Assembly: GCF_900475285.1 (NCBI RefSeq)
Contig: NZ_LS483370.1
Location: 3,052,001 to 3,116,000 of the forward strand
Source of the DNA: Pseudomonas taetrolens
Lineage (GTDB): Bacteria; Pseudomonadota; Gammaproteobacteria; Pseudomonadales; Pseudomonadaceae
DNA length: 64,000 bases
Direction: 5' to 3'
Shown: positions 1-64,000 of the stretch, piece by piece
Numbering within the stretch: the stretch's first letter is position 1
Layout of the letters: every line of letters begins with the position of its first letter
Position numbers and translations under genes: made by a program
Notes under the pieces: model-generated
The model's database searches: none
Seen by the model: only the letters and a program-made list of their open reading frames with translations
What the model was told of the DNA's origin: nothing

Positions 1-521
<521 letters not shown>

Positions 522-576
522 ATGACGTTTAGCACCCAGGTCCACACAAGTGAACCCAAGTAACTGTCGGGGGTAC

Positions 577-933
577 TTAAGCCAGAGTGGCTTTAGCTTT
601 CTCGACAATCGCAGCAAACGCCGCTTTTTCGTTCACTGCCAGATCAGACAGAACCTTACGGTCGATCTCGATGGAAGCTTTTTTCAGGCCGGCGATGAAA
701 CGGCTGTAGGACAGACCGTTGATACGTGCACCAGCGTTGATACGAGCGATCCACAGAGCGCGGAACTGACGTTTTTTCTGACGACGGTCACGGTAGGCGT
801 ATTGGCCTGCCTTGATTACCGCTTGCTTGGCAACACGGAATACGCGTGAGCGTGCGCCGTAGTAGCCTTTAGCCAGTTTCAGAATTTTTTTGTGACGTTT
901 ACGGGCGACAACGCCACGCTTTACACGAGCCAT
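577..933 (-). CDS. rplT: 50S ribosomal protein L20
   Basis: Large-subunit protein that binds 23S rRNA early in assembly and in many bacteria represses its own operon by binding the mRNA. At 118 residues it has the usual length. It begins [24 protein letters not shown], the very basic N-terminal tail of the family, and ends in the globular domain ([29 protein letters not shown]). It follows rpmI by 29 bp in the infC-rpmI-rplT order and is surely cotranscribed with it. Confidence 0.98.
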
Positions 934-962
934 GAGTTACTTCCTCTATTCTTAACCAAAAA

Positions 963-1157
963 TTAACGAAGGCGCAGCATGCGCTCGACTTTTGCCACGT
1001 CAGACGGATGCAGCAAGCTGCTACCGCGCAGTTGACGCTTACGCTTGGTCGACATTTTGGTCAGGATGTGGCTCTTGAAAGCGTGTTTGTGCTTGATACC
1101 GTTAGCAGTTTTCAGAAACCGCTTAGCAGCACCACTTTTAGTCTTCATCTTTGGCAT
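963..1157 (-). CDS. rpmI: 50S ribosomal protein L35
   Basis: Small, highly basic 64-residue large-subunit protein: [20 protein letters not shown] at the N-terminus, [17 protein letters not shown] in the middle, and a VERMLRLR end. Length and sequence are standard for L35. The gene lies 60 bp after infC and 29 bp before rplT. In E. coli the L20 repressor acts on the rpmI leader; the gap here (1158-1217) is short, and I cannot confirm an L20-binding fold in it by eye. Confidence 0.98.
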
Positions 1158-1217
1158 GTTCGGATACTCCGCATTCAGTTGATAAACATAACCACAAGGC
1201 CTGCCGTGCCCTGGTGA

Positions 1218-1769
1218 TTACTTCTTCTTTTTCGGGGCGATGACCATAATCAGTTGGCGTCCTTCCATCTTAGGATGCTGTTCGACGGTTCCGTATTCAA
1301 CCAGGTCACCTTCAACCCGCTTCAACAGTTCCATACCCAGCTCCTGGTGGGCCATCTCACGACCGCGGAATCTTAACGATACCTTGGCCCTGTCCCCATC
1401 ACTCAGGAAACGTACCAGGTTGCGCAGTTTTACCTGGTAATCCCCTTCCTCCGTCCCTGGACGAAACTTGATTTCTTTAACTTGAATCTGTTTCTGGTTT
1501 TTCTTTGCAGCAGCAATCTGCTTCTTCTTTTCGAAGATCGATTTGCCGTAGTCCATCAGCTTACAAACTGGGGGTACTGCATCAGCGGAAATTTCCACCA
1601 AATCCAGTTTGGCCTCTTCAGCTTTAAGAAGCGCGTCTTCAATTGACACAATCCCAAGCTGCTCGCCTTCAGCTCCAATTAACCGAACCTCGCGTGCCGA
1701 GATATTCTCGTTGATCGGGGCCTTCGGTGCAGCTCGTTTATCTTGTCTCATTTCACGCTTAATAATAAT
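1218..1769 (-). CDS. infC: Translation initiation factor IF-3 (ATT start)
   Basis: IF-3 binds the 30S subunit, keeps 50S away and checks the start codon. From the ATG at 1751 the reading frame gives only 177 residues. The family N-terminus in Pseudomonas is M-x-IKREMR, and that sequence lies just upstream, encoded as ATT ATT ATT AAG CGT GAA ATG. I therefore place the start at an ATT codon: 1769 gives 183 residues, the usual Pseudomonas length. The first ATT overlaps the thrS TAA stop by one base. GGAG (1775-1772) is only 2 nt from the first ATT but 5 and 8 nt from the second (1766) and third (1763), so the exact start among the three is open. Rare ATT starts permit IF-3 autorepression in E. 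coli. Confidence 0.95.
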
Positions 1770-3691
1770 TACTCCGAATCATGGCGACCACGCCGGGAAA
1801 CCGCTTGTGCGAGGAATTCAGCGAATTGCGCGACGGGCATCGAGCCCAAGTCAGCACCTTCACGTGTACGCACAGCGACAGTCTGCATCTCGACTTCCCG
1901 ATCTCCGATAACCAAGAGATAAGGAACCTTGAGCAAAGTATGCTCGCGGATTTTAAAGCCGATCTTTTCATTTCTCAAGTCAGACTTGGCACGAAATCCG
2001 CTCTGATTGAGAGTTTTTTCAACTTCAAGGGCAAAATCTGCCTGTTTGTCAGTGATATTCATGATCACTGCCTGGGTTGGCGCCAGCCACGCAGGGAATG
2101 CACCTTCATAGTGCTCGATCAGAATACCGACAAAGCGCTCGAACGATCCGAGGATCGCACGGTGCAGCATAACGGGATGCTTGCGGCTGTTGTCTTCGGA
2201 CACATATTCTGCGCCAAGACGGATCGGCAGGTTGAAATCGAGCTGTAAGGTACCACATTGCCACACTCGACCCAGACAATCTTTCAGAGAAAATTCAATC
2301 TTGGGCCCGTAAAAGGCACCTTCACCCGGCTGCAGGTCATAGGCCAGACCCGCGCTATCAAGGGCTGAGGCAAGCGCACTTTCGGCGCGATCCCACAATT
2401 CATCGGAACCCACACGCTTCTCGGGACGCGTCGACAGCTTGAGCTCGATATCCTTGAAACCGAAGTCTGCATAGACATCCAGGGTCAGCTTGATGAACGC
2501 TGCGGACTCGGCCTGCATCTGCTCTTCAGTACAGAAGATATGGGCGTCATCCTGGGTAAAGGCACGCACACGCATGATGCCGTGCAGAGCACCCGACGGC
2601 TCATTACGGTGACAGGCACCAAACTCGGCCAGGCGCATCGGCAGTTCACGGTAGCTTTTCAGCCCCTGATTGAACACTTGCACGTGGCAAGGGCAGTTCA
2701 TCGGCTTGATCGCGTAATCGCGGCTCTCCGACTCAGTGGTGAACATGTTTTCAGCGTAGTTGGCCCAGTGCCCGGACTTTTCCCACAGGCTGCGGTCGAC
2801 GACTTGAGGGGTCTTGATCTCAAGATAGCCGTTCTCGCGCTGGATCTTGCGCATGTATTGCTCAAGAACCTGGTAAAGCGTCCAGCCATTCGGATGCCAG
2901 AACACCATGCCCGGCGCTTCTTCCTGGGTGTGGAACAGGCCAAGTCGCTTGCCGATTTTACGGTGATCACGCTTCTCGGCTTCTTCAATACGCAGGACAT
3001 AAGCTGCCAGCTGCTTCTTATCAGCCCAGGCCGTGCCATAGATACGCTGCAATTGCTCGTTCTTGGCATCGCCACGCCAGTAGGCGCCCGACAGCTTGGT
3101 CAGCTTGAACGATTTCAGGAAACGCGTATTCGGGACGTGAGGCCCGCGGCACATGTCGACGTATTCTTCATGGAAGTACAGGCCCATGGCCTGTTCGTTC
3201 GGCATGTCTTCGACCAGGCGCAGCTTGTAGTCTTCGCCCCGAGCAGCAAACAGCTCAATTACTTCAGCACGCGGCGTCACCTTCTTGATGACGTCGTAGT
3301 CTTTTTCGATCAACTGTTGCATGCGCTGTTCGATAGCCGCCATGTCATCCGGAGTAAACGGACGCTCGTAGGCTATATCGTAATAAAAGCCTTCATCAAT
3401 GACAGGGCCGATCACCATCTTGGCAGTTGGATACAACTGCTTGACCGCATGACCGACCAAGTGGGCACAAGAGTGACGAATGATTTCCAGCCCCTCTTCA
3501 TCCTTGGGCGTGATGATTTGCAGCGTGGCGTCATTTTCGATCAGGTCACAGGCATCAACCAGCTTGCCGTTGACCTTGCCGGCCACAGTGGCCTTGGCCA
3601 GACCTGCACCAATGGATGCGGCGACCTCGGCAACGGATACCGGGTGATCGAATGAGCGTTGACTGCCGTCGGGAAGAGTAATAGTTGGCAT
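1769..3691 (-). CDS. thrS: Threonyl-tRNA synthetase
   Basis: Class II synthetase that charges tRNA-Thr and edits Ser-tRNA-Thr. The 640 residues show, in order, the TGS domain ([15 protein letters not shown], about 1-62), the editing domain with [16 protein letters not shown] and CRGPHVP, the catalytic core ([10 protein letters not shown] with the zinc-binding Cys, [19 protein letters not shown] as motif 2, [15 protein letters not shown] motif 3) and the C-terminal anticodon-binding domain. I use the ATG at 3691 rather than an upstream one at 3724 because MPTITLPDG is the family N-terminus and AGGAGG (3701-3696) lies 4-5 nt before it. First gene of the cluster; its leader carries two anticodon-arm-like hairpins. 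Confidence 0.98.
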
Positions 3692-3710
3692 GGCGCCTCC
3701 TCTCCTAGTG

Positions 3711-3731
3711 GTGACCCCTACCAAAGGTCAC
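3711..3731 (-). promoter_or_regulatory. thrS leader hairpin resembling the tRNA-Thr(GGU) anticodon arm
   Basis: Read on the minus strand, GUGACCU pairs with GGGUCAC (6 Watson-Crick pairs plus one U-G) around a 7-nt loop UUGGUAG. The loop has U at the position of tRNA U33, GGU at the anticodon positions 34-36 and A at 37. The hairpin ends about 9 nt before the AGGAGG ribosome binding site of thrS. In E. coli, ThrRS represses its own mRNA by binding such anticodon mimics. Function here is inferred. Confidence 0.6.
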
Positions 3732-4055
3732 GTGGGTTGGGATGAGCCAGTACGTGATTCGGTGGTACGCCTGCCTCACAGTGGCAGGAGCCTTGCGGCC
3801 AACCGGAAACCGAACCAGAGTGACTGGAGTTCAATTCAAAAAGGTTAATGGCTCTGCCTCGCGACTCACACCGCGAATCGACAGAAAAATGCCAAGGGCG
3901 GCATGCTATCACAGATGTAGCCCCCCTGCCCCGCCGCCGGCGCCTCATCCAGAAAAACCGACGGTTTTTTGCAAAATGGTGAACTTGAGCTGCACTTACC
4001 CCCTCATATACTCAGTGAAACACTCTCGGTTTTAACGCTTAAGAAGGAGCATCAC
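3732..4055. other. Intergenic region between divergent thrS and the small secreted-protein gene
   Basis: Apart from the second leader hairpin (3770-3788), this stretch should hold the thrS promoter on the minus strand and the promoter of the 4056 gene on the plus strand. I see no unambiguous -35/-10 pair. An open frame from 3969 only extends the downstream gene in frame and lacks a ribosome binding site. Confidence 0.5.
3770..3788 (-). promoter_or_regulatory. Second thrS leader hairpin with a UGU-containing 7-nt loop
   Basis: On the minus strand CCUGCC pairs perfectly with GGCAGG around the 7-nt loop ACUGUGA. UGU, an anticodon of tRNA-Thr, occupies loop positions 3-5, keeping the G35-U36 pair that ThrRS reads. 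It lies 38 nt upstream of the GGU hairpin, the layout expected for the two anticodon-like domains of the E. coli thrS operator. The base at position 33 is C rather than U, which weakens the mimicry. Confidence 0.45.
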
Positions 4056-4358
4056 ATGCGCATGACTCACCTGTTCGCTTTCGCAGCACCTCTGGCTCTG
4101 CTGCTGCCACTGACTGCCCATGCCGATAATTGGCCGGCAGGCACCAAGAACGAGTACATGAAGGATTGCGTGGCTGCAGCCAGCAAAAGCATTGATCAGA
4201 AAACCGCCACTCAGCATTGCGAGTGCGGCGCAAACAAGCTGAATGAAAACTTCACCAGCGCTGAGATCGAAGCACTGATGAGCAAGACAAAACAACCGAG
4301 TGCCGAGCTTAGAACCAAGGCAATGAATGCAATTCAAGGCTGCGTGGTGAAGAAATAG
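4056..4358 (+). CDS. Small secreted cysteine-containing protein, unknown function
   Basis: A 100-residue protein that I do not recognise. MRMTHLFAFAAPLALLLPLTAHA is a clear signal peptide with cleavage after AHA, so the mature protein (about 77 residues, starting DNWPAGTKNEY) should be periplasmic. It holds four cysteines (KDCVAAASK, QHCECG, QGCVVKK), suggesting two disulfides. The start at 4056 has AAGAAGGAG 7 nt upstream; the in-frame ATG at 3969 has none and would bury the signal peptide. Single gene, divergent from thrS. Confidence 0.8.
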   Translation: MRMTHLFAFAAPLALLLPLTAHADNWPAGTKNEYMKDCVAAASKSIDQKTATQHCECGANKLNENFTSAEIEALMSKTKQPSAELRTKAMNAIQGCVVKK

Positions 4359-4469
4359 ATCGCTCGCAGCGCAACAATTTGAGCATCCATCCGAGCAAAA
4401 ACGGCCAAAAAACCTCAATTGCTTAAAAAAGATGCATCGGCCGACGCTTTTTTTTGAAGCGATTTAAGC

Positions 4470-4500
4470 CTTGAAACCCCCATGAAATGGGGGTTTCAAG
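4470..4500. repeat. Perfect 14-bp stem hairpin
   Basis: CTTGAAACCCCCAT (4470-4483) and its exact complement (4487-4500) flank the loop GAA. There is no T-run on either side, so it is not a classic intrinsic terminator, although it lies between the secreted-protein gene and the cold-shock gene. A short T8 run at 4448-4455 precedes it. Confidence 0.6.
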
Positions 4501-4576
4501 CATTCCCGGCGACAGACAAAAGCTAACAATGATGCAAACTGCCACTCAGGGGGGGTTCCAAAGCGCACATTTCGAC

Positions 4577-4582
4577 TATAAT
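4577..4582 (+). promoter_or_regulatory. Promoter -10 box of the cold-shock gene
   Basis: A perfect TATAAT lies about 70 bp before the cold-shock ATG, giving a 5' UTR of roughly 60 nt. The matching -35 (around 4555-4560, GTTCCA) is poor. A long untranslated leader is usual for CspA-type genes. Confidence 0.5.
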
Positions 4583-4651
4583 AGCCAAGTGTGCCCAGTT
4601 GGCCTGAGCAGCACAGTACTACTGAAAATATAAGTTTCTTGGAGATACACC

Positions 4652-4864
4652 ATGTCTAATCGCCAAACCGGCACCGTAAAATGGTTCAACGATGAAAAAG
4701 GCTTCGGCTTCATCACTCCTCAAGGTGGCGGTGACGACCTGTTCGTACACTTCAAAGCTATCGAAAGCGACGGTTTCAAAAGCCTGAAAGAAGGCCAGAC
4801 TGTTTCCTTCGTGGCTGAGAAAGGCCAAAAGGGTATGCAAGCTGCACAGGTTCGTCCGGAGTAA
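4652..4864 (+). CDS. Cold-shock protein, CspA family
   Basis: Single-stranded RNA/DNA chaperone of 70 residues, one cold-shock domain and nothing else. RNP1 is KGFGFITP (about 16-23), RNP2 is DLFVHF (about 29-34), and the N-terminal [11 protein letters not shown] is typical. CTTGGAGA precedes the ATG by about 8 nt. Monocistronic: TATAAT-type promoter upstream, strong bidirectional terminator directly downstream. Which Pseudomonas paralogue this is (CapB, CspD or another) cannot be settled from sequence alone, though the [18 protein letters not shown] core resembles CapB/CspA. Confidence 0.96.
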
Positions 4865-4878
4865 ATCTCCCGCGAACA

Positions 4879-4910
4879 AAAAAACCCCGTCCATGTGACG
4901 GGGTTTTTTA
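4879..4910. terminator. Bidirectional intrinsic terminator
   Basis: AAACCCCGTC and GACGGGGTTT pair around CATGT, with an A-run on the left and a T-run on the right. It serves the cold-shock gene on the plus strand and the convergent I78-type lipoprotein gene on the minus strand. Confidence 0.9.
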
Positions 4911-4934
4911 TGCCTGAAACAACGCTATACGCGC

Positions 4935-5243
4935 TTAACCGCAGTTGACCCGGGTAATGATCCCGCTGTTATCCGCGTTCAGGTTCAAACGATCTGAACG
5001 GTATTCAAGCGTCATAACATCGTTCGGCATCAAGATACGTGCAGTCTGCGCACCAGACTTGGCACGCGCCTGCTCCAGAAGCTCTGATGAGGCTTTCTTG
5101 CCGATGGCAAACCCTGCAGACTGAGCATCGCAACGGCCATGCCCTGCCTCCCCGGCTGGCTCCTGCGCCGAATCTGGCGTGCTGCATCCAGACAGCGCCA
5201 AAACCGCCAGCAACGAACCCAGTGACACTAGCTTCCAAGGCAT
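4935..5243 (-). CDS. I78-family peptidase inhibitor lipoprotein
   Basis: A 102-residue putative lipoprotein. MPWKLVSLGSLLAVLALSGC ends in an LSGC lipobox, so Cys20 should be lipidated. The C-terminal half shows the I78 pattern: an ARILMPNDVMTLEYRSDRLN core followed by a D-x-x-G-x-I-x-x-V-x-CG ending, with a Cys earlier (GRCDAQ). Family members inhibit serine proteases and probably protect the envelope. An upstream in-frame ATG at 5306 would hide the signal peptide; the chosen ATG has AGGAGG (CTTAAAGGAGGCTTC) 5 nt before it. Confidence 0.85.
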   Translation of the reverse strand: MPWKLVSLGSLLAVLALSGCSTPDSAQEPAGEAGHGRCDAQSAGFAIGKKASSELLEQARAKSGAQTARILMPNDVMTLEYRSDRLNLNADNSGIITRVNCG

Positions 5244-5407
5244 GAAGCCTCCTTTAAGATAAATAATCAGTATCTTTGCGACAGCGTTTGCGCAAATAGG
5301 TTGCACTGCCCCTGTTCACAACACCTGTTTAATCGGGACAAAACGGATTTTTGCCCGGATACCCGTTCTATACGCGCGCCTAATCGTGACGAAATGTGTG
5401 CAGGCAG

Positions 5408-5713
5408 TCAGTAGATATCGATGTAATCAAACGGCGGGTTCGGCCAATTATCGTTGATCGCGTTGTAAATCTGCATGACCCAGACTTCATCGCTGGCCGC
5501 AATCTTTCCGACATACCCGGAACCGGCCGCCCAGGTTTCGAGCCTGAAGAGCAAGTTTTCGATATCCACGCCTCCTACAACACCTGCAGAAATGTACGCA
5601 ATGCCGGCCTTCGTCACACGCAACTGAGTATGCACATCGTCACTGGCCGAGGCCAATAACTGACGCACTGCTGCGATGGTGAGCCTCTCTGGCTGGTTTA
5701 AATCAATGTGCAT
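5408..5713 (-). CDS. Conserved small Pseudomonas protein, unknown function
   Basis: A 101-residue soluble protein starting MHIDLNQPERLTIAAVRQLL and ending NWPNPPFDYIDIY. I know no function. There are no membrane segments or cysteines; the N-terminal half looks helical, and the tail is aromatic and acidic. The frame is open to 5788, but MHIDLN is preceded by GGGAG (about 8 nt) while the upstream ATG has no good ribosome binding site. It stands alone on the minus strand. Confidence 0.7.
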   Translation of the reverse strand: MHIDLNQPERLTIAAVRQLLASASDDVHTQLRVTKAGIAYISAGVVGGVDIENLLFRLETWAAGSGYVGKIAASDEVWVMQIYNAINDNWPNPPFDYIDIY

Positions 5714-5876
5714 CGCTGCCCTCCCCCTTGAAAAGCGCAAGTGTGGCACGCAACGTAAGCATCTTGTGAAAGTTGAAGCGCCAACCACTGCTGACTGTGA
5801 TTAACTTTAATCTCCTGATAGCTTCAGGACGACATTTTGCTAAAATCGCGCCCCCAAAGCCTCCCATGAGATACCC

Positions 5877-6077
5877 ATGACAACCGTCGCAATCGATGCA
5901 GACATCAAAGCCAAGTGGCCCCAAGGGCAATGTTCATACAGCCCCGGCAGCCCGGAAGAGCTGGCTATCATCGGTATTGATCTGCTGGTCAAAGAGCTTG
6001 GCACAGAAGCCGCGCACGCATTCGTCAGCCAAATCTTCGAAAAATACAAAAGCCCTGAAGCCATTAAACCGGCGTGA
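5877..6077 (+). CDS. Small hypothetical protein
   Basis: A 66-residue acidic protein (MTTVAIDADIKAKWPQGQCS...) of unknown function, soluble, with a helical C-terminal half (AAHAFVSQIFEKYKSPEA). It lies between two minus-strand genes, with a weak purine-rich stretch before the ATG. Codon use looks like that of neighbouring genes, and the sequence is not low-complexity, which favours a real gene, but no domain supports it. Confidence 0.55.
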   Translation: MTTVAIDADIKAKWPQGQCSYSPGSPEELAIIGIDLLVKELGTEAAHAFVSQIFEKYKSPEAIKPA

Positions 6078-6110
6078 ATCTGCGCAGACAGTGGTCTGCG
6101 CCTATTCAAA

Positions 6111-7139
6111 TCACTTCAATCGGCTCAATCGCGCCGTCAGCAAGTCAAAAAAGCCCTGAGCATCTCCATCCTCAACCCAAAACACAGTGTTTGGCTGCTT
6201 GAGCGTGCCGTACCAGTCAGCAATGGTCTGACCAAACGTCGGCCCTTCACGAGTGTCCACGACCATGTTGATCTCACGCCCGGTGAACAGGCTCGGTTTC
6301 AGCAGATAGGCAATCACGCCGGCGTCGTGCACAGGACCGCCTGGCAGCCCGTAGTGCTCCATATCGGCCTTCACATACCCGTTCAGAATATCGCTGACCA
6401 ATTTTCCGGCCGTGTTGCCCAGCGCAGCGATGTGTTTGAGGCGCTCTTCGCTGGTCAGTATTTTGTGCGTCACATCAAGGGGGATGTAAACCAGTTTCAC
6501 CCCGCTTTTCAAGACGACATCGGCCGCATGCGGGTCCGCGTAGAGGTTGAATTCCGCTACCGGGGTGATATTGCCGCCATTGAAATGAGCTCCGCCCATG
6601 ACGACCACTTCCTTGATGCCCTGTTTGATATCAGGGGCCTGAATCAAGGCCAGGGCCAGGTTTGTTTGCGGGCCGAGCATGGCAATGGTCACGCTGCCGG
6701 GCTTGACCGAGCGCAAGGTATCAATCAGGTAGTTAACCGCATGGGTCTGCTCAAGACCTTTTGCAGGCTCGTGGACCGGAACGCCGGTTACGCCTTCCTC
6801 GCCATGAATGTTCTCAGCGTAGATCGGCGTGCGAATCAGCGGCCTCGGTGCCCCGGCATACACCGGAATGTCTTCGCGCCCTCCCCATTCACGCGCCAGG
6901 CGGGCATTGCGTGAGGTTTTATCCAGACGAACGTTGCCCGCTACCGTGGTAATCGCCCGCACATTGAGTTCTTCCGGCGAAGCAAATGCCAGCAGCAACG
7001 CCACGACATCATCTGCCCCCGGGTCGGTGTCGATAATCAGATCGACCTTGTCTGCAGCCTGAACGCTTGAGATAGAGAGTACGGACAAAAGCAGGATACT
7101 CCTGATCAATGGTTGGAAAGTCTGCGTGAAACGCGCCAT
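6111..7139 (-). CDS. Periplasmic ribonucleoside hydrolase
   Basis: Calcium-dependent inosine-uridine-preferring type N-glycosidase that splits ribonucleosides into ribose and base. MARFTQTFQPLIRSILLLSVLSISSVQA is a signal peptide, so the 342-residue protein should act in the periplasm. DTDPGADDVVALLLA (about 37-51) is the calcium/ribose-binding motif, and HDAGVIAYLLKPSLF near residue 265 carries the second conserved Asp. It lies 21 bp after rbsD on the same strand as the last gene of the ribose operon. The inferred role is to release ribose outside the cytoplasm for RbsABC. Substrate range is unproven. Confidence 0.92.
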   Translation of the reverse strand: MARFTQTFQPLIRSILLLSVLSISSVQAADKVDLIIDTDPGADDVVALLLAFASPEELNVRAITTVAGNVRLDKTSRNARLAREWGGREDIPVYAGAPRPLIRTPIYAENIHGEEGVTGVPVHEPAKGLEQTHAVNYLIDTLRSVKPGSVTIAMLGPQTNLALALIQAPDIKQGIKEVVVMGGAHFNGGNITPVAEFNLYADPHAADVVLKSGVKLVYIPLDVTHKILTSEERLKHIAALGNTAGKLVSDILNGYVKADMEHYGLPGGPVHDAGVIAYLLKPSLFTGREINMVVDTREGPTFGQTIADWYGTLKQPNTVFWVEDGDAQGFFDLLTARLSRLK

Positions 7140-7160
7140 GGGCGACTCCTTGTCGTGTTT

Positions 7161-7565
7161 TTAAAAGGTCACGCCTGCAATCAAGGCTATGTTGCAGTAC
7201 GGTTTGCACTCACCGGTACGAATAATCACTTTTGCCTGCTGGCACAGCTCTTTGAAGGCGTTGTGGGACATCACGCTTCTCTCTCCCAGGTTCCCTGCGT
7301 CGGCATGCCGATCAATACTCAGCAATGCCGGACACGGAAGCGGCAGCAGCTCATGGGCCAGGACATGGCTCTGCACCTGCATTTCACTGAGCAGTACCTC
7401 CAGCGTGCTGGCCAGATCGGGAATACCTTGAGTGAGGGCCAGATCAATCAGCTCAACACCTTTGGGCACTGGCAAGCCAGCATCCGCAATCACGACGACA
7501 TCACCATGCCCCAGCGAGGCGACAAGCCTGGAGAGGGCAATATTAAGCAAAGGTGTTTTTTTCAT
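7161..7565 (-). CDS. rbsD: D-ribose pyranase
   Basis: Converts beta-D-ribopyranose to the furanose form that ribokinase uses. The protein is 134 residues, the family length, starting [22 protein letters not shown] with the catalytic-type His of the LGHGD motif, then [22 protein letters not shown]. Its ATG overlaps the rbsK stop by 4 bp (ATGA), indicating translational coupling in rbsB-A-C-R-K-D. Confidence 0.97.
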
Positions 7566-8482
7566 GGAATGACAAACCCCTGAACGTCGTTCAATCGAGG
7601 AATGGAAGGCTGGGCACCTTCACGGGTCACGGACAAGGCTGCGGCAATCTGAGCGAACCGGACGGCGTCGTCTTCGTCTTTGCCCGCCGCCAGTGCGGCT
7701 GAAAACGCCCCGACAAATGTGTCGCCTGCAGCGGTGGCATCTACCGCTTCAACCCTGGGCGCCGCAAAATGCACGACACGCTGCGGACTGACCAGCAACG
7801 CACCTTGGGCCCCCAAGGTAACAATGACCTTGCGCGCACCCAGTTCGATCAGCCGGCGTGCCGCATCTTCTGCCGTCTCGAGCGAGTTGACTGCCACACC
7901 GCTGAGCGCCCATGCCTCGCTTTCATTAGGAATCACATAATCAATCGCCGCATACCACTGCGCAGGCAGCGGACCGCTGGCCGGCGCCGGATTGAGAATC
8001 ACGGTTTTATCCAGCTCACGCCCACGGCGCAGGGTGTAGCCAACCGTGTCCATCGGGACCTCGAGCTGGCAGATGATCACCCTGGCTGCCTGCAAGACCT
8101 CGTCAAAGGCCTGTATGTCCTGTGGCACAAGGCACGCGTTGGTGCCGGGCACCACCACAATGGTGTTCTGGCTGTTGGCGTCGACCACGATCAGGGCCAC
8201 ACCGCTCACCCCCTCCGGCACGGTACGTAATGCCCGACAATCGATGTGCTCCGCCAGCATCCCCTCGCGCAGTTGCGTGCCGTAGGCATCACTGCCGAGG
8301 CAACCAACCATGGCCACCTGCACCCCCAGGCGGGCCGCCGCCACAGCCTGATTAGCCCCCTTGCCGCCCGGTACCGTGTCGAGGGACTGGCCGAAGATTG
8401 TTTCTCCGGGCCGCGGCAATCGCTCCGTGCGCGTGACCAGGTCCATGTTCAGGCTGCCCACCACTACTACGCTTGCTTGCAT
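7562..8482 (-). CDS. rbsK: Ribokinase
   Basis: PfkB-family kinase that phosphorylates ribose at O5. PfkB signature 1 is [15 protein letters not shown] (about 36-50) and signature 2 is [13 protein letters not shown] (about 243-255), including the catalytic Asp. The start is uncertain: [14 protein letters not shown] at 8482 matches family N-termini (306 residues), while an in-frame ATG at 8500 would add six residues and overlap rbsR. It lies between rbsR and rbsD in the operon. Confidence 0.95.
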
Positions 8483-8492
8483 GTCTCGGCAC

Positions 8493-9527
8493 TCATCCAT
8501 TGATTTTCTGAGGGGCTGACAACCGCCCTTCTACGCGGGCGGAAGTGGACTCGCGCAACACAATGCTCGGGGTCACGATGTGCTGCTCGACGGCACGGTC
8601 TGGTGTCGCGATACGGCGCAACAACAGCTGTGCAGCCATTTCACCCAGTTGCAAAATCGACTGCCCGACTGTCGTCAGCGCCGGGTAGACATAACGGCTC
8701 ATCTGCACATCATCAAAACCGATCACCGAAAGCTGGTCCGGCACCCGGATATTGCGCTCCGCAGCCGCACGCAGCACACCGATCCCCATCATGTCGTTGC
8801 ACGCAAAAATGGCCGAGGGCGGGTTATGCGCCAGCAAGCGGACTGCCGCCTCATAACCACCGACACTGCTGAAATCGCTCTCAACCTTCCAGTGCTCAGG
8901 CACTGAAACTTCAGCTTCATCAAGTGCCCGCAAATAGCCGGCCATGCGCAATTGGGCAACACGGGTAATGCCAGGACCGCCAATGCAGGCGATATCGCGA
9001 TGCCCGAGGTTGAGCAAATGCCGCGTGGCCAGATAAGCCCCCAACTCATGATCGATGCGCACCAGATCCGCTTCAATCCCGTCAAGGTTGCGGTCGACAA
9101 TCACCATGGGGGTTTTGACACCGGCCAGACCGCCTGCCAACCCGAGGTCTCCCCCTGCTGAGGCGACTACCAGCCCGTCAACCCGCTTTTCGAGGAGTAC
9201 GCGCAGGTAATTGCGCTGCTTGACCGGGTCGTCGTCGCAATTGCACAGGATGACGCAATAGTTGTTGCGCTCGCAGCAGTCTTCGATGCCTCGCGCCAGC
9301 TCCGCGAAATAGGGGTTCAGGCTGTTCGCGACCAGCAGCCCGATGGTGGCGGTGGACTTGGCCTTCAAGGAACGCGCCACCGCACTGGGTACATAATCAA
9401 GACGTGCAATGGCCTCTTCCACCTTCAAACGCACCGGCTCACTCACCGGACGCGTTTTGTTCAGGACATGAGAAACCGTCGTATACGAGATACCTGCCAT
9501 TGCCGCGACATCTTTAATAGTTGCCAT
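8493..9527 (-). CDS. rbsR: Ribose operon repressor, LacI family
   Basis: A 344-residue repressor. The N-terminal helix-turn-helix and hinge (MATIKDVAAMAGISYTTVSHVLNKTRPVSE) are followed by a periplasmic-binding-protein-like effector domain (IGLLVANSLNPYFAEL... VIGFDDVQMSRYVYPALTTV). Ribose is the expected inducer. The gene sits inside the operon it should control, 3 bp after rbsC, and the palindrome GCAAACGTTTGC upstream of rbsB is the likely operator. Confidence 0.95.
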   Translation of the reverse strand: MATIKDVAAMAGISYTTVSHVLNKTRPVSEPVRLKVEEAIARLDYVPSAVARSLKAKSTATIGLLVANSLNPYFAELARGIEDCCERNNYCVILCNCDDDPVKQRNYLRVLLEKRVDGLVVASAGGDLGLAGGLAGVKTPMVIVDRNLDGIEADLVRIDHELGAYLATRHLLNLGHRDIACIGGPGITRVAQLRMAGYLRALDEAEVSVPEHWKVESDFSSVGGYEAAVRLLAHNPPSAIFACNDMMGIGVLRAAAERNIRVPDQLSVIGFDDVQMSRYVYPALTTVGQSILQLGEMAAQLLLRRIATPDRAVEQHIVTPSIVLRESTSARVEGRLSAPQKING

Positions 9528-9530
9528 TGT

Positions 9531-10508
9531 TCAATTCCGTCGCCGTGCCCGCTGACTGCGGTATGTGTCCAATACCACTGCTATCACAATGACAGCACCG
9601 GTAATGATACGCTTGGTCGGCTCGGTCGCACCGATTTGCGCCAGCCCTGCGGCCAGCACCGAGATAATCAACACGCCGAAAAACGTGCTGATGACGGAAC
9701 CCCGCCCACCCATCAAGCTCGTGCCGCCAATCACCACCGCCGCAATCACCTGCAACTCAAGGCCTGAACCGGCATTGGGATCTGCCGCCTCCAGGCGCGA
9801 TATCTGAAACAACGCGGCAACCCCCGCCAGCAAACCCATCAGGCTGAAGACCAGGATTTTATAAGGCTTTGGATTGATCCCCGCGAGGCGAACCGCCTCT
9901 TCGTTGGTGCCGATCCCGATCAGATAACGACCAAACACCGTGCGCGTCAGTACCGCCTGAGCCACGACAATGACCAGCAGCGCGATGATAAAAGACGGCG
10001 AAATCCCGAAGACAATCGGATTGGACAGCCAGGCAAAGGCATCGCCAATGTAAGCGGTGCGCGACCCTGTCATTTGATAGGCCGCACCCCGGGCCATTTC
10101 CAGAACGCCCAACGACACAATAAAAGAAGGAATTCGCCACGCAACGGTGATCGACCCCGTAACCGTGCCGGCCAGCGCAGCGCAGCCCATTCCCAGCAAG
10201 GCCGCCGGCAGGACGCTCCAGCCCCAGCCCAGAATTGCCACACTGACCGCTGATGCCGCCAAAGCCAGTACCGAGCCGACTGACAGGTCAATGCCACCGA
10301 TGATCAGCACAAACGTCATCCCGACCGCCAGCACCATCAGGTCCGGGATCTGGTTGGCCAGGGTGCTCAACGTGTCATATGAAAAGAAATGATCACTCAG
10401 GCTGGAGAACAGGATGATCATGGCCAGCAAGGCACCCGCCAGCCCCAGATAAGTACCCATGCCGTAATAGTTGTGCGCACTTTTTTGCACCACGGGAGTG
10501 GTTTTCAT
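9531..10508 (-). CDS. rbsC: Ribose ABC transporter permease
   Basis: Inner-membrane permease of 325 residues with about 8-10 hydrophobic segments. GGIDLSVGSVLALAA and the late GGTSLMGGRGSVISTFFGVLII are the conserved BPD_transp_2 motifs that contact the ATPase and line the channel. Its start overlaps the rbsA stop by 4 bp (10505-10508). The C-terminus is Arg-rich (YRSQRARRRN). Confidence 0.96.
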   Translation of the reverse strand: MKTTPVVQKSAHNYYGMGTYLGLAGALLAMIILFSSLSDHFFSYDTLSTLANQIPDLMVLAVGMTFVLIIGGIDLSVGSVLALAASAVSVAILGWGWSVLPAALLGMGCAALAGTVTGSITVAWRIPSFIVSLGVLEMARGAAYQMTGSRTAYIGDAFAWLSNPIVFGISPSFIIALLVIVVAQAVLTRTVFGRYLIGIGTNEEAVRLAGINPKPYKILVFSLMGLLAGVAALFQISRLEAADPNAGSGLELQVIAAVVIGGTSLMGGRGSVISTFFGVLIISVLAAGLAQIGATEPTKRIITGAVIVIAVVLDTYRSQRARRRN

Positions 10509-12058
10509 GAGGCATCCTTTGGCGTGGCTTCAGCGAGCAACGCATCTCGTTTTTGATAACCGGCAAACGCTGCTGCCAGCAACTGCTCCTGACTCCAGCT
10601 GTCCCGCTCGAAGGTGTCGATCAGACGCCCGGCCGACAGCACGCCGATACGATCACAGATCAACATCAACTCGCGCAGGTCGCTCGACACGACAACCAGT
10701 GCCTTGCCCTGGCGTGTCAGGTTGCCGAGCAAACGGTAGATGTCGAACTTGGCACCGATGTCGATACCGCGGGTGGGCTCGTCAAACAGCAGGACTGAAC
10801 AGTCGCGCTCCAACCAGCGGCCGATGACCACCTTCTGCTGGTTGCCCCCCGACAGTTGCGAGACGATTTGCCTGGGTCCGGAACTGCGTATGCCCATTGC
10901 ATCGATCTGACGCTGCGCCAAGGCAGACTCGTCGGGAGCATTCAATATGCCTGCCCGGGAGACCCGGTCCATGTTGCCCAGACCGATATTGGCACTGATC
11001 GACTGGGTCAACAGCAACCCTTCACCCTTGCGGTCCTCGGTAATCAAGGCAATGCCGTGCCTGACCGCTTCCACGGGCGAGCGGATACTCACCACCTGCG
11101 CCGGGGAGCCGAGCGCAACCGTGCCGCTGTCCGGCACGTCGGCACCATAGATCAAGCGTAAAAGCTCGGTACGCCCAGCCCCGATCAGGCCGGAAATACC
11201 AAATATCTCGCCTTGGCGAACCTCGAACGACACCTCCCGGACTTTGTCCGAACGCCCCAGCCCCGAGACCTTGAGTGCTGTTTCGCCCAAGGTGCGGATG
11301 CCCATGTCCAGAGCGTCGCCCAGCTCTCGCCCCACCATCAAATTGACCAGTTGTTCACTGCTGTAATTGGCGATGGGCTCGACACACACCAGGCGGCCGT
11401 CACGCAACACGGCAATGCGTTGCGCAACACGCGCCAACTCTTCGAGCCGGTGCGAGATGTAGACAATCGCCACCCCGCGCGCCTGGAGCCGTTCGATCTG
11501 GGCAAACAGCATGTCGACTTCGCGGGCCGTGAGCATCGCAGTCGGCTCATCCAGGATCAGCACATGGCAGTCACCGATCAAGTTGCGGGCGATTTCGACC
11601 ATTTGCTGGTGCCCTACCCCCAGGTCGGCGACCAGGGTGTCGGGGTCAATGGCCTCCAGCCCCACCTGGGCCATTGCCTCGATGGCTGCCTTGCGCAGTT
11701 GCTTGCGACTGACCCAGCCAAAATGGCTGGGCAGATTATCCAGAAAAAGATTCTCGGCCACGGTCAGCGTGGGCAACAGGTTGAGCTCCTGCATGACCAT
11801 GCGAATGCCCAGGCGCTCCGCCTGTGTACGACTGCCGGGAGCATAGGCTTGCCCCCTGAAGTGCATGTGCCCGAGCGTCGGCACTTCCAGGCCTGCGATG
11901 ATTTTCGACAGTGTACTTTTCCCGGCACCGTTTTCACCGGTCAACGCCAGGACTTCGCCGCGGTGCAGCGTCAGGTCGATGCCCGCCAGAACCGGTTGAG
12001 TGTAGGTTTTGCCGATCCCGCCGACCGAAAGCACCACGCTGGCATTAGAAGCAGACAT
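10505..12058 (-). CDS. rbsA: Ribose ABC transporter ATP-binding protein (two ATPase domains)
   Basis: A 517-residue fused dimer of ABC domains that powers RbsBC uptake. Domain 1 has GENGAGKST (Walker A) and VLILDEPTAML (Walker B). Domain 2 has the degenerate GLIGAGRTE in place of Walker A, as is usual in this sugar-ATPase family, followed by LSGGNQQKV (signature) and VLLFDEPTRGID. It lies 55 bp after rbsB and overlaps rbsC. Confidence 0.97.
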   Translation of the reverse strand: MSASNASVVLSVGGIGKTYTQPVLAGIDLTLHRGEVLALTGENGAGKSTLSKIIAGLEVPTLGHMHFRGQAYAPGSRTQAERLGIRMVMQELNLLPTLTVAENLFLDNLPSHFGWVSRKQLRKAAIEAMAQVGLEAIDPDTLVADLGVGHQQMVEIARNLIGDCHVLILDEPTAMLTAREVDMLFAQIERLQARGVAIVYISHRLEELARVAQRIAVLRDGRLVCVEPIANYSSEQLVNLMVGRELGDALDMGIRTLGETALKVSGLGRSDKVREVSFEVRQGEIFGISGLIGAGRTELLRLIYGADVPDSGTVALGSPAQVVSIRSPVEAVRHGIALITEDRKGEGLLLTQSISANIGLGNMDRVSRAGILNAPDESALAQRQIDAMGIRSSGPRQIVSQLSGGNQQKVVIGRWLERDCSVLLFDEPTRGIDIGAKFDIYRLLGNLTRQGKALVVVSSDLRELMLICDRIGVLSAGRLIDTFERDSWSQEQLLAAAFAGYQKRDALLAEATPKDAS

Positions 12059-12113
12059 AAAACTTCTCCGGGCGCCCGCTCAACCGAGCAGGCGCCTGTG
12101 GCAGCGAATTGGA

Positions 12114-13067
12114 CTATGGCTTGATAACCAGCTCGACCGGCGTGTCGATGACGCCATCCTTCAGGTTTTCGACCGGCTCTTTTTTGACCAGTTTGAGTGC
12201 CGTCTCAATGCCAAAAACCGCCTGTTGTGCAGCTGCCTGATCGGCAGTGGCAAGTACACGACCATCTTCAAGCATCGGTTTGATAGCGTTGATGTTGTCG
12301 TAACCCACAACTTGCACCTTGCCGGTTTTGCCTGCCGCACGGATGGCCGAAACCGCCCCTATGGCCATGCTGTCATTGCCGGCCAGGATGGCCTTGATTT
12401 CGGGGTATTCGCTGAGCATGCCCGACGCAACCTTGTTGCCACCGTCGATTTCCCAGTCTCCGGACTGCACCGAGACCACCTTCATGCCGGCGGCACTCAT
12501 TGCATCCTTGAACCCTGCAGTGCGCATCTGCGCATTGGTGGTGGTCGATACACCCTCGATAATCCCGACCTGATCGCCCGCCTTGAGCGTTTTCGCCAGG
12601 TAGTCACCGACCTCGCGCGCGCCCTGCCTGTTGTTAGGCCCTACAAATGGCACTTCGAGGCCTTTGCTTTTCAGGACATCGGGATCCAGCCGGTTATCGA
12701 TATTGACCACGACGATGCCACGATCTTTGGCTTTTTTAATGGTCGATACCAGCGCTTTGGAGTCTGCCGGGGCAATCACCAGCGCATCGACTTTAGCGAT
12801 GATCATCTGCTGAATGATGTCGATCTGGCCTGCGGTGTCGGTTTCGTTCTTGATCCCGTTGGAGATCAGGTCGAAGTCCGCTGAATGGGCTTTTTGATAA
12901 TCTTCGCCACCCTTCTGCATGGTGACAAAGAACTCGTTGGCCAGCGATTTCATCACCAGGCCGACTTTGGGTTTTTCAGGGGTGTCGGCATAAGCTGCCG
13001 GGAGGGATAAGGAGGTTGCGGCCATTATGGCCACAGCGAGAAGGCGTCCAGCAAAGGGCAGCTTCAT
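12114..13067 (-). CDS. rbsB: Ribose ABC transporter periplasmic binding protein
   Basis: Type I periplasmic sugar-binding protein of 317 residues. MKLPFAGRLLAVAIMAATSLSLPAAYA is the signal peptide. The mature part shows PKVGLVMKSLANEFF, VVNIDNRLDPDVL and AILAGNDSMAIGAVSAI, typical of RbsB-like two-lobed proteins. The chosen ATG (13067) has GGAG 5-8 nt upstream; the frame stays open to 13190 but that part has no signal sequence. First gene of the operon. Confidence 0.95.
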   Translation of the reverse strand: MKLPFAGRLLAVAIMAATSLSLPAAYADTPEKPKVGLVMKSLANEFFVTMQKGGEDYQKAHSADFDLISNGIKNETDTAGQIDIIQQMIIAKVDALVIAPADSKALVSTIKKAKDRGIVVVNIDNRLDPDVLKSKGLEVPFVGPNNRQGAREVGDYLAKTLKAGDQVGIIEGVSTTTNAQMRTAGFKDAMSAAGMKVVSVQSGDWEIDGGNKVASGMLSEYPEIKAILAGNDSMAIGAVSAIRAAGKTGKVQVVGYDNINAIKPMLEDGRVLATADQAAAQQAVFGIETALKLVKKEPVENLKDGVIDTPVELVIKP

Positions 13068-13193
13068 GGAAGTAACTCCGATCTTATGATTATTGTGAGC
13101 AACGTCCTGCTCGCGCCTTGCCTGCCAACCACGCTTTAAATGGCAGCCGACCCGGGTGGAACCCCACCGCCGAGTCCGACCCGGCAACATCGC

Positions 13194-13205
13194 GCAAACG
13201 TTTGC
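13194..13205. promoter_or_regulatory. LacI-family operator, probable RbsR site
   Basis: GCAAACGTTTGC is a perfect 12-bp palindrome with the central CG typical of LacI/PurR-family operators. It lies 127 bp upstream of rbsB. RbsR is encoded in the same operon, so it is the natural candidate to bind. Confidence 0.75.
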
Positions 13206-13307
13206 TTGAACCTCACTATGGAAAGCCGCCGATTATTTGTCAACGTGAAATAAGGCCGCTCGACACGGATCAAAGGCCGAGTCTCCGAACAGAGAAACCC
13301 CTATTTG

Positions 13308-13321
13308 TTCGGAATTCCGTA
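13308..13321. promoter_or_regulatory. Candidate AauR activator site upstream of ansB
   Basis: TTCGGAATTCCGTA matches 9 of 10 fixed bases of the inverted repeat TTCGGNNNNCCGAA that I recall being reported for AauR, the sigma-54 activator of acidic-amino-acid genes in P. putida. It lies about 85 bp upstream of a sigma-54-type -24 element, the right place for an enhancer. Confidence 0.5.
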
Positions 13322-13385
13322 CCACACAGAAAAAAGTCAAATCAGAACAAAAATAAAATACTTAATAATCAATAAGTTACGCTAA

Positions 13386-14588
<1,203 letters not shown>

Positions 14589-14619
14589 GTCGTCGCATAC
14601 GGTTGACGGCTTGAACACA

Positions 14620-14653
14620 AAAAGGCCGCCTCCCCCGGGAGGCGGCCTTTTTT
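14620..14653 (+). terminator. Intrinsic terminator of ansB
   Basis: GGCCGCCTCC and GGAGGCGGCC pair around CCCG, preceded by an A-run and followed by T6. Confidence 0.93.
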
Positions 14654-14724
14654 ATGGGCCACATAAACACCCCTGACCCGCTACCCGCGCACCTAACAGT
14701 TGCGAAAAATCGCACAGTTAAATA

Positions 14725-14740
14725 CTGTATGCGCATACAG
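14725..14740. promoter_or_regulatory. LexA (SOS) box
   Basis: CTGTATGCGCATACAG is a perfect 16-bp palindrome that fits the CTGT-N8-ACAG SOS-box consensus. It overlaps a plausible -10 (TACTGT, 14723-14728) set 17 bp from TTGCGA (14700-14705), so LexA would block polymerase. The DUF1654 ATG is 18 bp downstream. Confidence 0.88.
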
Positions 14741-14758
14741 CAACCCAAGGATTGCATC

Positions 14759-15010
14759 ATGAGTAAAAAAGCGGCGACACCGCCAAGCCCTCCGACCCCC
14801 TACGAAATTTTCGGAATGCGTATCCAGAAGATCATCAGTTCGCCCAAAGCCCAAAAAGAAAAGATGGCGGTGCTTGAACGACAAGAAGGTGACAACCCGG
14901 AATTTTGGGAACGCTTGCTGGAAGAAATCTCCGAAAACGACAACGTCACCATCGCTCATCGCGATGATGGCGGCGTGAATGTTTTCTGGACCGTACCTGA
15001 GGAAGATTGA
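14759..15010 (+). CDS. DUF1654 protein, SOS-regulated
   Basis: An 83-residue soluble protein (MSKKAATPPSPPTPYEIFG...) matching the Pseudomonas DUF1654 family: TPYE near the N-terminus, PEFWERLLEEI in the middle, and DDGGVNVFWTVPEED at the end. Its biochemical role is unknown; family genes commonly carry LexA boxes. The ATG at 14759 has CAAGGA 6-7 nt upstream. An in-frame ATG at 14654 would place the LexA box inside the coding region. endA starts 4 bp after its stop codon. Confidence 0.9.
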   Translation: MSKKAATPPSPPTPYEIFGMRIQKIISSPKAQKEKMAVLERQEGDNPEFWERLLEEISENDNVTIAHRDDGGVNVFWTVPEED

Positions 15011-15014
15011 GTCA

Positions 15015-15704
15015 ATGTGGGTTCGTTTACTGGCACTGGCCAGCCTCTGCATCGTCACCAGCGCACACGCGGGTGCACCCCAAACCTTCAGTGAAGCCAA
15101 AAAAATCGCCTGGAAACTCTACGCCCCCCAGTCCACCGAGTTTTACTGTGGCTGCAAATACACCGGGAACCGCGTCAACCTCGCAGCCTGCGGTTATATC
15201 CCACGCAAAAATGCCAACCGCGCAGCACGTATCGAATGGGAACATATCGTGCCCGCCTGGCAGATCGGCCATCAGCGCCAATGCTGGCAAAGTGGAGGAC
15301 GCAAAAACTGCACCCGTAACGACCCGGTATTCAAAGTTGCTGAAGCCGACCTGCACAACCTGGTACCCAGCATTGGCGAAGTCAACGGTGACCGGAGCAA
15401 CTTCAGTTTCGGCTGGTTGCCCACGCAACAGGGGCAGTACGGCTCATGCCTGACCCAGGTCGACTTCAAGTCCAAAAAGGTCATGCCGCGCCCGTCTATT
15501 CGCGGAATGATCGCGCGCACCTACTTTTACATGAGCAAGCGCTACAACCTGCGTCTGTCGAAACAAGACCGTCAACTGTATGAAGCCTGGAACAAGACCT
15601 ACCCGGTACAGGCCTGGGAGCGCCAGCGCAACCAGACAGTTGCCTGCGTCATGGGCCGTGGCAACGAGTTTGTAGGCCCGGTCAACCTGAAGGCCTGCAG
15701 CTGA
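15015..15704 (+). CDS. endA: Endonuclease I (secreted/periplasmic DNase)
   Basis: Non-specific double-strand endonuclease of the EndA/Dns family, 229 residues. MWVRLLALASLCIVTSAHA is a signal peptide. The catalytic segment is RIEWEHIVPA (His-Asn-His-type, about 75-84), then DLHNLVPSIGEVNGDRSN, both diagnostic. Eight or so cysteines suggest disulfides. GAGGAAG precedes the ATG by 7 nt, and the start lies 4 bp after the DUF1654 stop, so both genes should be read from the LexA-controlled promoter. Confidence 0.95.
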   Translation: MWVRLLALASLCIVTSAHAGAPQTFSEAKKIAWKLYAPQSTEFYCGCKYTGNRVNLAACGYIPRKNANRAARIEWEHIVPAWQIGHQRQCWQSGGRKNCTRNDPVFKVAEADLHNLVPSIGEVNGDRSNFSFGWLPTQQGQYGSCLTQVDFKSKKVMPRPSIRGMIARTYFYMSKRYNLRLSKQDRQLYEAWNKTYPVQAWERQRNQTVACVMGRGNEFVGPVNLKACS

Positions 15705-15940
15705 ATCTGTGGCAGCCGGTTTGAGACGCATCTCAACGTTTGATCACGTAAAAAGCTGCACGCAACCCGACCAAAGACTGTAAGCAAAGATGTACAAAAC
15801 GCCCATGAAAAGCTGGAAAAGGCCCCATGGGCTGTTTTAACCTTACTCTTTGGCGTACCTAAAGCCGCACCATCGCTCGGCAATTCCTACAGGATGCCGA
15901 GCAAGCTGCGTGGTGGCAGGGCTGCATTTACACTCGACTT

Positions 15941-16852
15941 GTGACGATACTCTTGAAACTCATCATTATTGCTGTCTACGTTTTGTCCATCGCGCATGTC
16001 CACTTGCGGGGCAAGGTGCGACATAAATTGAGTCGTCAACTGAGCGACCATTCGACCTTTCTTGCACCGATCAACTGCTTTCTTTACCTGTTTTCCAAGG
16101 TGCCCAGCCAACCGTACTTGAAGCCGGCGGACTTCCCTGAGCTGCAGCCCCTGCAGGAGCACTGGCAGGAGATCCGCGAGGAAGCCCGACAACTGATGCG
16201 CGCCGGAGAGATCAAACGCTCCGAACAGCCCAATGATGTGGGGTTCAACTCGTTCTTCAAAACCGGCTGGAAGCGTTTCTACCTGAAGTGGTATGGCGAT
16301 AATCACCCTTCCGCGGTCGAACTGTGCCCTCGTACGATTGAGCTGCTTAACGGCATTGGCACCATCAAGGCCGCCATGTTTGCCGAATTGCCACCCGGTT
16401 CCAAGCTGGTACGCCATCGCGATCCGTACGCCGGCTCCCTGCGTTATCACTTGGGTCTCGACACACCGAATGATCCGGGCTGCTATATCAATGTCGATGG
16501 GCAAAACTACTCGTGGCGTGACGGTGAAGGCGTCATGTTTGATGAGACGTTCATCCACTATGCCGAAAACACCACCGATAAAAACCGCATCATCCTGTTT
16601 TGCGATGTCGAACGCCCGATGCAATACCGCTGGGCGGCCGCCTTCAATCAGTGGTTTAGCCGGACAGTCATGGCCTCCGCCAGCTCACCCAATGACGCCA
16701 ATGATAAAACCGGCAACCTGAACCGCGCCTTTACCAGGCTGTATAAAATTCGCCTGCGCGGAAAAGAGCTCAAAAAGCGCAATCGCACCCGCTATTATTT
16801 AGAGAAGTGGGCGATTTTCGCGGGCCTGCTGGGCCTGTTTCTTCTGATCTGA
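15941..16852 (+). CDS. lpxO: Lipid A 2-hydroxylase-type dioxygenase LpxO
   Basis: Fe(II)/2-oxoglutarate-dependent Asp/Asn beta-hydroxylase-like enzyme that 2-hydroxylates a secondary acyl chain of lipid A. The 303 residues have an N-terminal membrane segment, PPGSKLVRHRDPYAGSLRYH with the H-x-D iron ligands (about 160), FDETFIHYAENTTDKNRIIL with the distal His and the 2-oxoglutarate-binding Arg, and a C-terminal membrane segment. No ATG fits: GTG at 15941 and TTG at 15953 are the candidates, and neither has a good ribosome binding site. The TTG start (MKLIIIAVYVLSIAHVHL) would match relatives best. Confidence 0.9.
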   Translation: MTILLKLIIIAVYVLSIAHVHLRGKVRHKLSRQLSDHSTFLAPINCFLYLFSKVPSQPYLKPADFPELQPLQEHWQEIREEARQLMRAGEIKRSEQPNDVGFNSFFKTGWKRFYLKWYGDNHPSAVELCPRTIELLNGIGTIKAAMFAELPPGSKLVRHRDPYAGSLRYHLGLDTPNDPGCYINVDGQNYSWRDGEGVMFDETFIHYAENTTDKNRIILFCDVERPMQYRWAAAFNQWFSRTVMASASSPNDANDKTGNLNRAFTRLYKIRLRGKELKKRNRTRYYLEKWAIFAGLLGLFLLI

Positions 16853-16903
16853 AACGCCTCCCCGACTGTGGGGGGCCGCTGAGTCCCCCTCAAGGAGCGC
16901 GTC

Positions 16904-17449
16904 ATGCCCACACGTCTGAGCTTTATCTGCCATGCCCGAACCGAAGCTCAGCGCTTGGGGTACTTTGCTGCGGATGAACCGGCAGAACCCGCCGGCCTGC
17001 TCAAAGCCGCGCAAATGGCCCCCGCCCTGAAAAAGCCGGTGCGCATTCTCTGCGCTCCCGAAATTCGGACCCTGCAAACCGCCCAGGCGCTGGGCAGTGA
17101 GATTGAAATCGTTCCCGCGCTCGGCGACTACGACGCCGGGGACTGGCAAGGGCAGCGCTTGTCCGACCTGCAAGCACGTATTCCTCAAGTGCTCCTCGAC
17201 TGGACCAGCAACCCCTTTGCGGCACCGCACAATGGCGAGTCAGTGCAAGACCTCTGCCTGCGAGTCAGCACCTGGCTCGACGGATTTCGCGAAGAGGGAC
17301 ATTTTGTCGTGGTCACTCACCCGTTCATTATCCGCGCCGCCGTCCTGCATGTTCTGGGCGCCAGCCTGCACGCGTTCAATCTGATCGATGTCGAACCGCT
17401 GTCGAGGGTCGATTTGCGGTTTAACCAATGCTGGCGACTGAGGCTGTGA
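16904..17449 (+). CDS. Histidine phosphatase superfamily protein with an altered RHG motif
   Basis: A 181-residue protein of the phosphoglycerate-mutase-like fold. The later motifs are in place: CAPEIRTLQTAQALG (Arg), LGDYDAGDWQGQ (the E/D-x-G region), HNGES, and VVVTHPFIIRAAVLHVLG with the second His. The first motif, normally RHGxT, reads CHART (about 9-13): the nucleophilic His remains but Arg is Cys and Gly is Ala. AAGGAG lies 7 nt before the ATG. Activity may be weak or different; substrate unknown. Confidence 0.85.
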   Translation: MPTRLSFICHARTEAQRLGYFAADEPAEPAGLLKAAQMAPALKKPVRILCAPEIRTLQTAQALGSEIEIVPALGDYDAGDWQGQRLSDLQARIPQVLLDWTSNPFAAPHNGESVQDLCLRVSTWLDGFREEGHFVVVTHPFIIRAAVLHVLGASLHAFNLIDVEPLSRVDLRFNQCWRLRL

Positions 17450-17450
17450 G

Positions 17451-17939
17451 TCACTCTTCCAGCATTAACCCGCCCGGCGGCAAGGGCAGTGCTGTTTTGT
17501 AACGCACCTGTTTGAGAGCAAAGCTGGAACGAATATTGGCCACGCCCGGGACCTTGGTCAGAAAGTCCATCATGAAACGCTCCAGCGCCTGAATGCTCGG
17601 CACCAGCACCCGGATCAGGTAATCCGGATCACCGGCCATCAAATAGCACTCCATCACTTCATGGCGATCAGAAATCGCCGCTTCAAAGTGCTGCAACGCT
17701 TCTTCGACCTGTTTCTCCAGGCTGACATGGATGAACACATTGACGTGCAGCCCCAGCATGTCGGCGTCGAGCAAGGTGACCTGCTCGCGAATCAGCCCAC
17801 GTTCTTCCATCGCCTTGACCCGGTTGAAACACGGGGTGGGCGACAGGTTGACCGAGCGCGCAAGGTCCGCGTTGGTGATGCGCGCATTCTGCTGAAGGCG
17901 GTTGAGAATCCCGATATCCGTTCGATCTAGCTTGCGCAT
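17451..17939 (-). CDS. bkdR: BkdR, Lrp/AsnC-family regulator of the bkd operon
   Basis: A 162-residue Lrp-like activator of branched-chain keto acid dehydrogenase genes; branched-chain amino acids are the expected effectors. The N-terminal helix-turn-helix is [39 protein letters not shown] in four overlapping pieces of that order, and the C-terminal RAM domain holds [18 protein letters not shown]. It is transcribed divergently from bkdA1 with about 200 bp between them, the arrangement known from P. putida. Confidence 0.95.
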
Positions 17940-18055
17940 GAGACAAAAGCACCTGTTTTTTATGTTTATAAAGAATTCTTATCCTTAAACGCTTCAAAGC
18001 ACAACGAACTACAGAGAAATATTCTTCACTGTCAGGAATATGATGGTTGTAGGAC

Positions 18056-18085
18056 AAGATTTGGCTGTTTCTTCAGCCAGATCTT
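18056..18085. promoter_or_regulatory. Inverted repeat in the bkdR-bkdA1 gap
   Basis: AAGATTTGGCTG and CAGCCAGATCTT (11 of 12 bases complementary) flank TTTCTT, about 57 bp before bkdA1. A second near-palindrome, ATAAAGAATTCTTAT, lies near 17967-17981. Either could be a BkdR-related or leader-RNA element; the gap is A+T-rich, as expected for an Lrp-type target. Confidence 0.45.
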
Positions 18086-18112
18086 TAACACCTAGCTCCC
18101 GCGCCCTAATAA

Positions 18113-19375
<1,263 letters not shown>

Positions 19376-19379
19376 CCAG

Positions 19380-20435
19380 ATGAACGACAACAATAAAATT
19401 CAGATGGAGAACGCCGTGAGCACCAGCACCCTGACGATGATCCAGGCCCTGCGTTCGGCCATGGACGTGATGCTTGAACGCGATGACAACGTCGTGGTGT
19501 TTGGCCAGGACGTGGGTTACTTCGGCGGCGTGTTCCGCTGCACCGAAGGCCTGCAGGCCAAATACGGCAGCTCGCGCGTGTTCGATGCTCCGATCTCCGA
19601 AAGCGGGATCGTCGGCGCGGCAGTGGGCATGGGCGCTTATGGCCTGCGGCCGGTGGCTGAAATCCAGTTTGCCGACTATTTCTATCCGGCCTCCGACCAG
19701 ATTGTCTCCGAGGCAGCCCGCCTGCGTTATCGCTCGGCCGGGGAGTTCATTGCCCCGATGACCCTGCGCATGCCCTGCGGCGGCGGGATCTACGGCGGCC
19801 AAACTCACAGCCAGAGCCCCGAAGCCATGTTTACCCAGGTCTGTGGTCTGCGGACCGTCATGCCGTCCAACCCGTACGACGCCAAAGGCTTGTTGATCGC
19901 AGCCATCGAAAACGATGACCCAGTGATCTTCCTCGAGCCCAAACGCCTGTACAACGGCCCGTTCGACGGGCACCACGATCGTCCGGTCACTCCGTGGTCG
20001 AAACACCCTGCCAGCGCCGTGCCGGATGGTTATTACACCGTCCCGCTGGACTGTGCCGCCATCGTCCGGCCGGGCACTGAAGTCACCATCCTGACTTACG
20101 GCACCACCGTGTACGTCGCTCAGGTGGCCGCCGAAGAAACCGGCATCGATGCCGAAGTCATCGACCTGCGCAGCCTGTGGCCACTGGACCTGGATGCCAT
20201 CGTTACCTCCGTGAAAAAAACCCGCCGCTGTGTCGTCGTGCACGAAGCCACCCGTACCTGCGGGTTTGGTGCCGAGCTGATTGCACTGGTTCAAGAGCAC
20301 TGCTTCCACTATCTGGAAGCGCCAATCGAGCGCGTGACAGGCTGGGATACGCCTTATCCGCATGCTCAGGAATGGGCCTACTTCCCAGGCCCGGCGCGGG
20401 TGGGTGCAGCTTTGCAACGGGTTATGGAGGTCTGA
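19380..20435 (+). CDS. bkdA2: Branched-chain 2-oxo acid dehydrogenase E1 beta
   Basis: Beta subunit of E1. The 351 residues carry the transketolase-like pyrimidine domain (VFGQDVGYFGGVFRCTEGL, DAPISESGIVGAAVGMGAYG, EIQFADYFYPASDQ) and the C-terminal domain (DLRSLWPLDLDAI, VVHEATRTCGFGAEL). I start at the ATG at 19380, whose MNDNNKI N-terminus matches P. putida; the open frame extends back to 19173 inside bkdA1 but is a shadow there. bkdB follows with no gap (TGAATG). Confidence 0.96.
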   Translation: MNDNNKIQMENAVSTSTLTMIQALRSAMDVMLERDDNVVVFGQDVGYFGGVFRCTEGLQAKYGSSRVFDAPISESGIVGAAVGMGAYGLRPVAEIQFADYFYPASDQIVSEAARLRYRSAGEFIAPMTLRMPCGGGIYGGQTHSQSPEAMFTQVCGLRTVMPSNPYDAKGLLIAAIENDDPVIFLEPKRLYNGPFDGHHDRPVTPWSKHPASAVPDGYYTVPLDCAAIVRPGTEVTILTYGTTVYVAQVAAEETGIDAEVIDLRSLWPLDLDAIVTSVKKTRRCVVVHEATRTCGFGAELIALVQEHCFHYLEAPIERVTGWDTPYPHAQEWAYFPGPARVGAALQRVMEV

Positions 20436-21716
20436 ATGGGTACGCACGTTATCAAGATGCCGGACATTGGCGAAGGCATTGCTCAAGTTGAACTGGTGGA
20501 ATGGTTTGTCAAAGTCGGCGACATGGTCAGCGAAGATCAGATCGTCGCCGATGTGATGACCGACAAGGCCACCGTGGACATCCCCTCCCCGGTCGCAGGC
20601 AAAGTACTGGCGCTGGGTGGACAGCCCGGCGAAGTGATGGCCGTGGGCAGCGAGCTGATCCGCATTGAGGTCGAAGGGGCCGGCAACCTGCGTGAAAGCG
20701 CACAACCGGTTGCCCCGGTCGCTGCCGCGCCGAAAGCCGCACCACAAGCCCGCGTTGAAGTCGCCGCGGTTTCGGCGCCGGTGGCCAGGACAGCGCCAAG
20801 CTGCGCCCCGACCACCCGCCCGGCACCGGTTGCCCGTGAAGCCAACGAACGGCCGCTGGCCTCGCCAGCGGTACGCAAACGCGCCTGGGATGCCGGCATC
20901 GAGCTGCGCTTCGTCCACGGCACCGGCCCGGCTGGCCGCGTGCTGCATGACGACCTGGAAGCCTATCTCGCGCAAGACACCACCGCGCCGGCACCGGCCA
21001 GTGGTTTTGCCAAGCGCACCGATGAACAGCAAATCCCGGTCATCGGCCTGCGTCGCAAGATCGCACAGCGCATGCAGGATGCCAAACGCCGCGCCGCGCA
21101 CTTCAGCTACGTTGAAGAAGTGGACGTCACGGCCCTCGAAGAACTGCGGGCCCAGCTCAACCAGAAATGGGGCGACAGCCGTGGCAAGTTGACCTTGCTG
21201 CCGTTCCTGGTGCGGGCAATGGTCGTGGCCTTGCGTGATTTCCCGCAGATCAACGTACGTTACGACGACGAAGCACAAATCATCACCCGTTTTGGTGCCG
21301 CCCACATCGGGGTTGCCGCACAGAGCGATGGCGGCCTGATGGTGCCGGTGGTTCGTCATGCCGAAAGCCTGACCCTGTGGGGCGCAGCCGATGAGATCGC
21401 CCGTCTGGCCAACGCCGTGCGTACCGGCAAAGCCACCCGCGAAGAACTCAGCGGTTCGACCATCACCCTGACCAGCCTCGGCGCGCTCGGTGGCATCGTC
21501 AGTACCCCCGTGGTCAATCTTCCCGAAGTCGCGATTATCGGGGTTAACCGCATCGTTGAGCGTCCGGTGGTGGTCAAAGGCCAGATCGTGATCCGCAAAA
21601 TGATGAACCTCTCCAGCTCCTTCGACCATCGCGTGGTGGATGGCATGGACGCGGCACAATTTATTCAGGCCATGCGTGGCTTGCTCGAACAACCTGCCAC
21701 CCTGTTTCTGGAGTGA
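20436..21716 (+). CDS. bkdB: Branched-chain 2-oxo acid dehydrogenase E2 (lipoamide acyltransferase)
   Basis: Core dihydrolipoyl transacylase of 426 residues. One lipoyl domain comes first, with Lys44 in [14 protein letters not shown] as the lipoylation site. An Ala/Pro-rich linker (about 85-130) is followed by the subunit-binding domain ([19 protein letters not shown]... [12 protein letters not shown]) and the catalytic domain ending [17 protein letters not shown], the HxxxDG active-site motif. It takes the acyl group from BkdA1A2 and passes it to CoA. Confidence 0.97.
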
Positions 21717-21718
21717 AC

Positions 21719-23107
21719 ATGCAGCCAACTCAACACACCACGCTGCTGATTATCGGTGGCGGCCCTGGCGGTTACGTGGCGGCGATTCGCGCCGGCCAGC
21801 TGGGAATCCCAACGGTCTTGATCGAAGGCCAGTCGCTGGGCGGCACCTGCCTGAACGTCGGCTGCATACCGTCCAAGGCATTGATTCATGTCGCCGAACA
21901 GTTTCATACCACACAGCGCTACAGCGGCCAGCACTCGCCGCTAGGGATCAAGGTTCAGGCGCCCACTCTGGACATCGGCCAAAGCGTGCAGTGGAAGAAC
22001 GGTATCGTCGACCGCCTGACCACAGGCGTCGGCGCGCTGATGAAAAAACACGGGGTCAAGGTCATTCATGGCTGGGCGAAGATCCTCGATGGCAAGGCGG
22101 TAGAAGTTGACGGTCAGCGCATTGAATGCGAACACCTGTTGCTGGCCACCGGCTCACAAACCGTCGAGCTGCCGGTCCTGCCGATTGGCGGGCCAATCGT
22201 TTCGTCCACCGAAGCGCTGGCACCCACGGCCATTCCCAAACGTCTGACGGTGGTGGGTGCCGGTTACATCGGGCTGGAGCTGGGCATCGCTTATCGCAAG
22301 CTCGGCGCCGAAGTGACCGTGGTCGAAGCACGCGACCGGATTCTGCCAACCTACGACAAAGAACTGACGCAACCGGTGGCTGAATCCCTCAAGGCGCTGG
22401 GCATCATTGTGTATCTGGAGCACAGCGTCGAAGGTTTCCAGGCCAGCACCAAAACCCTCTCGATGCGCAATCGCATGGGCGAAAGCCAAACCCTGGAAAC
22501 CGATCAGGTATTGGTCGCGGTCGGTCGACGTCCGCGTACCCAGGGTTTCAACCTTGAAACCCTGGGCCTGACCATGAACGGCTCGGCCATTGCAGTGGAC
22601 AACCGCTGCCTGACCAGCATGCGCAATGTCTGGGCGATTGGTGACCTGACCGGTGAGCCGATGCTTGCACACCGGGCCATGGCCCAAGGCGAAATGGTGG
22701 CTGAGCTGATTGCCGGCAAACAACGTGAGTTCAGCCCCACGGCGATCGCTGCCGTGTGCTTTACCGACCCTGAAATCGTGGTGGTGGGTAAAACCCCGGC
22801 CGATGCCGAGGCCGCAGGCCTGGACTGTTTGAGCGCTAGCTTCCCCTTTTCCGCCAATGGCCGGGCCATGACCCTGGAATCCAAAAGCGGATTTGTCCGC
22901 GTCGTGGCACGGCGTGACAATCATCTGATTGTCGGTTGGCAAGCGGTGGGCATTGGCGTATCGGAATTGTCGACTGCTTTTGGGCAGTCGCTGGAAATGG
23001 GCGCCTGCCTGGAAGACATCGCCGGTACCATCCACGCCCACCCGACCTTGGGCGAAGCCGTACAGGAAGCCGCGCTGCGCGCTTTGGGGCACGCATTGCA
23101 TCTCTAG
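21719..23107 (+). CDS. lpdV: Dihydrolipoamide dehydrogenase of the bkd complex
   Basis: FAD-dependent E3 that reoxidises the lipoyl group with NAD+. The 462 residues show [17 protein letters not shown] (FAD binding), [15 protein letters not shown] (redox-active disulfide), [10 protein letters not shown] (NAD binding), [15 protein letters not shown], and [13 protein letters not shown] (active-site His and dimer interface). GTG at 21713 and ATG at 21719 are both in frame; GGAG lies 5 nt before the ATG, so I prefer 21719. Last gene of the operon. Confidence 0.96.
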
Positions 23108-23124
23108 CCACATGGGTAAGCTCA

Positions 23125-23172
23125 CCGTAGCAACTGCCGACTGAACGAGGCTGCGTTCGGCAGTTGCTACGG
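23125..23172. repeat. REP-type palindromic repeat
   Basis: CCGTAGCAACTGCCGA (23125-23140) and its exact complement (23157-23172) flank a loop containing GAACGAGGCTGCG. The GAGGCTGCG core recurs at 25551-25561 in this window, and such units are common between Pseudomonas genes. It lies between lpdV and the NCS2 permease and could stabilise or end the bkd mRNA. Confidence 0.8.
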
Positions 23173-23258
23173 GGGAGTTCGTGTCAGGTGGCAATCCAAC
23201 ACTGGGCGTAATGGCTCAACACCAGTAGAATCGCGCTCTTTTTTCCAGGGCGCTCGCC

Positions 23259-24644
23259 ATGACCTCTCTTAAAACACCCCATGAAGCCGAGTCCCAGGCC
23301 AGTGATCTGGTCTTTGGTCTTGAAGACCGCCCCAAGCCGTGGATCGGTTTTCTTGCAGCCCTGCAACATTTGCTGGCGATCATCGTGCCCATCGTCACGC
23401 CGGGCCTGTTGATTTGTCAGGCATTGGGGGTTTCCAGCCGTGATACCAACCTGATTGTTTCCATGTCGCTGGTCATCTCCGGGATTGCGACGTTTGTTCA
23501 GTGCAAACGCTTCGGACCGTTCGGCGCCGGGCTGCTGATCGTGCAAGGCACCAGTTTCAACTTTGTCGGCCCGTTGATTGCCGGGGGCGCCTTGATGGTC
23601 AAGCAAGGCACGCCGGTGGAAGGCGTCATGGCGGCGATTTTCGGGGTGGTGATTGCCGGCTCGTTTGTCGAAATGGGCATCTCACGGGTTCTGCCCTTTG
23701 TGAAACGCATGATCACCCCGCTGGTGACCGGCATCGTGGTGCTGATGATCGGCCTGACGCTGATTAAAGTCGGCCTGATCAGCATGGGCGGCGGCTTTAC
23801 CGCCATGGGCAACGGGACCTTCGCCAACGGTGAAAACCTGATGCTGTCAGGGGTGGTACTGGCGATCATCGTCATCCTTAACCGCATCCCGCTGGTCTGG
23901 ATGCGCAGTTGTGCCATCGTCATTGCCCTGGCCGTGGGCTACGCACTGGCGGGCTATCTGGGCCGCCTGGACTTCACCGGCATGCATCAGGCCGAGCTGT
24001 TCCAGGTTCCGGTGCCGTTGCATTTCGGTCTGGGGTTCTCGTGGTCGCTGTTTATTCCGATGCTGGTGATTTACCTGGTGACCTCGCTGGAAGCCATTGG
24101 TGACGTTACCGCCACCAGTAAAGTATCGCGCCAGCCGGTTGAAGGCCCGGTGTGGATGCAACGCATCAAGGGCGGTGTATTGGTAAACGGCGCCAACTCG
24201 CTGCTGGCCGGTATATTCAACACGTTCCCCAGCTCGATCTTTGCCCAGAACAACGGTGTCATTCAGCTCACTGGCATCGCCAGCCGCCATATCGGCGTGT
24301 GGATTGCCGGCATGTTGATCTTGCTGGGACTGTTCCCGAGCGTGGCCGGCGCTATCCAGGCCGTACCTGAGCCGGTGCTGGGGGGGGCGGCAATGGTGAT
24401 GTTCGGCGCCGTCGCGGCCTCGGGGATCAATATTCTGGCCAGCATCACCCTTGATCGTCGTGCCCTGCTGATTATCGCGGTATCGCTGGCTCTGGGCCTT
24501 GGCGTTTCGCAGGTACCCGAATTCCTGGCGCATATGCCCGCGGCACTGCGCAACGTGCTGGAATCTGGTGTCGCCACAGGCGGCATTTGCGCCCTGCTGC
24601 TGAACTGGTTCCTGCCCGAAACGGAAAAAGCCCGGCCCCTGTAA
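23259..24644 (+). CDS. NCS2-family nucleobase permease (xanthine/uracil type)
   Basis: A 461-residue inner-membrane symporter with about 12-14 hydrophobic segments. QNNGVIQLTG (about residues 330-339) is the NCS2 signature; this form and the length are closest to the xanthine permeases XanP/XanQ. ALQHLLAIIVPIVTPGLLIC near the N-terminus holds the conserved His, and SLEAIGDVTATSKVSRQPVEG the conserved Glu. Purines released by nucleoside hydrolase would be plausible substrates. Monocistronic between a REP unit and an unrelated gene pair. Confidence 0.93.
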   Translation: MTSLKTPHEAESQASDLVFGLEDRPKPWIGFLAALQHLLAIIVPIVTPGLLICQALGVSSRDTNLIVSMSLVISGIATFVQCKRFGPFGAGLLIVQGTSFNFVGPLIAGGALMVKQGTPVEGVMAAIFGVVIAGSFVEMGISRVLPFVKRMITPLVTGIVVLMIGLTLIKVGLISMGGGFTAMGNGTFANGENLMLSGVVLAIIVILNRIPLVWMRSCAIVIALAVGYALAGYLGRLDFTGMHQAELFQVPVPLHFGLGFSWSLFIPMLVIYLVTSLEAIGDVTATSKVSRQPVEGPVWMQRIKGGVLVNGANSLLAGIFNTFPSSIFAQNNGVIQLTGIASRHIGVWIAGMLILLGLFPSVAGAIQAVPEPVLGGAAMVMFGAVAASGINILASITLDRRALLIIAVSLALGLGVSQVPEFLAHMPAALRNVLESGVATGGICALLLNWFLPETEKARPL

Positions 24645-24794
24645 ACAGTGCTGCAAGGCAGGATCGCCTCACGGCATCCTGCCTGATTGATATTGCCGTG
24701 AAAGCACATCAAACTCCTGCCGCGTGTTACTTCCCCTCTTTCACTGTCTGATTTACTCTTTTCCTGCATCCACCACATTCAGTGGGGTACGAAC

Positions 24795-25088
24795 ATGAGC
24801 ACTTACGGTAGACGCCTGAAGCAAGAGCGCCTGCGCCTGTGCCTCACACAAAAACAGCTGGGCCGGATCGGCGGCGTGAGCCGTCAAAGCCAGAGCATGT
24901 ATGAGCGCGATGTCAGCCTGCCCTTCGCGCCCTATCTGGCAGCGCTCGCGTTGCTTGGCGTTGATGTGCTGTACATCATCACAGGCCGTCACAGCCTGAA
25001 GATTGGCTCCCCCGTCACCCGATCAGACACCGATGGCGAGTTCAAGACAACACCGAAAACCCGCTACAGGTCTTCTGACGGGGTCTAA
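24795..25088 (+). CDS. XRE-family helix-turn-helix regulator
   Basis: A 97-residue DNA-binding protein. Residues about 5-65 form a Cro/C1-type HTH: YGRRLKQERLRLCLTQKQLG, then GGVSRQSQSMYERDVSLP and YLAALALLGVDVLYIITG. The C-terminal 30 residues look disordered (KTTPKTRYRSSDGV). Target unknown. The next gene starts 35 bp downstream on the same strand and may be cotranscribed. Confidence 0.85.
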   Translation: MSTYGRRLKQERLRLCLTQKQLGRIGGVSRQSQSMYERDVSLPFAPYLAALALLGVDVLYIITGRHSLKIGSPVTRSDTDGEFKTTPKTRYRSSDGV

Positions 25089-25123
25089 GCTCTGCACATG
25101 TCCTTTCAATACTGGAGCGCTGC

Positions 25124-25459
25124 GTGACCGAACCTGGTACTCACCACCAAAAAGCCCTGGACCGTTTTCTCAGTGAACGCCCCGAACTGGCTGAACAGCT
25201 CGACACGCTGAACCCGCTGGAAGCCCGGGCGGTAGGCCAATCAATAAAGCAATACCGTCAGGAACGCTTGAACGAAGCCTTTGAAGCCGAGGCCGAACGA
25301 CAAGGATTGTTTGCCTGGGAGCTGACGCTGCAACTGATCAGCGAAAGCACTGAAGCCTACGAAGCCCAGCGCCTCGAAGTGCACCGCGAAGTTGCACAAA
25401 TGGCAGGCATGAGCTGGACCGAATACTGCGAGCTGTATGACCTGAAGCAGGGCTCGTAA
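25124..25459 (+). CDS. Hypothetical protein following the XRE regulator
   Basis: A 111-residue acidic, helix-rich protein starting with GTG (MTEPGTHHQKALDRFL...), with GGAG about 8 nt upstream. The EARAVGQSIKQYRQERLNEAFEAEAE stretch, read in two parts, looks like amphipathic helix or coiled coil. No domain is recognised. It may be a partner of the preceding HTH protein. A REP doublet follows 20 bp later. Confidence 0.6.
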   Translation: MTEPGTHHQKALDRFLSERPELAEQLDTLNPLEARAVGQSIKQYRQERLNEAFEAEAERQGLFAWELTLQLISESTEAYEAQRLEVHREVAQMAGMSWTEYCELYDLKQGS

Positions 25460-25481
25460 ACCCTTGCGACGGCTACCCCGC

Positions 25482-25563
25482 CGGACGCGGCCTCGCTCCG
25501 CTCGACCGCTGCTACAACCACCCCCCGAACCGTAGCAGTTGGCGAGTGCAACGAGGCTGCGTC
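25482..25563. repeat. Pair of inverted REP-type units
   Basis: Two related units face each other: GGACGCGGCCTCGCTCCG through ACCGCTGCTAC (25482-25514) and CCGTAGCAGTTGGCGAG through GAGGCTGCGTCC (about 25530-25563). The second unit shares the CCGTAGCA and GAGGCTGCG parts with the repeat at 23125-23172. Opposed pairs of this kind are the usual REP doublet arrangement. It lies between convergent genes. Confidence 0.8.
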
Positions 25564-25592
25564 CTGGCTTTGCGCAGCGACCCCCGACAGGA

Positions 25593-26186
25593 TTACCGCT
25601 GCGGTGACCAGATGCGGGTACAGACTTTTTCCAGCAGTGCCTGGTTGTGACTGAACACGATAAGCCCCAACTCCCGACGCTTGACCTCTTCCAGCAAGAC
25701 TTGCCATACCTGCGCCTGAACGTGTGCGTCCAGTTGCGCCGTCACCTCATCGGCAATCAGGTATCGGGTTCGCGGGTCCAGCGCTCTGAGCAAGGCGATG
25801 CGCGCCAGCTCGCCACCCGATAGTTCGTCCGGGCGACGCGTCAGCCAGGCCGGACTGACCGCCAGACGCTCCAGCCAGGCGGCATCCGGTGACCAGGCAT
25901 CGCGCAGGCTTTCGCCGGTGGTGCGATAGGGATTGAACGTCTGCTCAGGATGTTGCGGTACCAGCTGGATTGGACAGTAGCCTTTTTTCGGCAGGGGCTG
26001 GCCTCCCACGCTGACGCTGCCCGAGGTCGCCGTTTGCCATTGCGCCAACACCCGGCCCAGGGTGGTTTTGCCAAAGCCGCTGGGGGCGGAAATCCCCTGG
26101 CGCTCCCCCGCCTTGACCTGGAAGGACACCGAGTCCCAAAGCCGATGACCGTTTTGCACAATGCTGAGCTGGTGGACTTCAAGCAT
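25593..26186 (-). CDS. ABC transporter ATP-binding protein (peptide/metallophore type, second ATPase)
   Basis: A 197-residue ATPase of the Dpp/Nik/Cnt importer group. It shows APSGFGKTTLG (Walker A), LSGGELARIALLRAL (signature) and RYLIADEVTAQLD (Walker B). It lacks the C-terminal oligopeptide domain of the longer paralogues, as NikE-type subunits do. Its ATG at 26186 overlaps the end of the preceding ATPase gene by 8 bp. The longer reading frame from 26375 is a shadow of that gene. Last gene of the five-gene operon 30336-25593. Confidence 0.9.
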   Translation of the reverse strand: MLEVHQLSIVQNGHRLWDSVSFQVKAGERQGISAPSGFGKTTLGRVLAQWQTATSGSVSVGGQPLPKKGYCPIQLVPQHPEQTFNPYRTTGESLRDAWSPDAAWLERLAVSPAWLTRRPDELSGGELARIALLRALDPRTRYLIADEVTAQLDAHVQAQVWQVLLEEVKRRELGLIVFSHNQALLEKVCTRIWSPQR

Positions 26187-26985
26187 AGGACTGAGACTCG
26201 CCTTCCGGTACCCGCCGCGCAAAGAACTGCTGCTCGGGCAGTGCAGCCCATAAGGATTGCAGCCACGGACTGCCGCCGTTTTCGCGCAGTTCCCGGGCGC
26301 TGAGGGTCTCGTGCAGCGCACCTTGGTGCAGCACCGCGATCCGGTCGGCAAACTTCGCCGCCAGCGCCAGATCATGGGTAACCCACAAGATCCCCCTTCC
26401 CTGCTGGCAAAAGCCCTTGAGGTGGGTCAGCAACTGGCTGGCATGCTCGTCATCCAGCCATGAAGTGATCTCGTCAGCCAGGATGTAGCGCGCATGGGTC
26501 AGGGCCGCGCAACTGGCCAGTACCCGTTTGGCCATCCCGCCCGACAGCGTGCGCGGAAACTGCTCGACCAGCTCCGGCTGCAAGTTGTAATGCGTCAGTT
26601 GCTCCGCCACATCGGCCAGGTCCAGACGGACGCCGCTCAACTGTGCGGCGCGTCGCAATTGCGGGCCGACCTTGATCAGCGGATTCAGGGCACTGACGCC
26701 TTGTGGCACGTAGCACACCGATTTACCGCGCTGATCGACCTTACCGGCTTCGCCCAACAGTTGTCCGTCAAGCCAGATATCACCACGGCAACGCATCGTA
26801 TCGGGCAGCAGGCCCAGGGTGCTTTGCAAGAGCAGGCTTTTGCCTTCACCGCTGGACCCCACCAGCGCCACCAGCTCACCGGGCTGGACCTCGAGCGAAA
26901 TATCACTCAGCAGCGGGTGCCAGGTTCTGTGGCCCAGCCAGTGAAAATGGGCAATATCGATCGCAAACTGGTCGAATTTCAGCAT
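26179..26985 (-). CDS. ABC transporter ATP-binding protein (peptide/metallophore type, first ATPase)
   Basis: A 268-residue ATPase with GSSGEGKSLLL (Walker A), LSGGMAKRVLASCAAL (signature), YILADEITSWLD (Walker B) and the switch His in LWVTHDLALA. It pairs with the ATPase encoded directly downstream. I start at the ATG at 26985, which overlaps the permease stop as ATGA; the ATG at 27003 would overlap by 19 bp. Confidence 0.92.
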   Translation of the reverse strand: MLKFDQFAIDIAHFHWLGHRTWHPLLSDISLEVQPGELVALVGSSGEGKSLLLQSTLGLLPDTMRCRGDIWLDGQLLGEAGKVDQRGKSVCYVPQGVSALNPLIKVGPQLRRAAQLSGVRLDLADVAEQLTHYNLQPELVEQFPRTLSGGMAKRVLASCAALTHARYILADEITSWLDDEHASQLLTHLKGFCQQGRGILWVTHDLALAAKFADRIAVLHQGALHETLSARELRENGGSPWLQSLWAALPEQQFFARRVPEGESQSYA

Positions 26986-27791
26986 CAGGTAATCCTTATC
27001 CATAGCTGCTGCAAAGCCCGCGCAAACTGGTCAAAAACCAGCACCAGTCCCACCAGAATAAATCCCGGAAAGAACGCCAGCCACCAGGCACCACTGCTCA
27101 AGTACCGTAGCGCATCGGCCAGCAATAAACCCAATGATGGATCATGGGGCGCCAGACCAAAGCCCAGGAAGCTCAGCGCCGCAGAGTGCAATACCGCGTG
27201 GGGAAACATCAGCAAGGTGCCGATCATCCACTGCGGTAGTAGCAACGGTAGCAGGTGATGGCGCCAGCGATAGAAACTGCTGTTACCCAAGCGATGTGAC
27301 AGCATCACAAAGTCGGTCTCGCGAATACGCAGGATTTCTGCACGCAGGATCAATGCCAGGCGCGGCCAGTGAGTCAGGGCCACGGCCAGAATCACACCCT
27401 GCTTGCCTCCGCCCAAGGTGAAACAGATCAACACCAGCAATAACAAGTGCGGTAACGCCAGCATGCTGTCGATCAAGCCGCGGATCAGGTAATCCAGGGT
27501 TTTATTGAGCGAACACAGGCTGGCGGTGAACATCGCCAGGAAGCCGCTGCTCAAGGCCGCGGTAAGGCCTATTTGCAGGCTGGTGGTCATCCCCTGGAAA
27601 CACCTGAGCCATAAATCCCGCCCCAGGCTGTCGGTGCCAAACCAGTACTGCGCCGACGGCGGCTGACGTCGCGCCAGCAAATCCATCGGCACATCGACAT
27701 GGGTGATCGACAAGCCATAGGCAACCAGCGCCAGCAGCATCAACAACGACAGGCAAAGCCTGAGCAGCGCACGATTCGGGTCGTAAGTCAT
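26985..27791 (-). CDS. ABC transporter permease (DppC/NikC type)
   Basis: A 268-residue inner-membrane permease with about six transmembrane segments. YWFGTDSLGRDLWLRCFQG is the conserved N-terminal motif of DppC-type permeases, and LRAEILRIRETDFVMLSHRLG is the coupling region that meets the ATPases. It overlaps the upstream permease gene by 4 bp (27788-27791) and the downstream ATPase by 1-3 bp. Confidence 0.93.
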   Translation of the reverse strand: MTYDPNRALLRLCLSLLMLLALVAYGLSITHVDVPMDLLARRQPPSAQYWFGTDSLGRDLWLRCFQGMTTSLQIGLTAALSSGFLAMFTASLCSLNKTLDYLIRGLIDSMLALPHLLLLVLICFTLGGGKQGVILAVALTHWPRLALILRAEILRIRETDFVMLSHRLGNSSFYRWRHHLLPLLLPQWMIGTLLMFPHAVLHSAALSFLGFGLAPHDPSLGLLLADALRYLSSGAWWLAFFPGFILVGLVLVFDQFARALQQLWIRIT

Positions 27792-28771
27792 GACTGGCGC
27801 GCTGCCCCGCGGTTGAGGCGCCGCAACAGCGCATTGGCAATGCTATTACCGGTGAACACCAATACCGCGCACACCAGCACAATCCCCATCAATAACGGGA
27901 TATCCCCGCGCAACCCGGCATCGATCGTGGCCTGCCCCAGCCCGGGATAAGCGAAGACTTTTTCGGCCAGCAATGAGCCGCCGATCAGCTCACCGACAGA
28001 GGCAAATTGCAGGCACAGAGCCGGGGTCACCGCGTGACGCAGGATGTGAAAGTTGATCAACGGCCAACCCTTGTCACCCTGGGCATGGGCATAACGGATA
28101 AATTCACTGTTCATCACCTCGGCCACCCGGGAGCGGGTATGCAGCGCGATGTTGCCTACCCCCAGAACGCCCAGCGCCAGCATGGGTAAGATCAAATGCC
28201 TGAGTTTGTCGCCCCAAGTGGCCGTCTCGGCATTGCTGCCAGGCGTCCAGGCGCAACAGATCGGTGCCCAGTTGAGGGTCACGGCAAACAGGGACAACAG
28301 CAATAAACCGACCCAAAACGTCGGCAAGGACGCCAGCACATAGGACAAGGTTGAGATCAGCCGGTCGGGCCAACGATGGAGGTAGCGCCCGGCCGTCAAT
28401 CCCAAGGCCAGTCCGACGATGCCGGAAAACAGCCACGCCGAAAGCAGCAGCGCAAAAGAGGTACTGAAACGTTCCCCGATGACCTCGGACACCGGCGCGT
28501 TATAGAGCATCGAATAGCCCAGGTCGCCTTGCAGCACTTGGCTGAACCAGTGCATGAAGCGCTCCCACAACGGCAGATCAAGCCCCCAGCGTGCGGCAAT
28601 CATCGGGTATTGTTCAGGCGGTACGTGCAGTAGATCGTTGCCGATGTAGGCCCGTATAGGGTCCACCGGGGAAAAGCTGAGCAAGGTAAACGTGCCTGCC
28701 GCTGTCACCAGCAGCAGGCACATCAATCGCACCACAAAGAACCAGAGCCCGCGAATCACTGGCAGGTCCAC
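27788..28771 (-). CDS. ABC transporter permease (DppB/NikB type)
   Basis: A 327-residue permease with about six membrane segments. MHWFSQVLQGDLGYSMLYNAPV is the typical B-type motif (in two parts), and HTRSRVAEVMNSEFIRYAHAQG plus the following GWPLINFHILRHAVTP is the coupling loop. It starts inside the 3' end of the binding-protein gene (overlap 28756-28771), indicating tight coupling. Confidence 0.93.
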   Translation of the reverse strand: MDLPVIRGLWFFVVRLMCLLLVTAAGTFTLLSFSPVDPIRAYIGNDLLHVPPEQYPMIAARWGLDLPLWERFMHWFSQVLQGDLGYSMLYNAPVSEVIGERFSTSFALLLSAWLFSGIVGLALGLTAGRYLHRWPDRLISTLSYVLASLPTFWVGLLLLSLFAVTLNWAPICCAWTPGSNAETATWGDKLRHLILPMLALGVLGVGNIALHTRSRVAEVMNSEFIRYAHAQGDKGWPLINFHILRHAVTPALCLQFASVGELIGGSLLAEKVFAYPGLGQATIDAGLRGDIPLLMGIVLVCAVLVFTGNSIANALLRRLNRGAARQS

Positions 28772-30336
28772 TTCCAGCCTTCAAGGCTATTGAGCAATGA
28801 CCAGGAACCATGGATTTCCGGCGCTCCCTTGCCCAAATCGATGCACTCATCCGCCAGGTAGGTGTGCTGAACATTCAGCAACCAGGCCCACGCAGCATCG
28901 CCCTTGACCCCGGCCCCCGTCACACCGTCCCACTCCACTTGCTGCCAGAACGGTACCGCTTGCTGCCAGGTCGGGGCATCCAGCGCTTGCTGCAAATGCT
29001 GGTCGACCCGTGGATTCTGGTAATAACCCGGGTTGTAATATTCAACGCCGGCCGCCTTGCTGCTGTAGTGATGGTAAAGCTCCATCGGATCGAGACTGCC
29101 CCAGCCAAATAGCGTCGGGTTGGCGTGCATGTTGCGTTCAACCGTCTCCCAACTGCCCGACTTCAAATCCACATCGATACCAATGGGCTTGAGCATCGAC
29201 CGCACCGCCTGGGCCAGATCGCGGCGCGTGGCATCGCCACTGGCGTACCACAGGGTAATCTTGGCCGGCAGGCCATTTTTTTCGCGGACGCCGCTGGCGG
29301 TTTCCAGCCAACCGGCTTCATCCAGAATCTGTTTGGCCCTGTCGGTATCGCCGTCCTTGAAAGCCGCGTCGGGGTTGGCCCACGGCAAACCCTGCACGCC
29401 GGAATACGCCGGAATCGCGTGGCCTTCCAGGATCTGATCCGCCAGTAATTGCCGATTGATCGCGTAGTTTATCGCCCTGCGGATGGCCACATCGGCTGTC
29501 ACATCGTTACCTATGGGGTAACCATGGGCATCTTTTTTGCCGGAAGCGAGGGTGGGCAGCACGACCCCCCGGTTTTCAACGCTGGGGCGAACCCACAGCT
29601 TCATGCCCGCCGCAGGCGTCACTGCCAGTGACGGAGCAATTCTGACAATACCCAATTGCTGGCTTTGCGCAGCGGCAAATGCGCTGTCTTCATCGAGAAA
29701 GACAAACACCAGCTTGTCGAAATCGTTTTTCTGGCCTGCGTAGTACGGGTTAGCCTCAACAATCAGCTGTTGCCCTGGTTGATAGCTGACCAATCGGTAT
29801 GGCCCGGCCCCGATCGGTTTTTGTGCATAGGTCTTGGGGTCGTACTGGTCGGCCGAGACGATACCCAACGAGCCGAGCACGTTGACGAAGGTGCTTTGCG
29901 GAGCCTTAAGCTCAATACGCACAGTGAGCGGATCAACCACCTCGGCCTTGAGGAAGTTCCCCATATCGACCTTGCCGCCACTGGCCGCGGCGTTGTTGTA
30001 GGTGTACGCCACGTCCTTGGCCGTCAACGCGGAACCGTCGGAGAACTTCAGATCGGGCTTGAGGCTCAGGGTCCAGCTTTTACCATCGGCGCTGACCTGA
30101 TAATCACTGAGCAAAAAGCCATGCCAGGACAAGTCTTCATTTTGCTTGAGCAGAGGGCTGTGCAGCAGCAGGTAACTGCCGTGACTCCAGCCCAACATGG
30201 GGTCAAATCCCTCCGTGGGCTCATCACCAATGGCCAATTGCAACGTACGCGCCGGCGATGACGACGCAGGGGCTACCAGCACACTCATTAAAGCGGCAGC
30301 TATCAGGGTATTTCGCATCCATGCAGGCTTTGACAT
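28756..30336 (-). CDS. ABC transporter substrate-binding protein (SBP_bac_5; peptide/nickel/metallophore type)
   Basis: A 526-residue periplasmic protein of family 5, opening the importer operon. MSKPAWMRNTLIAAALMSVL and the following VAPASSS form the signal peptide. KFSDGSALTAKDVAYTYNNA and KPIGAGPYRLVSYQPGQ are the family motifs. AGGAGG lies 4-5 nt from an ATG at 30340, but the in-frame start is the ATG at 30336. The substrate cannot be read from sequence: NikA-like, dipeptide-like and metallophore-binding CntA-like proteins share these features. A possible Fur site upstream favours metal or metallophore uptake. Confidence 0.88.
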   Translation of the reverse strand: MSKPAWMRNTLIAAALMSVLVAPASSSPARTLQLAIGDEPTEGFDPMLGWSHGSYLLLHSPLLKQNEDLSWHGFLLSDYQVSADGKSWTLSLKPDLKFSDGSALTAKDVAYTYNNAAASGGKVDMGNFLKAEVVDPLTVRIELKAPQSTFVNVLGSLGIVSADQYDPKTYAQKPIGAGPYRLVSYQPGQQLIVEANPYYAGQKNDFDKLVFVFLDEDSAFAAAQSQQLGIVRIAPSLAVTPAAGMKLWVRPSVENRGVVLPTLASGKKDAHGYPIGNDVTADVAIRRAINYAINRQLLADQILEGHAIPAYSGVQGLPWANPDAAFKDGDTDRAKQILDEAGWLETASGVREKNGLPAKITLWYASGDATRRDLAQAVRSMLKPIGIDVDLKSGSWETVERNMHANPTLFGWGSLDPMELYHHYSSKAAGVEYYNPGYYQNPRVDQHLQQALDAPTWQQAVPFWQQVEWDGVTGAGVKGDAAWAWLLNVQHTYLADECIDLGKGAPEIHGSWSLLNSLEGWKWTCQ

Positions 30337-30410
30337 CCATCCTCCTGAAAATAAATACCGGCGCCGGGGTGAACTCCAAAACACTGTGCACCCGTTACCG
30401 GGCACATCAG

Positions 30411-30429
30411 TAATAGCATTCTCATTCTA
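30411..30429. promoter_or_regulatory. Possible Fur box upstream of the ABC importer operon
   Basis: TAATAGCATTCTCATTCTA holds ATTCTC and ATTCTA hexamers resembling the ATTATC half-units of Fur sites; on the minus strand it reads AGAATGAGAATGCTATTA. About 11 of 19 positions match the classic consensus in my best alignment. It lies about 75 bp upstream of the binding-protein gene, where a promoter is expected. Confidence 0.35.
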
Positions 30430-30607
30430 AATAGCCAGTTATCCATCTGATTTTTTTACTGTTTTTCACCCTCATTTGGCACCTCCCCCTGAGCTCCCGC
30501 GACGATCAATGACCTGACGACGGGCCGTGGCATTGAGCCATGCTGTGCTATACCCATTAGTACGCTTGATCAGTCACGACACATAGACTCCACTGACAGA
30601 GGTTCGC

Positions 30608-31099
30608 ATGTTCAAAGGATTAGCCAGTCACCTCAAAGACAAAAACGTCCACTCGATCAACGCCCTGCCGTCCAACAATATCGAACTGTTCGACTGCTAC
30701 GCTGGCTTGACCCTGGGCCACCTGTACCGCAACTTCCCGCTGCCCGTCACCCTCACTGCCGAGCGTTTTATCGACTACACCACACTCGGCGCCAGCAATC
30801 GCGAGGCCCTGGAAAAAGAAGAAACCCTGTTCATGGCAACCATTAAATGGCTGGCCGACGTCGGCTACATCCATTTCGACGGCATGTCCGGCGTGGCGTT
30901 TTATGAAGTGGTCCTGACGAGTAACGGCCTGCTGACCCTGCGCGCCTTCCCTGAAGGCTCAGACACCGGCCCCACCCTCGGCGACAAGCTGTCGCACTGC
31001 ATCAAGGATCAACACACGGCAGAACTCAGGGCGCTGATGGCACAAGCATTGAGCCTGGGGAGCCGAACGCTCAGTCCGATGACGCGGTCAGGGATTTAA
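30608..31099 (+). CDS. Conserved hypothetical protein
   Basis: A 163-residue soluble protein (MFKGLASHLKDKNVHSIN...) with no recognised domain. NNIELFDCYAGLTLGHLYRNFPLPV, in two parts, followed by ETLFMATIKWLADVGYIHFDG suggests a winged-helix-like small fold, but that is only an impression. A GAGGTTCGC ribosome binding site lies just before the ATG. It is single and divergent from the importer operon. Confidence 0.7.
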   Translation: MFKGLASHLKDKNVHSINALPSNNIELFDCYAGLTLGHLYRNFPLPVTLTAERFIDYTTLGASNREALEKEETLFMATIKWLADVGYIHFDGMSGVAFYEVVLTSNGLLTLRAFPEGSDTGPTLGDKLSHCIKDQHTAELRALMAQALSLGSRTLSPMTRSGI

Positions 31100-31198
31100 A
31101 CCAGTCACATCGCTGCGCATGCCACTTCAACGCCCCCGCACTGGCCCTCCTCGAGGGTGAGGACGGCGTGAGGGGCATGCCGTGGTCAGGTCTCACGA

Positions 31199-32545
31199 CT
31201 ACCGACACGCCCCGATCACCCACTTGACCTTCTCCAGCGCCTCACGCAGTGAAGGCATGTCTACCGAACCCAATGCCAGTCGGATGGCGTGGGGGACGTG
31301 GGCTGATGTGGCAAAGGGTTGGGCTGTCGAGACTGAGACCTGCTCTCGCATCAAAGCCATGACGACCTGGTCGGCTCTGGCGTCTTCGGGCAGGGGCAAC
31401 CAGATGAAGTAGGAAGACGGGTGACCCATACACGGCAGCCCCGCCAGTATCTCGCCCGCCAGTTTTTGTCTGACTTGTGCGTCTGTGCGCTTTTGCGCTT
31501 CAAGGCTGTCGACCGTGCCGTCTTCCAGCCAGCCGCTGGTGATCGCGGTCATGACCCCGGGGGTATTCCAGGCCGTAACCCTGATGATGCGTTCCAGCGC
31601 GCTGACGCCTGAAGCCGGTGCAGCAATAAAGCCGACGCGCAGTCCGGTGGCGACACTTTTGGATAATCCAGAGACGTAGACTGTTCTTTCTGGCGCCAGC
31701 GCTGCCAAAGGCGGCGGTGCGTCCTCGACCAGGAAAGCGTAGGCCGCATCCTCAATGATGTGCAGGTCATGCCTGCGGGAGAGCGCTACCAGGCGCTGAC
31801 GCTGTTCAAGGCTCATCACCCAGCCCAATGGGTTGTGCAGAGTAGGCATGGTGTAGACCGCGCGCACTGATCGGCTGCGGCAGAGCTGTTCGAGGGCTTC
31901 CAGATCCGGGCCGGCCTCTGTGACGGGAACCGGAAGTACTTCAAGGTGCAGGGTGTTCGCCAGCACTTTGAAGCCCGGGTAGGTCAGTGCATCGGCAGCA
32001 ATCACGTCGCCAGGCTGCAACAGCGCCATCAAGGTCACGGCCAGCCCATGCTGCGCGCCGTTGACGATCAGCACCTGTTCGGCGGGGACGTTGAGCCCGC
32101 GCCGTCTCAGATGCCGGGCCACGGACACCCGCTCGTGCAGGCGTCCGCCATGGGGCTGGTAGCGCAGCAACGACTCGAGGTCACCGGATAACGCGAGCTG
32201 ACGCAAGGCTTGGCGCAATAAATCGGCCTGCCCCGGCACCGAGGGGTAATTGTAATTGAGGTCCAGCACGCCCGCAGGGACTTCGGGCTGATCGATTCCG
32301 TGCCCCGGTGGCAACGCTGTTTCCCTGACGAAAGTACCCCGCCCGGCTTCCCCGCTGACCAGCCCCATCGCTTCAAGCTCTGCATAAACGCGGCTGGCAG
32401 TCACCAGCGCCAGTCCATGTGTCGCCGCCAGTTGGCGATGAGTGGGTAAACGCATACCCGGTGGCAAACGCCCGGAACGAATATCCGTGGCGAAGGCATC
32501 AACCAGCGACTTATAGCGAGAGCGAGGCATCGGTGCTGTATCCAT
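31199..32545 (-). CDS. MocR/PdxR-type regulator (GntR HTH fused to aminotransferase fold)
   Basis: Transcriptional regulator with an N-terminal GntR winged helix (SRYKSLVDAFATDIRSGRLP, then RLPTHRQLAATHGLALVTASRVY) and a C-terminal PLP-dependent aminotransferase-like domain, with YVSGLSKSVATGLRVGF holding the PLP-binding Lys. From 32545 it has 448 residues, the usual size. An in-frame ATG at 32569 adds eight residues; the frame is open to 32689. It is divergent from an EamA exporter gene, and an inverted repeat covers its start, suggesting control of both. Confidence 0.9.
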   Translation of the reverse strand: MDTAPMPRSRYKSLVDAFATDIRSGRLPPGMRLPTHRQLAATHGLALVTASRVYAELEAMGLVSGEAGRGTFVRETALPPGHGIDQPEVPAGVLDLNYNYPSVPGQADLLRQALRQLALSGDLESLLRYQPHGGRLHERVSVARHLRRRGLNVPAEQVLIVNGAQHGLAVTLMALLQPGDVIAADALTYPGFKVLANTLHLEVLPVPVTEAGPDLEALEQLCRSRSVRAVYTMPTLHNPLGWVMSLEQRQRLVALSRRHDLHIIEDAAYAFLVEDAPPPLAALAPERTVYVSGLSKSVATGLRVGFIAAPASGVSALERIIRVTAWNTPGVMTAITSGWLEDGTVDSLEAQKRTDAQVRQKLAGEILAGLPCMGHPSSYFIWLPLPEDARADQVVMALMREQVSVSTAQPFATSAHVPHAIRLALGSVDMPSLREALEKVKWVIGACR

Positions 32546-32565
32546 GACAATTTTTTGATTGTCAT
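32544..32565. promoter_or_regulatory. Inverted repeat over the MocR gene start
   Basis: ATGACAAT (32544-32551) and ATTGTCAT (32558-32565) are exact complements with a 6-bp spacer. The site overlaps the regulator's start codon and lies about 100 bp before the divergent exporter gene. It is a good candidate operator for the MocR-type protein. Confidence 0.55.
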
Positions 32566-32665
32566 CCATCTTCAACCGCAAAATGCACTCATGCAACCGC
32601 CGAGGCTCCACACCCGTGGGGCCCTTTATTTCAGTCACCCGAACCCGATTCAGCGTGAGGCTCCG

Positions 32666-33562
32666 ATGGAACGTACCCGTAATCTGCAAGGCCTGACGCC
32701 TGAAAGAAACCTCAGTGGCTGGATTAACGGATTTATCGGGGTGGTCATTTTCAGTGGTTCGCTGCCGGCCACACGGGTCGCGGTGCTGGAGTTCGACCCG
32801 GTGTTCTTGACCGTGGCGCGCGCGGCTATCGCCGGGTTGATTGCGGTGGCCATGCTCGGGCTGCTCAAGGCCAAACGTCCAGAACGCCGCCAGCTGTTAC
32901 CGCTGCTCATTGTTGCCCTGGGCGTGGTGGTCGGGTTTCCCCTGCTGACGGCACTGGCGCTGCAGCATGTGACCTCGGCCCACTCCATCGTCTTCCTCGG
33001 CATGTTGCCGCTGGCCACCGCCGCTTTCGGCGTGCTGCGCGGAGGCGAACATCCCCGACCTGCATTCTGGCTGTTCTCGATTCTGGGCAGCGCACTGGTG
33101 GTGGGGTTTGCGGTGTCTCAGGGACTGACGGCCTCCCCTGAAGGCGACATCCTGATGTTCCTTGCCATTCTGGCCTGTGGCCTCGGTTACGCAGAGGGCG
33201 CCAGGCTCTCCCGGACACTGGGCGGCTGGCAGGTGATTTCATGGGCGCTGGTGCTTTCGCTGCCGGTGATGGCCGTGCTGGCCTGGTTCTGCGCACCCGC
33301 CTCATTCGCCGGGATCAGCCCGCCCGCCTGGCTTAGCCTGGGGTACGTGTCGCTGTTCAGCATGTTGATCGGTTTTGTGTTCTGGTACCGCGGGCTTGCC
33401 CAGGGAGGTATTGCGGCCGTGGGTCAGCTTCAGTTGTTGCAGCCTTTTATGGGGTTGGCCCTGGCCGCCAGCCTGCTCCACGAGACTGTCAGCCTCGGCA
33501 TGTTTGCCGTCACCGGCGCGGTGATTCTGTGCGTGGTGGCAGCTAAAAAATTCGCTCGATAG
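32666..33562 (+). CDS. EamA/DMT-family exporter
   Basis: A 298-residue inner-membrane protein with about ten hydrophobic segments and the duplicated EamA layout (GFIGVVIFSGSLPATRVAVLEF in the first repeat; FWYRGLAQGGIAAVGQLQLLQPF in the second). Family members export amino acids or other metabolites. GAGG lies about 6 nt before the ATG at 32666; the frame is open from 32555, but that part is the overlap with the divergent regulator. Its substrate may be the effector of the neighbouring MocR protein. Confidence 0.9.
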   Translation: MERTRNLQGLTPERNLSGWINGFIGVVIFSGSLPATRVAVLEFDPVFLTVARAAIAGLIAVAMLGLLKAKRPERRQLLPLLIVALGVVVGFPLLTALALQHVTSAHSIVFLGMLPLATAAFGVLRGGEHPRPAFWLFSILGSALVVGFAVSQGLTASPEGDILMFLAILACGLGYAEGARLSRTLGGWQVISWALVLSLPVMAVLAWFCAPASFAGISPPAWLSLGYVSLFSMLIGFVFWYRGLAQGGIAAVGQLQLLQPFMGLALAASLLHETVSLGMFAVTGAVILCVVAAKKFAR

Positions 33563-33570
33563 ATGCTGGC

Positions 33571-33975
33571 CTAATAATCAGGGAATCGGGACTGATAGCA
33601 CGCGGGAGAGCTGGCGTCTGCGCAACGCTCCAGCTCGTCTTCCAGCCACTGCGCCAATACGATTGCATTGTTCGCCTCAGGGTCGTGGGCGGAATAAATC
33701 AGGGTCAACGTCCCCTTTTCGGCATATTGCAGCAGCGCCCACCAGTGCTGCGGGCTGGCGGCCAGTTCTTTTCGATACGCCGCTGCAAACTGCGGGAAAC
33801 TCTTTTCACCGCGTTTGAACGTTTTGCGTAACTCGGTCGAAGGAGCGGCGTCAGGCAACCAGGCTGTCAGTGGCAGATCTTCCTTCCGGCAGTTGCGCGG
33901 CCACAGACGGTCAACCAGCACCCGGGTGCCGTCATCCGGGGACGCGGGAGTGTAAGCACGTTTGCATTGAATCAT
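33571..33975 (-). CDS. DUF488 family protein
   Basis: A 134-residue soluble protein with the DUF488 pattern: IQCKRAYTPAS, then RVLVDRLWPRN, W-LPDAAPSTELRKTF, and TLIYSAHDPEANNAIVLAQWLE. The function is unknown. The start MIQCKRAY at 33975 gives the usual length; a longer frame to 34065 adds unrelated residues. It is convergent with the EamA gene, 8 bp apart. Confidence 0.9.
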   Translation of the reverse strand: MIQCKRAYTPASPDDGTRVLVDRLWPRNCRKEDLPLTAWLPDAAPSTELRKTFKRGEKSFPQFAAAYRKELAASPQHWWALLQYAEKGTLTLIYSAHDPEANNAIVLAQWLEDELERCADASSPACYQSRFPDY

Positions 33976-34227
33976 GGCGATAGGCTCTGATCGGATGAGA
34001 AAAAGCAGGCAGCCTGCTCCCTTCAGGTTAACCGGTTTGGCGCAAAATGCCGCGAACGCTTCCACGCTCGAAAGTGGCTGTGTACTATCAGCGCAGGCCG
34101 ATGCTGCCTGCCGCTCGCTCCCCTAGGGAAAGGTGAAAGCATCTGTACTCCAGACCCTGTTTCAATACTCTTGAGAGTCGAGGTTTGGCAACGCGAGCGC
34201 CCATAGCATCGACGCCCGGGAGTCATC

Positions 34228-34758
34228 ATGATATCGATCGAACAAGCCAAGCTCATGGCCAAAAAGCTGCGCGCTTCATTGGACACGCGTCATCAACCCG
34301 TGTCCCATTCCACAGCGCTGGAGCTGGTAGCGCAGCAGTTGGGTTACAAGGACTGGAACACCGCCTCGGCGCTGCTGCTCCAGGAACCCGGCCCATCAAC
34401 CATCACCTTCGACAAACCCATCCCCATCCTGCGCATGTTCGACGAAGCCAAGGCGCGCGAGTTCTACCTGACGTTCCTGGGCTTCAGCGTGGAGTTCGAG
34501 CACCGGTTCGAGGCTGACCTGCCGCTGTACCTGGGGATCCAGCGCAACGGCTTGCAGTTGCACCTGTCCGAGCACCATGGCGATGCGAGCCCCGGGGCGA
34601 CGGTGTTCATCCCCATGCACAATATCGAACAACTGCGCGACGAACTGCTTGCCAAACGTTATGGCTACGGCCGCCCGGAGATTGTCCAGCAAGGCTGGGG
34701 GCGAGTCCTGGAAGTCTACGATCCTTTCGGTAACCGGCTGCGGTTCTGCCAGGACTGA
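34228..34758 (+). CDS. Glyoxalase-superfamily protein with an N-terminal extension
   Basis: A 176-residue protein. The N-terminal 50 residues (ISIEQAKLMAKKLRASLDTR, then LELVAQQLGYKDWNTASALL) form the helical domain found in Glyoxalase_8-type proteins. Residues about 60-176 are a vicinal-oxygen-chelate domain (IPILRMFDEAKAREFYLTFLGF, then VLEVYDPFGNRLRF) like bleomycin-resistance proteins. Substrate unknown. The start at 34228 follows GGGAG by 7 nt. Confidence 0.85.
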   Translation: MISIEQAKLMAKKLRASLDTRHQPVSHSTALELVAQQLGYKDWNTASALLLQEPGPSTITFDKPIPILRMFDEAKAREFYLTFLGFSVEFEHRFEADLPLYLGIQRNGLQLHLSEHHGDASPGATVFIPMHNIEQLRDELLAKRYGYGRPEIVQQGWGRVLEVYDPFGNRLRFCQD

Positions 34759-34820
34759 TCGCTCAGGCACCTGACTACATTCGCCGCAGCCCTCCTCACC
34801 CTCATATACCTGCGCGCAAT

Positions 34821-34844
34821 AAAAACCCCGCTCGAGGCGGGGTT
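34821..34844 (-). terminator. Intrinsic terminator of the YkvI-family gene
   Basis: AACCCCGC and GCGGGGTT pair around TCGAG; on the minus strand the stem is followed by TTTTTATTG. It lies about 70 bp beyond the stop codon of the minus-strand YkvI-type gene and may also help end the glyoxalase transcript from the other side. Confidence 0.85.
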
Positions 34845-34915
34845 CCATACAGCGCTGATTCAGGATTCTTATCCCTCCCAAGCTGGCGCCGAACTGACGC
34901 TCGGCGCCAGCTGGA

Positions 34916-36004
34916 TCAGGAGGCTGCGTCCAGCTCGGCTTTTAGCGCTTTGGCACTGGAGCGAGTGCGCACCCAGTTGAAGGCGATGGCGAGGATCAGG
35001 GCGAAACCGACGTAGCCCAGCAGCGGGTAGACGGTGCCGACCAATTTGCTGAAGCCGCCCAGGCTCAAACCCAGACCTACGCACACGGTCACTGCACTGA
35101 TGAGCTTGAAACGGCTGGTTTCAGGCTTGGCAAAGCGCGCGCTGAAAGCAAAGAACATCCCTACCGCAGTGCTGTAGACCATACATACCAGCGCCAGCGA
35201 CATCACTACCGAGAGAATCGGCGAGATGCGACCTGCAAGTGCCAGCGACGGCATTTCAATGCCCTGCAGCTGGTTGATGTTGGCGAACAGACCGATGTTC
35301 AGCAGCAGGATCAGGGCACCCAGACCGAGTCCACCGAGTACACCGCCGAGGGCTGCTGCCTTGGGTTGCTTGGTCATGCCACCAATGACAGCCAGCATCG
35401 GGAAGCCAACGGCGATATTGAACGATGCGTACAGCAAGGCACCGACGAACCAGTTGCCAGTGACCGTCTCGTTGTTCTCGCGGGCCACCGCGTCGAGCGT
35501 CTCGATCGGGGCGTTGTAGCTGAAGATCGAGTAGGTCGTGATGACCAGAACCATAGCCAGCAGGAAAGGCATCACCGCACTGATCAAATCGATGATGCGC
35601 TTGACGTTCATGCACAGGGTGGCGATCACCAGCACGGTCATCAACACACCGCCAAACAGCGGCGGCAGGTCGTATTGCTGGGCAAAGATCGAGCCGCTAC
35701 CGGCCAGCATCACCACGCCAACACCGTAAAGGAAGAAGGACAGCACTACGTCGACGACCAGACCGATGCGTGCACCGAACAGGATGTAAAGAACTTCCTT
35801 GTGCGAGCTCGCTTGCATCTTCGAACTTATGCGGGCGATCTGCATACCCAGGAAAGCAAACATCAGGCCGCTCACCAGAGTGCCGACGACACCTATCAGC
35901 CCATAGCCGGTGAAAAACTGAAGCACCTCCTGCCCTGAGGCAAAACCGCCACCAATCACGACGGACATGTAAGCAAGGGCAATCTGGATGGATTGTTTAT
36001 TCAT
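34916..36004 (-). CDS. YkvI-family membrane transporter
   Basis: A 362-residue inner-membrane protein with about ten hydrophobic segments and the N-terminal YMSVVIGGGFASGQEVLQFF motif of the YkvI family, which is distantly related to LeuT-fold transporters. Substrate unknown. ATG at 36004 starts MNKQSIQIALAY; an open frame to 36106 runs through the leader and has no ribosome binding site. The leader can form hairpins (see 36047-36068). Confidence 0.88.
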   Translation of the reverse strand: MNKQSIQIALAYMSVVIGGGFASGQEVLQFFTGYGLIGVVGTLVSGLMFAFLGMQIARISSKMQASSHKEVLYILFGARIGLVVDVVLSFFLYGVGVVMLAGSGSIFAQQYDLPPLFGGVLMTVLVIATLCMNVKRIIDLISAVMPFLLAMVLVITTYSIFSYNAPIETLDAVARENNETVTGNWFVGALLYASFNIAVGFPMLAVIGGMTKQPKAAALGGVLGGLGLGALILLLNIGLFANINQLQGIEMPSLALAGRISPILSVVMSLALVCMVYSTAVGMFFAFSARFAKPETSRFKLISAVTVCVGLGLSLGGFSKLVGTVYPLLGYVGFALILAIAFNWVRTRSSAKALKAELDAAS

Positions 36005-36046
36005 TGCACTATTACTCGTTCTTAGACTTATTAGGTGCACGGTGCA

Positions 36047-36068
36047 GAGAGGCAACCTGCAGCCTCTC
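36047..36068 (-). promoter_or_regulatory. Leader hairpin of the YkvI-family gene
   Basis: GAGAGGC and GCCTCTC pair perfectly around 8 nt; AGAG/CTCT at 36077-36087 can form a second small hairpin just upstream in the transcript. They lie 45-85 nt before the ATG. I do not recognise a known riboswitch class. Confidence 0.3.
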
Positions 36069-36406
36069 ATTTCCGTAGAGCGACTCTCTCCGTAACAGCA
36101 CAACAAAACACGCTGATTTGTTGAACTGTGCAGGCCTGCGGACGCCGACCGCAGTATAGGAACTGTTGACCAGTCATTTTCACCATATACACAGCAAAAT
36201 ATGGTTAAAAAACAGGAGAAAGATGGATCTCACGAGAGATAGGTAGCGAACACGACGATTTTGACCGCAAAAACACCGGAAATATATTGATACAAGTGCG
36301 CTTTTATAAATCAAGGACTTAGCCTGGAATGGCACTTTCGCCTGACACGCACTGACCAAACACCCGGCTGGCGATACACCTGCATGACCCTACTTTTACA
36401 GCCGAT

Positions 36407-36817
36407 TCATTCCGTGCTTTGCGATCGGCCATACGCAAAAGGCTCGTTGCCACGCCCCCCGCCAAACGACCATTCATCGCTGGCCGTGGTGGTGATGACC
36501 ACCATGACATCCTCCGCATTGAGACCCGTCGCCCGCCTCAGCTTCTCGACCAGATCGCGATAGAAACGCTGTTTCGTCTCGACGCTGCGGGGACGGCCAG
36601 CCGTAATCGCAATCAGCACGAAGTCATGACTACGCGGCCCGCCCAGGTAACCGGGATCAAATATCAGCTCGCCTTCTTCATGCTGGTGAATGACCTGAAA
36701 GCGATCTGCTTTCGGCACCTCGAAGCTATCAACCAGGGCATCGTGCAGCCCCTGCGACAATGCCTGTAAATACTCGGCCGACTTCCCCCGGTGCAGTGAA
36801 ATACGTGAAAACGGCAT
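36407..36817 (-). CDS. Tautomerase-family protein
   Basis: A 136-residue protein of the 4-oxalocrotonate tautomerase/MIF superfamily (Tautomerase_2 type). MPFSRISLHRGKS supplies Pro2, the catalytic N-terminal proline after Met removal; VIHQHEEGELIFDPGYLGG and VMVVITTTASDEWSFGGG are the family's later motifs. Its ATG has CTCCAGGAGTAACGGAC upstream. It is divergent from a LysR regulator 191 bp away, which probably controls it. Confidence 0.88.
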   Translation of the reverse strand: MPFSRISLHRGKSAEYLQALSQGLHDALVDSFEVPKADRFQVIHQHEEGELIFDPGYLGGPRSHDFVLIAITAGRPRSVETKQRFYRDLVEKLRRATGLNAEDVMVVITTTASDEWSFGGGRGNEPFAYGRSQSTE

Positions 36818-37008
36818 GTCCGTTACTCCTGGAGAAAGATGAAGTCAGCCCGTAACCCGCTCAGCACCGTAGCGCCCGACTGCCACTCTGAATCAAGCCC
36901 CTGATGCGTCATGACATTTCCCCCTCGGATCCGCTAATCGAGCGAGGACACTATCAAGTCGTGATCGTTCCGAATATCAGATTTAATAGAGGTATTCATT
37001 CCAAATAA

Positions 37009-37908
37009 ATGGACTATTCAATGCGCCGTCCGACCTTCGATCTTGATGTCCTGCGTACTTTCGTGACCGGTGTGGAGCTCAACAGTTTTGCCAAAGCGGC
37101 GGATCGTCTCGACCGATCCACTTCGGCCGTAAGCGCGCAATTGAAAAAACTCGAAGAGCAGGTGGGCACCCCGGTGCTGGTCAAGTCCGGTCGAGGGCTG
37201 GTGTTGACGCCCGTCGGTGAATCACTGCTCAGCCATGCCCGCCGACTGCTGGAGCTGAATGACGGTATTTTCCAGACCCTGCATGAAAGCCAAACGGCCG
37301 GGACCATCCGCCTCGGCCTTCAAGAGGACTTTGGGGAGCACTTACTGAGCGAAATCCTCCGGCGCTTCGTCCAGGTTTACCCGATGATGACGCTTGAGAT
37401 CAGGATCGCGCGCAACACTGAACTGCTTTCCCTGGTAGAAAACGCTGGCCTGGATCTGGCCCTGACGTGGGATACGGGTCACACATCGCCCCATGCCACA
37501 CGGCTGGGCGAAACGCACATGCACTGGATCGGAGCGCGTGACACACCGTCGCCTGCCCGCCTTGATGGCTCAACGTTGCCATTGATCCTGTTCGACGCGC
37601 CTTGCGTGCTGCGCAGCGCCGCCACACAGGCGCTGGACACTGCGCGAATTCCTTGGCGTATAGCCCTGACCAGCCCCAGCGTCGGTGGTATCTGGGCGGC
37701 CGTCGCAGCCGGTTTGGGCCTGACGCTGCGGACCCGCATCGGGCTGCCGGCTCATCTGCGGGTTATCTCCGGCTTGCCTCCCGTCCCCAGCCTTGGCTAC
37801 GTGCTTCACAGCAGTGGTGAACACCCAACACCCGCCATCAAACAATTGGCCGCATCGATCAAAACGAGCTTGCAAGCGCACACATTCAGTTTCGCCACTG
37901 CAAAATGA
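37009..37908 (+). CDS. LysR-family transcriptional regulator
   Basis: A 299-residue regulator. The N-terminal winged helix is FDLDVLRTFVTGVELNSFAK, AADRLDRSTSAVSAQLKKLE; the rest is the substrate-binding domain. ATG at 37021 (MRRPTFD) is an alternative start. It is divergent from the tautomerase gene. The gap holds GAATAT...GTATTC half-sites near 36976-37001 that could be an operator. The inducer is unknown. The GMC oxidoreductase downstream is a second possible target. Confidence 0.92.
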   Translation: MDYSMRRPTFDLDVLRTFVTGVELNSFAKAADRLDRSTSAVSAQLKKLEEQVGTPVLVKSGRGLVLTPVGESLLSHARRLLELNDGIFQTLHESQTAGTIRLGLQEDFGEHLLSEILRRFVQVYPMMTLEIRIARNTELLSLVENAGLDLALTWDTGHTSPHATRLGETHMHWIGARDTPSPARLDGSTLPLILFDAPCVLRSAATQALDTARIPWRIALTSPSVGGIWAAVAAGLGLTLRTRIGLPAHLRVISGLPPVPSLGYVLHSSGEHPTPAIKQLAASIKTSLQAHTFSFATAK

Positions 37909-38036
37909 TTGAGTTAGTCCGAACGAGGTAAGTACCGGATGGGCGGCCGTGAAAGGATCACAAGGCCCCGGCTCCGGGCTCATGCAGCCGGCCGGCGATG
38001 TTCAGCGGCTATTTTGAACGTATGACAAGGAGATCT

Positions 38037-39683
38037 ATGTTGGCGGGCATCTTTGACTACATCGTGGTGGGTTCCGGTTCGGCGGGCGGTACCCTGGCGG
38101 CGCGCCTCAGCGAAGGCGGTCGCCACCGGGTGCTGGTACTGGAGGCCGGCGGCAGCCACAAGAATCTCTTGGTCAGTATGCCCGCGGGCTGGGCAGCGAT
38201 GACGTACAGCCCCAAGTTTTCCTGGATGCACAAAACCGAGCCGGAAAAGTATGCCGGCGGCCGGCGCATGAAGATGCCCCGGGGCAAGCTCGTCGGCGGG
38301 TCGTCCTCGATCAACGGCATGATTTATATCCGCGGGCATGCCCAGGATTACGCCGATTGGGTCACAGCTGGTGCCACGGGCTGGAGCTGGCCGGAACTGT
38401 TGCCACATTTTGTGCGGACCGAAGATCAGGCGCGCATTCGTAATGCCTGGCATGGCCGGGGCGGCCCGCTTGCAGCAAGTGACCTGCCGGTTGTACACCC
38501 GTTGACGCACGCAATGATTGACGCCGCCGCACAAGCGGGCCTGGATCGGGTGGACGATTTCAATGATGGCCAGGCCAAGGGCGCGGGTGTGTTTCAGGTC
38601 AACTTCCGTAATGGCCGGCGCTCTTCAATTGCCAGCAATGCAATCGAACCGGCCCTGCGCCGACCCAATTTGAAATTGGTGATGCGCGCCATGGTGCAGC
38701 GGATTGTCTTTGAAGGGCGCCGCGCAACGGGCGTGGAATACAGCATGCCCGATGGCAGCCGCCACCTCGCCACGGCCAGCCACGAGGTACTGGTATGCGC
38801 CGGGGCCATACAGTCACCCCAGTTGCTGATGGTCTCGGGGATCGGCCCGGCTTCGCAGCTACAAGCACTGGGGATTGCGCTGGTTGCGGATCTGCCCGGC
38901 GTGGGAGAAAACCTGCAGGATCACGTGAGTGCACCCTTGTGCTGGCGGTTGAAAACAGGTGTGCGCGGGATGAACAGTACGTTCCGGGGCTTGAAACTCG
39001 CGGGCTCGGTACTGCGCTACCTGACCAGCCGCGCCGGGCCCATGGTCAGCCCGCCTGCAGAGTTCGGCTGCTACCTCAAGAGCGATCCCGAACTGGCGTA
39101 TAACGATATTCAGGTTTTCGGCCTGCCGATGACCGGCCAGACCGACGACAGCAGCAGCGACAAGGCTCCACAACCGGACAGTTTCGAGGGCATGACGCTG
39201 GGCCCCTTTCAAGGACGACCGTTCTCACGAGGCCATGTGCGACTCAAAAGCCGCGACATGGAGCAACATCCCGCAATTACCATGAACTATCTTCACGACC
39301 CGCGTGATCGTCGTGCGCTGATCTGGTCCTTGCGCTGGTTGCGGGACCTGGCGAAACAACCGGCGCTAGTCGGGTTGATCGACGCCGAAATACGACCCGG
39401 ACCACAGGTACAGACCGATGAACAATGGCTGGCCTGGATGGAGCCTTTACTGACCACCGCCTATCATCCTGTAGGGACTTGCCGCATGGGGCATGCAGAT
39501 GACCCAATGGCCGTCTGCACGCCTGATCTGCGTGTGCGCGGGGTACAAGGCTTGCGGGTCATCGATGCCTCGGTCATGCCCAATCTGATCTGCGGCAACA
39601 CCAATGCCACGAGCGTAGTGATTGGCGACAAGGGTGCCGATCTGGTGTTGGGCCTCGCACCGCTGGCTCCACTCCATCTCTAA
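38037..39683 (+). CDS. GMC-family FAD-dependent alcohol dehydrogenase/oxidoreductase
   Basis: Flavoprotein of the choline-dehydrogenase/AlkJ group, 548 residues. FDYIVVGSGSAGGTLAARLS is the FAD-binding site, GKLVGGSSSINGMIYIRGH and VLVCAGAIQSPQLLMVSGIGP are GMC signatures 1 and 2, and YHPVGTCRMG with NTNATSVVIGDKGADLVLG holds the catalytic His and the C-terminal FAD contact. AAGGAG lies 4 nt before the ATG at 38037; the frame is open to 37998. The alcohol substrate cannot be told. An upstream LysR gene lies on the same strand. Confidence 0.93.
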   Translation: MLAGIFDYIVVGSGSAGGTLAARLSEGGRHRVLVLEAGGSHKNLLVSMPAGWAAMTYSPKFSWMHKTEPEKYAGGRRMKMPRGKLVGGSSSINGMIYIRGHAQDYADWVTAGATGWSWPELLPHFVRTEDQARIRNAWHGRGGPLAASDLPVVHPLTHAMIDAAAQAGLDRVDDFNDGQAKGAGVFQVNFRNGRRSSIASNAIEPALRRPNLKLVMRAMVQRIVFEGRRATGVEYSMPDGSRHLATASHEVLVCAGAIQSPQLLMVSGIGPASQLQALGIALVADLPGVGENLQDHVSAPLCWRLKTGVRGMNSTFRGLKLAGSVLRYLTSRAGPMVSPPAEFGCYLKSDPELAYNDIQVFGLPMTGQTDDSSSDKAPQPDSFEGMTLGPFQGRPFSRGHVRLKSRDMEQHPAITMNYLHDPRDRRALIWSLRWLRDLAKQPALVGLIDAEIRPGPQVQTDEQWLAWMEPLLTTAYHPVGTCRMGHADDPMAVCTPDLRVRGVQGLRVIDASVMPNLICGNTNATSVVIGDKGADLVLGLAPLAPLHL

Positions 39684-39863
39684 CTGCGACGGCCGCTGAA
39701 ATCGGGATCGCCCCGGCTTGCTCCGCATCAGGACTTGTATTCCCTGCCAGGCATGCCTAATCTCAGGCTCATGGCTAATTTCCGCACCGAACCGACCACC
39801 ACAACCACGACTGCCAACGGCGGGTCGTGACAGGTTTCGTGAGCTGAATTACCCCACAAACCC

Positions 39864-39898
39864 AAAGACCCGCCAGTAATGGCAGGGTCTTTTTTTTT
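39864..39898 (+). terminator. Intrinsic terminator
   Basis: AAAGACCCGCC and GGCAGGGTCTTT pair (one bulged A) around AGTAAT, followed by a T-run of about ten. It lies between the GMC gene and the isochorismatase-type gene and should end transcription from the former. Confidence 0.88.
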
Positions 39899-39935
39899 GG
39901 CCCTGCGTTACTGGCTCAACGTAAGGAAACGTCCC

Positions 39936-40454
39936 ATGTATGCACTGCTGATTCTCGATATGCAGGTGGGTCTTATGCACGGCCCCGACCAACCTTGGCG
40001 CGGCGAAGCGCTCATTGGCACCTTGCAACACTTGATGACCAAAGCCCGTGAGGCGGGAGCCCCGATCTTCCTTGCTCGCCACACAGGGCCTGCGGGCTCG
40101 CCCATCGACCCGGGCAGCCCGCTGACGGAGATCGTCCAGGAGCTGGAATTGAAGGGTGACGAAGTGGTCTTCGAGAAAACCCGACCTAACGCATTTAGCC
40201 TCACCGGCTTGGCAGATCAGTTAAAACAGCGCGGCTGTCAGGGCGTGGTGATTACCGGCATGAAAACTCAATACTGCGTTGACAGCACGACCCGAGCTGC
40301 GCGCGACCTGGGTTTCGACGCCGTGCTGATCGCCGACGGACACACCTGTTCCGATACCCCGGTATTGAAGGCCGAAGCCGTGATCGCCCACCACAACGCA
40401 ACACTCGCAGGGCCATTTTGCCAGCTCGTCCAGGCTGCGGACTGGGTGTTCTGA
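39936..40454 (+). CDS. Isochorismatase-family cysteine hydrolase
   Basis: A 172-residue hydrolase. LLILDMQVGLMHGP supplies the catalytic Asp, FEKTRPNAFSLTGL the Lys, and GVVITGMKTQYCVDSTTRAA the nucleophilic Cys with the conserved cis-peptide region. Relatives hydrolyse nicotinamide, carbamates or isochorismate; the specific substrate is unknown. The frame is open from 39879, but AAGGAA lies 8 nt before the ATG at 39936. Confidence 0.92.
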   Translation: MYALLILDMQVGLMHGPDQPWRGEALIGTLQHLMTKAREAGAPIFLARHTGPAGSPIDPGSPLTEIVQELELKGDEVVFEKTRPNAFSLTGLADQLKQRGCQGVVITGMKTQYCVDSTTRAARDLGFDAVLIADGHTCSDTPVLKAEAVIAHHNATLAGPFCQLVQAADWVF

Positions 40455-40642
40455 TACAGCCTTCTGATCGATCCGGCCCGAGTCGATCAGAGGGAGCAAC
40501 AACACGTCCTTCGCACCTGATCACACTGCAAAAAAGATGAATACCTCCGTTCGGCGAAATTCGCCCCACATTTCATGGCCGCATGAATTATTGTCTTGCT
40601 GCTGCAGCTAGTTGTTTTTTACTGAACGTTCCGCGAGGCTTC

Positions 40643-42526
40643 ATGGAAATCGAGTTACAGGAAATTCGTGACCACCTTCACCGCCATGCACCTTTTGATG
40701 CTCTCCCCCTGGAAACGCTGGACGCCATCGCCCAACGGATCGAGGTCAGATATTTCAAGGCCGGGAGCGACATCCTCGAAGCCGGGGCTGTTATCCAGGA
40801 CTTGCACTATGTACGCAACGGGGCTGTGGAGATATATCGGCGTAATGGCGAACTTTATAACCGGCTTGTCGAAGGCGATATCTTCGGCCAAGCCGGCTTA
40901 TTGCGTAGCAACAAAGTTCGCTTCCCTGCCCGCGCCCTTGAAGACTGCCTGATCTACTTTATTCCGGGCAGCCTGTTCGCAGAACTGTGCGCCCAACATG
41001 ACACCTTCGCGGACTTTGTCGAAGCCGAGGGCCACTCACGCCTGCAGTCTGCGGTCGAGGCGCAAGGCCGCGCGAGCGAGCTGATCCAACTCAAATGCCG
41101 AGCCTTGATATCCCGTGAGCTGGTATGGGTAACCGCAGATACGAGCGTGCACGAAGCGGCCAGGTTAATGACGGAACAGAGCGTTTCCTGCGTAGTCGTG
41201 ATGGCACCTGGTGCCGCGCAGGCGGGACAAATGGTCGGTATCGTGACCGACCGGGATTTGCGCACCCGGGTCGTCGCGGCGGCACTCAGCGACCGCTCGA
41301 CATCCATCAGCGAAATCATGTCGGTCGATACGGTATCGATTCAGGCAGACGACTCCGTGTTCGAAGCCATGCTGGTGATGTTACGGCGCAATATTCACCA
41401 CCTGCCAGTCGTGCAAAGAAACCGAACCCTGGGCTTGATCAATCTGTCGGACATTATCCGCTACGAATCCCAAAGCAGTCTGTATCTCGTCAGCACCATA
41501 TCCAACCAAACGTCAGTTATAGGCCTGCGCTCGTTGCTACGCGACTTGCGAGGGACTTACATCCGCATGGTGCGCGATGGCGCAACGGCACACATGATCG
41601 GCAGTGCAATTTCGGGTATCGGCCGCGCCTTTACTCAGCGCCTGCTTGAACTGGCAGAAAAGAAACTGGGCCCTCCTCCTGTGCCTTATTGCTTCATGGT
41701 GCTGGGGTCGATGGCACGCGATGAGCAATTGCTGGTGACCGATCAAGACAATGCATTGGTATTGGACGACCAGTTCGATCCCGCATTGCATGACGACTAC
41801 TTCCTTAATCTGGCCACGTTTGTCAGTGATGGCTTGGCCGAGTGCGGATACAGTTATTGCAAGGGTGGAATCATGGCCACCAACAGTCAGTGGCGGCAAC
41901 CATTGCGGGTATGGCGTGAGTACTTTAATCAATGGATCGAAAAACCGAATCCCACGACGCTTCTCAATAGCTGCATTTTCTTCGACCTTGACGGGGTTTA
42001 TGGCCAGCTTGAATTTGTGGAGGAGCTCAAGGTTTTATGCGCGCATAAATCCAGTACGCATCCCCGCTTTCTGAATGCCATGGCCAGGAATGCGCTGAAC
42101 CGTACACCGCCTTTGGGATTTTTCCGCACATTCATGCTGGAAACAGATGGCCAGCAAAAACGGATCATCAATCTCAAAGGGCGTGGTACCGCACCGCTTA
42201 CAGATCTTATACGTATCCACGCACTGGCTTGCGGCAGTACAGCGCAGAACTCTTTTGATCGGCTTGAGGCGATCAGCAACACAAAACTCATGCAGCCGGA
42301 TGCCTTAAAACATCTACGTTATGCACTGGAGTTTCTATCCATGGTGCGGATCCGGCATCAGGCTGACGCCATAGAGCAAGGCAACACGCCTGACAACTAC
42401 ATCGAGCCAGAGCGTTTTTCCACCAGCGAACGACATAACCTCAAAGAAGCTTTTCAGGTATTGAGCAATGCGCAGAACTTTCTGCGTTTCCGCTATCCGG
42501 CCAAGGGCCGGCACTACAATGATTGA
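40643..42526 (+). CDS. cNMP-binding/CBS/DUF294 nucleotidyltransferase-like signalling protein
   Basis: A 627-residue cytosolic protein in three parts. Residues about 10-130 are a cyclic-nucleotide-binding-like domain (GAVEIYRRNGELYNRLVEGD... FGQAG). Residues about 165-290 are two CBS motifs (VGIVTDRDLRTRVV, RRNIHHLPVVQ). The C-terminal half is DUF294, with VLGSMARDEQLLVTDQDNAL, a nucleotidyltransferase-like G-S-x-D-x-D motif. It resembles P. aeruginosa PA3233. GAGG lies 5-6 nt before the ATG at 40643. The next gene, an exonuclease, overlaps its stop by 8 bp. Confidence 0.92.
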   Translation: MEIELQEIRDHLHRHAPFDALPLETLDAIAQRIEVRYFKAGSDILEAGAVIQDLHYVRNGAVEIYRRNGELYNRLVEGDIFGQAGLLRSNKVRFPARALEDCLIYFIPGSLFAELCAQHDTFADFVEAEGHSRLQSAVEAQGRASELIQLKCRALISRELVWVTADTSVHEAARLMTEQSVSCVVVMAPGAAQAGQMVGIVTDRDLRTRVVAAALSDRSTSISEIMSVDTVSIQADDSVFEAMLVMLRRNIHHLPVVQRNRTLGLINLSDIIRYESQSSLYLVSTISNQTSVIGLRSLLRDLRGTYIRMVRDGATAHMIGSAISGIGRAFTQRLLELAEKKLGPPPVPYCFMVLGSMARDEQLLVTDQDNALVLDDQFDPALHDDYFLNLATFVSDGLAECGYSYCKGGIMATNSQWRQPLRVWREYFNQWIEKPNPTTLLNSCIFFDLDGVYGQLEFVEELKVLCAHKSSTHPRFLNAMARNALNRTPPLGFFRTFMLETDGQQKRIINLKGRGTAPLTDLIRIHALACGSTAQNSFDRLEAISNTKLMQPDALKHLRYALEFLSMVRIRHQADAIEQGNTPDNYIEPERFSTSERHNLKEAFQVLSNAQNFLRFRYPAKGRHYND

Positions 42527-43241
42527 TTTAACAGCACGTCGAGATCAGCGAGCACTGGACTGGTCAGCCAAATTCCAGTTGTTGGCGCAACAGGCCATTC
42601 ACCCAGGTCTTAAACGCTATTATGAGGCTGGCGTTATCTCTGCACAGACGCCGATAGAGGATGTTCCATTGCTTGCGATGGACATAGAAACCACCGGCCT
42701 CAACCCCGAAGCCCACAATATAGTCAGCATCGGCCTGATACCGTTTACGCTGCAGCGAATACGCTGTGGTGAGTCGCTCTACTGGGTTATAAAGCCGCCA
42801 TCCGGTTTGAATGAAAAGTCCGTAACGTTCCATCACATCACCCATGCCGATATCTTGCTCGCCCCCTCTTTGCCCGATGTAGTGGAACCCCTGTTAGAGG
42901 CCATGGCAGGCAAAGTCATTGTGGTGCATTACAGGAATATCGAAAGGGCCTTTCTGGATCAGGCGCTGCGTAACTTTCTGGGAGAAGGACTGCAATTTCC
43001 GGTCGTAGACACGATGCAACTGGAAGCCCGAATGCACAGAAAGAAACGAGGGTGGCTGGACAGTCTTCTGCGTCGTCCCCAGACGTCGATAAGGCTTGCT
43101 GATAGCCGCGCCCGCTATAACTTGCCGCCCTACCATGCCCACCATGCATTGACTGATGCGCTCGCAACGGCGGAGTTATTGCAGGCTCAAGTCGCCCATC
43201 ATTACGCGCCCTCCACGCCCATTGAAGAACTGTGGAGTTAA
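42519..43241 (+). CDS. DnaQ-like 3'-5' exonuclease
   Basis: A 240-residue exonuclease of the DEDDh type. MDIETTGLNPEAHNIVSIG (about 54-72) is motif ExoI, VIVVHYRNIERAFLDQAL ExoII, and HHALTDALATAELL ExoIII with the His and last Asp. The product is not the replicative epsilon subunit; a similar pair (exonuclease after the CBS-DUF294 protein) occurs in P. aeruginosa (PA3232). Its start ATG lies within the 3' end of the preceding gene, so the two are coupled. Confidence 0.92.
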   Translation: MIDLTARRDQRALDWSAKFQLLAQQAIHPGLKRYYEAGVISAQTPIEDVPLLAMDIETTGLNPEAHNIVSIGLIPFTLQRIRCGESLYWVIKPPSGLNEKSVTFHHITHADILLAPSLPDVVEPLLEAMAGKVIVVHYRNIERAFLDQALRNFLGEGLQFPVVDTMQLEARMHRKKRGWLDSLLRRPQTSIRLADSRARYNLPPYHAHHALTDALATAELLQAQVAHHYAPSTPIEELWS

Positions 43242-43304
43242 TCACCTGAGACTGTCAGCCAGGTGCACCGGGCAGGTGCACCTGGCTTCACTCAGTGCAT
43301 TGCC

Positions 43305-44975
43305 TCAGGAGCGTGGTTCAGACATCAGTCCCTTCACCAGGGAAATACATCCAATCAGCAGCACTATGGCGAACGGCAGTCCCGTTGAGACAGCCATTGC
43401 CTGCAAGGCCACCAATCCACCACCCAGCAACAGGGCGATAGCAATCACGCCCTCAATGACCGCCCAGAAGACGCGCTGTGGCACAGGTGCATCGACCTTG
43501 CCGCCTGCTGTAATCGTATCGATCACCAATGAACCGGAGTCCGAGGAAGTGATGAAAAATACAATCACCAGAACAATCCCCAGAAAGGACGTTATCTCCT
43601 TAAGTGGCAAGTCCCCGAGCATCGCAAACAGTTTGAGCTCCAGCACCGCATCCTTGACGCCAACAAAGCCTTCGACTGCGGCCTGATCAATTGCCGTTCC
43701 ACCAAACGTCGTCATCCACAATACGGAAACCAGCGACGGAACGAGCAACACAGAGATCAAAAACTCGCGAACCGTACGGCCACGACTGACTCGGGCAATA
43801 AACATCCCCACGAATGGAGACCAACTGATCCACCACGCCCAATAGAACGCCGTCCATCCCTGGGTGAACCCGGTATCCGTTCGCCCGAAAGGATTCGAAA
43901 GCGCAGGCAGGTACTGTCCATAGCTCACGAGGTTCTTGAAGAAACCCGTGAATATGGCCAGCGTAGGTCCCACAACAATGATGAATACCAACAGAAGCAG
44001 AGCAAGCCCCATGTTGATCTGGGATAACATCTTGACGCCTTTGTCCAGGCCGGAAAGTACTGACCAGAGAGCAATAAGCGTAATGCCGATGATGAGTACT
44101 ACTTTGCTCAGATTCGTCGACTCGATGCCAAACAGATACTCAATACCCGCCGCCGCCTGTTCTGCACCAATCCCTAAAGATGTCGCCAAACCGAACAACG
44201 TCGCAAACACGGCCAGAATATCGATGATATGCCCCGGCCATCCCCATACGCGCTCCCCCAGCAGCGGATAAAATATCGAGCGTATCGATAGAGGCAGGCC
44301 CTTGTTGTACGAGAAGAGCGCCAGGGACAGGGCAACAATCGCGTAAATCGCCCAAGGGTGCAGGCCCCAGTGAAAGATGGTGGCCGCCATCGCCAGGTCG
44401 GCAGATGTTTTTGAATCACCCGCAGCACCCCCGAGTGGAGCCCAATCAGTACGCGCCCCGCTGGCATCGAGAGTGACGCCACCCATCGCTGCCGAGTAGT
44501 GCGACATGGGTTCAGCAACGCCGTAGAACATCAAACCGATGCCCATGCCCGCCGCGAACAACATTGAAAACCAGCCAACGTATGAGTGGTCAGGTGTGGC
44601 GTCTCGCCCCCCTAACCGCACCTTGCCCAAAGGGGAAACGATGAGCCCTAAACACAACACAACGAAAACGTTGGCAACGCTCATGAAAAACCAGGCAAGG
44701 TGACTGGTCAACCAATTGCGGATCGAACTGAACAGAGGCTCAACTTCGTTCTGCAATGCCAAGGTCAAAATGACGAAAAGCAATATTGCGGCTGCCGAAA
44801 TGATGAAAACCTTGCCGTGGATATCGAGCGAGAATGAAAACTCACCTTTGATATTGTCCTGGCCGATAACGTAGTCGGTATCAATCAAATTGGCCGCTCC
44901 GCTAGGAGCTGGAATACCATCCTCACCGACAGGCTGAGGATTAACTGGCAGGTCATCCATAGGTATCTTACCCAT
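43305..44975 (-). CDS. BCCT-family betaine/carnitine/choline transporter
   Basis: A 556-residue inner-membrane symporter with 12 membrane segments. GMGIGLMFYGVAEPMSHY is the sodium/substrate-site motif, and WAWWISWSPFVGMFIARVSR the tryptophan-rich signature of the family. The substrate (betaine, choline or carnitine) is not decided by these motifs. ATG at 44975 has AAGGAAG 6-7 nt upstream; the frame extends to 45104 without signals. The 45-residue hydrophilic N-terminus is of ordinary length. It is convergent with the exonuclease gene. Confidence 0.95.
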   Translation of the reverse strand: MGKIPMDDLPVNPQPVGEDGIPAPSGAANLIDTDYVIGQDNIKGEFSFSLDIHGKVFIISAAAILLFVILTLALQNEVEPLFSSIRNWLTSHLAWFFMSVANVFVVLCLGLIVSPLGKVRLGGRDATPDHSYVGWFSMLFAAGMGIGLMFYGVAEPMSHYSAAMGGVTLDASGARTDWAPLGGAAGDSKTSADLAMAATIFHWGLHPWAIYAIVALSLALFSYNKGLPLSIRSIFYPLLGERVWGWPGHIIDILAVFATLFGLATSLGIGAEQAAAGIEYLFGIESTNLSKVVLIIGITLIALWSVLSGLDKGVKMLSQINMGLALLLLVFIIVVGPTLAIFTGFFKNLVSYGQYLPALSNPFGRTDTGFTQGWTAFYWAWWISWSPFVGMFIARVSRGRTVREFLISVLLVPSLVSVLWMTTFGGTAIDQAAVEGFVGVKDAVLELKLFAMLGDLPLKEITSFLGIVLVIVFFITSSDSGSLVIDTITAGGKVDAPVPQRVFWAVIEGVIAIALLLGGGLVALQAMAVSTGLPFAIVLLIGCISLVKGLMSEPRS

Positions 44976-45359
44976 AAGAGCTTCCTTATTTATGGCACGC
45001 ATCTGCGTGCAATGGTGTGTAGCCCCGCTGTTCTGATGGTAAAAACGAGATACTGGTGCCGCTATCCTAACAAGCTTTGACCGCGATTCAGTAACATCTG
45101 GCAAGAATCACCTGACATCCACAGCCCGGGTCAAACATGGCGCCATCGGGATATCACCCACACCGCATCGCCGTGCGGGCCACCTGTACTTGAAGCGACA
45201 AGCTGATAACGCGCTTACGTTTTAGACCTTCAGCAGCCCACCGTTGCGGTAGGCAGGACGCACCCTCGCAGCAGCAATGAGACCATGGCAGAAAGTCTCG
45301 CAACCCGGCGCGACGTGTCGATATATCGACTGAGCCATCGATAAGCCGGCTGGGGGCTC
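44976..45359. other. Intergenic region without a recognised gene
   Basis: About 380 bp between the BCCT gene and the secreted HExxH protein, both on the minus strand. It should hold the BCCT promoter. I see no coding sequence. It includes one copy of the palindrome GTCGATATATCGAC (45317-45330). It is a plausible left end of the accessory region, but no boundary repeat was found. Confidence 0.5.
45317..45330. repeat. 14-bp palindrome, copy 1
   Basis: GTCGATATATCGAC is a perfect palindrome that recurs at 45976-45989 inside the secreted-protein gene. Both copies share a following T and CG nearby. Confidence 0.6.
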
Positions 45360-46430
45360 TTACGGCTCCACGCTCATAAAACTTGCAACCTCCGGGCTGT
45401 TCACACGTGTCGATTTGAGGGTGGCCTGTATGGATTTTATGATGAAAGAGTCATTTGAAGGTGATGTCTGGCCCCGCTCACTCCGCGCTTGAACACGTCT
45501 ATTGTTATTATGAGATATCAAATTCTCATTGGTTTTTAGTTCATTCATAAAAGACTGCAAGAATGCATAGCCAATGAATTTATTATCTTTCAGTACCGGT
45601 TGACCGTCGGTGTAACGGGCTTGAAGCAACTCGTCAGACATCCTCATGACATCCTGCCCCCCGTCATGAAGCATCGCCATTTTCGTCCAAAACCTCATGG
45701 CATCGGGACCATTCGGCAACGCGACCACCTTCGAATTCAACTCATTTCGACTAGCGGGGAGCTTATAGGTCGACATGCCTGACGGATAGTGTGCCTGTAA
45801 CCTGAAAGCGTACTCCATAAGCCTTGCCGAAGGCTCCATCCACCAGGATCTCTTGAGCGGGGTTTGTCCGTATTGATAAAGGTGGAAGACTTCGTGGGCG
45901 ACCACAAACCAATACCGGGTGAATGTTGCTTGCACCGGTTTTTTTGCTGAACCAATGACTTGCGCTTCCAGCTGCGTCGATATATCGACTCTTAATGTGC
46001 AGGCTTCTCCCCGCCCTGGGGCTGCGGAGTATCTGACGGGTGAGTTGAATGCCAGCCCGTTCGGCTGAATATTCATGACGTTGATATCAATATACTTAAC
46101 CGCCAGATACTTTTGCGTCAGCGTTGGATCCGTAAACCCCAACGCGTTATATACCTTTCTAGCCACGTCGGCCTGTATTGCAATATTTTCTATAAAGTCA
46201 GGCACACCATTGGCATTGGCATCGGCTTGCGACTGTTCTGGAAGTCGGTGATCCTTGCCCGAGACAGGCGCCACTTCCGTATAGAACACACGAATACCGT
46301 TCAGCGCATGAACCTTCTCGAGTTTGTTCAGTTCTGCATTTTTTCTGTCAGCGCAGCCAACAACATGATCGTTCGCAAAGGCATTTGCGGCGAGTAAAAA
46401 AATCACAGACGCAAGGCACCGGGCAATCAT
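45360..46430 (-). CDS. Secreted putative zinc metallopeptidase (HExxH)
   Basis: A 356-residue exported protein. MIARCLASVIFLLAANAFA is the signal peptide. QADANANGVPDFIENI (about 68-83) resembles a D-x-D-x-N-G calcium loop common in secreted proteins of this kind. FVVAHEVFHLYQYG (HEVFH at 179-183) is the zinc-binding HExxH, and SWWMEPSARLMEYA, with Glu about 16 residues later, could give the third ligand, as in gluzincins. The TTG at 46436 is also in frame; GAGG lies 6 nt before the ATG at 46430. It is 13 bp downstream of the PP-loop gene, probably one operon. Activity is unproven. Confidence 0.8.
   Translation of the reverse strand: MIARCLASVIFLLAANAFANDHVVGCADRKNAELNKLEKVHALNGIRVFYTEVAPVSGKDHRLPEQSQADANANGVPDFIENIAIQADVARKVYNALGFTDPTLTQKYLAVKYIDINVMNIQPNGLAFNSPVRYSAAPGRGEACTLRVDISTQLEAQVIGSAKKPVQATFTRYWFVVAHEVFHLYQYGQTPLKRSWWMEPSARLMEYAFRLQAHYPSGMSTYKLPASRNELNSKVVALPNGPDAMRFWTKMAMLHDGGQDVMRMSDELLQARYTDGQPVLKDNKFIGYAFLQSFMNELKTNENLISHNNNRRVQARSERGQTSPSNDSFIIKSIQATLKSTRVNSPEVASFMSVEP
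45976..45989. repeat. 14-bp palindrome, copy 2
   Basis: Second copy of GTCGATATATCGAC, here inside the coding region for the secreted HExxH protein (encoding VDIST). Confidence 0.6.
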
Positions 46431-46443
46431 ATCCAACCTCGTT

Positions 46444-47598
46444 TTATTTAGTTGTTACTTTGCCGAGCGCAAGGCGCTGCATTTCGTCGACAGCATGCTC
46501 AAACTGTTGCTTACGCAGTGCTTTATTCAGCATCCTGGTCAGGTTGATATCTGTCCCCTCCCGGCGGGCGAACTCGTGGTTTTCCCGCAACAACTCCAGA
46601 TGATCTTTCGCCAGAATGGCTTCCCAATGTGCGTCGTCCTTGTACAAGAACGTTTGCGCTTCCGCCAACACCCCCAGTACCTTGAGTGGAATAGCGGTGC
46701 GCACACATTTCCGACAACGCCCGCAATTGTATGCCCCCCCGAAATTACCCAGACAGACTCGCAAATAACGCAGCCCAAGCGCTTTGTTCCAGCGAATGAT
46801 CGACGCGACCTTCTCGGGCCGTGTCACTTCCGAACCGTCATGAAAAATGAACATCTGCTCATTTGAAAACATTTCGTCGACCAGCGGAGAACTGCCGTGC
46901 GGGACCTGGTGCGCGTAGGAAAAGGCTGAAGGTATGCACATGTGCCCGATCACGGGAGACAGGCACAGGCCGATTGAGGCTAATGCACTGCCGTGATCGA
47001 ACTTTTCCCAATTGGACATGACATGGGTACGAACATTGGTGATTCCAAAAATGGTCTTCACCCCGAGTTCATCGGCCACAGAGCGCACCCAGTCCTCCGA
47101 CTCTTCTACCCCTACCGTCGTTTCAATCGGCGTTTCCACGCCTCGCATGAAGACCAGATACGTCAAGGGACGGCCCGCCGCCGCACCTTCTTCATGATGT
47201 TTCAACAGGCTGTAAAAGGAGTCAACACCGCCGGAAAAGAACGTCGCGGTAGTCTTCTGCGGCGCAGCAGGCAACTCTGAACGCGGGACGGTCCGGATCG
47301 GTACTCGCTTGAACAATGCGGGCCACCAAGTGTGATAGATGTCACGAATACGCGGCAGCATGACATGGAGCCTGTTTGAGATCGGGGAGGCGATCTCAAG
47401 CGGTTCGTCCACACGCATGGACTTGATCAGACAAGCAGCAGCAAATGCGTCTGCCGTATCGTCTACATGCCCCTCCTCGGCACCAAAGAACGTATAGTAA
47501 AGTTCTATCGATTCACGCTCAGCCGAGTGGAACCTCACATGGGCCTTAAGCGAAACGCTACCTTCCGAGACTTCGCGACGAACATCTTCGATAATCAT
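46444..47598 (-). CDS. PP-loop ATP pyrophosphatase-like protein, unknown substrate
   Basis: A 384-residue protein. TTATFFSGGVDSFYSLLKHH (about 117-136) is an SGGxDS PP-loop as in QueC/ExsB and asparagine-synthase-type ATP pyrophosphatases, which adenylate a carbonyl or carboxyl group. NCGRCRKC (Cys292, 295, 298) is a compact metal-binding cluster near the C-terminus. The N-terminal 110 residues match nothing I know. The overall length is well above QueC (about 230), so it is not simply a queuosine enzyme. The secreted HExxH protein gene follows in the same direction, 13 bp away. Confidence 0.78.
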   Translation of the reverse strand: MIIEDVRREVSEGSVSLKAHVRFHSAERESIELYYTFFGAEEGHVDDTADAFAAACLIKSMRVDEPLEIASPISNRLHVMLPRIRDIYHTWWPALFKRVPIRTVPRSELPAAPQKTTATFFSGGVDSFYSLLKHHEEGAAAGRPLTYLVFMRGVETPIETTVGVEESEDWVRSVADELGVKTIFGITNVRTHVMSNWEKFDHGSALASIGLCLSPVIGHMCIPSAFSYAHQVPHGSSPLVDEMFSNEQMFIFHDGSEVTRPEKVASIIRWNKALGLRYLRVCLGNFGGAYNCGRCRKCVRTAIPLKVLGVLAEAQTFLYKDDAHWEAILAKDHLELLRENHEFARREGTDINLTRMLNKALRKQQFEHAVDEMQRLALGKVTTK

Positions 47599-48411
47599 TT
47601 ATACTGTCTTGTATGCTTGATTAATGACGTGCATATGAAATGCAACCTCCAGCGATTGCTCTACAACCAGCCTGCGGATGAGAGACTTTCACCCCCTGTT
47701 CATACAACATCAACGTATAGAGCAGAGTTTCCAGCAACGCATGAACGTCAATTTAAAGACAGCCTTATATAAACCCCCGTCACTGTATCAGCTCACCCAT
47801 CAAGATAACCGTATACCCTCTTCGATAAAAAAACACGTTTAAATATCATTGACACCCATCATTCCCTCGCGAAAAGCAAAAAATGATCATTGGATTAGCA
47901 TCCCGCACGAACCTGATGATCACCCAGGGCCTTTTGACACCGTCACTTCCTTGCGCGTCTAGCACCCTCAAACTGGTGATTATTTGAGCCAGAGCCCTCA
48001 TCTGCAGTGCGGATAATGATGATCCCTATTATCAAGAATCATGCATAACGCTTTAACTTAAAGCCCCGAAGCAATCTTGCAAGACATCCAGATTTGACAG
48101 ACGACCGCACACTATGACCAATGACATGACAACTACAAAAAACCAACCTTTCAAAATCGCCAACACTGGATGTCAAGCGCGCATTTATTGCCGAACGGCA
48201 TTCAACAGCATGAAACCATAACGGGGAATACATCCTTATTGTCTTCATGTGGTTGTGCGTGACGCTTCAAGTATTGCTGCAGGCTCCGGGCGAAAAGACC
48301 TAACACCACCAGAGTGACTACAGTGTCCGCCCTTCATTGCTCCGCAATCAGTGCCTTCTCATCGTCGAGCGATTGCTCATCCAATCACATGAAATAGATA
48401 ATTTGATTTCA
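47599..48411. other. Long AT-rich intergenic region with a Fur-like site
   Basis: About 810 bp without a convincing gene. Open frames at 47467-47772 (+) and 48039-48248 (-) lack ribosome binding sites and domain similarity. It should contain the promoter of the PP-loop gene. A Fur-like sequence lies at 48012-48030. Base composition is visibly richer in A+T than in the flanking core regions. Confidence 0.5.
48012..48033. promoter_or_regulatory. Candidate Fur box in a gene-poor gap
   Basis: GATAATGATGATCCCTATT matches 15 of 19 positions of the consensus GATAATGATAATCATTATC, and continues into ATTATC, giving an imperfect inverted pair over 22 bp. The nearest start codons are about 410 bp (PP-loop gene, minus strand) away, so either the promoter lies far upstream, an unannotated RNA is controlled, or the site is a leftover. 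Confidence 0.4.
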
Positions 48412-49203
48412 CTACAACGTTAATCCTCCTTGATCCAGCGTCAACATTAAAGCCCTCAAATTATCCGGCGCCACCTGTATGAGGCCTTTTCCTGGAACGT
48501 CGATTTCTGCAATCATAAACAATGCTAGCGCAGTAAAAATGGGCATGATACAAACTAAAGTATTGCCTCCACGGCGTCCCCTGGCATTATAGCCAATAAG
48601 AAAATTAGAGCAGACCGCGCACAAAATCAGCAGCGCCCAAGCCACGCCGGGTATTTGATGCCGCCAACTAGACATCGTCTTTTGTTGGGTCACATATAAT
48701 TCACTGCTTGCATGAAGCACAGTAACAATCACTGAACCCTGTCTAGCCTTCGTTATCTTGCTGATCAAAGCCCACATGTGCGATTGTACTTTAATAGACT
48801 CTGCTCGGATCGCTGCACGCTTGTCGTCATCGTTCGTCGCAAAAAAAGAAATACGCAAAAGCAAATAGTCCCGCAACATTTTCTCAGCTATTGCCTGCTG
48901 GGACTCAGTGAGTAACGTCGTGTGCTGAAATGCATTACCGATAGCAATAGTCTCATTCTCTTCTGCGACGATACGGGAATTCAACCCGCTGATTGCAAAC
49001 GTCAGAATAAAGCCAATAAGTAAACCCAGCATGGATAATGTACCACCCAGCACAACTTTTATCTCATCATCGTAATTAGAATCATGAGCAACCTTACGCC
49101 CCCACACTGCCTTCCCCGCAAAAGCTGCAACGCACAAGCCCAGCAGCATAGAGACCAACAAACACCAAGAATAGATATCAATTGAGTACAGGATCGAGCG
49201 CAT
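48412..49203 (-). CDS. DUF4239 (bestrophin-like) membrane protein
   Basis: A 263-residue protein with two hydrophobic segments at the N-terminus (YSWCLLVSMLLGLCVAAFAG and GTLSMLGLLIGFILTFAISG), a soluble middle (EENETIAIGNAFQHTTLL, RDYLLLRISFF) and two more near the C-terminus. This layout and the N-terminal GLLIGFILTFAI pattern fit DUF4239, loosely related to bestrophin channels. Function unknown. It stands alone within the AT-rich accessory region. Confidence 0.75.
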   Translation of the reverse strand: MRSILYSIDIYSWCLLVSMLLGLCVAAFAGKAVWGRKVAHDSNYDDEIKVVLGGTLSMLGLLIGFILTFAISGLNSRIVAEENETIAIGNAFQHTTLLTESQQAIAEKMLRDYLLLRISFFATNDDDKRAAIRAESIKVQSHMWALISKITKARQGSVIVTVLHASSELYVTQQKTMSSWRHQIPGVAWALLILCAVCSNFLIGYNARGRRGGNTLVCIMPIFTALALFMIAEIDVPGKGLIQVAPDNLRALMLTLDQGGLTL

Positions 49204-49502
49204 GTTCTTCTTTCGTTTTTATGTGGACTTATATCCTTATAGCACAACTAAAATTGCATGAGCATGCTTTTTACATCACCGCCATATTTGAACATTTATT
49301 GTTCCTGGCCATCACCGGCTTCAGGGACTCTGCAAGGAAATCAGGGTGTTCGGAAAATGCTGTCGTTGAAGACTTCGACAGGGAAAGCCCCAATTCGCAT
49401 GACGTAGAGCCCGAGGCCGTCGGAGACTGGCGGCGCGATGCCATCACCGTCAACTCCGATAACTTGTCGGACATGCACTGATGCTCTCTCGGTCGGAAAA
49501 TC

Positions 49503-50324
49503 TCATCTTTTCGAGTTGCTGACGAGCTTATCAATGAAGAACTCTATATGCCCTCTTGGGCTGCTGGGCAGCGACCAAGCATCGACCTTTTGAGCAATCA
49601 CATTGAATGCGCAGGCGGATTTTGAATTCGGAAAAACCTCACTGACCGCCCGCTGTTTGTGCCCTGCTTTGCGCACGCACTCGTCATATGGAACGGCCCC
49701 CGCATAGTGCAAGGATACGTCCAAGAAGCGATCAGCCAAATTGTTTAGCTTGCCAAACAGGCGGCGTCCGTCATCAAGGTTATGCACCATACTGGCCAAA
49801 ATCCGGAAGCGACTCATCCCGTAGTCACGATTCAGCAGCCGGATCAGAGCGTAGGTATCCGCGATAGAAGCTGGATCGTCGCAGACGACAAGCAATACAT
49901 CTTGAGCGGCCCTAGCGAAACTGACCATTGATTTGCCCAACCCTGTTGCAGTGTCAATCACCAGCACATCAAGACTGTCAGATATGTCGCTGAAAGCTTG
50001 AATCAGGCCTGTGTGCTGGGCAGATGACAGATTCACCATATTCTCGACACCAGAAGCAGCAGGAACAATACGCACTCCTCCAGGCCCTCGCATCAGGACA
50101 TCGGATAGCACGCAGCGACCCTCCATCAAATCAGCAAGCGTGTACGTAGGGGCAAGCCCCAACAGAACGTCAATATTCGCTAACCCAAGATCGCCATCCA
50201 ACAAGACGACACGCCTCCCGCATTTAGCCAATGCGAATGAAAGATTCACAGCCACAGTCGTCTTTCCAACACCCCCTTTACCACTTGCCACAGCGATAAC
50301 TTGTATAGAATGCACGCCATCCAT
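49503..50324 (-). CDS. FleN-like MinD/ParA ATPase (orphan paralogue)
   Basis: A 273-residue P-loop ATPase. ASGKGGVGKTTVAVNLSFAL is the deviant Walker A motif, LLDGDLGLANIDVLLGLAPTY and GPGGVRIVPAASGVENMV follow, then DVLVIDTATGLGKSMVSF and the C-terminal RGHIEFFIDKLV. Nearly every landmark of P. aeruginosa FleN, the regulator of polar flagellum number, is recognisable. It is alone here: no flhF, fliA or che genes flank it. The start MDGVHSIQV at 50324 fits FleN; the frame extends to 50357. It may be a second FleN copy carried by the accessory region. Confidence 0.88.
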   Translation of the reverse strand: MDGVHSIQVIAVASGKGGVGKTTVAVNLSFALAKCGRRVVLLDGDLGLANIDVLLGLAPTYTLADLMEGRCVLSDVLMRGPGGVRIVPAASGVENMVNLSSAQHTGLIQAFSDISDSLDVLVIDTATGLGKSMVSFARAAQDVLLVVCDDPASIADTYALIRLLNRDYGMSRFRILASMVHNLDDGRRLFGKLNNLADRFLDVSLHYAGAVPYDECVRKAGHKQRAVSEVFPNSKSACAFNVIAQKVDAWSLPSSPRGHIEFFIDKLVSNSKR

Positions 50325-50608
50325 GTCTGCTATCCCTTCCAAGAGCAATAATTTCAATCATCGATTTTGCCACATTAATCTTTGGCGAGCGCACCATCCT
50401 ATAGCAGTAGTGAATGAGCGATACACCCTTGGTAATCTCAGCGCATGTTCGCCACCCCGTGAGCTTGCCGGGTATCCAGGGAACCCGGGGCGATTCACTT
50501 GGCCATACGATGCCTTGTCTATTTGACCTCGACCACGTCCAAAAACAAGCCGCTAAAGCCGCCCTCAAAGCGAGAGCTCACCCAAGCGCTCCCGCCCCAC
50601 CCATAAAA

Positions 50609-52081
50609 TCAGAAGCTTTTCTTATACACTTTCCCGTCTTTGATAATCACCGCAATATTTCTATCTGGATCGTCCAAGAACTCGAGGTTTTTTGTAGGGT
50701 CACCGTCAACAACCAATAAGTCTGCCAGTGCACCAATTTCTATCTGTCCAATTTTTCCTGGATAAGGATTACGGAGGCCCGACAAACCTAAAAGCTCTCC
50801 ATTCAGTTTTGTCGCCATATTCAATACTTCATTGGGCGCGTAAAATCGCGTCAACTTTGCCAGCTGACGTCCCTGAGAAGCAGTCTTTTCCGGATTGAAC
50901 AAGACATCCGTTCCCCAGGCGGTCTTGATATTAAAGCGTTGCGCAAACTCATAGGCTCTAGCGGTCCCTTCAGCCACCACACGCTGACGCTCTCGACGCA
51001 CCGGGTCAGGATAAACATTAGCATCTTCATCTTGTAGAAAAGGTTGAAGGCTCCACCAGATATCGTTATCCGCCATCATGCGCACAGTTTCTTCATCCGC
51101 AAGTTGACCGTGCTCAATCGATTTCACACCTGCCCGAATGGCGCGTTGAATGCTTCTCGGTGTATACGCATGCACCATCACATAGGTGCCCCAATCGGCA
51201 GCGGCCTCCACGGCCATTTTTAATTCGGACTCCATGAACTGGGTACTGTCGAGATGGTCGTGGATGGAAGCCACACCGCCACCCGCTAGAAGTTTTATTT
51301 GAGAAGCCCCGAGCATCAGTTGCTCTCTTGTCCGCCTGAGCACTTCAGCATCACCGTCGGCTATCTCGGCTGCACCGATTTGTTCAGCAAAGCTGAGCGA
51401 CCTAAGTGCAGTGCGAGGGACCTCGGAGCGCATTCTGAAATCACCGTGGCCTGAGGTCTGCGAAATCATGGCACCTGAAGGATAAATTCGAGGCCCGATA
51501 ACAACCCCCTCGTCAATTGCACGCTTCAACGCAAATGAAGGCCCACCGGGGTCGCGAACAGTCGTAAATCCACGCATCAGGGTTTTTTCTGCTTCACGAG
51601 CGGCAATTAAATGTATATATCCGGGGTCCGCGCTCATCGCATCGAGTTCGGTTATTGCCGCCAAGGTCGTGTGCCAGTGAGCATCAATCAGCCCCGGCAT
51701 TACGACTCGCCGCCCGCAATCGATAACCGTCGCGCCCTCAACCGTCGCATTAACAGACAGCAATGCGTTAATAACGCCATCTTTAATGAGTAGAGAGACC
51801 TGTTCGTTAAGTACAGGACTACCGTCAAACAGACGAATATTTGTGAGTAAAATGTCGCGCATGGCGTCGCCGGCGTCAGTACTCCGGGCTGAAATAGTTG
51901 AGACGTTAGAGCCAGGCAGCCGGGCACCTTTCGGCTTAAGGTGACTGAAGACATCACGTTGAGACAGATCAATCATCATTCTTTGGTGAAAATCTTGTAT
52001 CAGGGGCGAACAGCAAGTACACCGGTCGTGGGGGGGGAGTTCAATATTATGGGTGGGCATGTGACGCGAATAAGCAGGCAT
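50609..52081 (-). CDS. Amidohydrolase-family protein with N-terminal cysteine cluster
   Basis: A 490-residue metal-dependent hydrolase of the imidazolonepropionase/prolidase-like amidohydrolase group. Metal ligands: VMPGLIDAHWHTTLAA (HxH), QIKLLAGGG with a Lys, YVMVHAYTPRSIQ and SIEHGQLAD (two His), and TAWGTDVLFNPEK (Asp). The first 70 residues are unusual: HDRCTCCSPLIQDFHQRMMI has three close cysteines (21, 23, 24) and continues DLSQRDVF. AGAGG lies 6 nt before the ATG at 52081; the ATG at 52060 has none. Substrate unknown (N-acyl or cyclic amides are typical). Confidence 0.88.
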   Translation of the reverse strand: MPAYSRHMPTHNIELPPHDRCTCCSPLIQDFHQRMMIDLSQRDVFSHLKPKGARLPGSNVSTISARSTDAGDAMRDILLTNIRLFDGSPVLNEQVSLLIKDGVINALLSVNATVEGATVIDCGRRVVMPGLIDAHWHTTLAAITELDAMSADPGYIHLIAAREAEKTLMRGFTTVRDPGGPSFALKRAIDEGVVIGPRIYPSGAMISQTSGHGDFRMRSEVPRTALRSLSFAEQIGAAEIADGDAEVLRRTREQLMLGASQIKLLAGGGVASIHDHLDSTQFMESELKMAVEAAADWGTYVMVHAYTPRSIQRAIRAGVKSIEHGQLADEETVRMMADNDIWWSLQPFLQDEDANVYPDPVRRERQRVVAEGTARAYEFAQRFNIKTAWGTDVLFNPEKTASQGRQLAKLTRFYAPNEVLNMATKLNGELLGLSGLRNPYPGKIGQIEIGALADLLVVDGDPTKNLEFLDDPDRNIAVIIKDGKVYKKSF

Positions 52082-52620
52082 TAAAAACCTCTACGTTCGA
52101 CTTGTTTAGTGTATGTCGCGGTAGGTATTCATTTGATAAATACACTCCGTGAGCCGTTCCAGGTTTGCAGGTCCTGTAGCGTCGCAGAGTATTGATCCGA
52201 CTCAGCCTTCGGAACCATCTCCCACGACCGCCATGATCGGCGCTGCCCACGGCATATTGAAGCCCTCAAAGAAGGCTAAAAGAATCGCCCGAGGCATTTT
52301 TTTGGCGGATGACACAATTCGCGGACGTGAATGACGTTCATTTCGATACCCGCAAATGCCTGGAAGTTACTCTCAATAAGTACCAGACCGGTGATGGCAG
52401 CGGTAAATTCTCACCATAAGTCCGGGTGCAGGTTGTGCGGACCAGCTTTGACGTGCCGTGAGTCTCGAAACCGGTCGTAGATCTTTGCTTCATCGCGCTC
52501 GCTCCGTGAGTACTTTCAAGAAACGAGACTGACTATAGATCGGAAAATGCACGGAGGACGGGCGGCATTCTCAAATTGTGTGTCTATGCACGCTTGGTCA
52601 AGGCTGAGTCAGCGTGAATA
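52082..52620. other. Gene-poor stretch with probable decayed coding remnants
   Basis: About 540 bp between the amidohydrolase and the integrase remnant. A short frame at 52149-52334 (+) reads IGAAHGILKPSKKAKRIARG, and another near 52319-52417 reads DVHFDTRKCLEVTLNKYQTG; both look like pieces of real proteins but are not assigned. Nothing intact is visible. Confidence 0.4.
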
Positions 52621-52984
52621 AGACAGGCTCAACAGTTGTTCCTTATACGAGACATTCTGCCTAAGAAAGCTGCTCGCACTCAGAAGGACAACTTAGCCCG
52701 ACTCAAGCAACTCTGCCCCATGCTCGATGACGTCCCCATTGACTCGATAACACCTGCGGCTATAGCTGGATGCGCAGGTGCAGGCCAAGAATTCTGCAAT
52801 TGATAAAGAGGATTCGTTGCTGACCAGTCGAATTGCGGCATTCCCATTTAGGGATATTCGACCGATGGCTGCATCTGAAATCAAGAATATCGAGGACGCA
52901 AGCCTGCTGTTGGGGCTTACGAAAAGCGATATTACAAAGCGGGCCTACAGGAGGCTTGGCGCTACTGCGGAGCCTTCAACATAG
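52621..52984 (+). pseudogene. Decayed tyrosine-type phage/island integrase
   Basis: Two pieces in different frames. Frame of 52621-52803 reads IRDILPKKAARTQKDNLARL, then MLDDVPIDSITPAAIAG, the N-terminal SAM-like domain of tyrosine integrases. The frame of 52778-52984 reads FPFRDIRPMAASEI and SLLLGLTKSDITKRAYRRLG, the C-terminal part where F-x-FRD-x-RA and LLGH-x-(K/T) are expected. The middle, with the first catalytic Arg box, is missing; the LLGH His is Leu; the two pieces are out of frame. It points to the tRNA-Ser gene 96 bp downstream, the usual place of such integrases. Confidence 0.75.
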
Positions 52985-53038
52985 CGATAGTCTCGGAATA
53001 CCTCACAGCCAGGCACCGACGCCATCAAACCCCAGAAA

Positions 53039-53063
53039 CGACAAAGCCCGCCAATGGCGGGCT
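53039..53063 (-). terminator. Terminator of tRNA-Ser
   Basis: AGCCCGCC and GGCGGGCT pair around AAT; on the minus strand a T-rich tail (TTTGTCGTTT) follows. It lies 17 bp beyond the 3' CCA end of the tRNA gene. Confidence 0.85.
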
Positions 53064-53079
53064 CTGCGGTGTAGCAATA

Positions 53080-53167
53080 TGGCGGAGGCGATGGGATTCG
53101 AACTCATGGACCTGTTACAGTCGACGGTTTTCAAGACCGTTGCCTTAAACCACTCGGCCACACCTCC
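53080..53167 (-). tRNA. tRNA-Ser (anticodon UGA)
   Basis: The 88-nt gene reads GGAGGTGTGGCCGAGTGG at its 5' end, with the anticodon stem-loop CGGTCTTGAAAACCG (anticodon TGA), a long class II variable arm, GTTCGAATCC in the T arm, and CGCCTCCGCCA at the 3' end with encoded CCA. A decayed integrase lies just beyond its 3' end, so it probably served as an attachment site. Confidence 0.97.
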
Positions 53168-53290
53168 TAACGTTGTTGCGGGCGCCATAATACCTGAATG
53201 ACACACGCTGTCAAACTCTCTTGATCGCTTGTTACAGAGCCTCTGCTATGATCTTTGCTACTTAACATTTCCAAACACAGGAGTATCGCC

Positions 53291-53965
53291 ATGCGCGAAC
53301 AGGATTACGCTGTTGATCGCAGCTTGCAGGCTGCTGAGCAGCTAGAGGTTAGCCGCGTCCTGCGCAACACTTATGGATTGCTGGCCCTTACTCTCGCGTT
53401 CAGCGGTGTGATGGCTTTTGTCGCTCAGCAGATGCGTGTCGGCTATCCCAATATTTTCGTGGTGCTGATCGGTTTTTACGGGCTGTTCTTCTTGACCAAC
53501 AAGTTGCGTGATTCGGCATGGGGCCTGGTGTCCGCTTTTGCCCTGACCGGTTTCATGGGTTTTCTGTTGGGTCCAATCCTCAACCGCTACCTGGGCATGC
53601 AGGGCGGCGCTGAGGTGGTGAGTTCCGCATTCGCGATGACAGCGCTGGTGTTCGGTGGCTTGTCGGCCTATGTATTGATCACCCGCAAGGACATGAGCTT
53701 CCTCGGCGGTTTCATCACCGCTGGCTTCTTCGTGTTGCTGGGCGCGGTTCTGGCGAGCTTCTTCTTCCAGATCAGCGGGCTGCAGCTGGCTATCAGCGCC
53801 GGTTTCGTTCTGTTCTCTTCGGTCTGCATCTTGTTCCAGACCAGCGCCATCATTCATGGCGGTGAGCGTAACTACATCATGGCGACGATCAGCCTGTATG
53901 TATCGATCTACAACCTGTTTGTCAGTTTGCTGCAACTGTTCGGCATCATGAGCCGCGACGACTGA
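53291..53965 (+). CDS. Bax inhibitor-1/YccA-family membrane protein
   Basis: A 224-residue protein with seven hydrophobic segments. The family C-terminal part, SSVCILFQTSAIIHGGERNY followed by YIMATISLYVSIYNLFVSLL, is diagnostic of the BI-1/YccA group; E. coli YccA modulates the protease FtsH. The ATG at 53291 follows AGGAGTATCGCC. Followed at once by a strong terminator, so monocistronic. Confidence 0.94.
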   Translation: MREQDYAVDRSLQAAEQLEVSRVLRNTYGLLALTLAFSGVMAFVAQQMRVGYPNIFVVLIGFYGLFFLTNKLRDSAWGLVSAFALTGFMGFLLGPILNRYLGMQGGAEVVSSAFAMTALVFGGLSAYVLITRKDMSFLGGFITAGFFVLLGAVLASFFFQISGLQLAISAGFVLFSSVCILFQTSAIIHGGERNYIMATISLYVSIYNLFVSLLQLFGIMSRDD

Positions 53966-53979
53966 TGTACAGCACCTGA

Positions 53980-54008
53980 CAAAAAGCCCGCTTCGGCGGG
54001 CTTTTTGT
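53980..54008 (+). terminator. Intrinsic terminator of the BI-1 family gene
   Basis: AAAAAGCCCGC and GCGGGCTTTTT pair around TTCG; the stem with a UUCG tetraloop is followed by TTG. Confidence 0.93.
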
Positions 54009-54075
54009 TGTCTGCGGCAAGCATCTTTAGGCATCTGGCTTTATCATTGCGACAGATTTGCTGACAGAGCCCACC

Positions 54076-54468
54076 ATGAAATTTGCCATTGCCCTTTATT
54101 CAGCAGCCCATGCGCCCTCTTCCCGCCGCGCCCTGCGATTCGCCGAGGCTGCGCTGGCTGGCGGCCACGAGATTGTCCGGTTGTTCTTCTACCAGGACGG
54201 CATCCACAGCGCTTCGAACAACATCGTGGTACCACAGGACGAGCAAGATCTTGCCCGACAATGGGCGACGTTTGTCCGTGAGCATCAGCTCGACGGCGTG
54301 GTGTGCATTGCGGCGGCCCTGCGCCGCGGAGTGTTGAATGAAGAGGAAGCCGCGCGTTATCAGCGCCCGGCGGTCAACCTGGAGGCGCCGTGGGAGTTGT
54401 CCGGGCTGGGGCAATTGCACGACGCGATTCAATCCGCCGATCGACTGATCTGCTTCGGAGGGCCTTGA
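54076..54468 (+). CDS. tusD: Sulfur relay protein TusD
   Basis: Subunit of the TusBCD heterohexamer that passes persulfide sulfur from TusA to TusE for 2-thiouridine formation at tRNA U34. The 130 residues start MKFAIALYSAAHAPSSRRAL; GVVCIAAALRRGV holds the sulfur-carrying Cys (near residue 78), and WELSGLGQL the conserved C-terminal part. tusC follows 1 bp after the stop. Confidence 0.95.
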   Translation: MKFAIALYSAAHAPSSRRALRFAEAALAGGHEIVRLFFYQDGIHSASNNIVVPQDEQDLARQWATFVREHQLDGVVCIAAALRRGVLNEEEAARYQRPAVNLEAPWELSGLGQLHDAIQSADRLICFGGP

Positions 54469-54469
54469 A

Positions 54470-54832
54470 ATGCCTAAGTCGCTGTTGATTATCAGCCGTC
54501 AGGCACCCTGGGCGGGGCCCGGCGCCAAAGAAGCACTGGATATCGTGCTGGCGGGCGGTGCATTTGACCTGCCAATCGGCCTGATGTTTATGGATGACGG
54601 GGTGTTCCAGCTATTACCGGAGCAAAACGCCGCCGCGATTCAGCAAAAAAACCTGACGGCCAATCTGCAAGCCCTCTCCCTGTTCGGGGTGGATGAGCTG
54701 TATGCCTGCGCCCACAGCCTGGGCGAGCGCGGTATCTCGCCTGCTGCACTTGCTGTGGATGACGTCCGGGCGCTGTCGACAGAGGATGTCCGCGCACTCA
54801 TTGACCGTTATGACCAGGTGATTACTCTCTGA
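54470..54832 (+). CDS. tusC: Sulfur relay protein TusC
   Basis: DsrF-like subunit of TusBCD, 120 residues, starting MPKSLLIISRQAPWAGPGAKEAL with FMDDGVFQLLPEQN as the family motif. It lacks a catalytic Cys role. It overlaps tusB by 1 bp (TGATG-type junction). Confidence 0.94.
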   Translation: MPKSLLIISRQAPWAGPGAKEALDIVLAGGAFDLPIGLMFMDDGVFQLLPEQNAAAIQQKNLTANLQALSLFGVDELYACAHSLGERGISPAALAVDDVRALSTEDVRALIDRYDQVITL

Positions 54833-55131
54833 TGTCGACCTTACACGTTTTGAGTCACTCACCTTTCTCCGACACGCGCCTGGCCAGTTGCTTGCGCCTG
54901 CTTGGCGAGAATGACGGCCTGCTGCTCTGCGGCGATGCAGTCTATGCCTTGCAGCCCGACAGCAGCGCGCTTCAATGCCTCGAAAAGCGTATCGGTACGT
55001 TCAAGCTGTTTATGCTCGAGGAGGATCTTCTGGCGCGTCATCTTGAATGCCCGCAGTGGGCGACGGTCGTGGATTACCCCGCCTTCGTCGAGTTGTCGAT
55101 TACTTATGACAAGGTCAACAGCTGGCTATGA
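54832..55131 (+). CDS. tusB: Sulfur relay protein TusB
   Basis: DsrH-like subunit, 99 residues, MSTLHVLSHSPFSDTRLASC at the N-terminus and YPAFVELSITYDKVNSWL at the C-terminus, both typical. It overlaps tusE by 4 bp (ATGA). Confidence 0.94.
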   Translation: MSTLHVLSHSPFSDTRLASCLRLLGENDGLLLCGDAVYALQPDSSALQCLEKRIGTFKLFMLEEDLLARHLECPQWATVVDYPAFVELSITYDKVNSWL

Positions 55132-55463
55132 ATGCACTCATCCTCGACGACAAACAGATCGAGCTGGACAAAGACGGTTACCTGGTCGATCTCAATGACT
55201 GGTCCGTTGACGTCGCGCAGGCGCTGGCCGCGCAATCAGGGATTGAGTTGAGCCCAGAGCACTGGGAAATCCTGGAGCTGCTGCGCAGCTTCTATCAGGA
55301 GTTCCAGCTGTCTCCCGCCACTCGCCCGCTGATCAAGTACACCGCGCTGAAGCTGGGTGCAGAGAAAGGCAATAGCTTGCACCTCAACCGTCTGTTCAAT
55401 GGCACTCCCGCCAAGCTCGCCGCCAAGCTGGCGGGACTCCCCAAGCCGACCAATTGCCTATGA
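55128..55463 (+). CDS. tusE: Sulfur carrier protein TusE (DsrC family)
   Basis: Final sulfur carrier before MnmA, 111 residues. DKDGYLVDLNDWS, LSPEHWEILELLRSFYQEF and LIKYTALKLG are DsrC/TusE motifs. The penultimate residue is the conserved catalytic Cys (PTNCL). The following gene overlaps its stop by 4 bp (ATGA). Confidence 0.96.
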   Translation: MNALILDDKQIELDKDGYLVDLNDWSVDVAQALAAQSGIELSPEHWEILELLRSFYQEFQLSPATRPLIKYTALKLGAEKGNSLHLNRLFNGTPAKLAAKLAGLPKPTNCL

Positions 55464-56461
55464 ACGCTCAAGCTCCGCTCACCCTTGAAACCCCGGCCGA
55501 ACACCCTTTCGCACAATTCGTGCGCATCCTGGGCAAAGGCAAACGAGGTGCTCGCAACCTGACCCGTGAAGAAGCTCGCGAAGCAATGGGCATGCTGCTT
55601 GACGAAAAGACTGAAGACACCCAGCTGGGCGCCTTCCTGATGCTGCTGCGGCACAAGGAAGAAAGCCCTGAAGAAATGGCCGGCTTTACCGAAGCGGTGC
55701 GCGAACGTCTAATCGCGCCCACGCTCAACGTCGACATTGACTGGCCTACGTACGCAGGCAAAAAACGCCATCTGCCCTGGTATTTGCTGGCGGCCAAATG
55801 CCTGGCACAGAACGGCGTGCGCATTTTCATGCATGGCGGCGGGGCCCACACGGCGGGCCGGCTCTACAGCGAACAGTTACTCAGCGAACTTGCGATCCCG
55901 CTGTGCCGCGACTGGCAAAGCGTCGAGGCGGCACTGGACTCAGGCCACCTGGCCTTTATGCCGTTGCAGGACTGGGCCCCGCAGTTACAGCGCATGATCG
56001 ATCTGCGCAACACCCTGGGCTTGCGCTCACCAATTCATTCGCTGGCGCGGATTCTGAACCCCCTGGGCGCACGCTGCGGCCTGCAAAGCATCTTCCACCC
56101 GGGCTACCAAAGCGTGCACCGTGAGGCCAGCGGCCTGCTGGGAGACAACAGCATCGTGGTCAAGGGCGACGGCGGCGAAGTCGAAATCAACCCGGACACC
56201 CTGAGCCATCTTTACGGGACTACTGCAGGCGTCAGCTGGGACGAGGAATGGCCTGCGCTGTCTTCACAGCGCCATGTCAAACCGGCATCCCTGGAACCTG
56301 GGCATCTCAAGGCCCTGTGGCGTGGCGAGGTCGAAGACAGCTACCCGCAACTGGCGCTTATTTCGACCATGGCCCTGGCCTTGCGTGGGCTGGGTACGCC
56401 GCGTGAACAAGCCTTTGAGCTGGCACAGCGCTATTGGGATAACCGCGACAAATCGATTTAA
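55460..56461 (+). CDS. TrpD2/YbiB-like glycosyl transferase family protein
   Basis: A 333-residue protein of the anthranilate-phosphoribosyltransferase fold. FAQFVRILGKGKRGARNLTR and EARE-AMGMLLDEKTEDTQLG give the helical N-terminal domain; HGGGAHTAGRLYSEQLLSEL, NPLGARCGLQSIFHPGYQ and VVKGDGGEVEINPD belong to the catalytic-type domain. YbiB relatives bind nucleic acids and are not known to act in tryptophan synthesis. It is coupled to tusE through ATGA; the TTG at 55454 is a possible alternative start. Confidence 0.88.
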   Translation: MNAQAPLTLETPAEHPFAQFVRILGKGKRGARNLTREEAREAMGMLLDEKTEDTQLGAFLMLLRHKEESPEEMAGFTEAVRERLIAPTLNVDIDWPTYAGKKRHLPWYLLAAKCLAQNGVRIFMHGGGAHTAGRLYSEQLLSELAIPLCRDWQSVEAALDSGHLAFMPLQDWAPQLQRMIDLRNTLGLRSPIHSLARILNPLGARCGLQSIFHPGYQSVHREASGLLGDNSIVVKGDGGEVEINPDTLSHLYGTTAGVSWDEEWPALSSQRHVKPASLEPGHLKALWRGEVEDSYPQLALISTMALALRGLGTPREQAFELAQRYWDNRDKSI

Positions 56462-56548
56462 CTGATAGTTAGCGCCCACGTTTTGCGCTATTCGTTCGAA
56501 CCCAGCCCTTTAAACTGAACACCAAAGCACACCTGCCAAGGAGTTCAC

Positions 56549-57547
56549 ATGGGACTGTTAATCGATGGGCGCTGGCATGACCAGTGGTACGAAAGCAGTA
56601 AAGACGGGGCATTCCAGCGCGAACAGGCGCAGCGCCGTAACTGGGTGACCGTCGACGGCTCACCCGGGCCCACCGGCACCGGCGGCTTTGCGGCCCAGGC
56701 CGGACGCTATCACCTGTACGTGTCCCTCGCCTGCCCCTGGGCTCATCGCACCCTCATAACCCGCCGGCTCAAGGGACTTGAGTCGTTGATCGAGGTGTCT
56801 GTGGTCAGCTGGCTCATGCTCGAAAACGGCTGGACCTTCGACAAGGCCTTCGGCTCCAGCGGCGACCACCTCGATCCACTGGACTTCCTGCATCAGCGCT
56901 ATACCCGAGACACTGCCGATTACACCGGCCGCGTCACCGTGCCCGTGCTCTGGGACAAACATCAGCAATGCATCGTCAGCAATGAGTCCGCCGACATCAT
57001 TCGCATGTTCAACAGCGCGTTCGACGGCCTGACCGGCAACACGCTGGATCTTTATCCGTCAGCGTTGGCCCCACAGGTCGACAGCTGGAATGACAGGATT
57101 TATCCGGCGCTGAACAATGGGGTCTACAGGGCTGGCTTCGCCACATCACAATCCGCTTATGAACAGGCATTTGATGATGTTTTTCGCGAGCTTGAAGAGC
57201 TGGAACACCATCTGACAGAACATCGCTATCTAGCGGGTGAGTACTTAACTGAAGCGGACGTAAGGCTTTTCACTACCCTTATTCGTTTTGACGCGGTGTA
57301 CTACAGCCATTTCAAATGCAATGAACGCCGCATTGTCGATTATCCAAACCTCTCCAACTGGCTCAGGGAGCTTTACCAGTGGCCTGGCGTAGCTCAAACC
57401 GTGGATATGACTCACATCAAAGGGCATTATTACGCCAGCCACCGCACGATTAACCCGACAGGCATCATTCCTAAAGGTCCGGCGCAGGACTTCAACGCGG
57501 CCCATGATCGCGCCCGTCTGGCCGGCAATGGCATCTGGCAGCAGTAA
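56549..57547 (+). CDS. yqjG: Glutathionyl-hydroquinone reductase (Xi-class glutathione transferase)
   Basis: A 332-residue enzyme that reduces glutathionyl-hydroquinones. YVSLACPWAHRTLITRRLKG carries the active-site Cys; NESADIIRMFN is the glutathione-binding region; YLAGEYLTEADVRLFTTLIR and RFDAVYYSHFKCN belong to the all-helical domain with the Tyr residues of the Xi class. AAGGAG lies about 6 nt before the ATG. Monocistronic by position. Confidence 0.94.
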   Translation: MGLLIDGRWHDQWYESSKDGAFQREQAQRRNWVTVDGSPGPTGTGGFAAQAGRYHLYVSLACPWAHRTLITRRLKGLESLIEVSVVSWLMLENGWTFDKAFGSSGDHLDPLDFLHQRYTRDTADYTGRVTVPVLWDKHQQCIVSNESADIIRMFNSAFDGLTGNTLDLYPSALAPQVDSWNDRIYPALNNGVYRAGFATSQSAYEQAFDDVFRELEELEHHLTEHRYLAGEYLTEADVRLFTTLIRFDAVYYSHFKCNERRIVDYPNLSNWLRELYQWPGVAQTVDMTHIKGHYYASHRTINPTGIIPKGPAQDFNAAHDRARLAGNGIWQQ

Positions 57548-57553
57548 CCGCGC

Positions 57554-57618
57554 AAACAGTGCTGGCATTCAGAGCTAGCCGTACGGGCTGCTGGCCAGTA
57601 GCATCGCCTGCACTGTTT
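57554..57618. repeat. Nested inverted repeats between yqjG and yheU
   Basis: Outer arms AAACAGTGC (57554-57562) and GCACTGTTT (57610-57618) are perfect complements. Inside, TGGC/GCCA and AGC-x-AGCC/GGGCT-GCT can pair in turn, giving a roughly 65-nt folded unit. It ends 13 bp before the yheU ATG. It could be a leader structure, a small mobile repeat or a processed RNA. Confidence 0.4.
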
Positions 57619-57631
57619 ACGAGAACACCTC

Positions 57632-57859
57632 ATGCTTATTCCTTACGACCAGCTTGAACCCGAAACCCTCACCCGCCTGATCGAGGACTTCGTGAGCCGC
57701 GATGGCACTGACAACGGCGATGACACGCCTCAAGAAACCCGCGTGCTGCGGGTTCGGCACGCGCTGAGCAAAGGCCAGGCGGTGATTTTCTTCGACCTCG
57801 AAAGCCAGCAATGCCAGTTGATGCCCAAGCATGCGGTACCCAAGGAGTTCTTTGATTAG
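57632..57859 (+). CDS. yheU: YheU family protein (UPF0270)
   Basis: A 75-residue acidic protein, MLIPYDQLEPETLTRLIEDF at the start, RDGTDNGDD in the middle and GQAVIFFDLESQQCQLMPK later: all standard for UPF0270. Function unknown. It converges with, and overlaps by 4 bp, the CsrA-like gene. Confidence 0.95.
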   Translation: MLIPYDQLEPETLTRLIEDFVSRDGTDNGDDTPQETRVLRVRHALSKGQAVIFFDLESQQCQLMPKHAVPKEFFD

Positions 57860-58059
57860 CGGGTGCTCAAGGACGAGTCCGGCACGCCTTTAGCCTCCTC
57901 ATTTTTGATCCGCTCGTAGATTTCCGTTCGGTGCACACCTACATCTCGAGGGGCTTCGACGCCCAGGCGCACGTGGGCACCACTGACGCCAATGATGCGT
58001 ACCTTAATGTTCTGGTCGATGGAAATATATTCGTCGATGGCACGGCTCAATATCAACAT
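57856..58059 (-). CDS. Divergent CsrA/Rsm-type RNA-binding protein
   Basis: A 67-residue protein with the CsrA fold: MLILSR at the N-terminus, VRIIGVSGAHVRLGVEAPRD in the middle, and VGVHRTEIYERI with the RNA-contacting Arg. It differs from RsmA/RsmE: the usual RRxGE turn reads RAIDE, residues 10-18 (EYISIDQNI) are changed, and the tail is longer (NEEAKGVPDSSLSTR). It is probably an extra Rsm paralogue. A GTG/ATG at 58068 is a less likely start. Its 3' end overlaps yheU. Confidence 0.9.
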   Translation of the reverse strand: MLILSRAIDEYISIDQNIKVRIIGVSGAHVRLGVEAPRDVGVHRTEIYERIKNEEAKGVPDSSLSTR

Positions 58060-58167
58060 GGCTCTCATCCTTTTCGGTGGAGCCTCAAAGACTGCATCGC
58101 ATGATCGAGCGCTTCAATCCCTACAAGAGAATTCAGTAGCGTCCTACACCTACCAGAGAATCTCCCT

Positions 58168-58500
58168 TCAGTTACTCGAAAAGCGTGGCCCCAGCAAAAT
58201 GACGGTTGCGCCCAGCACGCATAAGCCGACCCCGACCCAGTCAGAGCTCAGTGGCCGAATACGCTCAACGACCGCCAGCCAGGCAATGGACGCGATGATG
58301 TAGGTGCCGCCATAGGCTGCATAGGCACGCCCGGCATAAGTGGCTTCAACCTTGGTCAGGAGCAAGGCAAACGCTGCCAGGCTCAATACCGCCGGCACCA
58401 CCCACCATGCACTTTTGCCCTGGCGCAACCACATCCAGAACCCATAGCAGCCGGCTATTTCAAACACCGCAGCCAAAAAAAACCAAACATAATTAAGCAT
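58168..58500 (-). CDS. YnfA family membrane protein (UPF0060)
   Basis: A 110-residue protein with four hydrophobic segments: [20 protein letters not shown] at the N-terminus, [19 protein letters not shown], and [18 protein letters not shown] at the end, all UPF0060 landmarks. It is related to small multidrug-resistance-type proteins, but transport is unproven. Single gene. Confidence 0.94.
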
Positions 58501-58706
58501 GCCGCAGCCCCCCAGGATTCAGCGCGCCACCCTACCCTTGCGCTGGAGGCTGATCAAGGCAAACGTATTCTTGGCGCAGCGAATATAAAGTTGAATCTTT
58601 TACCTGCCGGACCAGTCGGATTTTATAAGCACTGCCCAGCCTTGTACCTCAAGCAGCGCTCTGTAAATCCTGCGTGTTGGCGAAACGCATCAATAAGGAA
58701 ATGACT

Positions 58707-58859
58707 ATGACCACGATTCTGCTCATCATCCTGATCTTGCTGCTGGTAGGTGGCCTGCCCGTTTTCCCGCACTCAAAAAGCTGGGGGTACGGGCCGTCCG
58801 GGATTATTGGTGCCGTTCTGATTGTGCTGCTGGTCTTGCTCTTGCTCGGCAAGATATAA
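58707..58859 (+). CDS. DUF3309 small membrane protein
   Basis: A 50-residue protein, MTTILLIILILLLVGGLPVF, then SKSWGYGPSGIIGAVLIVLL, with two membrane segments and the conserved WGYGPSG turn. Function unknown. Two ATGs are in frame (58701, 58707); AAGGA lies 7 nt before the second, so I start there. Confidence 0.9.
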   Translation: MTTILLIILILLLVGGLPVFPHSKSWGYGPSGIIGAVLIVLLVLLLLGKI

Positions 58860-58888
58860 CGGGCCCCGGCCCTGCCATTCAGCGCAAT

Positions 58889-58918
58889 AAAAAAGAGGCC
58901 CAAGGGCCTCTTTTTTTA
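58889..58918. terminator. Bidirectional intrinsic terminator
   Basis: GAGGCC and GGCCTC pair around CAAG, flanked by A-rich and T-rich runs (T7 on the plus strand). It lies between the convergent DUF3309 and sulfatase genes. Confidence 0.9.
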
Positions 58919-58930
58919 TTGCGTCATGAC

Positions 58931-61009
58931 TTACTTCGGATCTTCTACACCTGCGGTGTTATCCAGCAAGCTCTTGGTCGCGGTCTGCAGGAAGGATTCG
59001 AGCTTCTGCTTGAGCTCGGCCTCTGCCGGCGAACCGGTTACCACCTTGGCGCCAGCGTTGGCACCCAGGTTGTATTGCCACACTTTGCCCGGCATATCCT
59101 TGGGCTGAACCAGCATGTGGTCGCCACTGATGATGGCCACTGTCTGATCACTGCCCGACGGTTTGATAACGCCCGTGCCCTTATCGCCTTCCGGCAGGGT
59201 CAACAAGTCACGGCCCCAGCATTGCTGACGGAACTCGCCACCCAGTCGGCCCATGATGGTGGGCACGATGTCGACCTGAGTACCGACAGTGTCATTACGC
59301 AGTCCGAATTTTTCCTGGATACCAGGCCCGATCAGCAGCAATGGCACGTTGAAACGACCCAGATCCATCTCGGAAATCTGCTGCTCATTACCAAAGCCAT
59401 GGTCACCGACCACTACAAACAGGGTTTCCTTGAAGTACGGTTCTTTACGCGCTTTCTCAAAGAACTGGCCCAATGCCCAGTCCGAATAGCGCATCGCGGT
59501 CAGGTGCATATTCAGCGGGCCACGGTCGGTCACGGGTTCGACCGGCAGCGGCGTTGGCAAGGCATACGGGGTGTGGTTGGACAGGGTTTGCAGCAGCGCA
59601 TAGAACGGCTCTTTGCCTTCACGCTTCTTCAGCTCTTCCAGACCACGGTTGAACATATCCTGATCTGACACGCCCCACGTCGGGTCAGAGAACACCGGGT
59701 CAACGAAATCGTTGCGACCTACGAACGTAGTCATGCCCTGGTTGCTGAAGAAACCTGACTGGTTGTCCCAGGCGAAATCGCCGTTGTAGACATACACATC
59801 ATCGAACTTGCGTGCACTGAGCAACTCCGGCAAGCCGGACAGTTTGTGGCTGCCTTCCGGGGTTTGCATCAGGTATTCAAAACCCGGCAAGTTCGGGAAG
59901 CAGGCCATGGTCGCAAACATACCCTGGTGTGTATGCGTACCGTTGGAGAAGAAGCGATCAAACAACAGGCCTTCTTTGGCCAGGTTGTCGAAATACGGCG
60001 TGATATTGCCAGGACGACCCAGCGCACCCACCGAATGGCCGGCGAAGCTTTCCATCAGGATCACGACAACGTTCTTGATCGGCAGGGTTTTCTCGTCAGG
60101 CGGCGTGGTATCACGGCGCACGGGCGCGGTGTCCGGGTCGACCAGTTTGTCGTGCTCGGTCAACAACATTTCACGAACCTTCTGCACAGCCACAGGCTCT
60201 TGCAGCGTGGCCTTCCAGACATTGGTACGGTCTTCGGAGAAACGGCTTTTCGCGGCAGCAATCAGCGACAGCGAGCCATTGAGCCCCAATTGGTTAGCGA
60301 AGTTGGAATCTGTTGTATACGCATCACCCCAACGCAGAGGAGGCCCCTGGCGCAAGGTGCCGCGAGCAGCAACTACACACACCAGCAACACCACGACGAA
60401 CACGGCAACACGCCCGTACCACGGTGCCACGCCAACGTTGCTGCCGCCTGTGGCAGCGACTGCACTGGGACGGGTCAGGCGATCTGCACCGCGGAATGCA
60501 ACGTACAGCACCAGTGTGCCCACAGCCCATGACAACAAATAGCGCACCACCGGGAAGCCATACCAGAGCATGCTCATGACGGTTTGCGGGTCTTCCTTCA
60601 CATACTGGAAAACCAGACCGTTAAGGCGCTGGTGGAACTCACGGTAGAAATCCATCTCCATCAAGCCCAGGAACAGCGCCAGGCTGGAAGCGGCCGTTAG
60701 CCAGAAACGCAGCACACCGCGCTGGGTCATGGCCTTGACGCTGAGCACAGCCAGCAGCAGAGGGATGCTGAGGTACACCACAATTCTCAGGTCAAAACGA
60801 AGACCGTTGACGAACGCCTCGATGAAGGTCGAGGCCGGGGTGTCGAGGATCATTTCCTTGTTGTAAACCAGCAATGCCACCCGCAGCAGGGTGAACATCA
60901 CCATCATGATCAAGGCACAGAGCAGCGTAAACGCCAGATGCGATTTGACGGTCGGTTGCAACACCCGCGAGAGCGCGGGTTGTTGTCTTGGGGCGTCCGG
61001 GATTGCCAT
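58931..61009 (-). CDS. LTA synthase-family sulfatase (phosphoglycerol/phosphoethanolamine transferase type)
   Basis: A 692-residue inner-membrane enzyme. Five hydrophobic segments lie in residues about 25-200. The periplasmic alkaline-phosphatase-fold domain begins at NVVVILMESFAGHSVGALG with the first metal-binding Glu, then SNGTHTHQGMFATMACFPNL with the nucleophilic Thr, and VVVGDHGFGNEQQ with the Asp-His pair. In Gram-negatives, relatives (OpgB-like) add phosphoglycerol to periplasmic glucans; the exact acceptor here is unknown. Confidence 0.92.
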   Translation of the reverse strand: MAIPDAPRQQPALSRVLQPTVKSHLAFTLLCALIMMVMFTLLRVALLVYNKEMILDTPASTFIEAFVNGLRFDLRIVVYLSIPLLLAVLSVKAMTQRGVLRFWLTAASSLALFLGLMEMDFYREFHQRLNGLVFQYVKEDPQTVMSMLWYGFPVVRYLLSWAVGTLVLYVAFRGADRLTRPSAVAATGGSNVGVAPWYGRVAVFVVVLLVCVVAARGTLRQGPPLRWGDAYTTDSNFANQLGLNGSLSLIAAAKSRFSEDRTNVWKATLQEPVAVQKVREMLLTEHDKLVDPDTAPVRRDTTPPDEKTLPIKNVVVILMESFAGHSVGALGRPGNITPYFDNLAKEGLLFDRFFSNGTHTHQGMFATMACFPNLPGFEYLMQTPEGSHKLSGLPELLSARKFDDVYVYNGDFAWDNQSGFFSNQGMTTFVGRNDFVDPVFSDPTWGVSDQDMFNRGLEELKKREGKEPFYALLQTLSNHTPYALPTPLPVEPVTDRGPLNMHLTAMRYSDWALGQFFEKARKEPYFKETLFVVVGDHGFGNEQQISEMDLGRFNVPLLLIGPGIQEKFGLRNDTVGTQVDIVPTIMGRLGGEFRQQCWGRDLLTLPEGDKGTGVIKPSGSDQTVAIISGDHMLVQPKDMPGKVWQYNLGANAGAKVVTGSPAEAELKQKLESFLQTATKSLLDNTAGVEDPK

Positions 61010-61408
61010 GTCGTTTTAGGACCCATTGATTCGAGTTGAAGAAGCTTTTGATGTGCACAACCCTCGGCATCTACGCCCAAGGGCGTCGGTGTGCGGATGT
61101 GTGCGCGGCGGGCAAATGTTGCATGATCACCAGTGGTTTGCCACTGATGCTGTAAGAATTTTTACCCAACGTGTGGCTCGACACTGCGCTGGCACGACCC
61201 GTTCGGCATCTGCGAACACGCTTTGGCGTCGATATTTAGCGCGCGGATTGTCGTCAATAGCACGTGAAAATTTTGTCCAGAGGCTGTTTCCAAACACAAG
61301 AAAGGGCCTTTCGGCCCTTGCTTAATTGTTACTGGATTTTAATCGTTACCGGTTTGCTGCCCGCTCTGCAAAACAGCGTTCGGCACTGCACCGTCGCTGT
61401 TCGGCCAC
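61010..61408. other. Intergenic region upstream of the sulfatase gene
   Basis: About 400 bp that should hold the sulfatase promoter on the minus strand. A hairpin with AAGGGCC and GGCCCTT (61302-61319) lies near its right end. The ORFs seen here are shadows. Nothing else is recognised. Confidence 0.5.
61302..61319. terminator. Short hairpin, possible terminator
   Basis: AAGGGCC and GGCCCTT pair around TTTC; it lies about 90 bp beyond the stop of the minus-strand PLDc_N gene's neighbour region and has no long T-run, so it is a weak terminator at best. Confidence 0.5.
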
Positions 61409-61600
61409 TTAAATGCGCACATTCCCTCGGGGGCCTGCGATGGCCCAAATAACCAGACCGAGCACCGGCAGGAAGATAATCAGCAACACCCAGAGGATTT
61501 TCGCCCCGGTTCCCGCACCGCTTTTGATCACATTGATGATCGCCCAGATATCCAGAGCCAGAATGATCAGGCCAATCAGTCCATTAAATGTAGAACCCAT
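61409..61600 (-). CDS. PLDc_N domain small membrane protein
   Basis: A 63-residue protein, GLIGLIILALDIWAIINVIK, then KILWVLLIIFLPVLGLVIWA, ending GPRGNVRI. This is the isolated PLD-nuclease N-terminal transmembrane domain, two membrane helices, with no catalytic HKD part. Function unknown. The ATG at 61600 (MGSTFNGL) is preferred to the GTG at 61630; AGGAG lies about 10 nt before it. Confidence 0.88.
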   Translation of the reverse strand: MGSTFNGLIGLIILALDIWAIINVIKSGAGTGAKILWVLLIIFLPVLGLVIWAIAGPRGNVRI

Positions 61601-61684
61601 GATGACGCTCCTGAGTGAAGGCTGGTTCACATAGGATAGACAGCTATCACCAGGGTTCCGTTATTTATTGCAATGGCCCGGCCA

Positions 61685-62215
61685 TCAAACGTGAACGGCG
61701 ACCTTCAGGGCTTCCAGCGACGGCTGCGCAGCGATGCCCACGTGCGCGCACAGTTCGAGAACACGGGGTACGTCATTGCCGAATACCAGCACCACCTGAA
61801 TGTCGTCATCCAGTGGCTGGCTCAGGTTCATCAGTACATAACCGCCGTTTTCGGGGTTCATGCTGCCCATCTGGATTTGAATCCGGTTAAGCGCCGTGAG
61901 CGCCTCGGTCTTGGCCAGTTGCTTGGGCTTGATATTGAACGCAACACCCGGACCGAACGACGCCATGATCTGTGCAAACAGATCCATGTAGGTGTCGGCC
62001 TGAAACAAAACCGTCTCCGGCAAGCTGCCGATCACCACCCACTCCCCCAACGGGATGGGAAAGCTGTCGTCGTAGTTGATGTCTGGATTGGCTGCCAGAA
62101 ACGCCTCAGGATCGGCGTAAGCCTGAGCCGCTTCATCGGCGATCGCGGCGATTTCGTCGTCGCCCATGCACCCAGAACTGATTTTGCTGATGAGTTCAAC
62201 GAGCGTGGTTTTCAT
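61685..62215 (-). CDS. Hypothetical protein next to the ankyrin-repeat gene
   Basis: A 176-residue acidic soluble protein (MKTTLVELISKISSGCMGDD...) without a domain I recognise. It has a mixed alpha/beta look with VLMNLSQPLDDDIQVVLVFG and ends SLEALKVAVHV. It lies 91 bp downstream of the ankyrin-repeat gene on the same strand, so they may be cotranscribed. Confidence 0.7.
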   Translation of the reverse strand: MKTTLVELISKISSGCMGDDEIAAIADEAAQAYADPEAFLAANPDINYDDSFPIPLGEWVVIGSLPETVLFQADTYMDLFAQIMASFGPGVAFNIKPKQLAKTEALTALNRIQIQMGSMNPENGGYVLMNLSQPLDDDIQVVLVFGNDVPRVLELCAHVGIAAQPSLEALKVAVHV

Positions 62216-62306
62216 GGGTATGACCTGTCACAAGGAAAATTGAGGGCGCGCAGGATATATCAATTGCGCCCCTCTTGGGTCATTGCCGTGAAGTGGCCGG
62301 CGACGA

Positions 62307-62840
62307 TCAGCCCACGTATTTCTCGATCTGGGCGACCGCGTCGGTAGCGCCCATGGTCCTGGCCGCGTCCAGAGCCGTAATGCCATTGGCATCTTTGGCC
62401 TTCGGGTCGGCGCCTTTGCTGATCAGGTAGTCAATGATCGCCGTGCGATTGAACATTGCCGCCATCATCAATGCCGTGCGGCCATCAAACGATGCTCCCT
62501 CAACCTGAGCGCCTCCTTCCACAAGCGCCTTGACCATCTCCAGATCGCCTTTGAAGGCGGCGCCGGCAATCGGGCTCTGGCCGTTGTCATTGCGGACCTC
62601 GGGATCGGCCTTGTGTTCCAGCAAAACCTTAACGGCCTCGACGTGGCCGTGATAGCTGGCCAGCATCAATAAGGTATCGCCCTTGTGATTACGCAAGTTG
62701 GGCGGCAGCCCCTTGCTCAGCAAGGCTGCCAGCATGGCTGCATCACCTTCGCGGGCCTTGTTGAAAACCTGCTCGGCAAAGTCGGCGGCCTCTTCCGGAG
62801 TCATCTGCCGGGTTTGGTCTGCTGGCTTTTCATCTGACAT
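62307..62840 (-). CDS. Ankyrin-repeat protein
   Basis: A 177-residue protein with about four ankyrin repeats: NHKGDTLLMLASYHGHVEAV, NGQSPIAGAAFKGDLEMVKA, DGRTALMMAAMFNRTAIIDY and NGITALDAARTMGATDAVAQ. No signal peptide is visible, so it should be cytoplasmic, unlike periplasmic AnkB. It is probably a protein-binding adaptor. ATG at 62840 (MSDEKPAD) has GGAG 6 nt upstream; an ATG at 62852 is also in frame. Confidence 0.9.
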   Translation of the reverse strand: MSDEKPADQTRQMTPEEAADFAEQVFNKAREGDAAMLAALLSKGLPPNLRNHKGDTLLMLASYHGHVEAVKVLLEHKADPEVRNDNGQSPIAGAAFKGDLEMVKALVEGGAQVEGASFDGRTALMMAAMFNRTAIIDYLISKGADPKAKDANGITALDAARTMGATDAVAQIEKYVG

Positions 62841-63150
62841 GTGAGGCTCCACGTACGCTGCAAAAAAGAGCTAGTTTCCTGAGACCGCCGCCCTGTGTCA
62901 TCCCTTTTTTATGGAAGACGGCGATAGCGACAATCAATCCACCCTGAAAATTCCATCCCCTTGAAATCAAATACGACAAAAATGGGCAAAATGCAGGATG
63001 CACGATGGCCACTCATGCAAAATGCACGACAGGTGACATGAGGATCTTTTTTAAGTTATTGATTTACAATGATTTTTTAAAACACGGATAGTGGCACAAT
63101 CACTGCAACTCTTACTCCATGCAGCCCGCTGAGCAAATGGAGCTAGAAAC
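62841..63150. other. Intergenic region between divergent ankyrin and DUF3509 genes
   Basis: About 310 bp, strongly AT-rich near 63050-63085. It should hold the ankyrin-gene promoter on the minus strand. A candidate sigma-54 promoter faces the DUF3509 gene at 63092-63107. The GCAAAATGCA and AAAATGCAGGATGCA stretches near 62987-63031 are short imperfect repeats. Confidence 0.5.
63092..63107 (+). promoter_or_regulatory. Candidate sigma-54 promoter of the DUF3509 gene
   Basis: TGGCACAATCACTGCA fits TGGCAC-N5-TTGCW with a perfect -24 half and one mismatch at -12 (C for T); the GG and GC pairs are 10 nt apart. It would start RNA near 63118, about 33 nt before the ATG. Confidence 0.55.
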
Positions 63151-63429
63151 ATGAGCCTGATCCAAGAAAAATTCTCGTCGCTATTTACCAATCACACGGT
63201 AACGGTCAAACCCCGTCCGGATGGTGGTGTATTGCTCACTTTGTGCGACAGCGATGGCAAGCAGACACAGCGTTCGATCTCTTACGCCCAACTGCATACC
63301 GCTGAACAACTGACGTGGGTAATTAGCGCGATTCGTCGTGACCTGGCAGGTACTGCCAGTGAGCTTCCGTCAATTTCGCTGCTGCAAAGCCAACACCGCT
63401 TCGCCCTGCCGACCTATCACACTCGCTGA
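63151..63429 (+). CDS. DUF3509 family protein
   Basis: A 92-residue soluble protein typical of Pseudomonas: MSLIQEKFSSLFTNHTVTVK, then PRPDGGVLLTLCDSDGKQ, QRSISYAQLHTAEQLTWVIS and AIRRDLAGTASELPS. Function unknown. AAATGGAG lies 7-8 nt before the ATG. Monocistronic, with a strong terminator behind and a sigma-54-like promoter ahead. Confidence 0.92.
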   Translation: MSLIQEKFSSLFTNHTVTVKPRPDGGVLLTLCDSDGKQTQRSISYAQLHTAEQLTWVISAIRRDLAGTASELPSISLLQSQHRFALPTYHTR

Positions 63430-63450
63430 TAGCGTAACGCAGGATGTAAA

Positions 63451-63486
63451 AAAGCCAGCAGGCGCGATCAGCGCCTGCTGGCTTTT
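63451..63486. terminator. Bidirectional intrinsic terminator
   Basis: AAAGCCAGCAGGCGC and GCGCCTGCTGGCTTT form a perfect 15-bp stem around GATCA, with A- and T-runs at the ends. It lies between the convergent DUF3509 and mtnD genes. Confidence 0.93.
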
Positions 63487-63532
63487 TGCTGGATAACCTT
63501 AAAGCATGCCTGCTAGCTCCCGGCAAAGCAGC

Positions 63533-64000
63533 TCACTGCTCGTCGAGCCCCGGGAAACGGCGGGCGATGTCATCACCGGTGAAACTCACCCCACCGTCAC
63601 CCGGGTTGTTGAACAGCCGGATAGCGACAAAATGCGGGCGTTCGCCCATGTCGAACCAATGCGGTGTACCCGCAGGTACCACAATCAGGTCGTTCTTCTC
63701 ACACAGGGCTGCGTACACATAATCGCCAATATGCAGGGTAAATAACCCGCGACCGCTGACGAAGAAACGGACTACGTCTTCAGTTGTTCGATGCTCTTCA
63801 AGAAGCCCGGCGCGTAACTCGGCTTTTTGCGGATGGGCATCGTTGAGGCTGATGACGTCGACAGCGAGATAACCGCGCTCGGTCATCAATTGATCGATTT
63901 GCTCTCGATAAGCATCGATCACTTCGCCCTGGGTGGCATCCGGCCCTATCGGTGCGACCGCTTGCCAGCGTTCAAAGCGCACGCCCTGCTCCGCCAGCGT
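63533..64000 (-). CDS. mtnD: Acireductone dioxygenase (partial, 5' end outside window)
   Basis: Metal-dependent enzyme of the methionine salvage pathway that cleaves acireductone to formate and keto-methylthiobutyrate. Only the C-terminal 155 or so residues are in the window. EEHRTTEDVVRFFVSGRGLF carries the H-x-H-x4-E-type ligands of the cupin barrel (with EEH), and PAGTPHWFDMGE the last His; VAIRLFNNPGDGGVSF follows. The ATG at 63982 is not the start: upstream codons inside the window read TLAEQGVRFERWQA, the family sequence, so translation begins beyond 64000. Confidence 0.95.
   Translation of the reverse strand, partial: TLAEQGVRFERWQAVAPIGPDATQGEVIDAYREQIDQLMTERGYLAVDVISLNDAHPQKAELRAGLLEEHRTTEDVVRFFVSGRGLFTLHIGDYVYAALCEKNDLIVVPAGTPHWFDMGERPHFVAIRLFNNPGDGGVSFTGDDIARRFPGLDEQ

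Follow-up and report, generated by a model that had tools for sequence, protein, structure and literature searches.

Does the thrS gene of Pseudomonas taetrolens, which encodes threonyl-tRNA synthetase (ThrRS), carry a leader RNA through which the enzyme controls its own synthesis? ThrRS is a dimer which reads the bases G35 and U36 of tRNA-Thr, and tRNA-Thr competes with the operator. For E. coli, three papers (PMC9976931, PMC3858243, PMC6542539) describe that ThrRS attaches to anticodon-like domains of its own leader and keeps the 30S subunit from binding. Control passes to MetRS once the thrS loop is changed to the methionine anticodon. A sequence-only reading of the window, i.e., the whole stretch of 64 kb analyzed here, had proposed the same autoregulation for P. 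taetrolens. Conservation, covariation and the correspondence of the hairpin H2 to an E. coli hairpin now support this proposal. The 5' leader of thrS is very probably a translational operator for ThrRS, with ThrRS binding and repression postulated by analogy with E. coli. As its two hairpins imitate the part of tRNA-Thr that is read by ThrRS, the enzyme is likely to repress its own synthesis.

The features of the locus are summarized in Table 1. The two hairpins with 7-nt loops which the sequence-only reading had placed on the thrS transcript were exact in coordinates, stems and loops. Residues 1-635 of the ThrRS encoded in the window align with the ThrRS chain 1qf6, a full-length match to the E. 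coli enzyme. The residues aligned with E600 and R609 of E. coli ThrRS, which we take to be anticodon contacts, are identical in the window ThrRS. The linker (3746-3732, minus strand) is conserved in the genus and was partly paired in the single-sequence prediction. Its motif CUCAUCC could pair with the Shine-Dalgarno (SD) sequence (GGAGAG; window 3746-3696, minus strand); both are highly conserved in the genus and offer no covariation by which to judge the pairing.

Table 1. Features of the thrS locus and of related leaders. Positions refer to the window; L numbers denote loci of other genomes.
Feature	Position	Strand	Remarks
thrS CDS	1769..3691	-	640 aa, ATG at 3691; ORF list starts from an upstream TTG
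SD region AGGAGAGGAGG	3696..3706	-	SD also in 36 Pseudomonas leaders
H2, anticodon-arm mimic on the RBS side	3711..3731	-	GTGACCT-TTGGTAG-GGGTCAC (3731-3711); 7-bp stem, loop UUGGUAG, GGU at 34-36
Conserved linker CUCAUCCCAACCCAC, junction to H2	3732..3746	-	leader alignments
P1 3' strand ACUGG	3747..3751	-	little variation, so covariation gives no proof
P2 3' strand ACCGAAUC	3756..3763	-	covariation, permutation test
H1, upstream anticodon-arm mimic	3770..3788	-	CCTGCC-ACTGTGA-GGCAGG (3788-3770); 6-bp stem, loop ACUGUGA, UGU at 34-36
P3 small hairpin GGCC-GCAA-GGCU, abuts H1	3789..3800	-	alignments A3, A4
P2 5' strand GGUUCGGU	3809..3816	-	covariation, permutation test
P1 5' strand CCAGU, upstream limit of the conserved leader domain	3823..3827	-	alignments, conservation profile
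Promoter -10-like hexamer TAGCAT, within CATCTGTGATAGCAT	3903..3908	-	recurring pattern in upstream regions of relatives
Tandem-mimic thrS leaders	L454, L456-L465, L467, L468		several genera, one family of the order

Searching both strands of the 64-kb window for hairpins with a 7-nt loop, at least 6 pairs and at most 1 G-U pair, 176 were found. GU stood at the loop positions 35-36 in 11 of them, including H1 and H2, which lie 58 nt apart. A third member of the 11 (window 3880-3862, minus strand) was seen in this genome alone among 168 unique upstream regions and was taken as chance. RNA folding, which the sequence-only reading had suggested as a check, did not favor the leader: single-sequence energies were no better than those of shuffles (z -0.32 and -0.25). 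In the single-sequence ensemble the pairing probability was about 0.43 for H1 and about 0.93 for H2. Hence, the support for both hairpins is comparative, not energetic.

For H2, a covariance model (R1) was built from 18 leaders including that of E. coli. R1 matched all 199 sampled Pseudomonas genomes, 92 of 274 genomes of the class (the window's own included) and, in a phylum sample of 299 whose number of genomes outside the class is not stated, 37 genomes, all of the same class or nearer; as the model was built from GU loops, these counts carry no test of GU. To look at the association with thrS, 70 R1 loci of the class were taken, 5 incomplete ones left out, and all 65 parsed, one of them the window's, lie directly before a ThrRS-like start. 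In the genus 194 of the 199 genomes had one R1 match and 5 had two; in the class two matches occurred in 3 of 274. The extra matches were considered as other target genes and rejected; read by eye, they do not lie before thrS, most look coding, and all were taken as chance. For G090, one of its two matches is thrS itself. Before the starts of four ThrRS paralogue genes (L054, L059, L060, L061) no GU hairpin was found by a strict and then a looser search; the strict one also missed the hairpins of two orthologues, L053 and L062, and for this reason the looser criteria of the orthologue test were re-applied.

An orthology-only test used thrS orthologues from 57 genomes, picked without looking at their leaders. 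Between -75 and -14, hairpins were required to have a 7-nt loop and 6 or more of 7 pairs. GU stood at 35-36 in 54 of 59 such hairpins; outside the genus this held for 18 of 23 hairpins and 17 of 21 leaders. Four orthologues (L042, L055, L056, L058) fail this hairpin test; in L056 a comparable hairpin containing a mismatch is visible by eye. Both sides change at 3 of the 7 pairs of the H2 stem (6 cells versus 0.8 in shuffles). Position 34 of the H2 loop is G, C, A or U across relatives. Compared to the anticodon arm of the tRNA-Thr(GGU) of this genome, the H2 arm is identical at 13 of 17 positions, and at 6 of 7 in the loop.

The strongest evidence came from the loop of H1, where G35 and U36 are near-invariant and no other loop base is held. 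The genus set of 85 loci from the genus and one near genus gave 82 parsed loci and 68 unique leaders. An H1 stem pattern which did not ask for GU was fitted by 67 of the 68 leaders, and GU was present in all 67; the remaining leader and the three unparsed loci have GU by eye. A3 is a MAFFT alignment, not fitted to the model, of 52 diverse sequences chosen among 67 unique leaders, and its loop was unselected. G35 and U36 were found in 52 of 52, with three or four bases at each of the other five loop positions. The family set comprised 160 loci, 157 of them anchored, and 134 unique domains. Here, again with the loop unselected, the longest hairpin with a 7-nt loop and at most one G-U pair carries GU in 121 of 124 domains, and 10 of the 134 have no such hairpin. 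When every hairpin with 5 or more pairs in the family domains was counted, 123 of 141 had GU; among hairpins with 6 or more pairs in the 150 nt preceding the domain, this was true of 1 of 25. A strict GU loop is present in 123 of the 134 unique domains, and by our reading 8 more carry it on a stem that contains one mismatch or two G-U pairs. In the three domains L240, L242 and L259, read in the same way, the H1 GU loop is absent, while the P1 anchors and H2 are kept; these represent natural one-arm leaders.

The sequence-only reading had further held that two different threonine anticodons are imitated. In the window the loops indeed carry GGU and UGU, which are the only tRNA-Thr anticodons among the 63 tRNA matches of this genome. 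However, position 34 of H1 is U, C, A or G in relatives. With position 34 drifting and G35/U36 kept, two different anticodons are not the conserved feature, and the GGU/UGU pairing of the two loops was probably not selected.

We considered whether H2 might be the only ThrRS site, the H1 junction being a separate RNA (a scaffold or another sensor) which resembles an anticodon arm by chance. This would fit with a junction found in one family only, with the 3 of 134 unique domains that have H2 and no GU loop, and with the lower stability of H1 compared to H2 in the single-sequence ensemble. Outside the loop core H1 is also unlike the genome's own tRNA-Thr(UGU) arm, with agreement at 4 of 17 positions and 4 of 7 in the loop. 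Nevertheless, we regard this explanation as improbable. GU is the identity pair of ThrRS, which a loop of other origin would not be expected to carry, yet it was kept in all A3 sequences, with the loop unselected and its other five positions varying, and in 121 of 124 domains family-wide. Extra GU hairpins occur in some other lineages too.

The domain around H1, which we read as the second arm of the operator, is closed by P2 and carries the small hairpin P3. Of 29 pairs in the first alignment (A1), a single one changes on both sides, and 497 of 500 shuffles gave at least as many. In A3, 7 of 25 pairs do so (21 cells versus 8.8 shuffled). For A4 (56 sequences), which was fitted to the model, the figure is 14 of 22 pairs (134 cells versus 33.5 shuffled). 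The H1 stem shows one-sided changes only in A3, and double changes, at 3 of 6 pairs, in A4 only. For P2, the arms of 56 diverse domains were taken at set distances inward from the P1 anchors. The native arms gave -15.2 kcal/mol versus -11.39 (sd 0.38) for permuted ones, and 0 of 10000 permutations was as low. P1 (CCAGU/ACUGG) showed no covariation in the alignments; it hardly varies and is therefore unproven. A local hairpin CCAG/CUGG was tried in its place and had 88.3% of its cells paired, also without covariation, versus 95.8% for P1 in A3; neither is proven. The idea that the junction forms a complete tRNA cloverleaf was dropped, most leaders having by eye no equivalent of the T-arm. Loops and stems of both hairpins, whose conservation and covariation in other Pseudomonas leaders the sequence-only reading had named as a check, are thus kept and covary across Pseudomonas and the family.

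A covariance model of the Pseudomonadaceae junction (R2) matched 121 of 148 genomes and 15 of 19 genera in the family sample, with 27 genomes missed. In the order sample 10 of 244 genomes matched, all of them from the own family. Every matching genome of the order and family samples had a single R2 match. Of the 27 R2-negative family genomes 10 were rechecked, and 8 of these matched R1 with an E of 0.05 or better. In several of the R2-negative family leaders, for instance L258 and L260, GU loops on other stems were seen by eye.

The same data bear on the view that the hairpins act without ThrRS, via RNA stability or as a ribosomal standby site, their GU loops reflecting shared ancestry only. 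Linker and SD are conserved, and one paper describes an S1-dependent docking site in the E. coli thrS leader (PMC3858243), both of which would suit such a role. We give it very little probability, as the H1 loop bases besides G35-U36 vary within the same ancestry and the stems were rebuilt family-wide by compensatory change.

For an operator acting on translation, both hairpins have to be part of the transcript, and the sequence-only reading had named a start downstream of them as evidence against its proposal. Instead, both are preceded by a promoter-like element. In 99 upstream regions conservation climbs from about 0.35 to 0.91 at CCAGT. Of 98 regions, 91 had the hexamer [TA]AG[CG]AT ahead of the leader domain (versus 8.8 in shuffles), and it stood in two contexts in 33 and 40 of the 98 (versus 0.0 in shuffles); we are aware that these patterns were read off the very sequences counted. 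A T-run precedes the hexamer in 22 of 98 regions. A strict consensus promoter scan found none on the thrS strand, and a plain -35/-10 consensus gave a slight excess upstream of the domain (6.80 versus 6.08 in shuffles). The mechanical ORF list contains a divergent short ORF on the opposite strand at 3969-4358; the thrS transcript therefore most likely begins between this ORF and thrS. Taken from sequence patterns, this points to a transcript start upstream of both hairpins. That thrS might instead be under transcription attenuation, or be governed by a leader peptide or a T-box, as a long structured leader before a tRNA synthetase gene could suggest, has scarcely any probability, since a scan of 3500-4200 reported one terminator-like site (3904-3889) and none between H1 and the start codon, the T-box is absent from the Rfam matches (the best weak one, E 2.2, being another family), and the leader ORF on the minus strand (3718-3948, from a list of ORFs of 60 aa or more) has no threonine run.

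For the ThrRS operator we propose the following course of events by analogy with E. coli. Each hairpin would offer an anticodon-like loop that carries G35 and U36. With ThrRS in excess of tRNA-Thr, the dimer would bind H2, beside the SD, and also H1, held in place by the junction, and would bridge the two. Contact would be made via the anticodon-binding domains of ThrRS, and the ribosome would be kept off. tRNA-Thr would compete for the same ThrRS surface and so relieve repression.

Comparing this leader with the E. coli thrS operator, the same gene carries the element in the 5' leader upstream of the SD. The E. coli hairpin (GTGATCT-TTCGTGT-GGGTCAC) has its loop at -35, the Pseudomonas H2 loop is at -33, the stems align and both loops read N-G-U. 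Judged from this alignment, H2 corresponds to the start-codon-side hairpin of E. coli (domain 2). Both leaders also have a second upstream loop with UGU, and H1 corresponds in its role to the E. coli domain 4, with a different architecture: the upstream element of E. coli is a hairpin with an 8-nt loop (AUUUGUUG), while H1 is embedded in a multi-helix junction. Applied to the E. coli locus with filters off, R2 gave no match in the leader and a best score of 4.3 bits elsewhere; the two upstream elements may still share a remote origin. E. coli has a U-rich linker and an SD termed weak in one paper (PMC3858243), in contrast to the C-rich linker and longer SD of Pseudomonas. In the E. coli operator the stretch joining the two arms (domain 3) is unpaired and serves the ribosome. 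In yeast, according to two papers (PMC9976931, PMC6542539), AspRS and HisRS likewise bind their own mRNA through an anticodon-like element. These systems are eukaryotic, concern other synthetases and were likened by description. A T-box is a leader RNA before a synthetase gene which senses tRNA. The Pseudomonas thrS leader, in contrast, imitates tRNA, and the Rfam scans gave no T-box match.

The proposed mechanism is already known from the E. coli thrS operator. Two things are new with respect to the searched papers and Rfam: the junction of the Pseudomonadaceae and the tandem mimics of a related family. No paper on the Pseudomonas thrS leader was found in the open-licence PMC literature. Scanning the window's thrS leader with Rfam 15, nothing reached the gathering score and one weak match (E 2.2) appeared at a relaxed threshold; the E. 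coli thrS leader gave no match in the Rfam scan either. The analysis extends E. coli thrS control to Pseudomonas, with natural variation showing that in the H1 loop the bases read by ThrRS alone are held. It also adds a covarying RNA domain without an Rfam 15 family match in the scans, and offers a comparative system for how a synthetase operator gains or rebuilds a second binding arm.

In the related family of the same order, R1 matched twice in 11 of 25 genomes. Two or three tandem GU hairpins were counted strictly in 13 of 17 leaders read, their loci having been chosen by R1. From the 20 loci given to this count 18 leaders were parsed, with GU in 36 of 40 hairpins; as R1 chose the loci, about one GU hairpin per leader is present by selection. 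A similar tandem was seen by eye in L057, and L046 has a perfect 6-bp hairpin upstream with the loop AUUGUAG. A second mimic upstream of H2 was searched for in 65 leaders of the class set and 21 of the order set; 77 of these 86 leaders gave no second GU hairpin with a 7-nt loop. The second arm is therefore not universal or not of simple-hairpin form. With stems of at least 6 pairs GU occurred in 9 of 37 hairpins versus a GT background of 6.5%. This search was diluted, 80 of 135 hairpins being GA and AC loops from tRNA genes upstream of thrS.

We give an even chance to the view that H2 is one ancestral gammaproteobacterial mimic, to which second or third ThrRS sites were added in a different form per lineage, i.e., the junction in Pseudomonadaceae, tandem hairpins in another family and the long hairpin in E. 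coli, and that the Pseudomonadaceae linker may also pair with the SD. If true, the lineage-specific arms would represent repeated evolution of a multivalent tRNA mimic fitting a dimeric synthetase.

Two further observations were made. In five loci outside the genus (L039, L040, L053, L056, L264) a tRNA gene lies close upstream of thrS, its anticodon region GAC being by eye of the tRNA-Val type. In the window, 4590-4911 on the plus strand matches the cspA thermoregulator RNA (RF01766) with 79.3 bits, barely above the cut-off of 78 bits, and the ORF inside this match (4652-4864) resembles a cold-shock protein.
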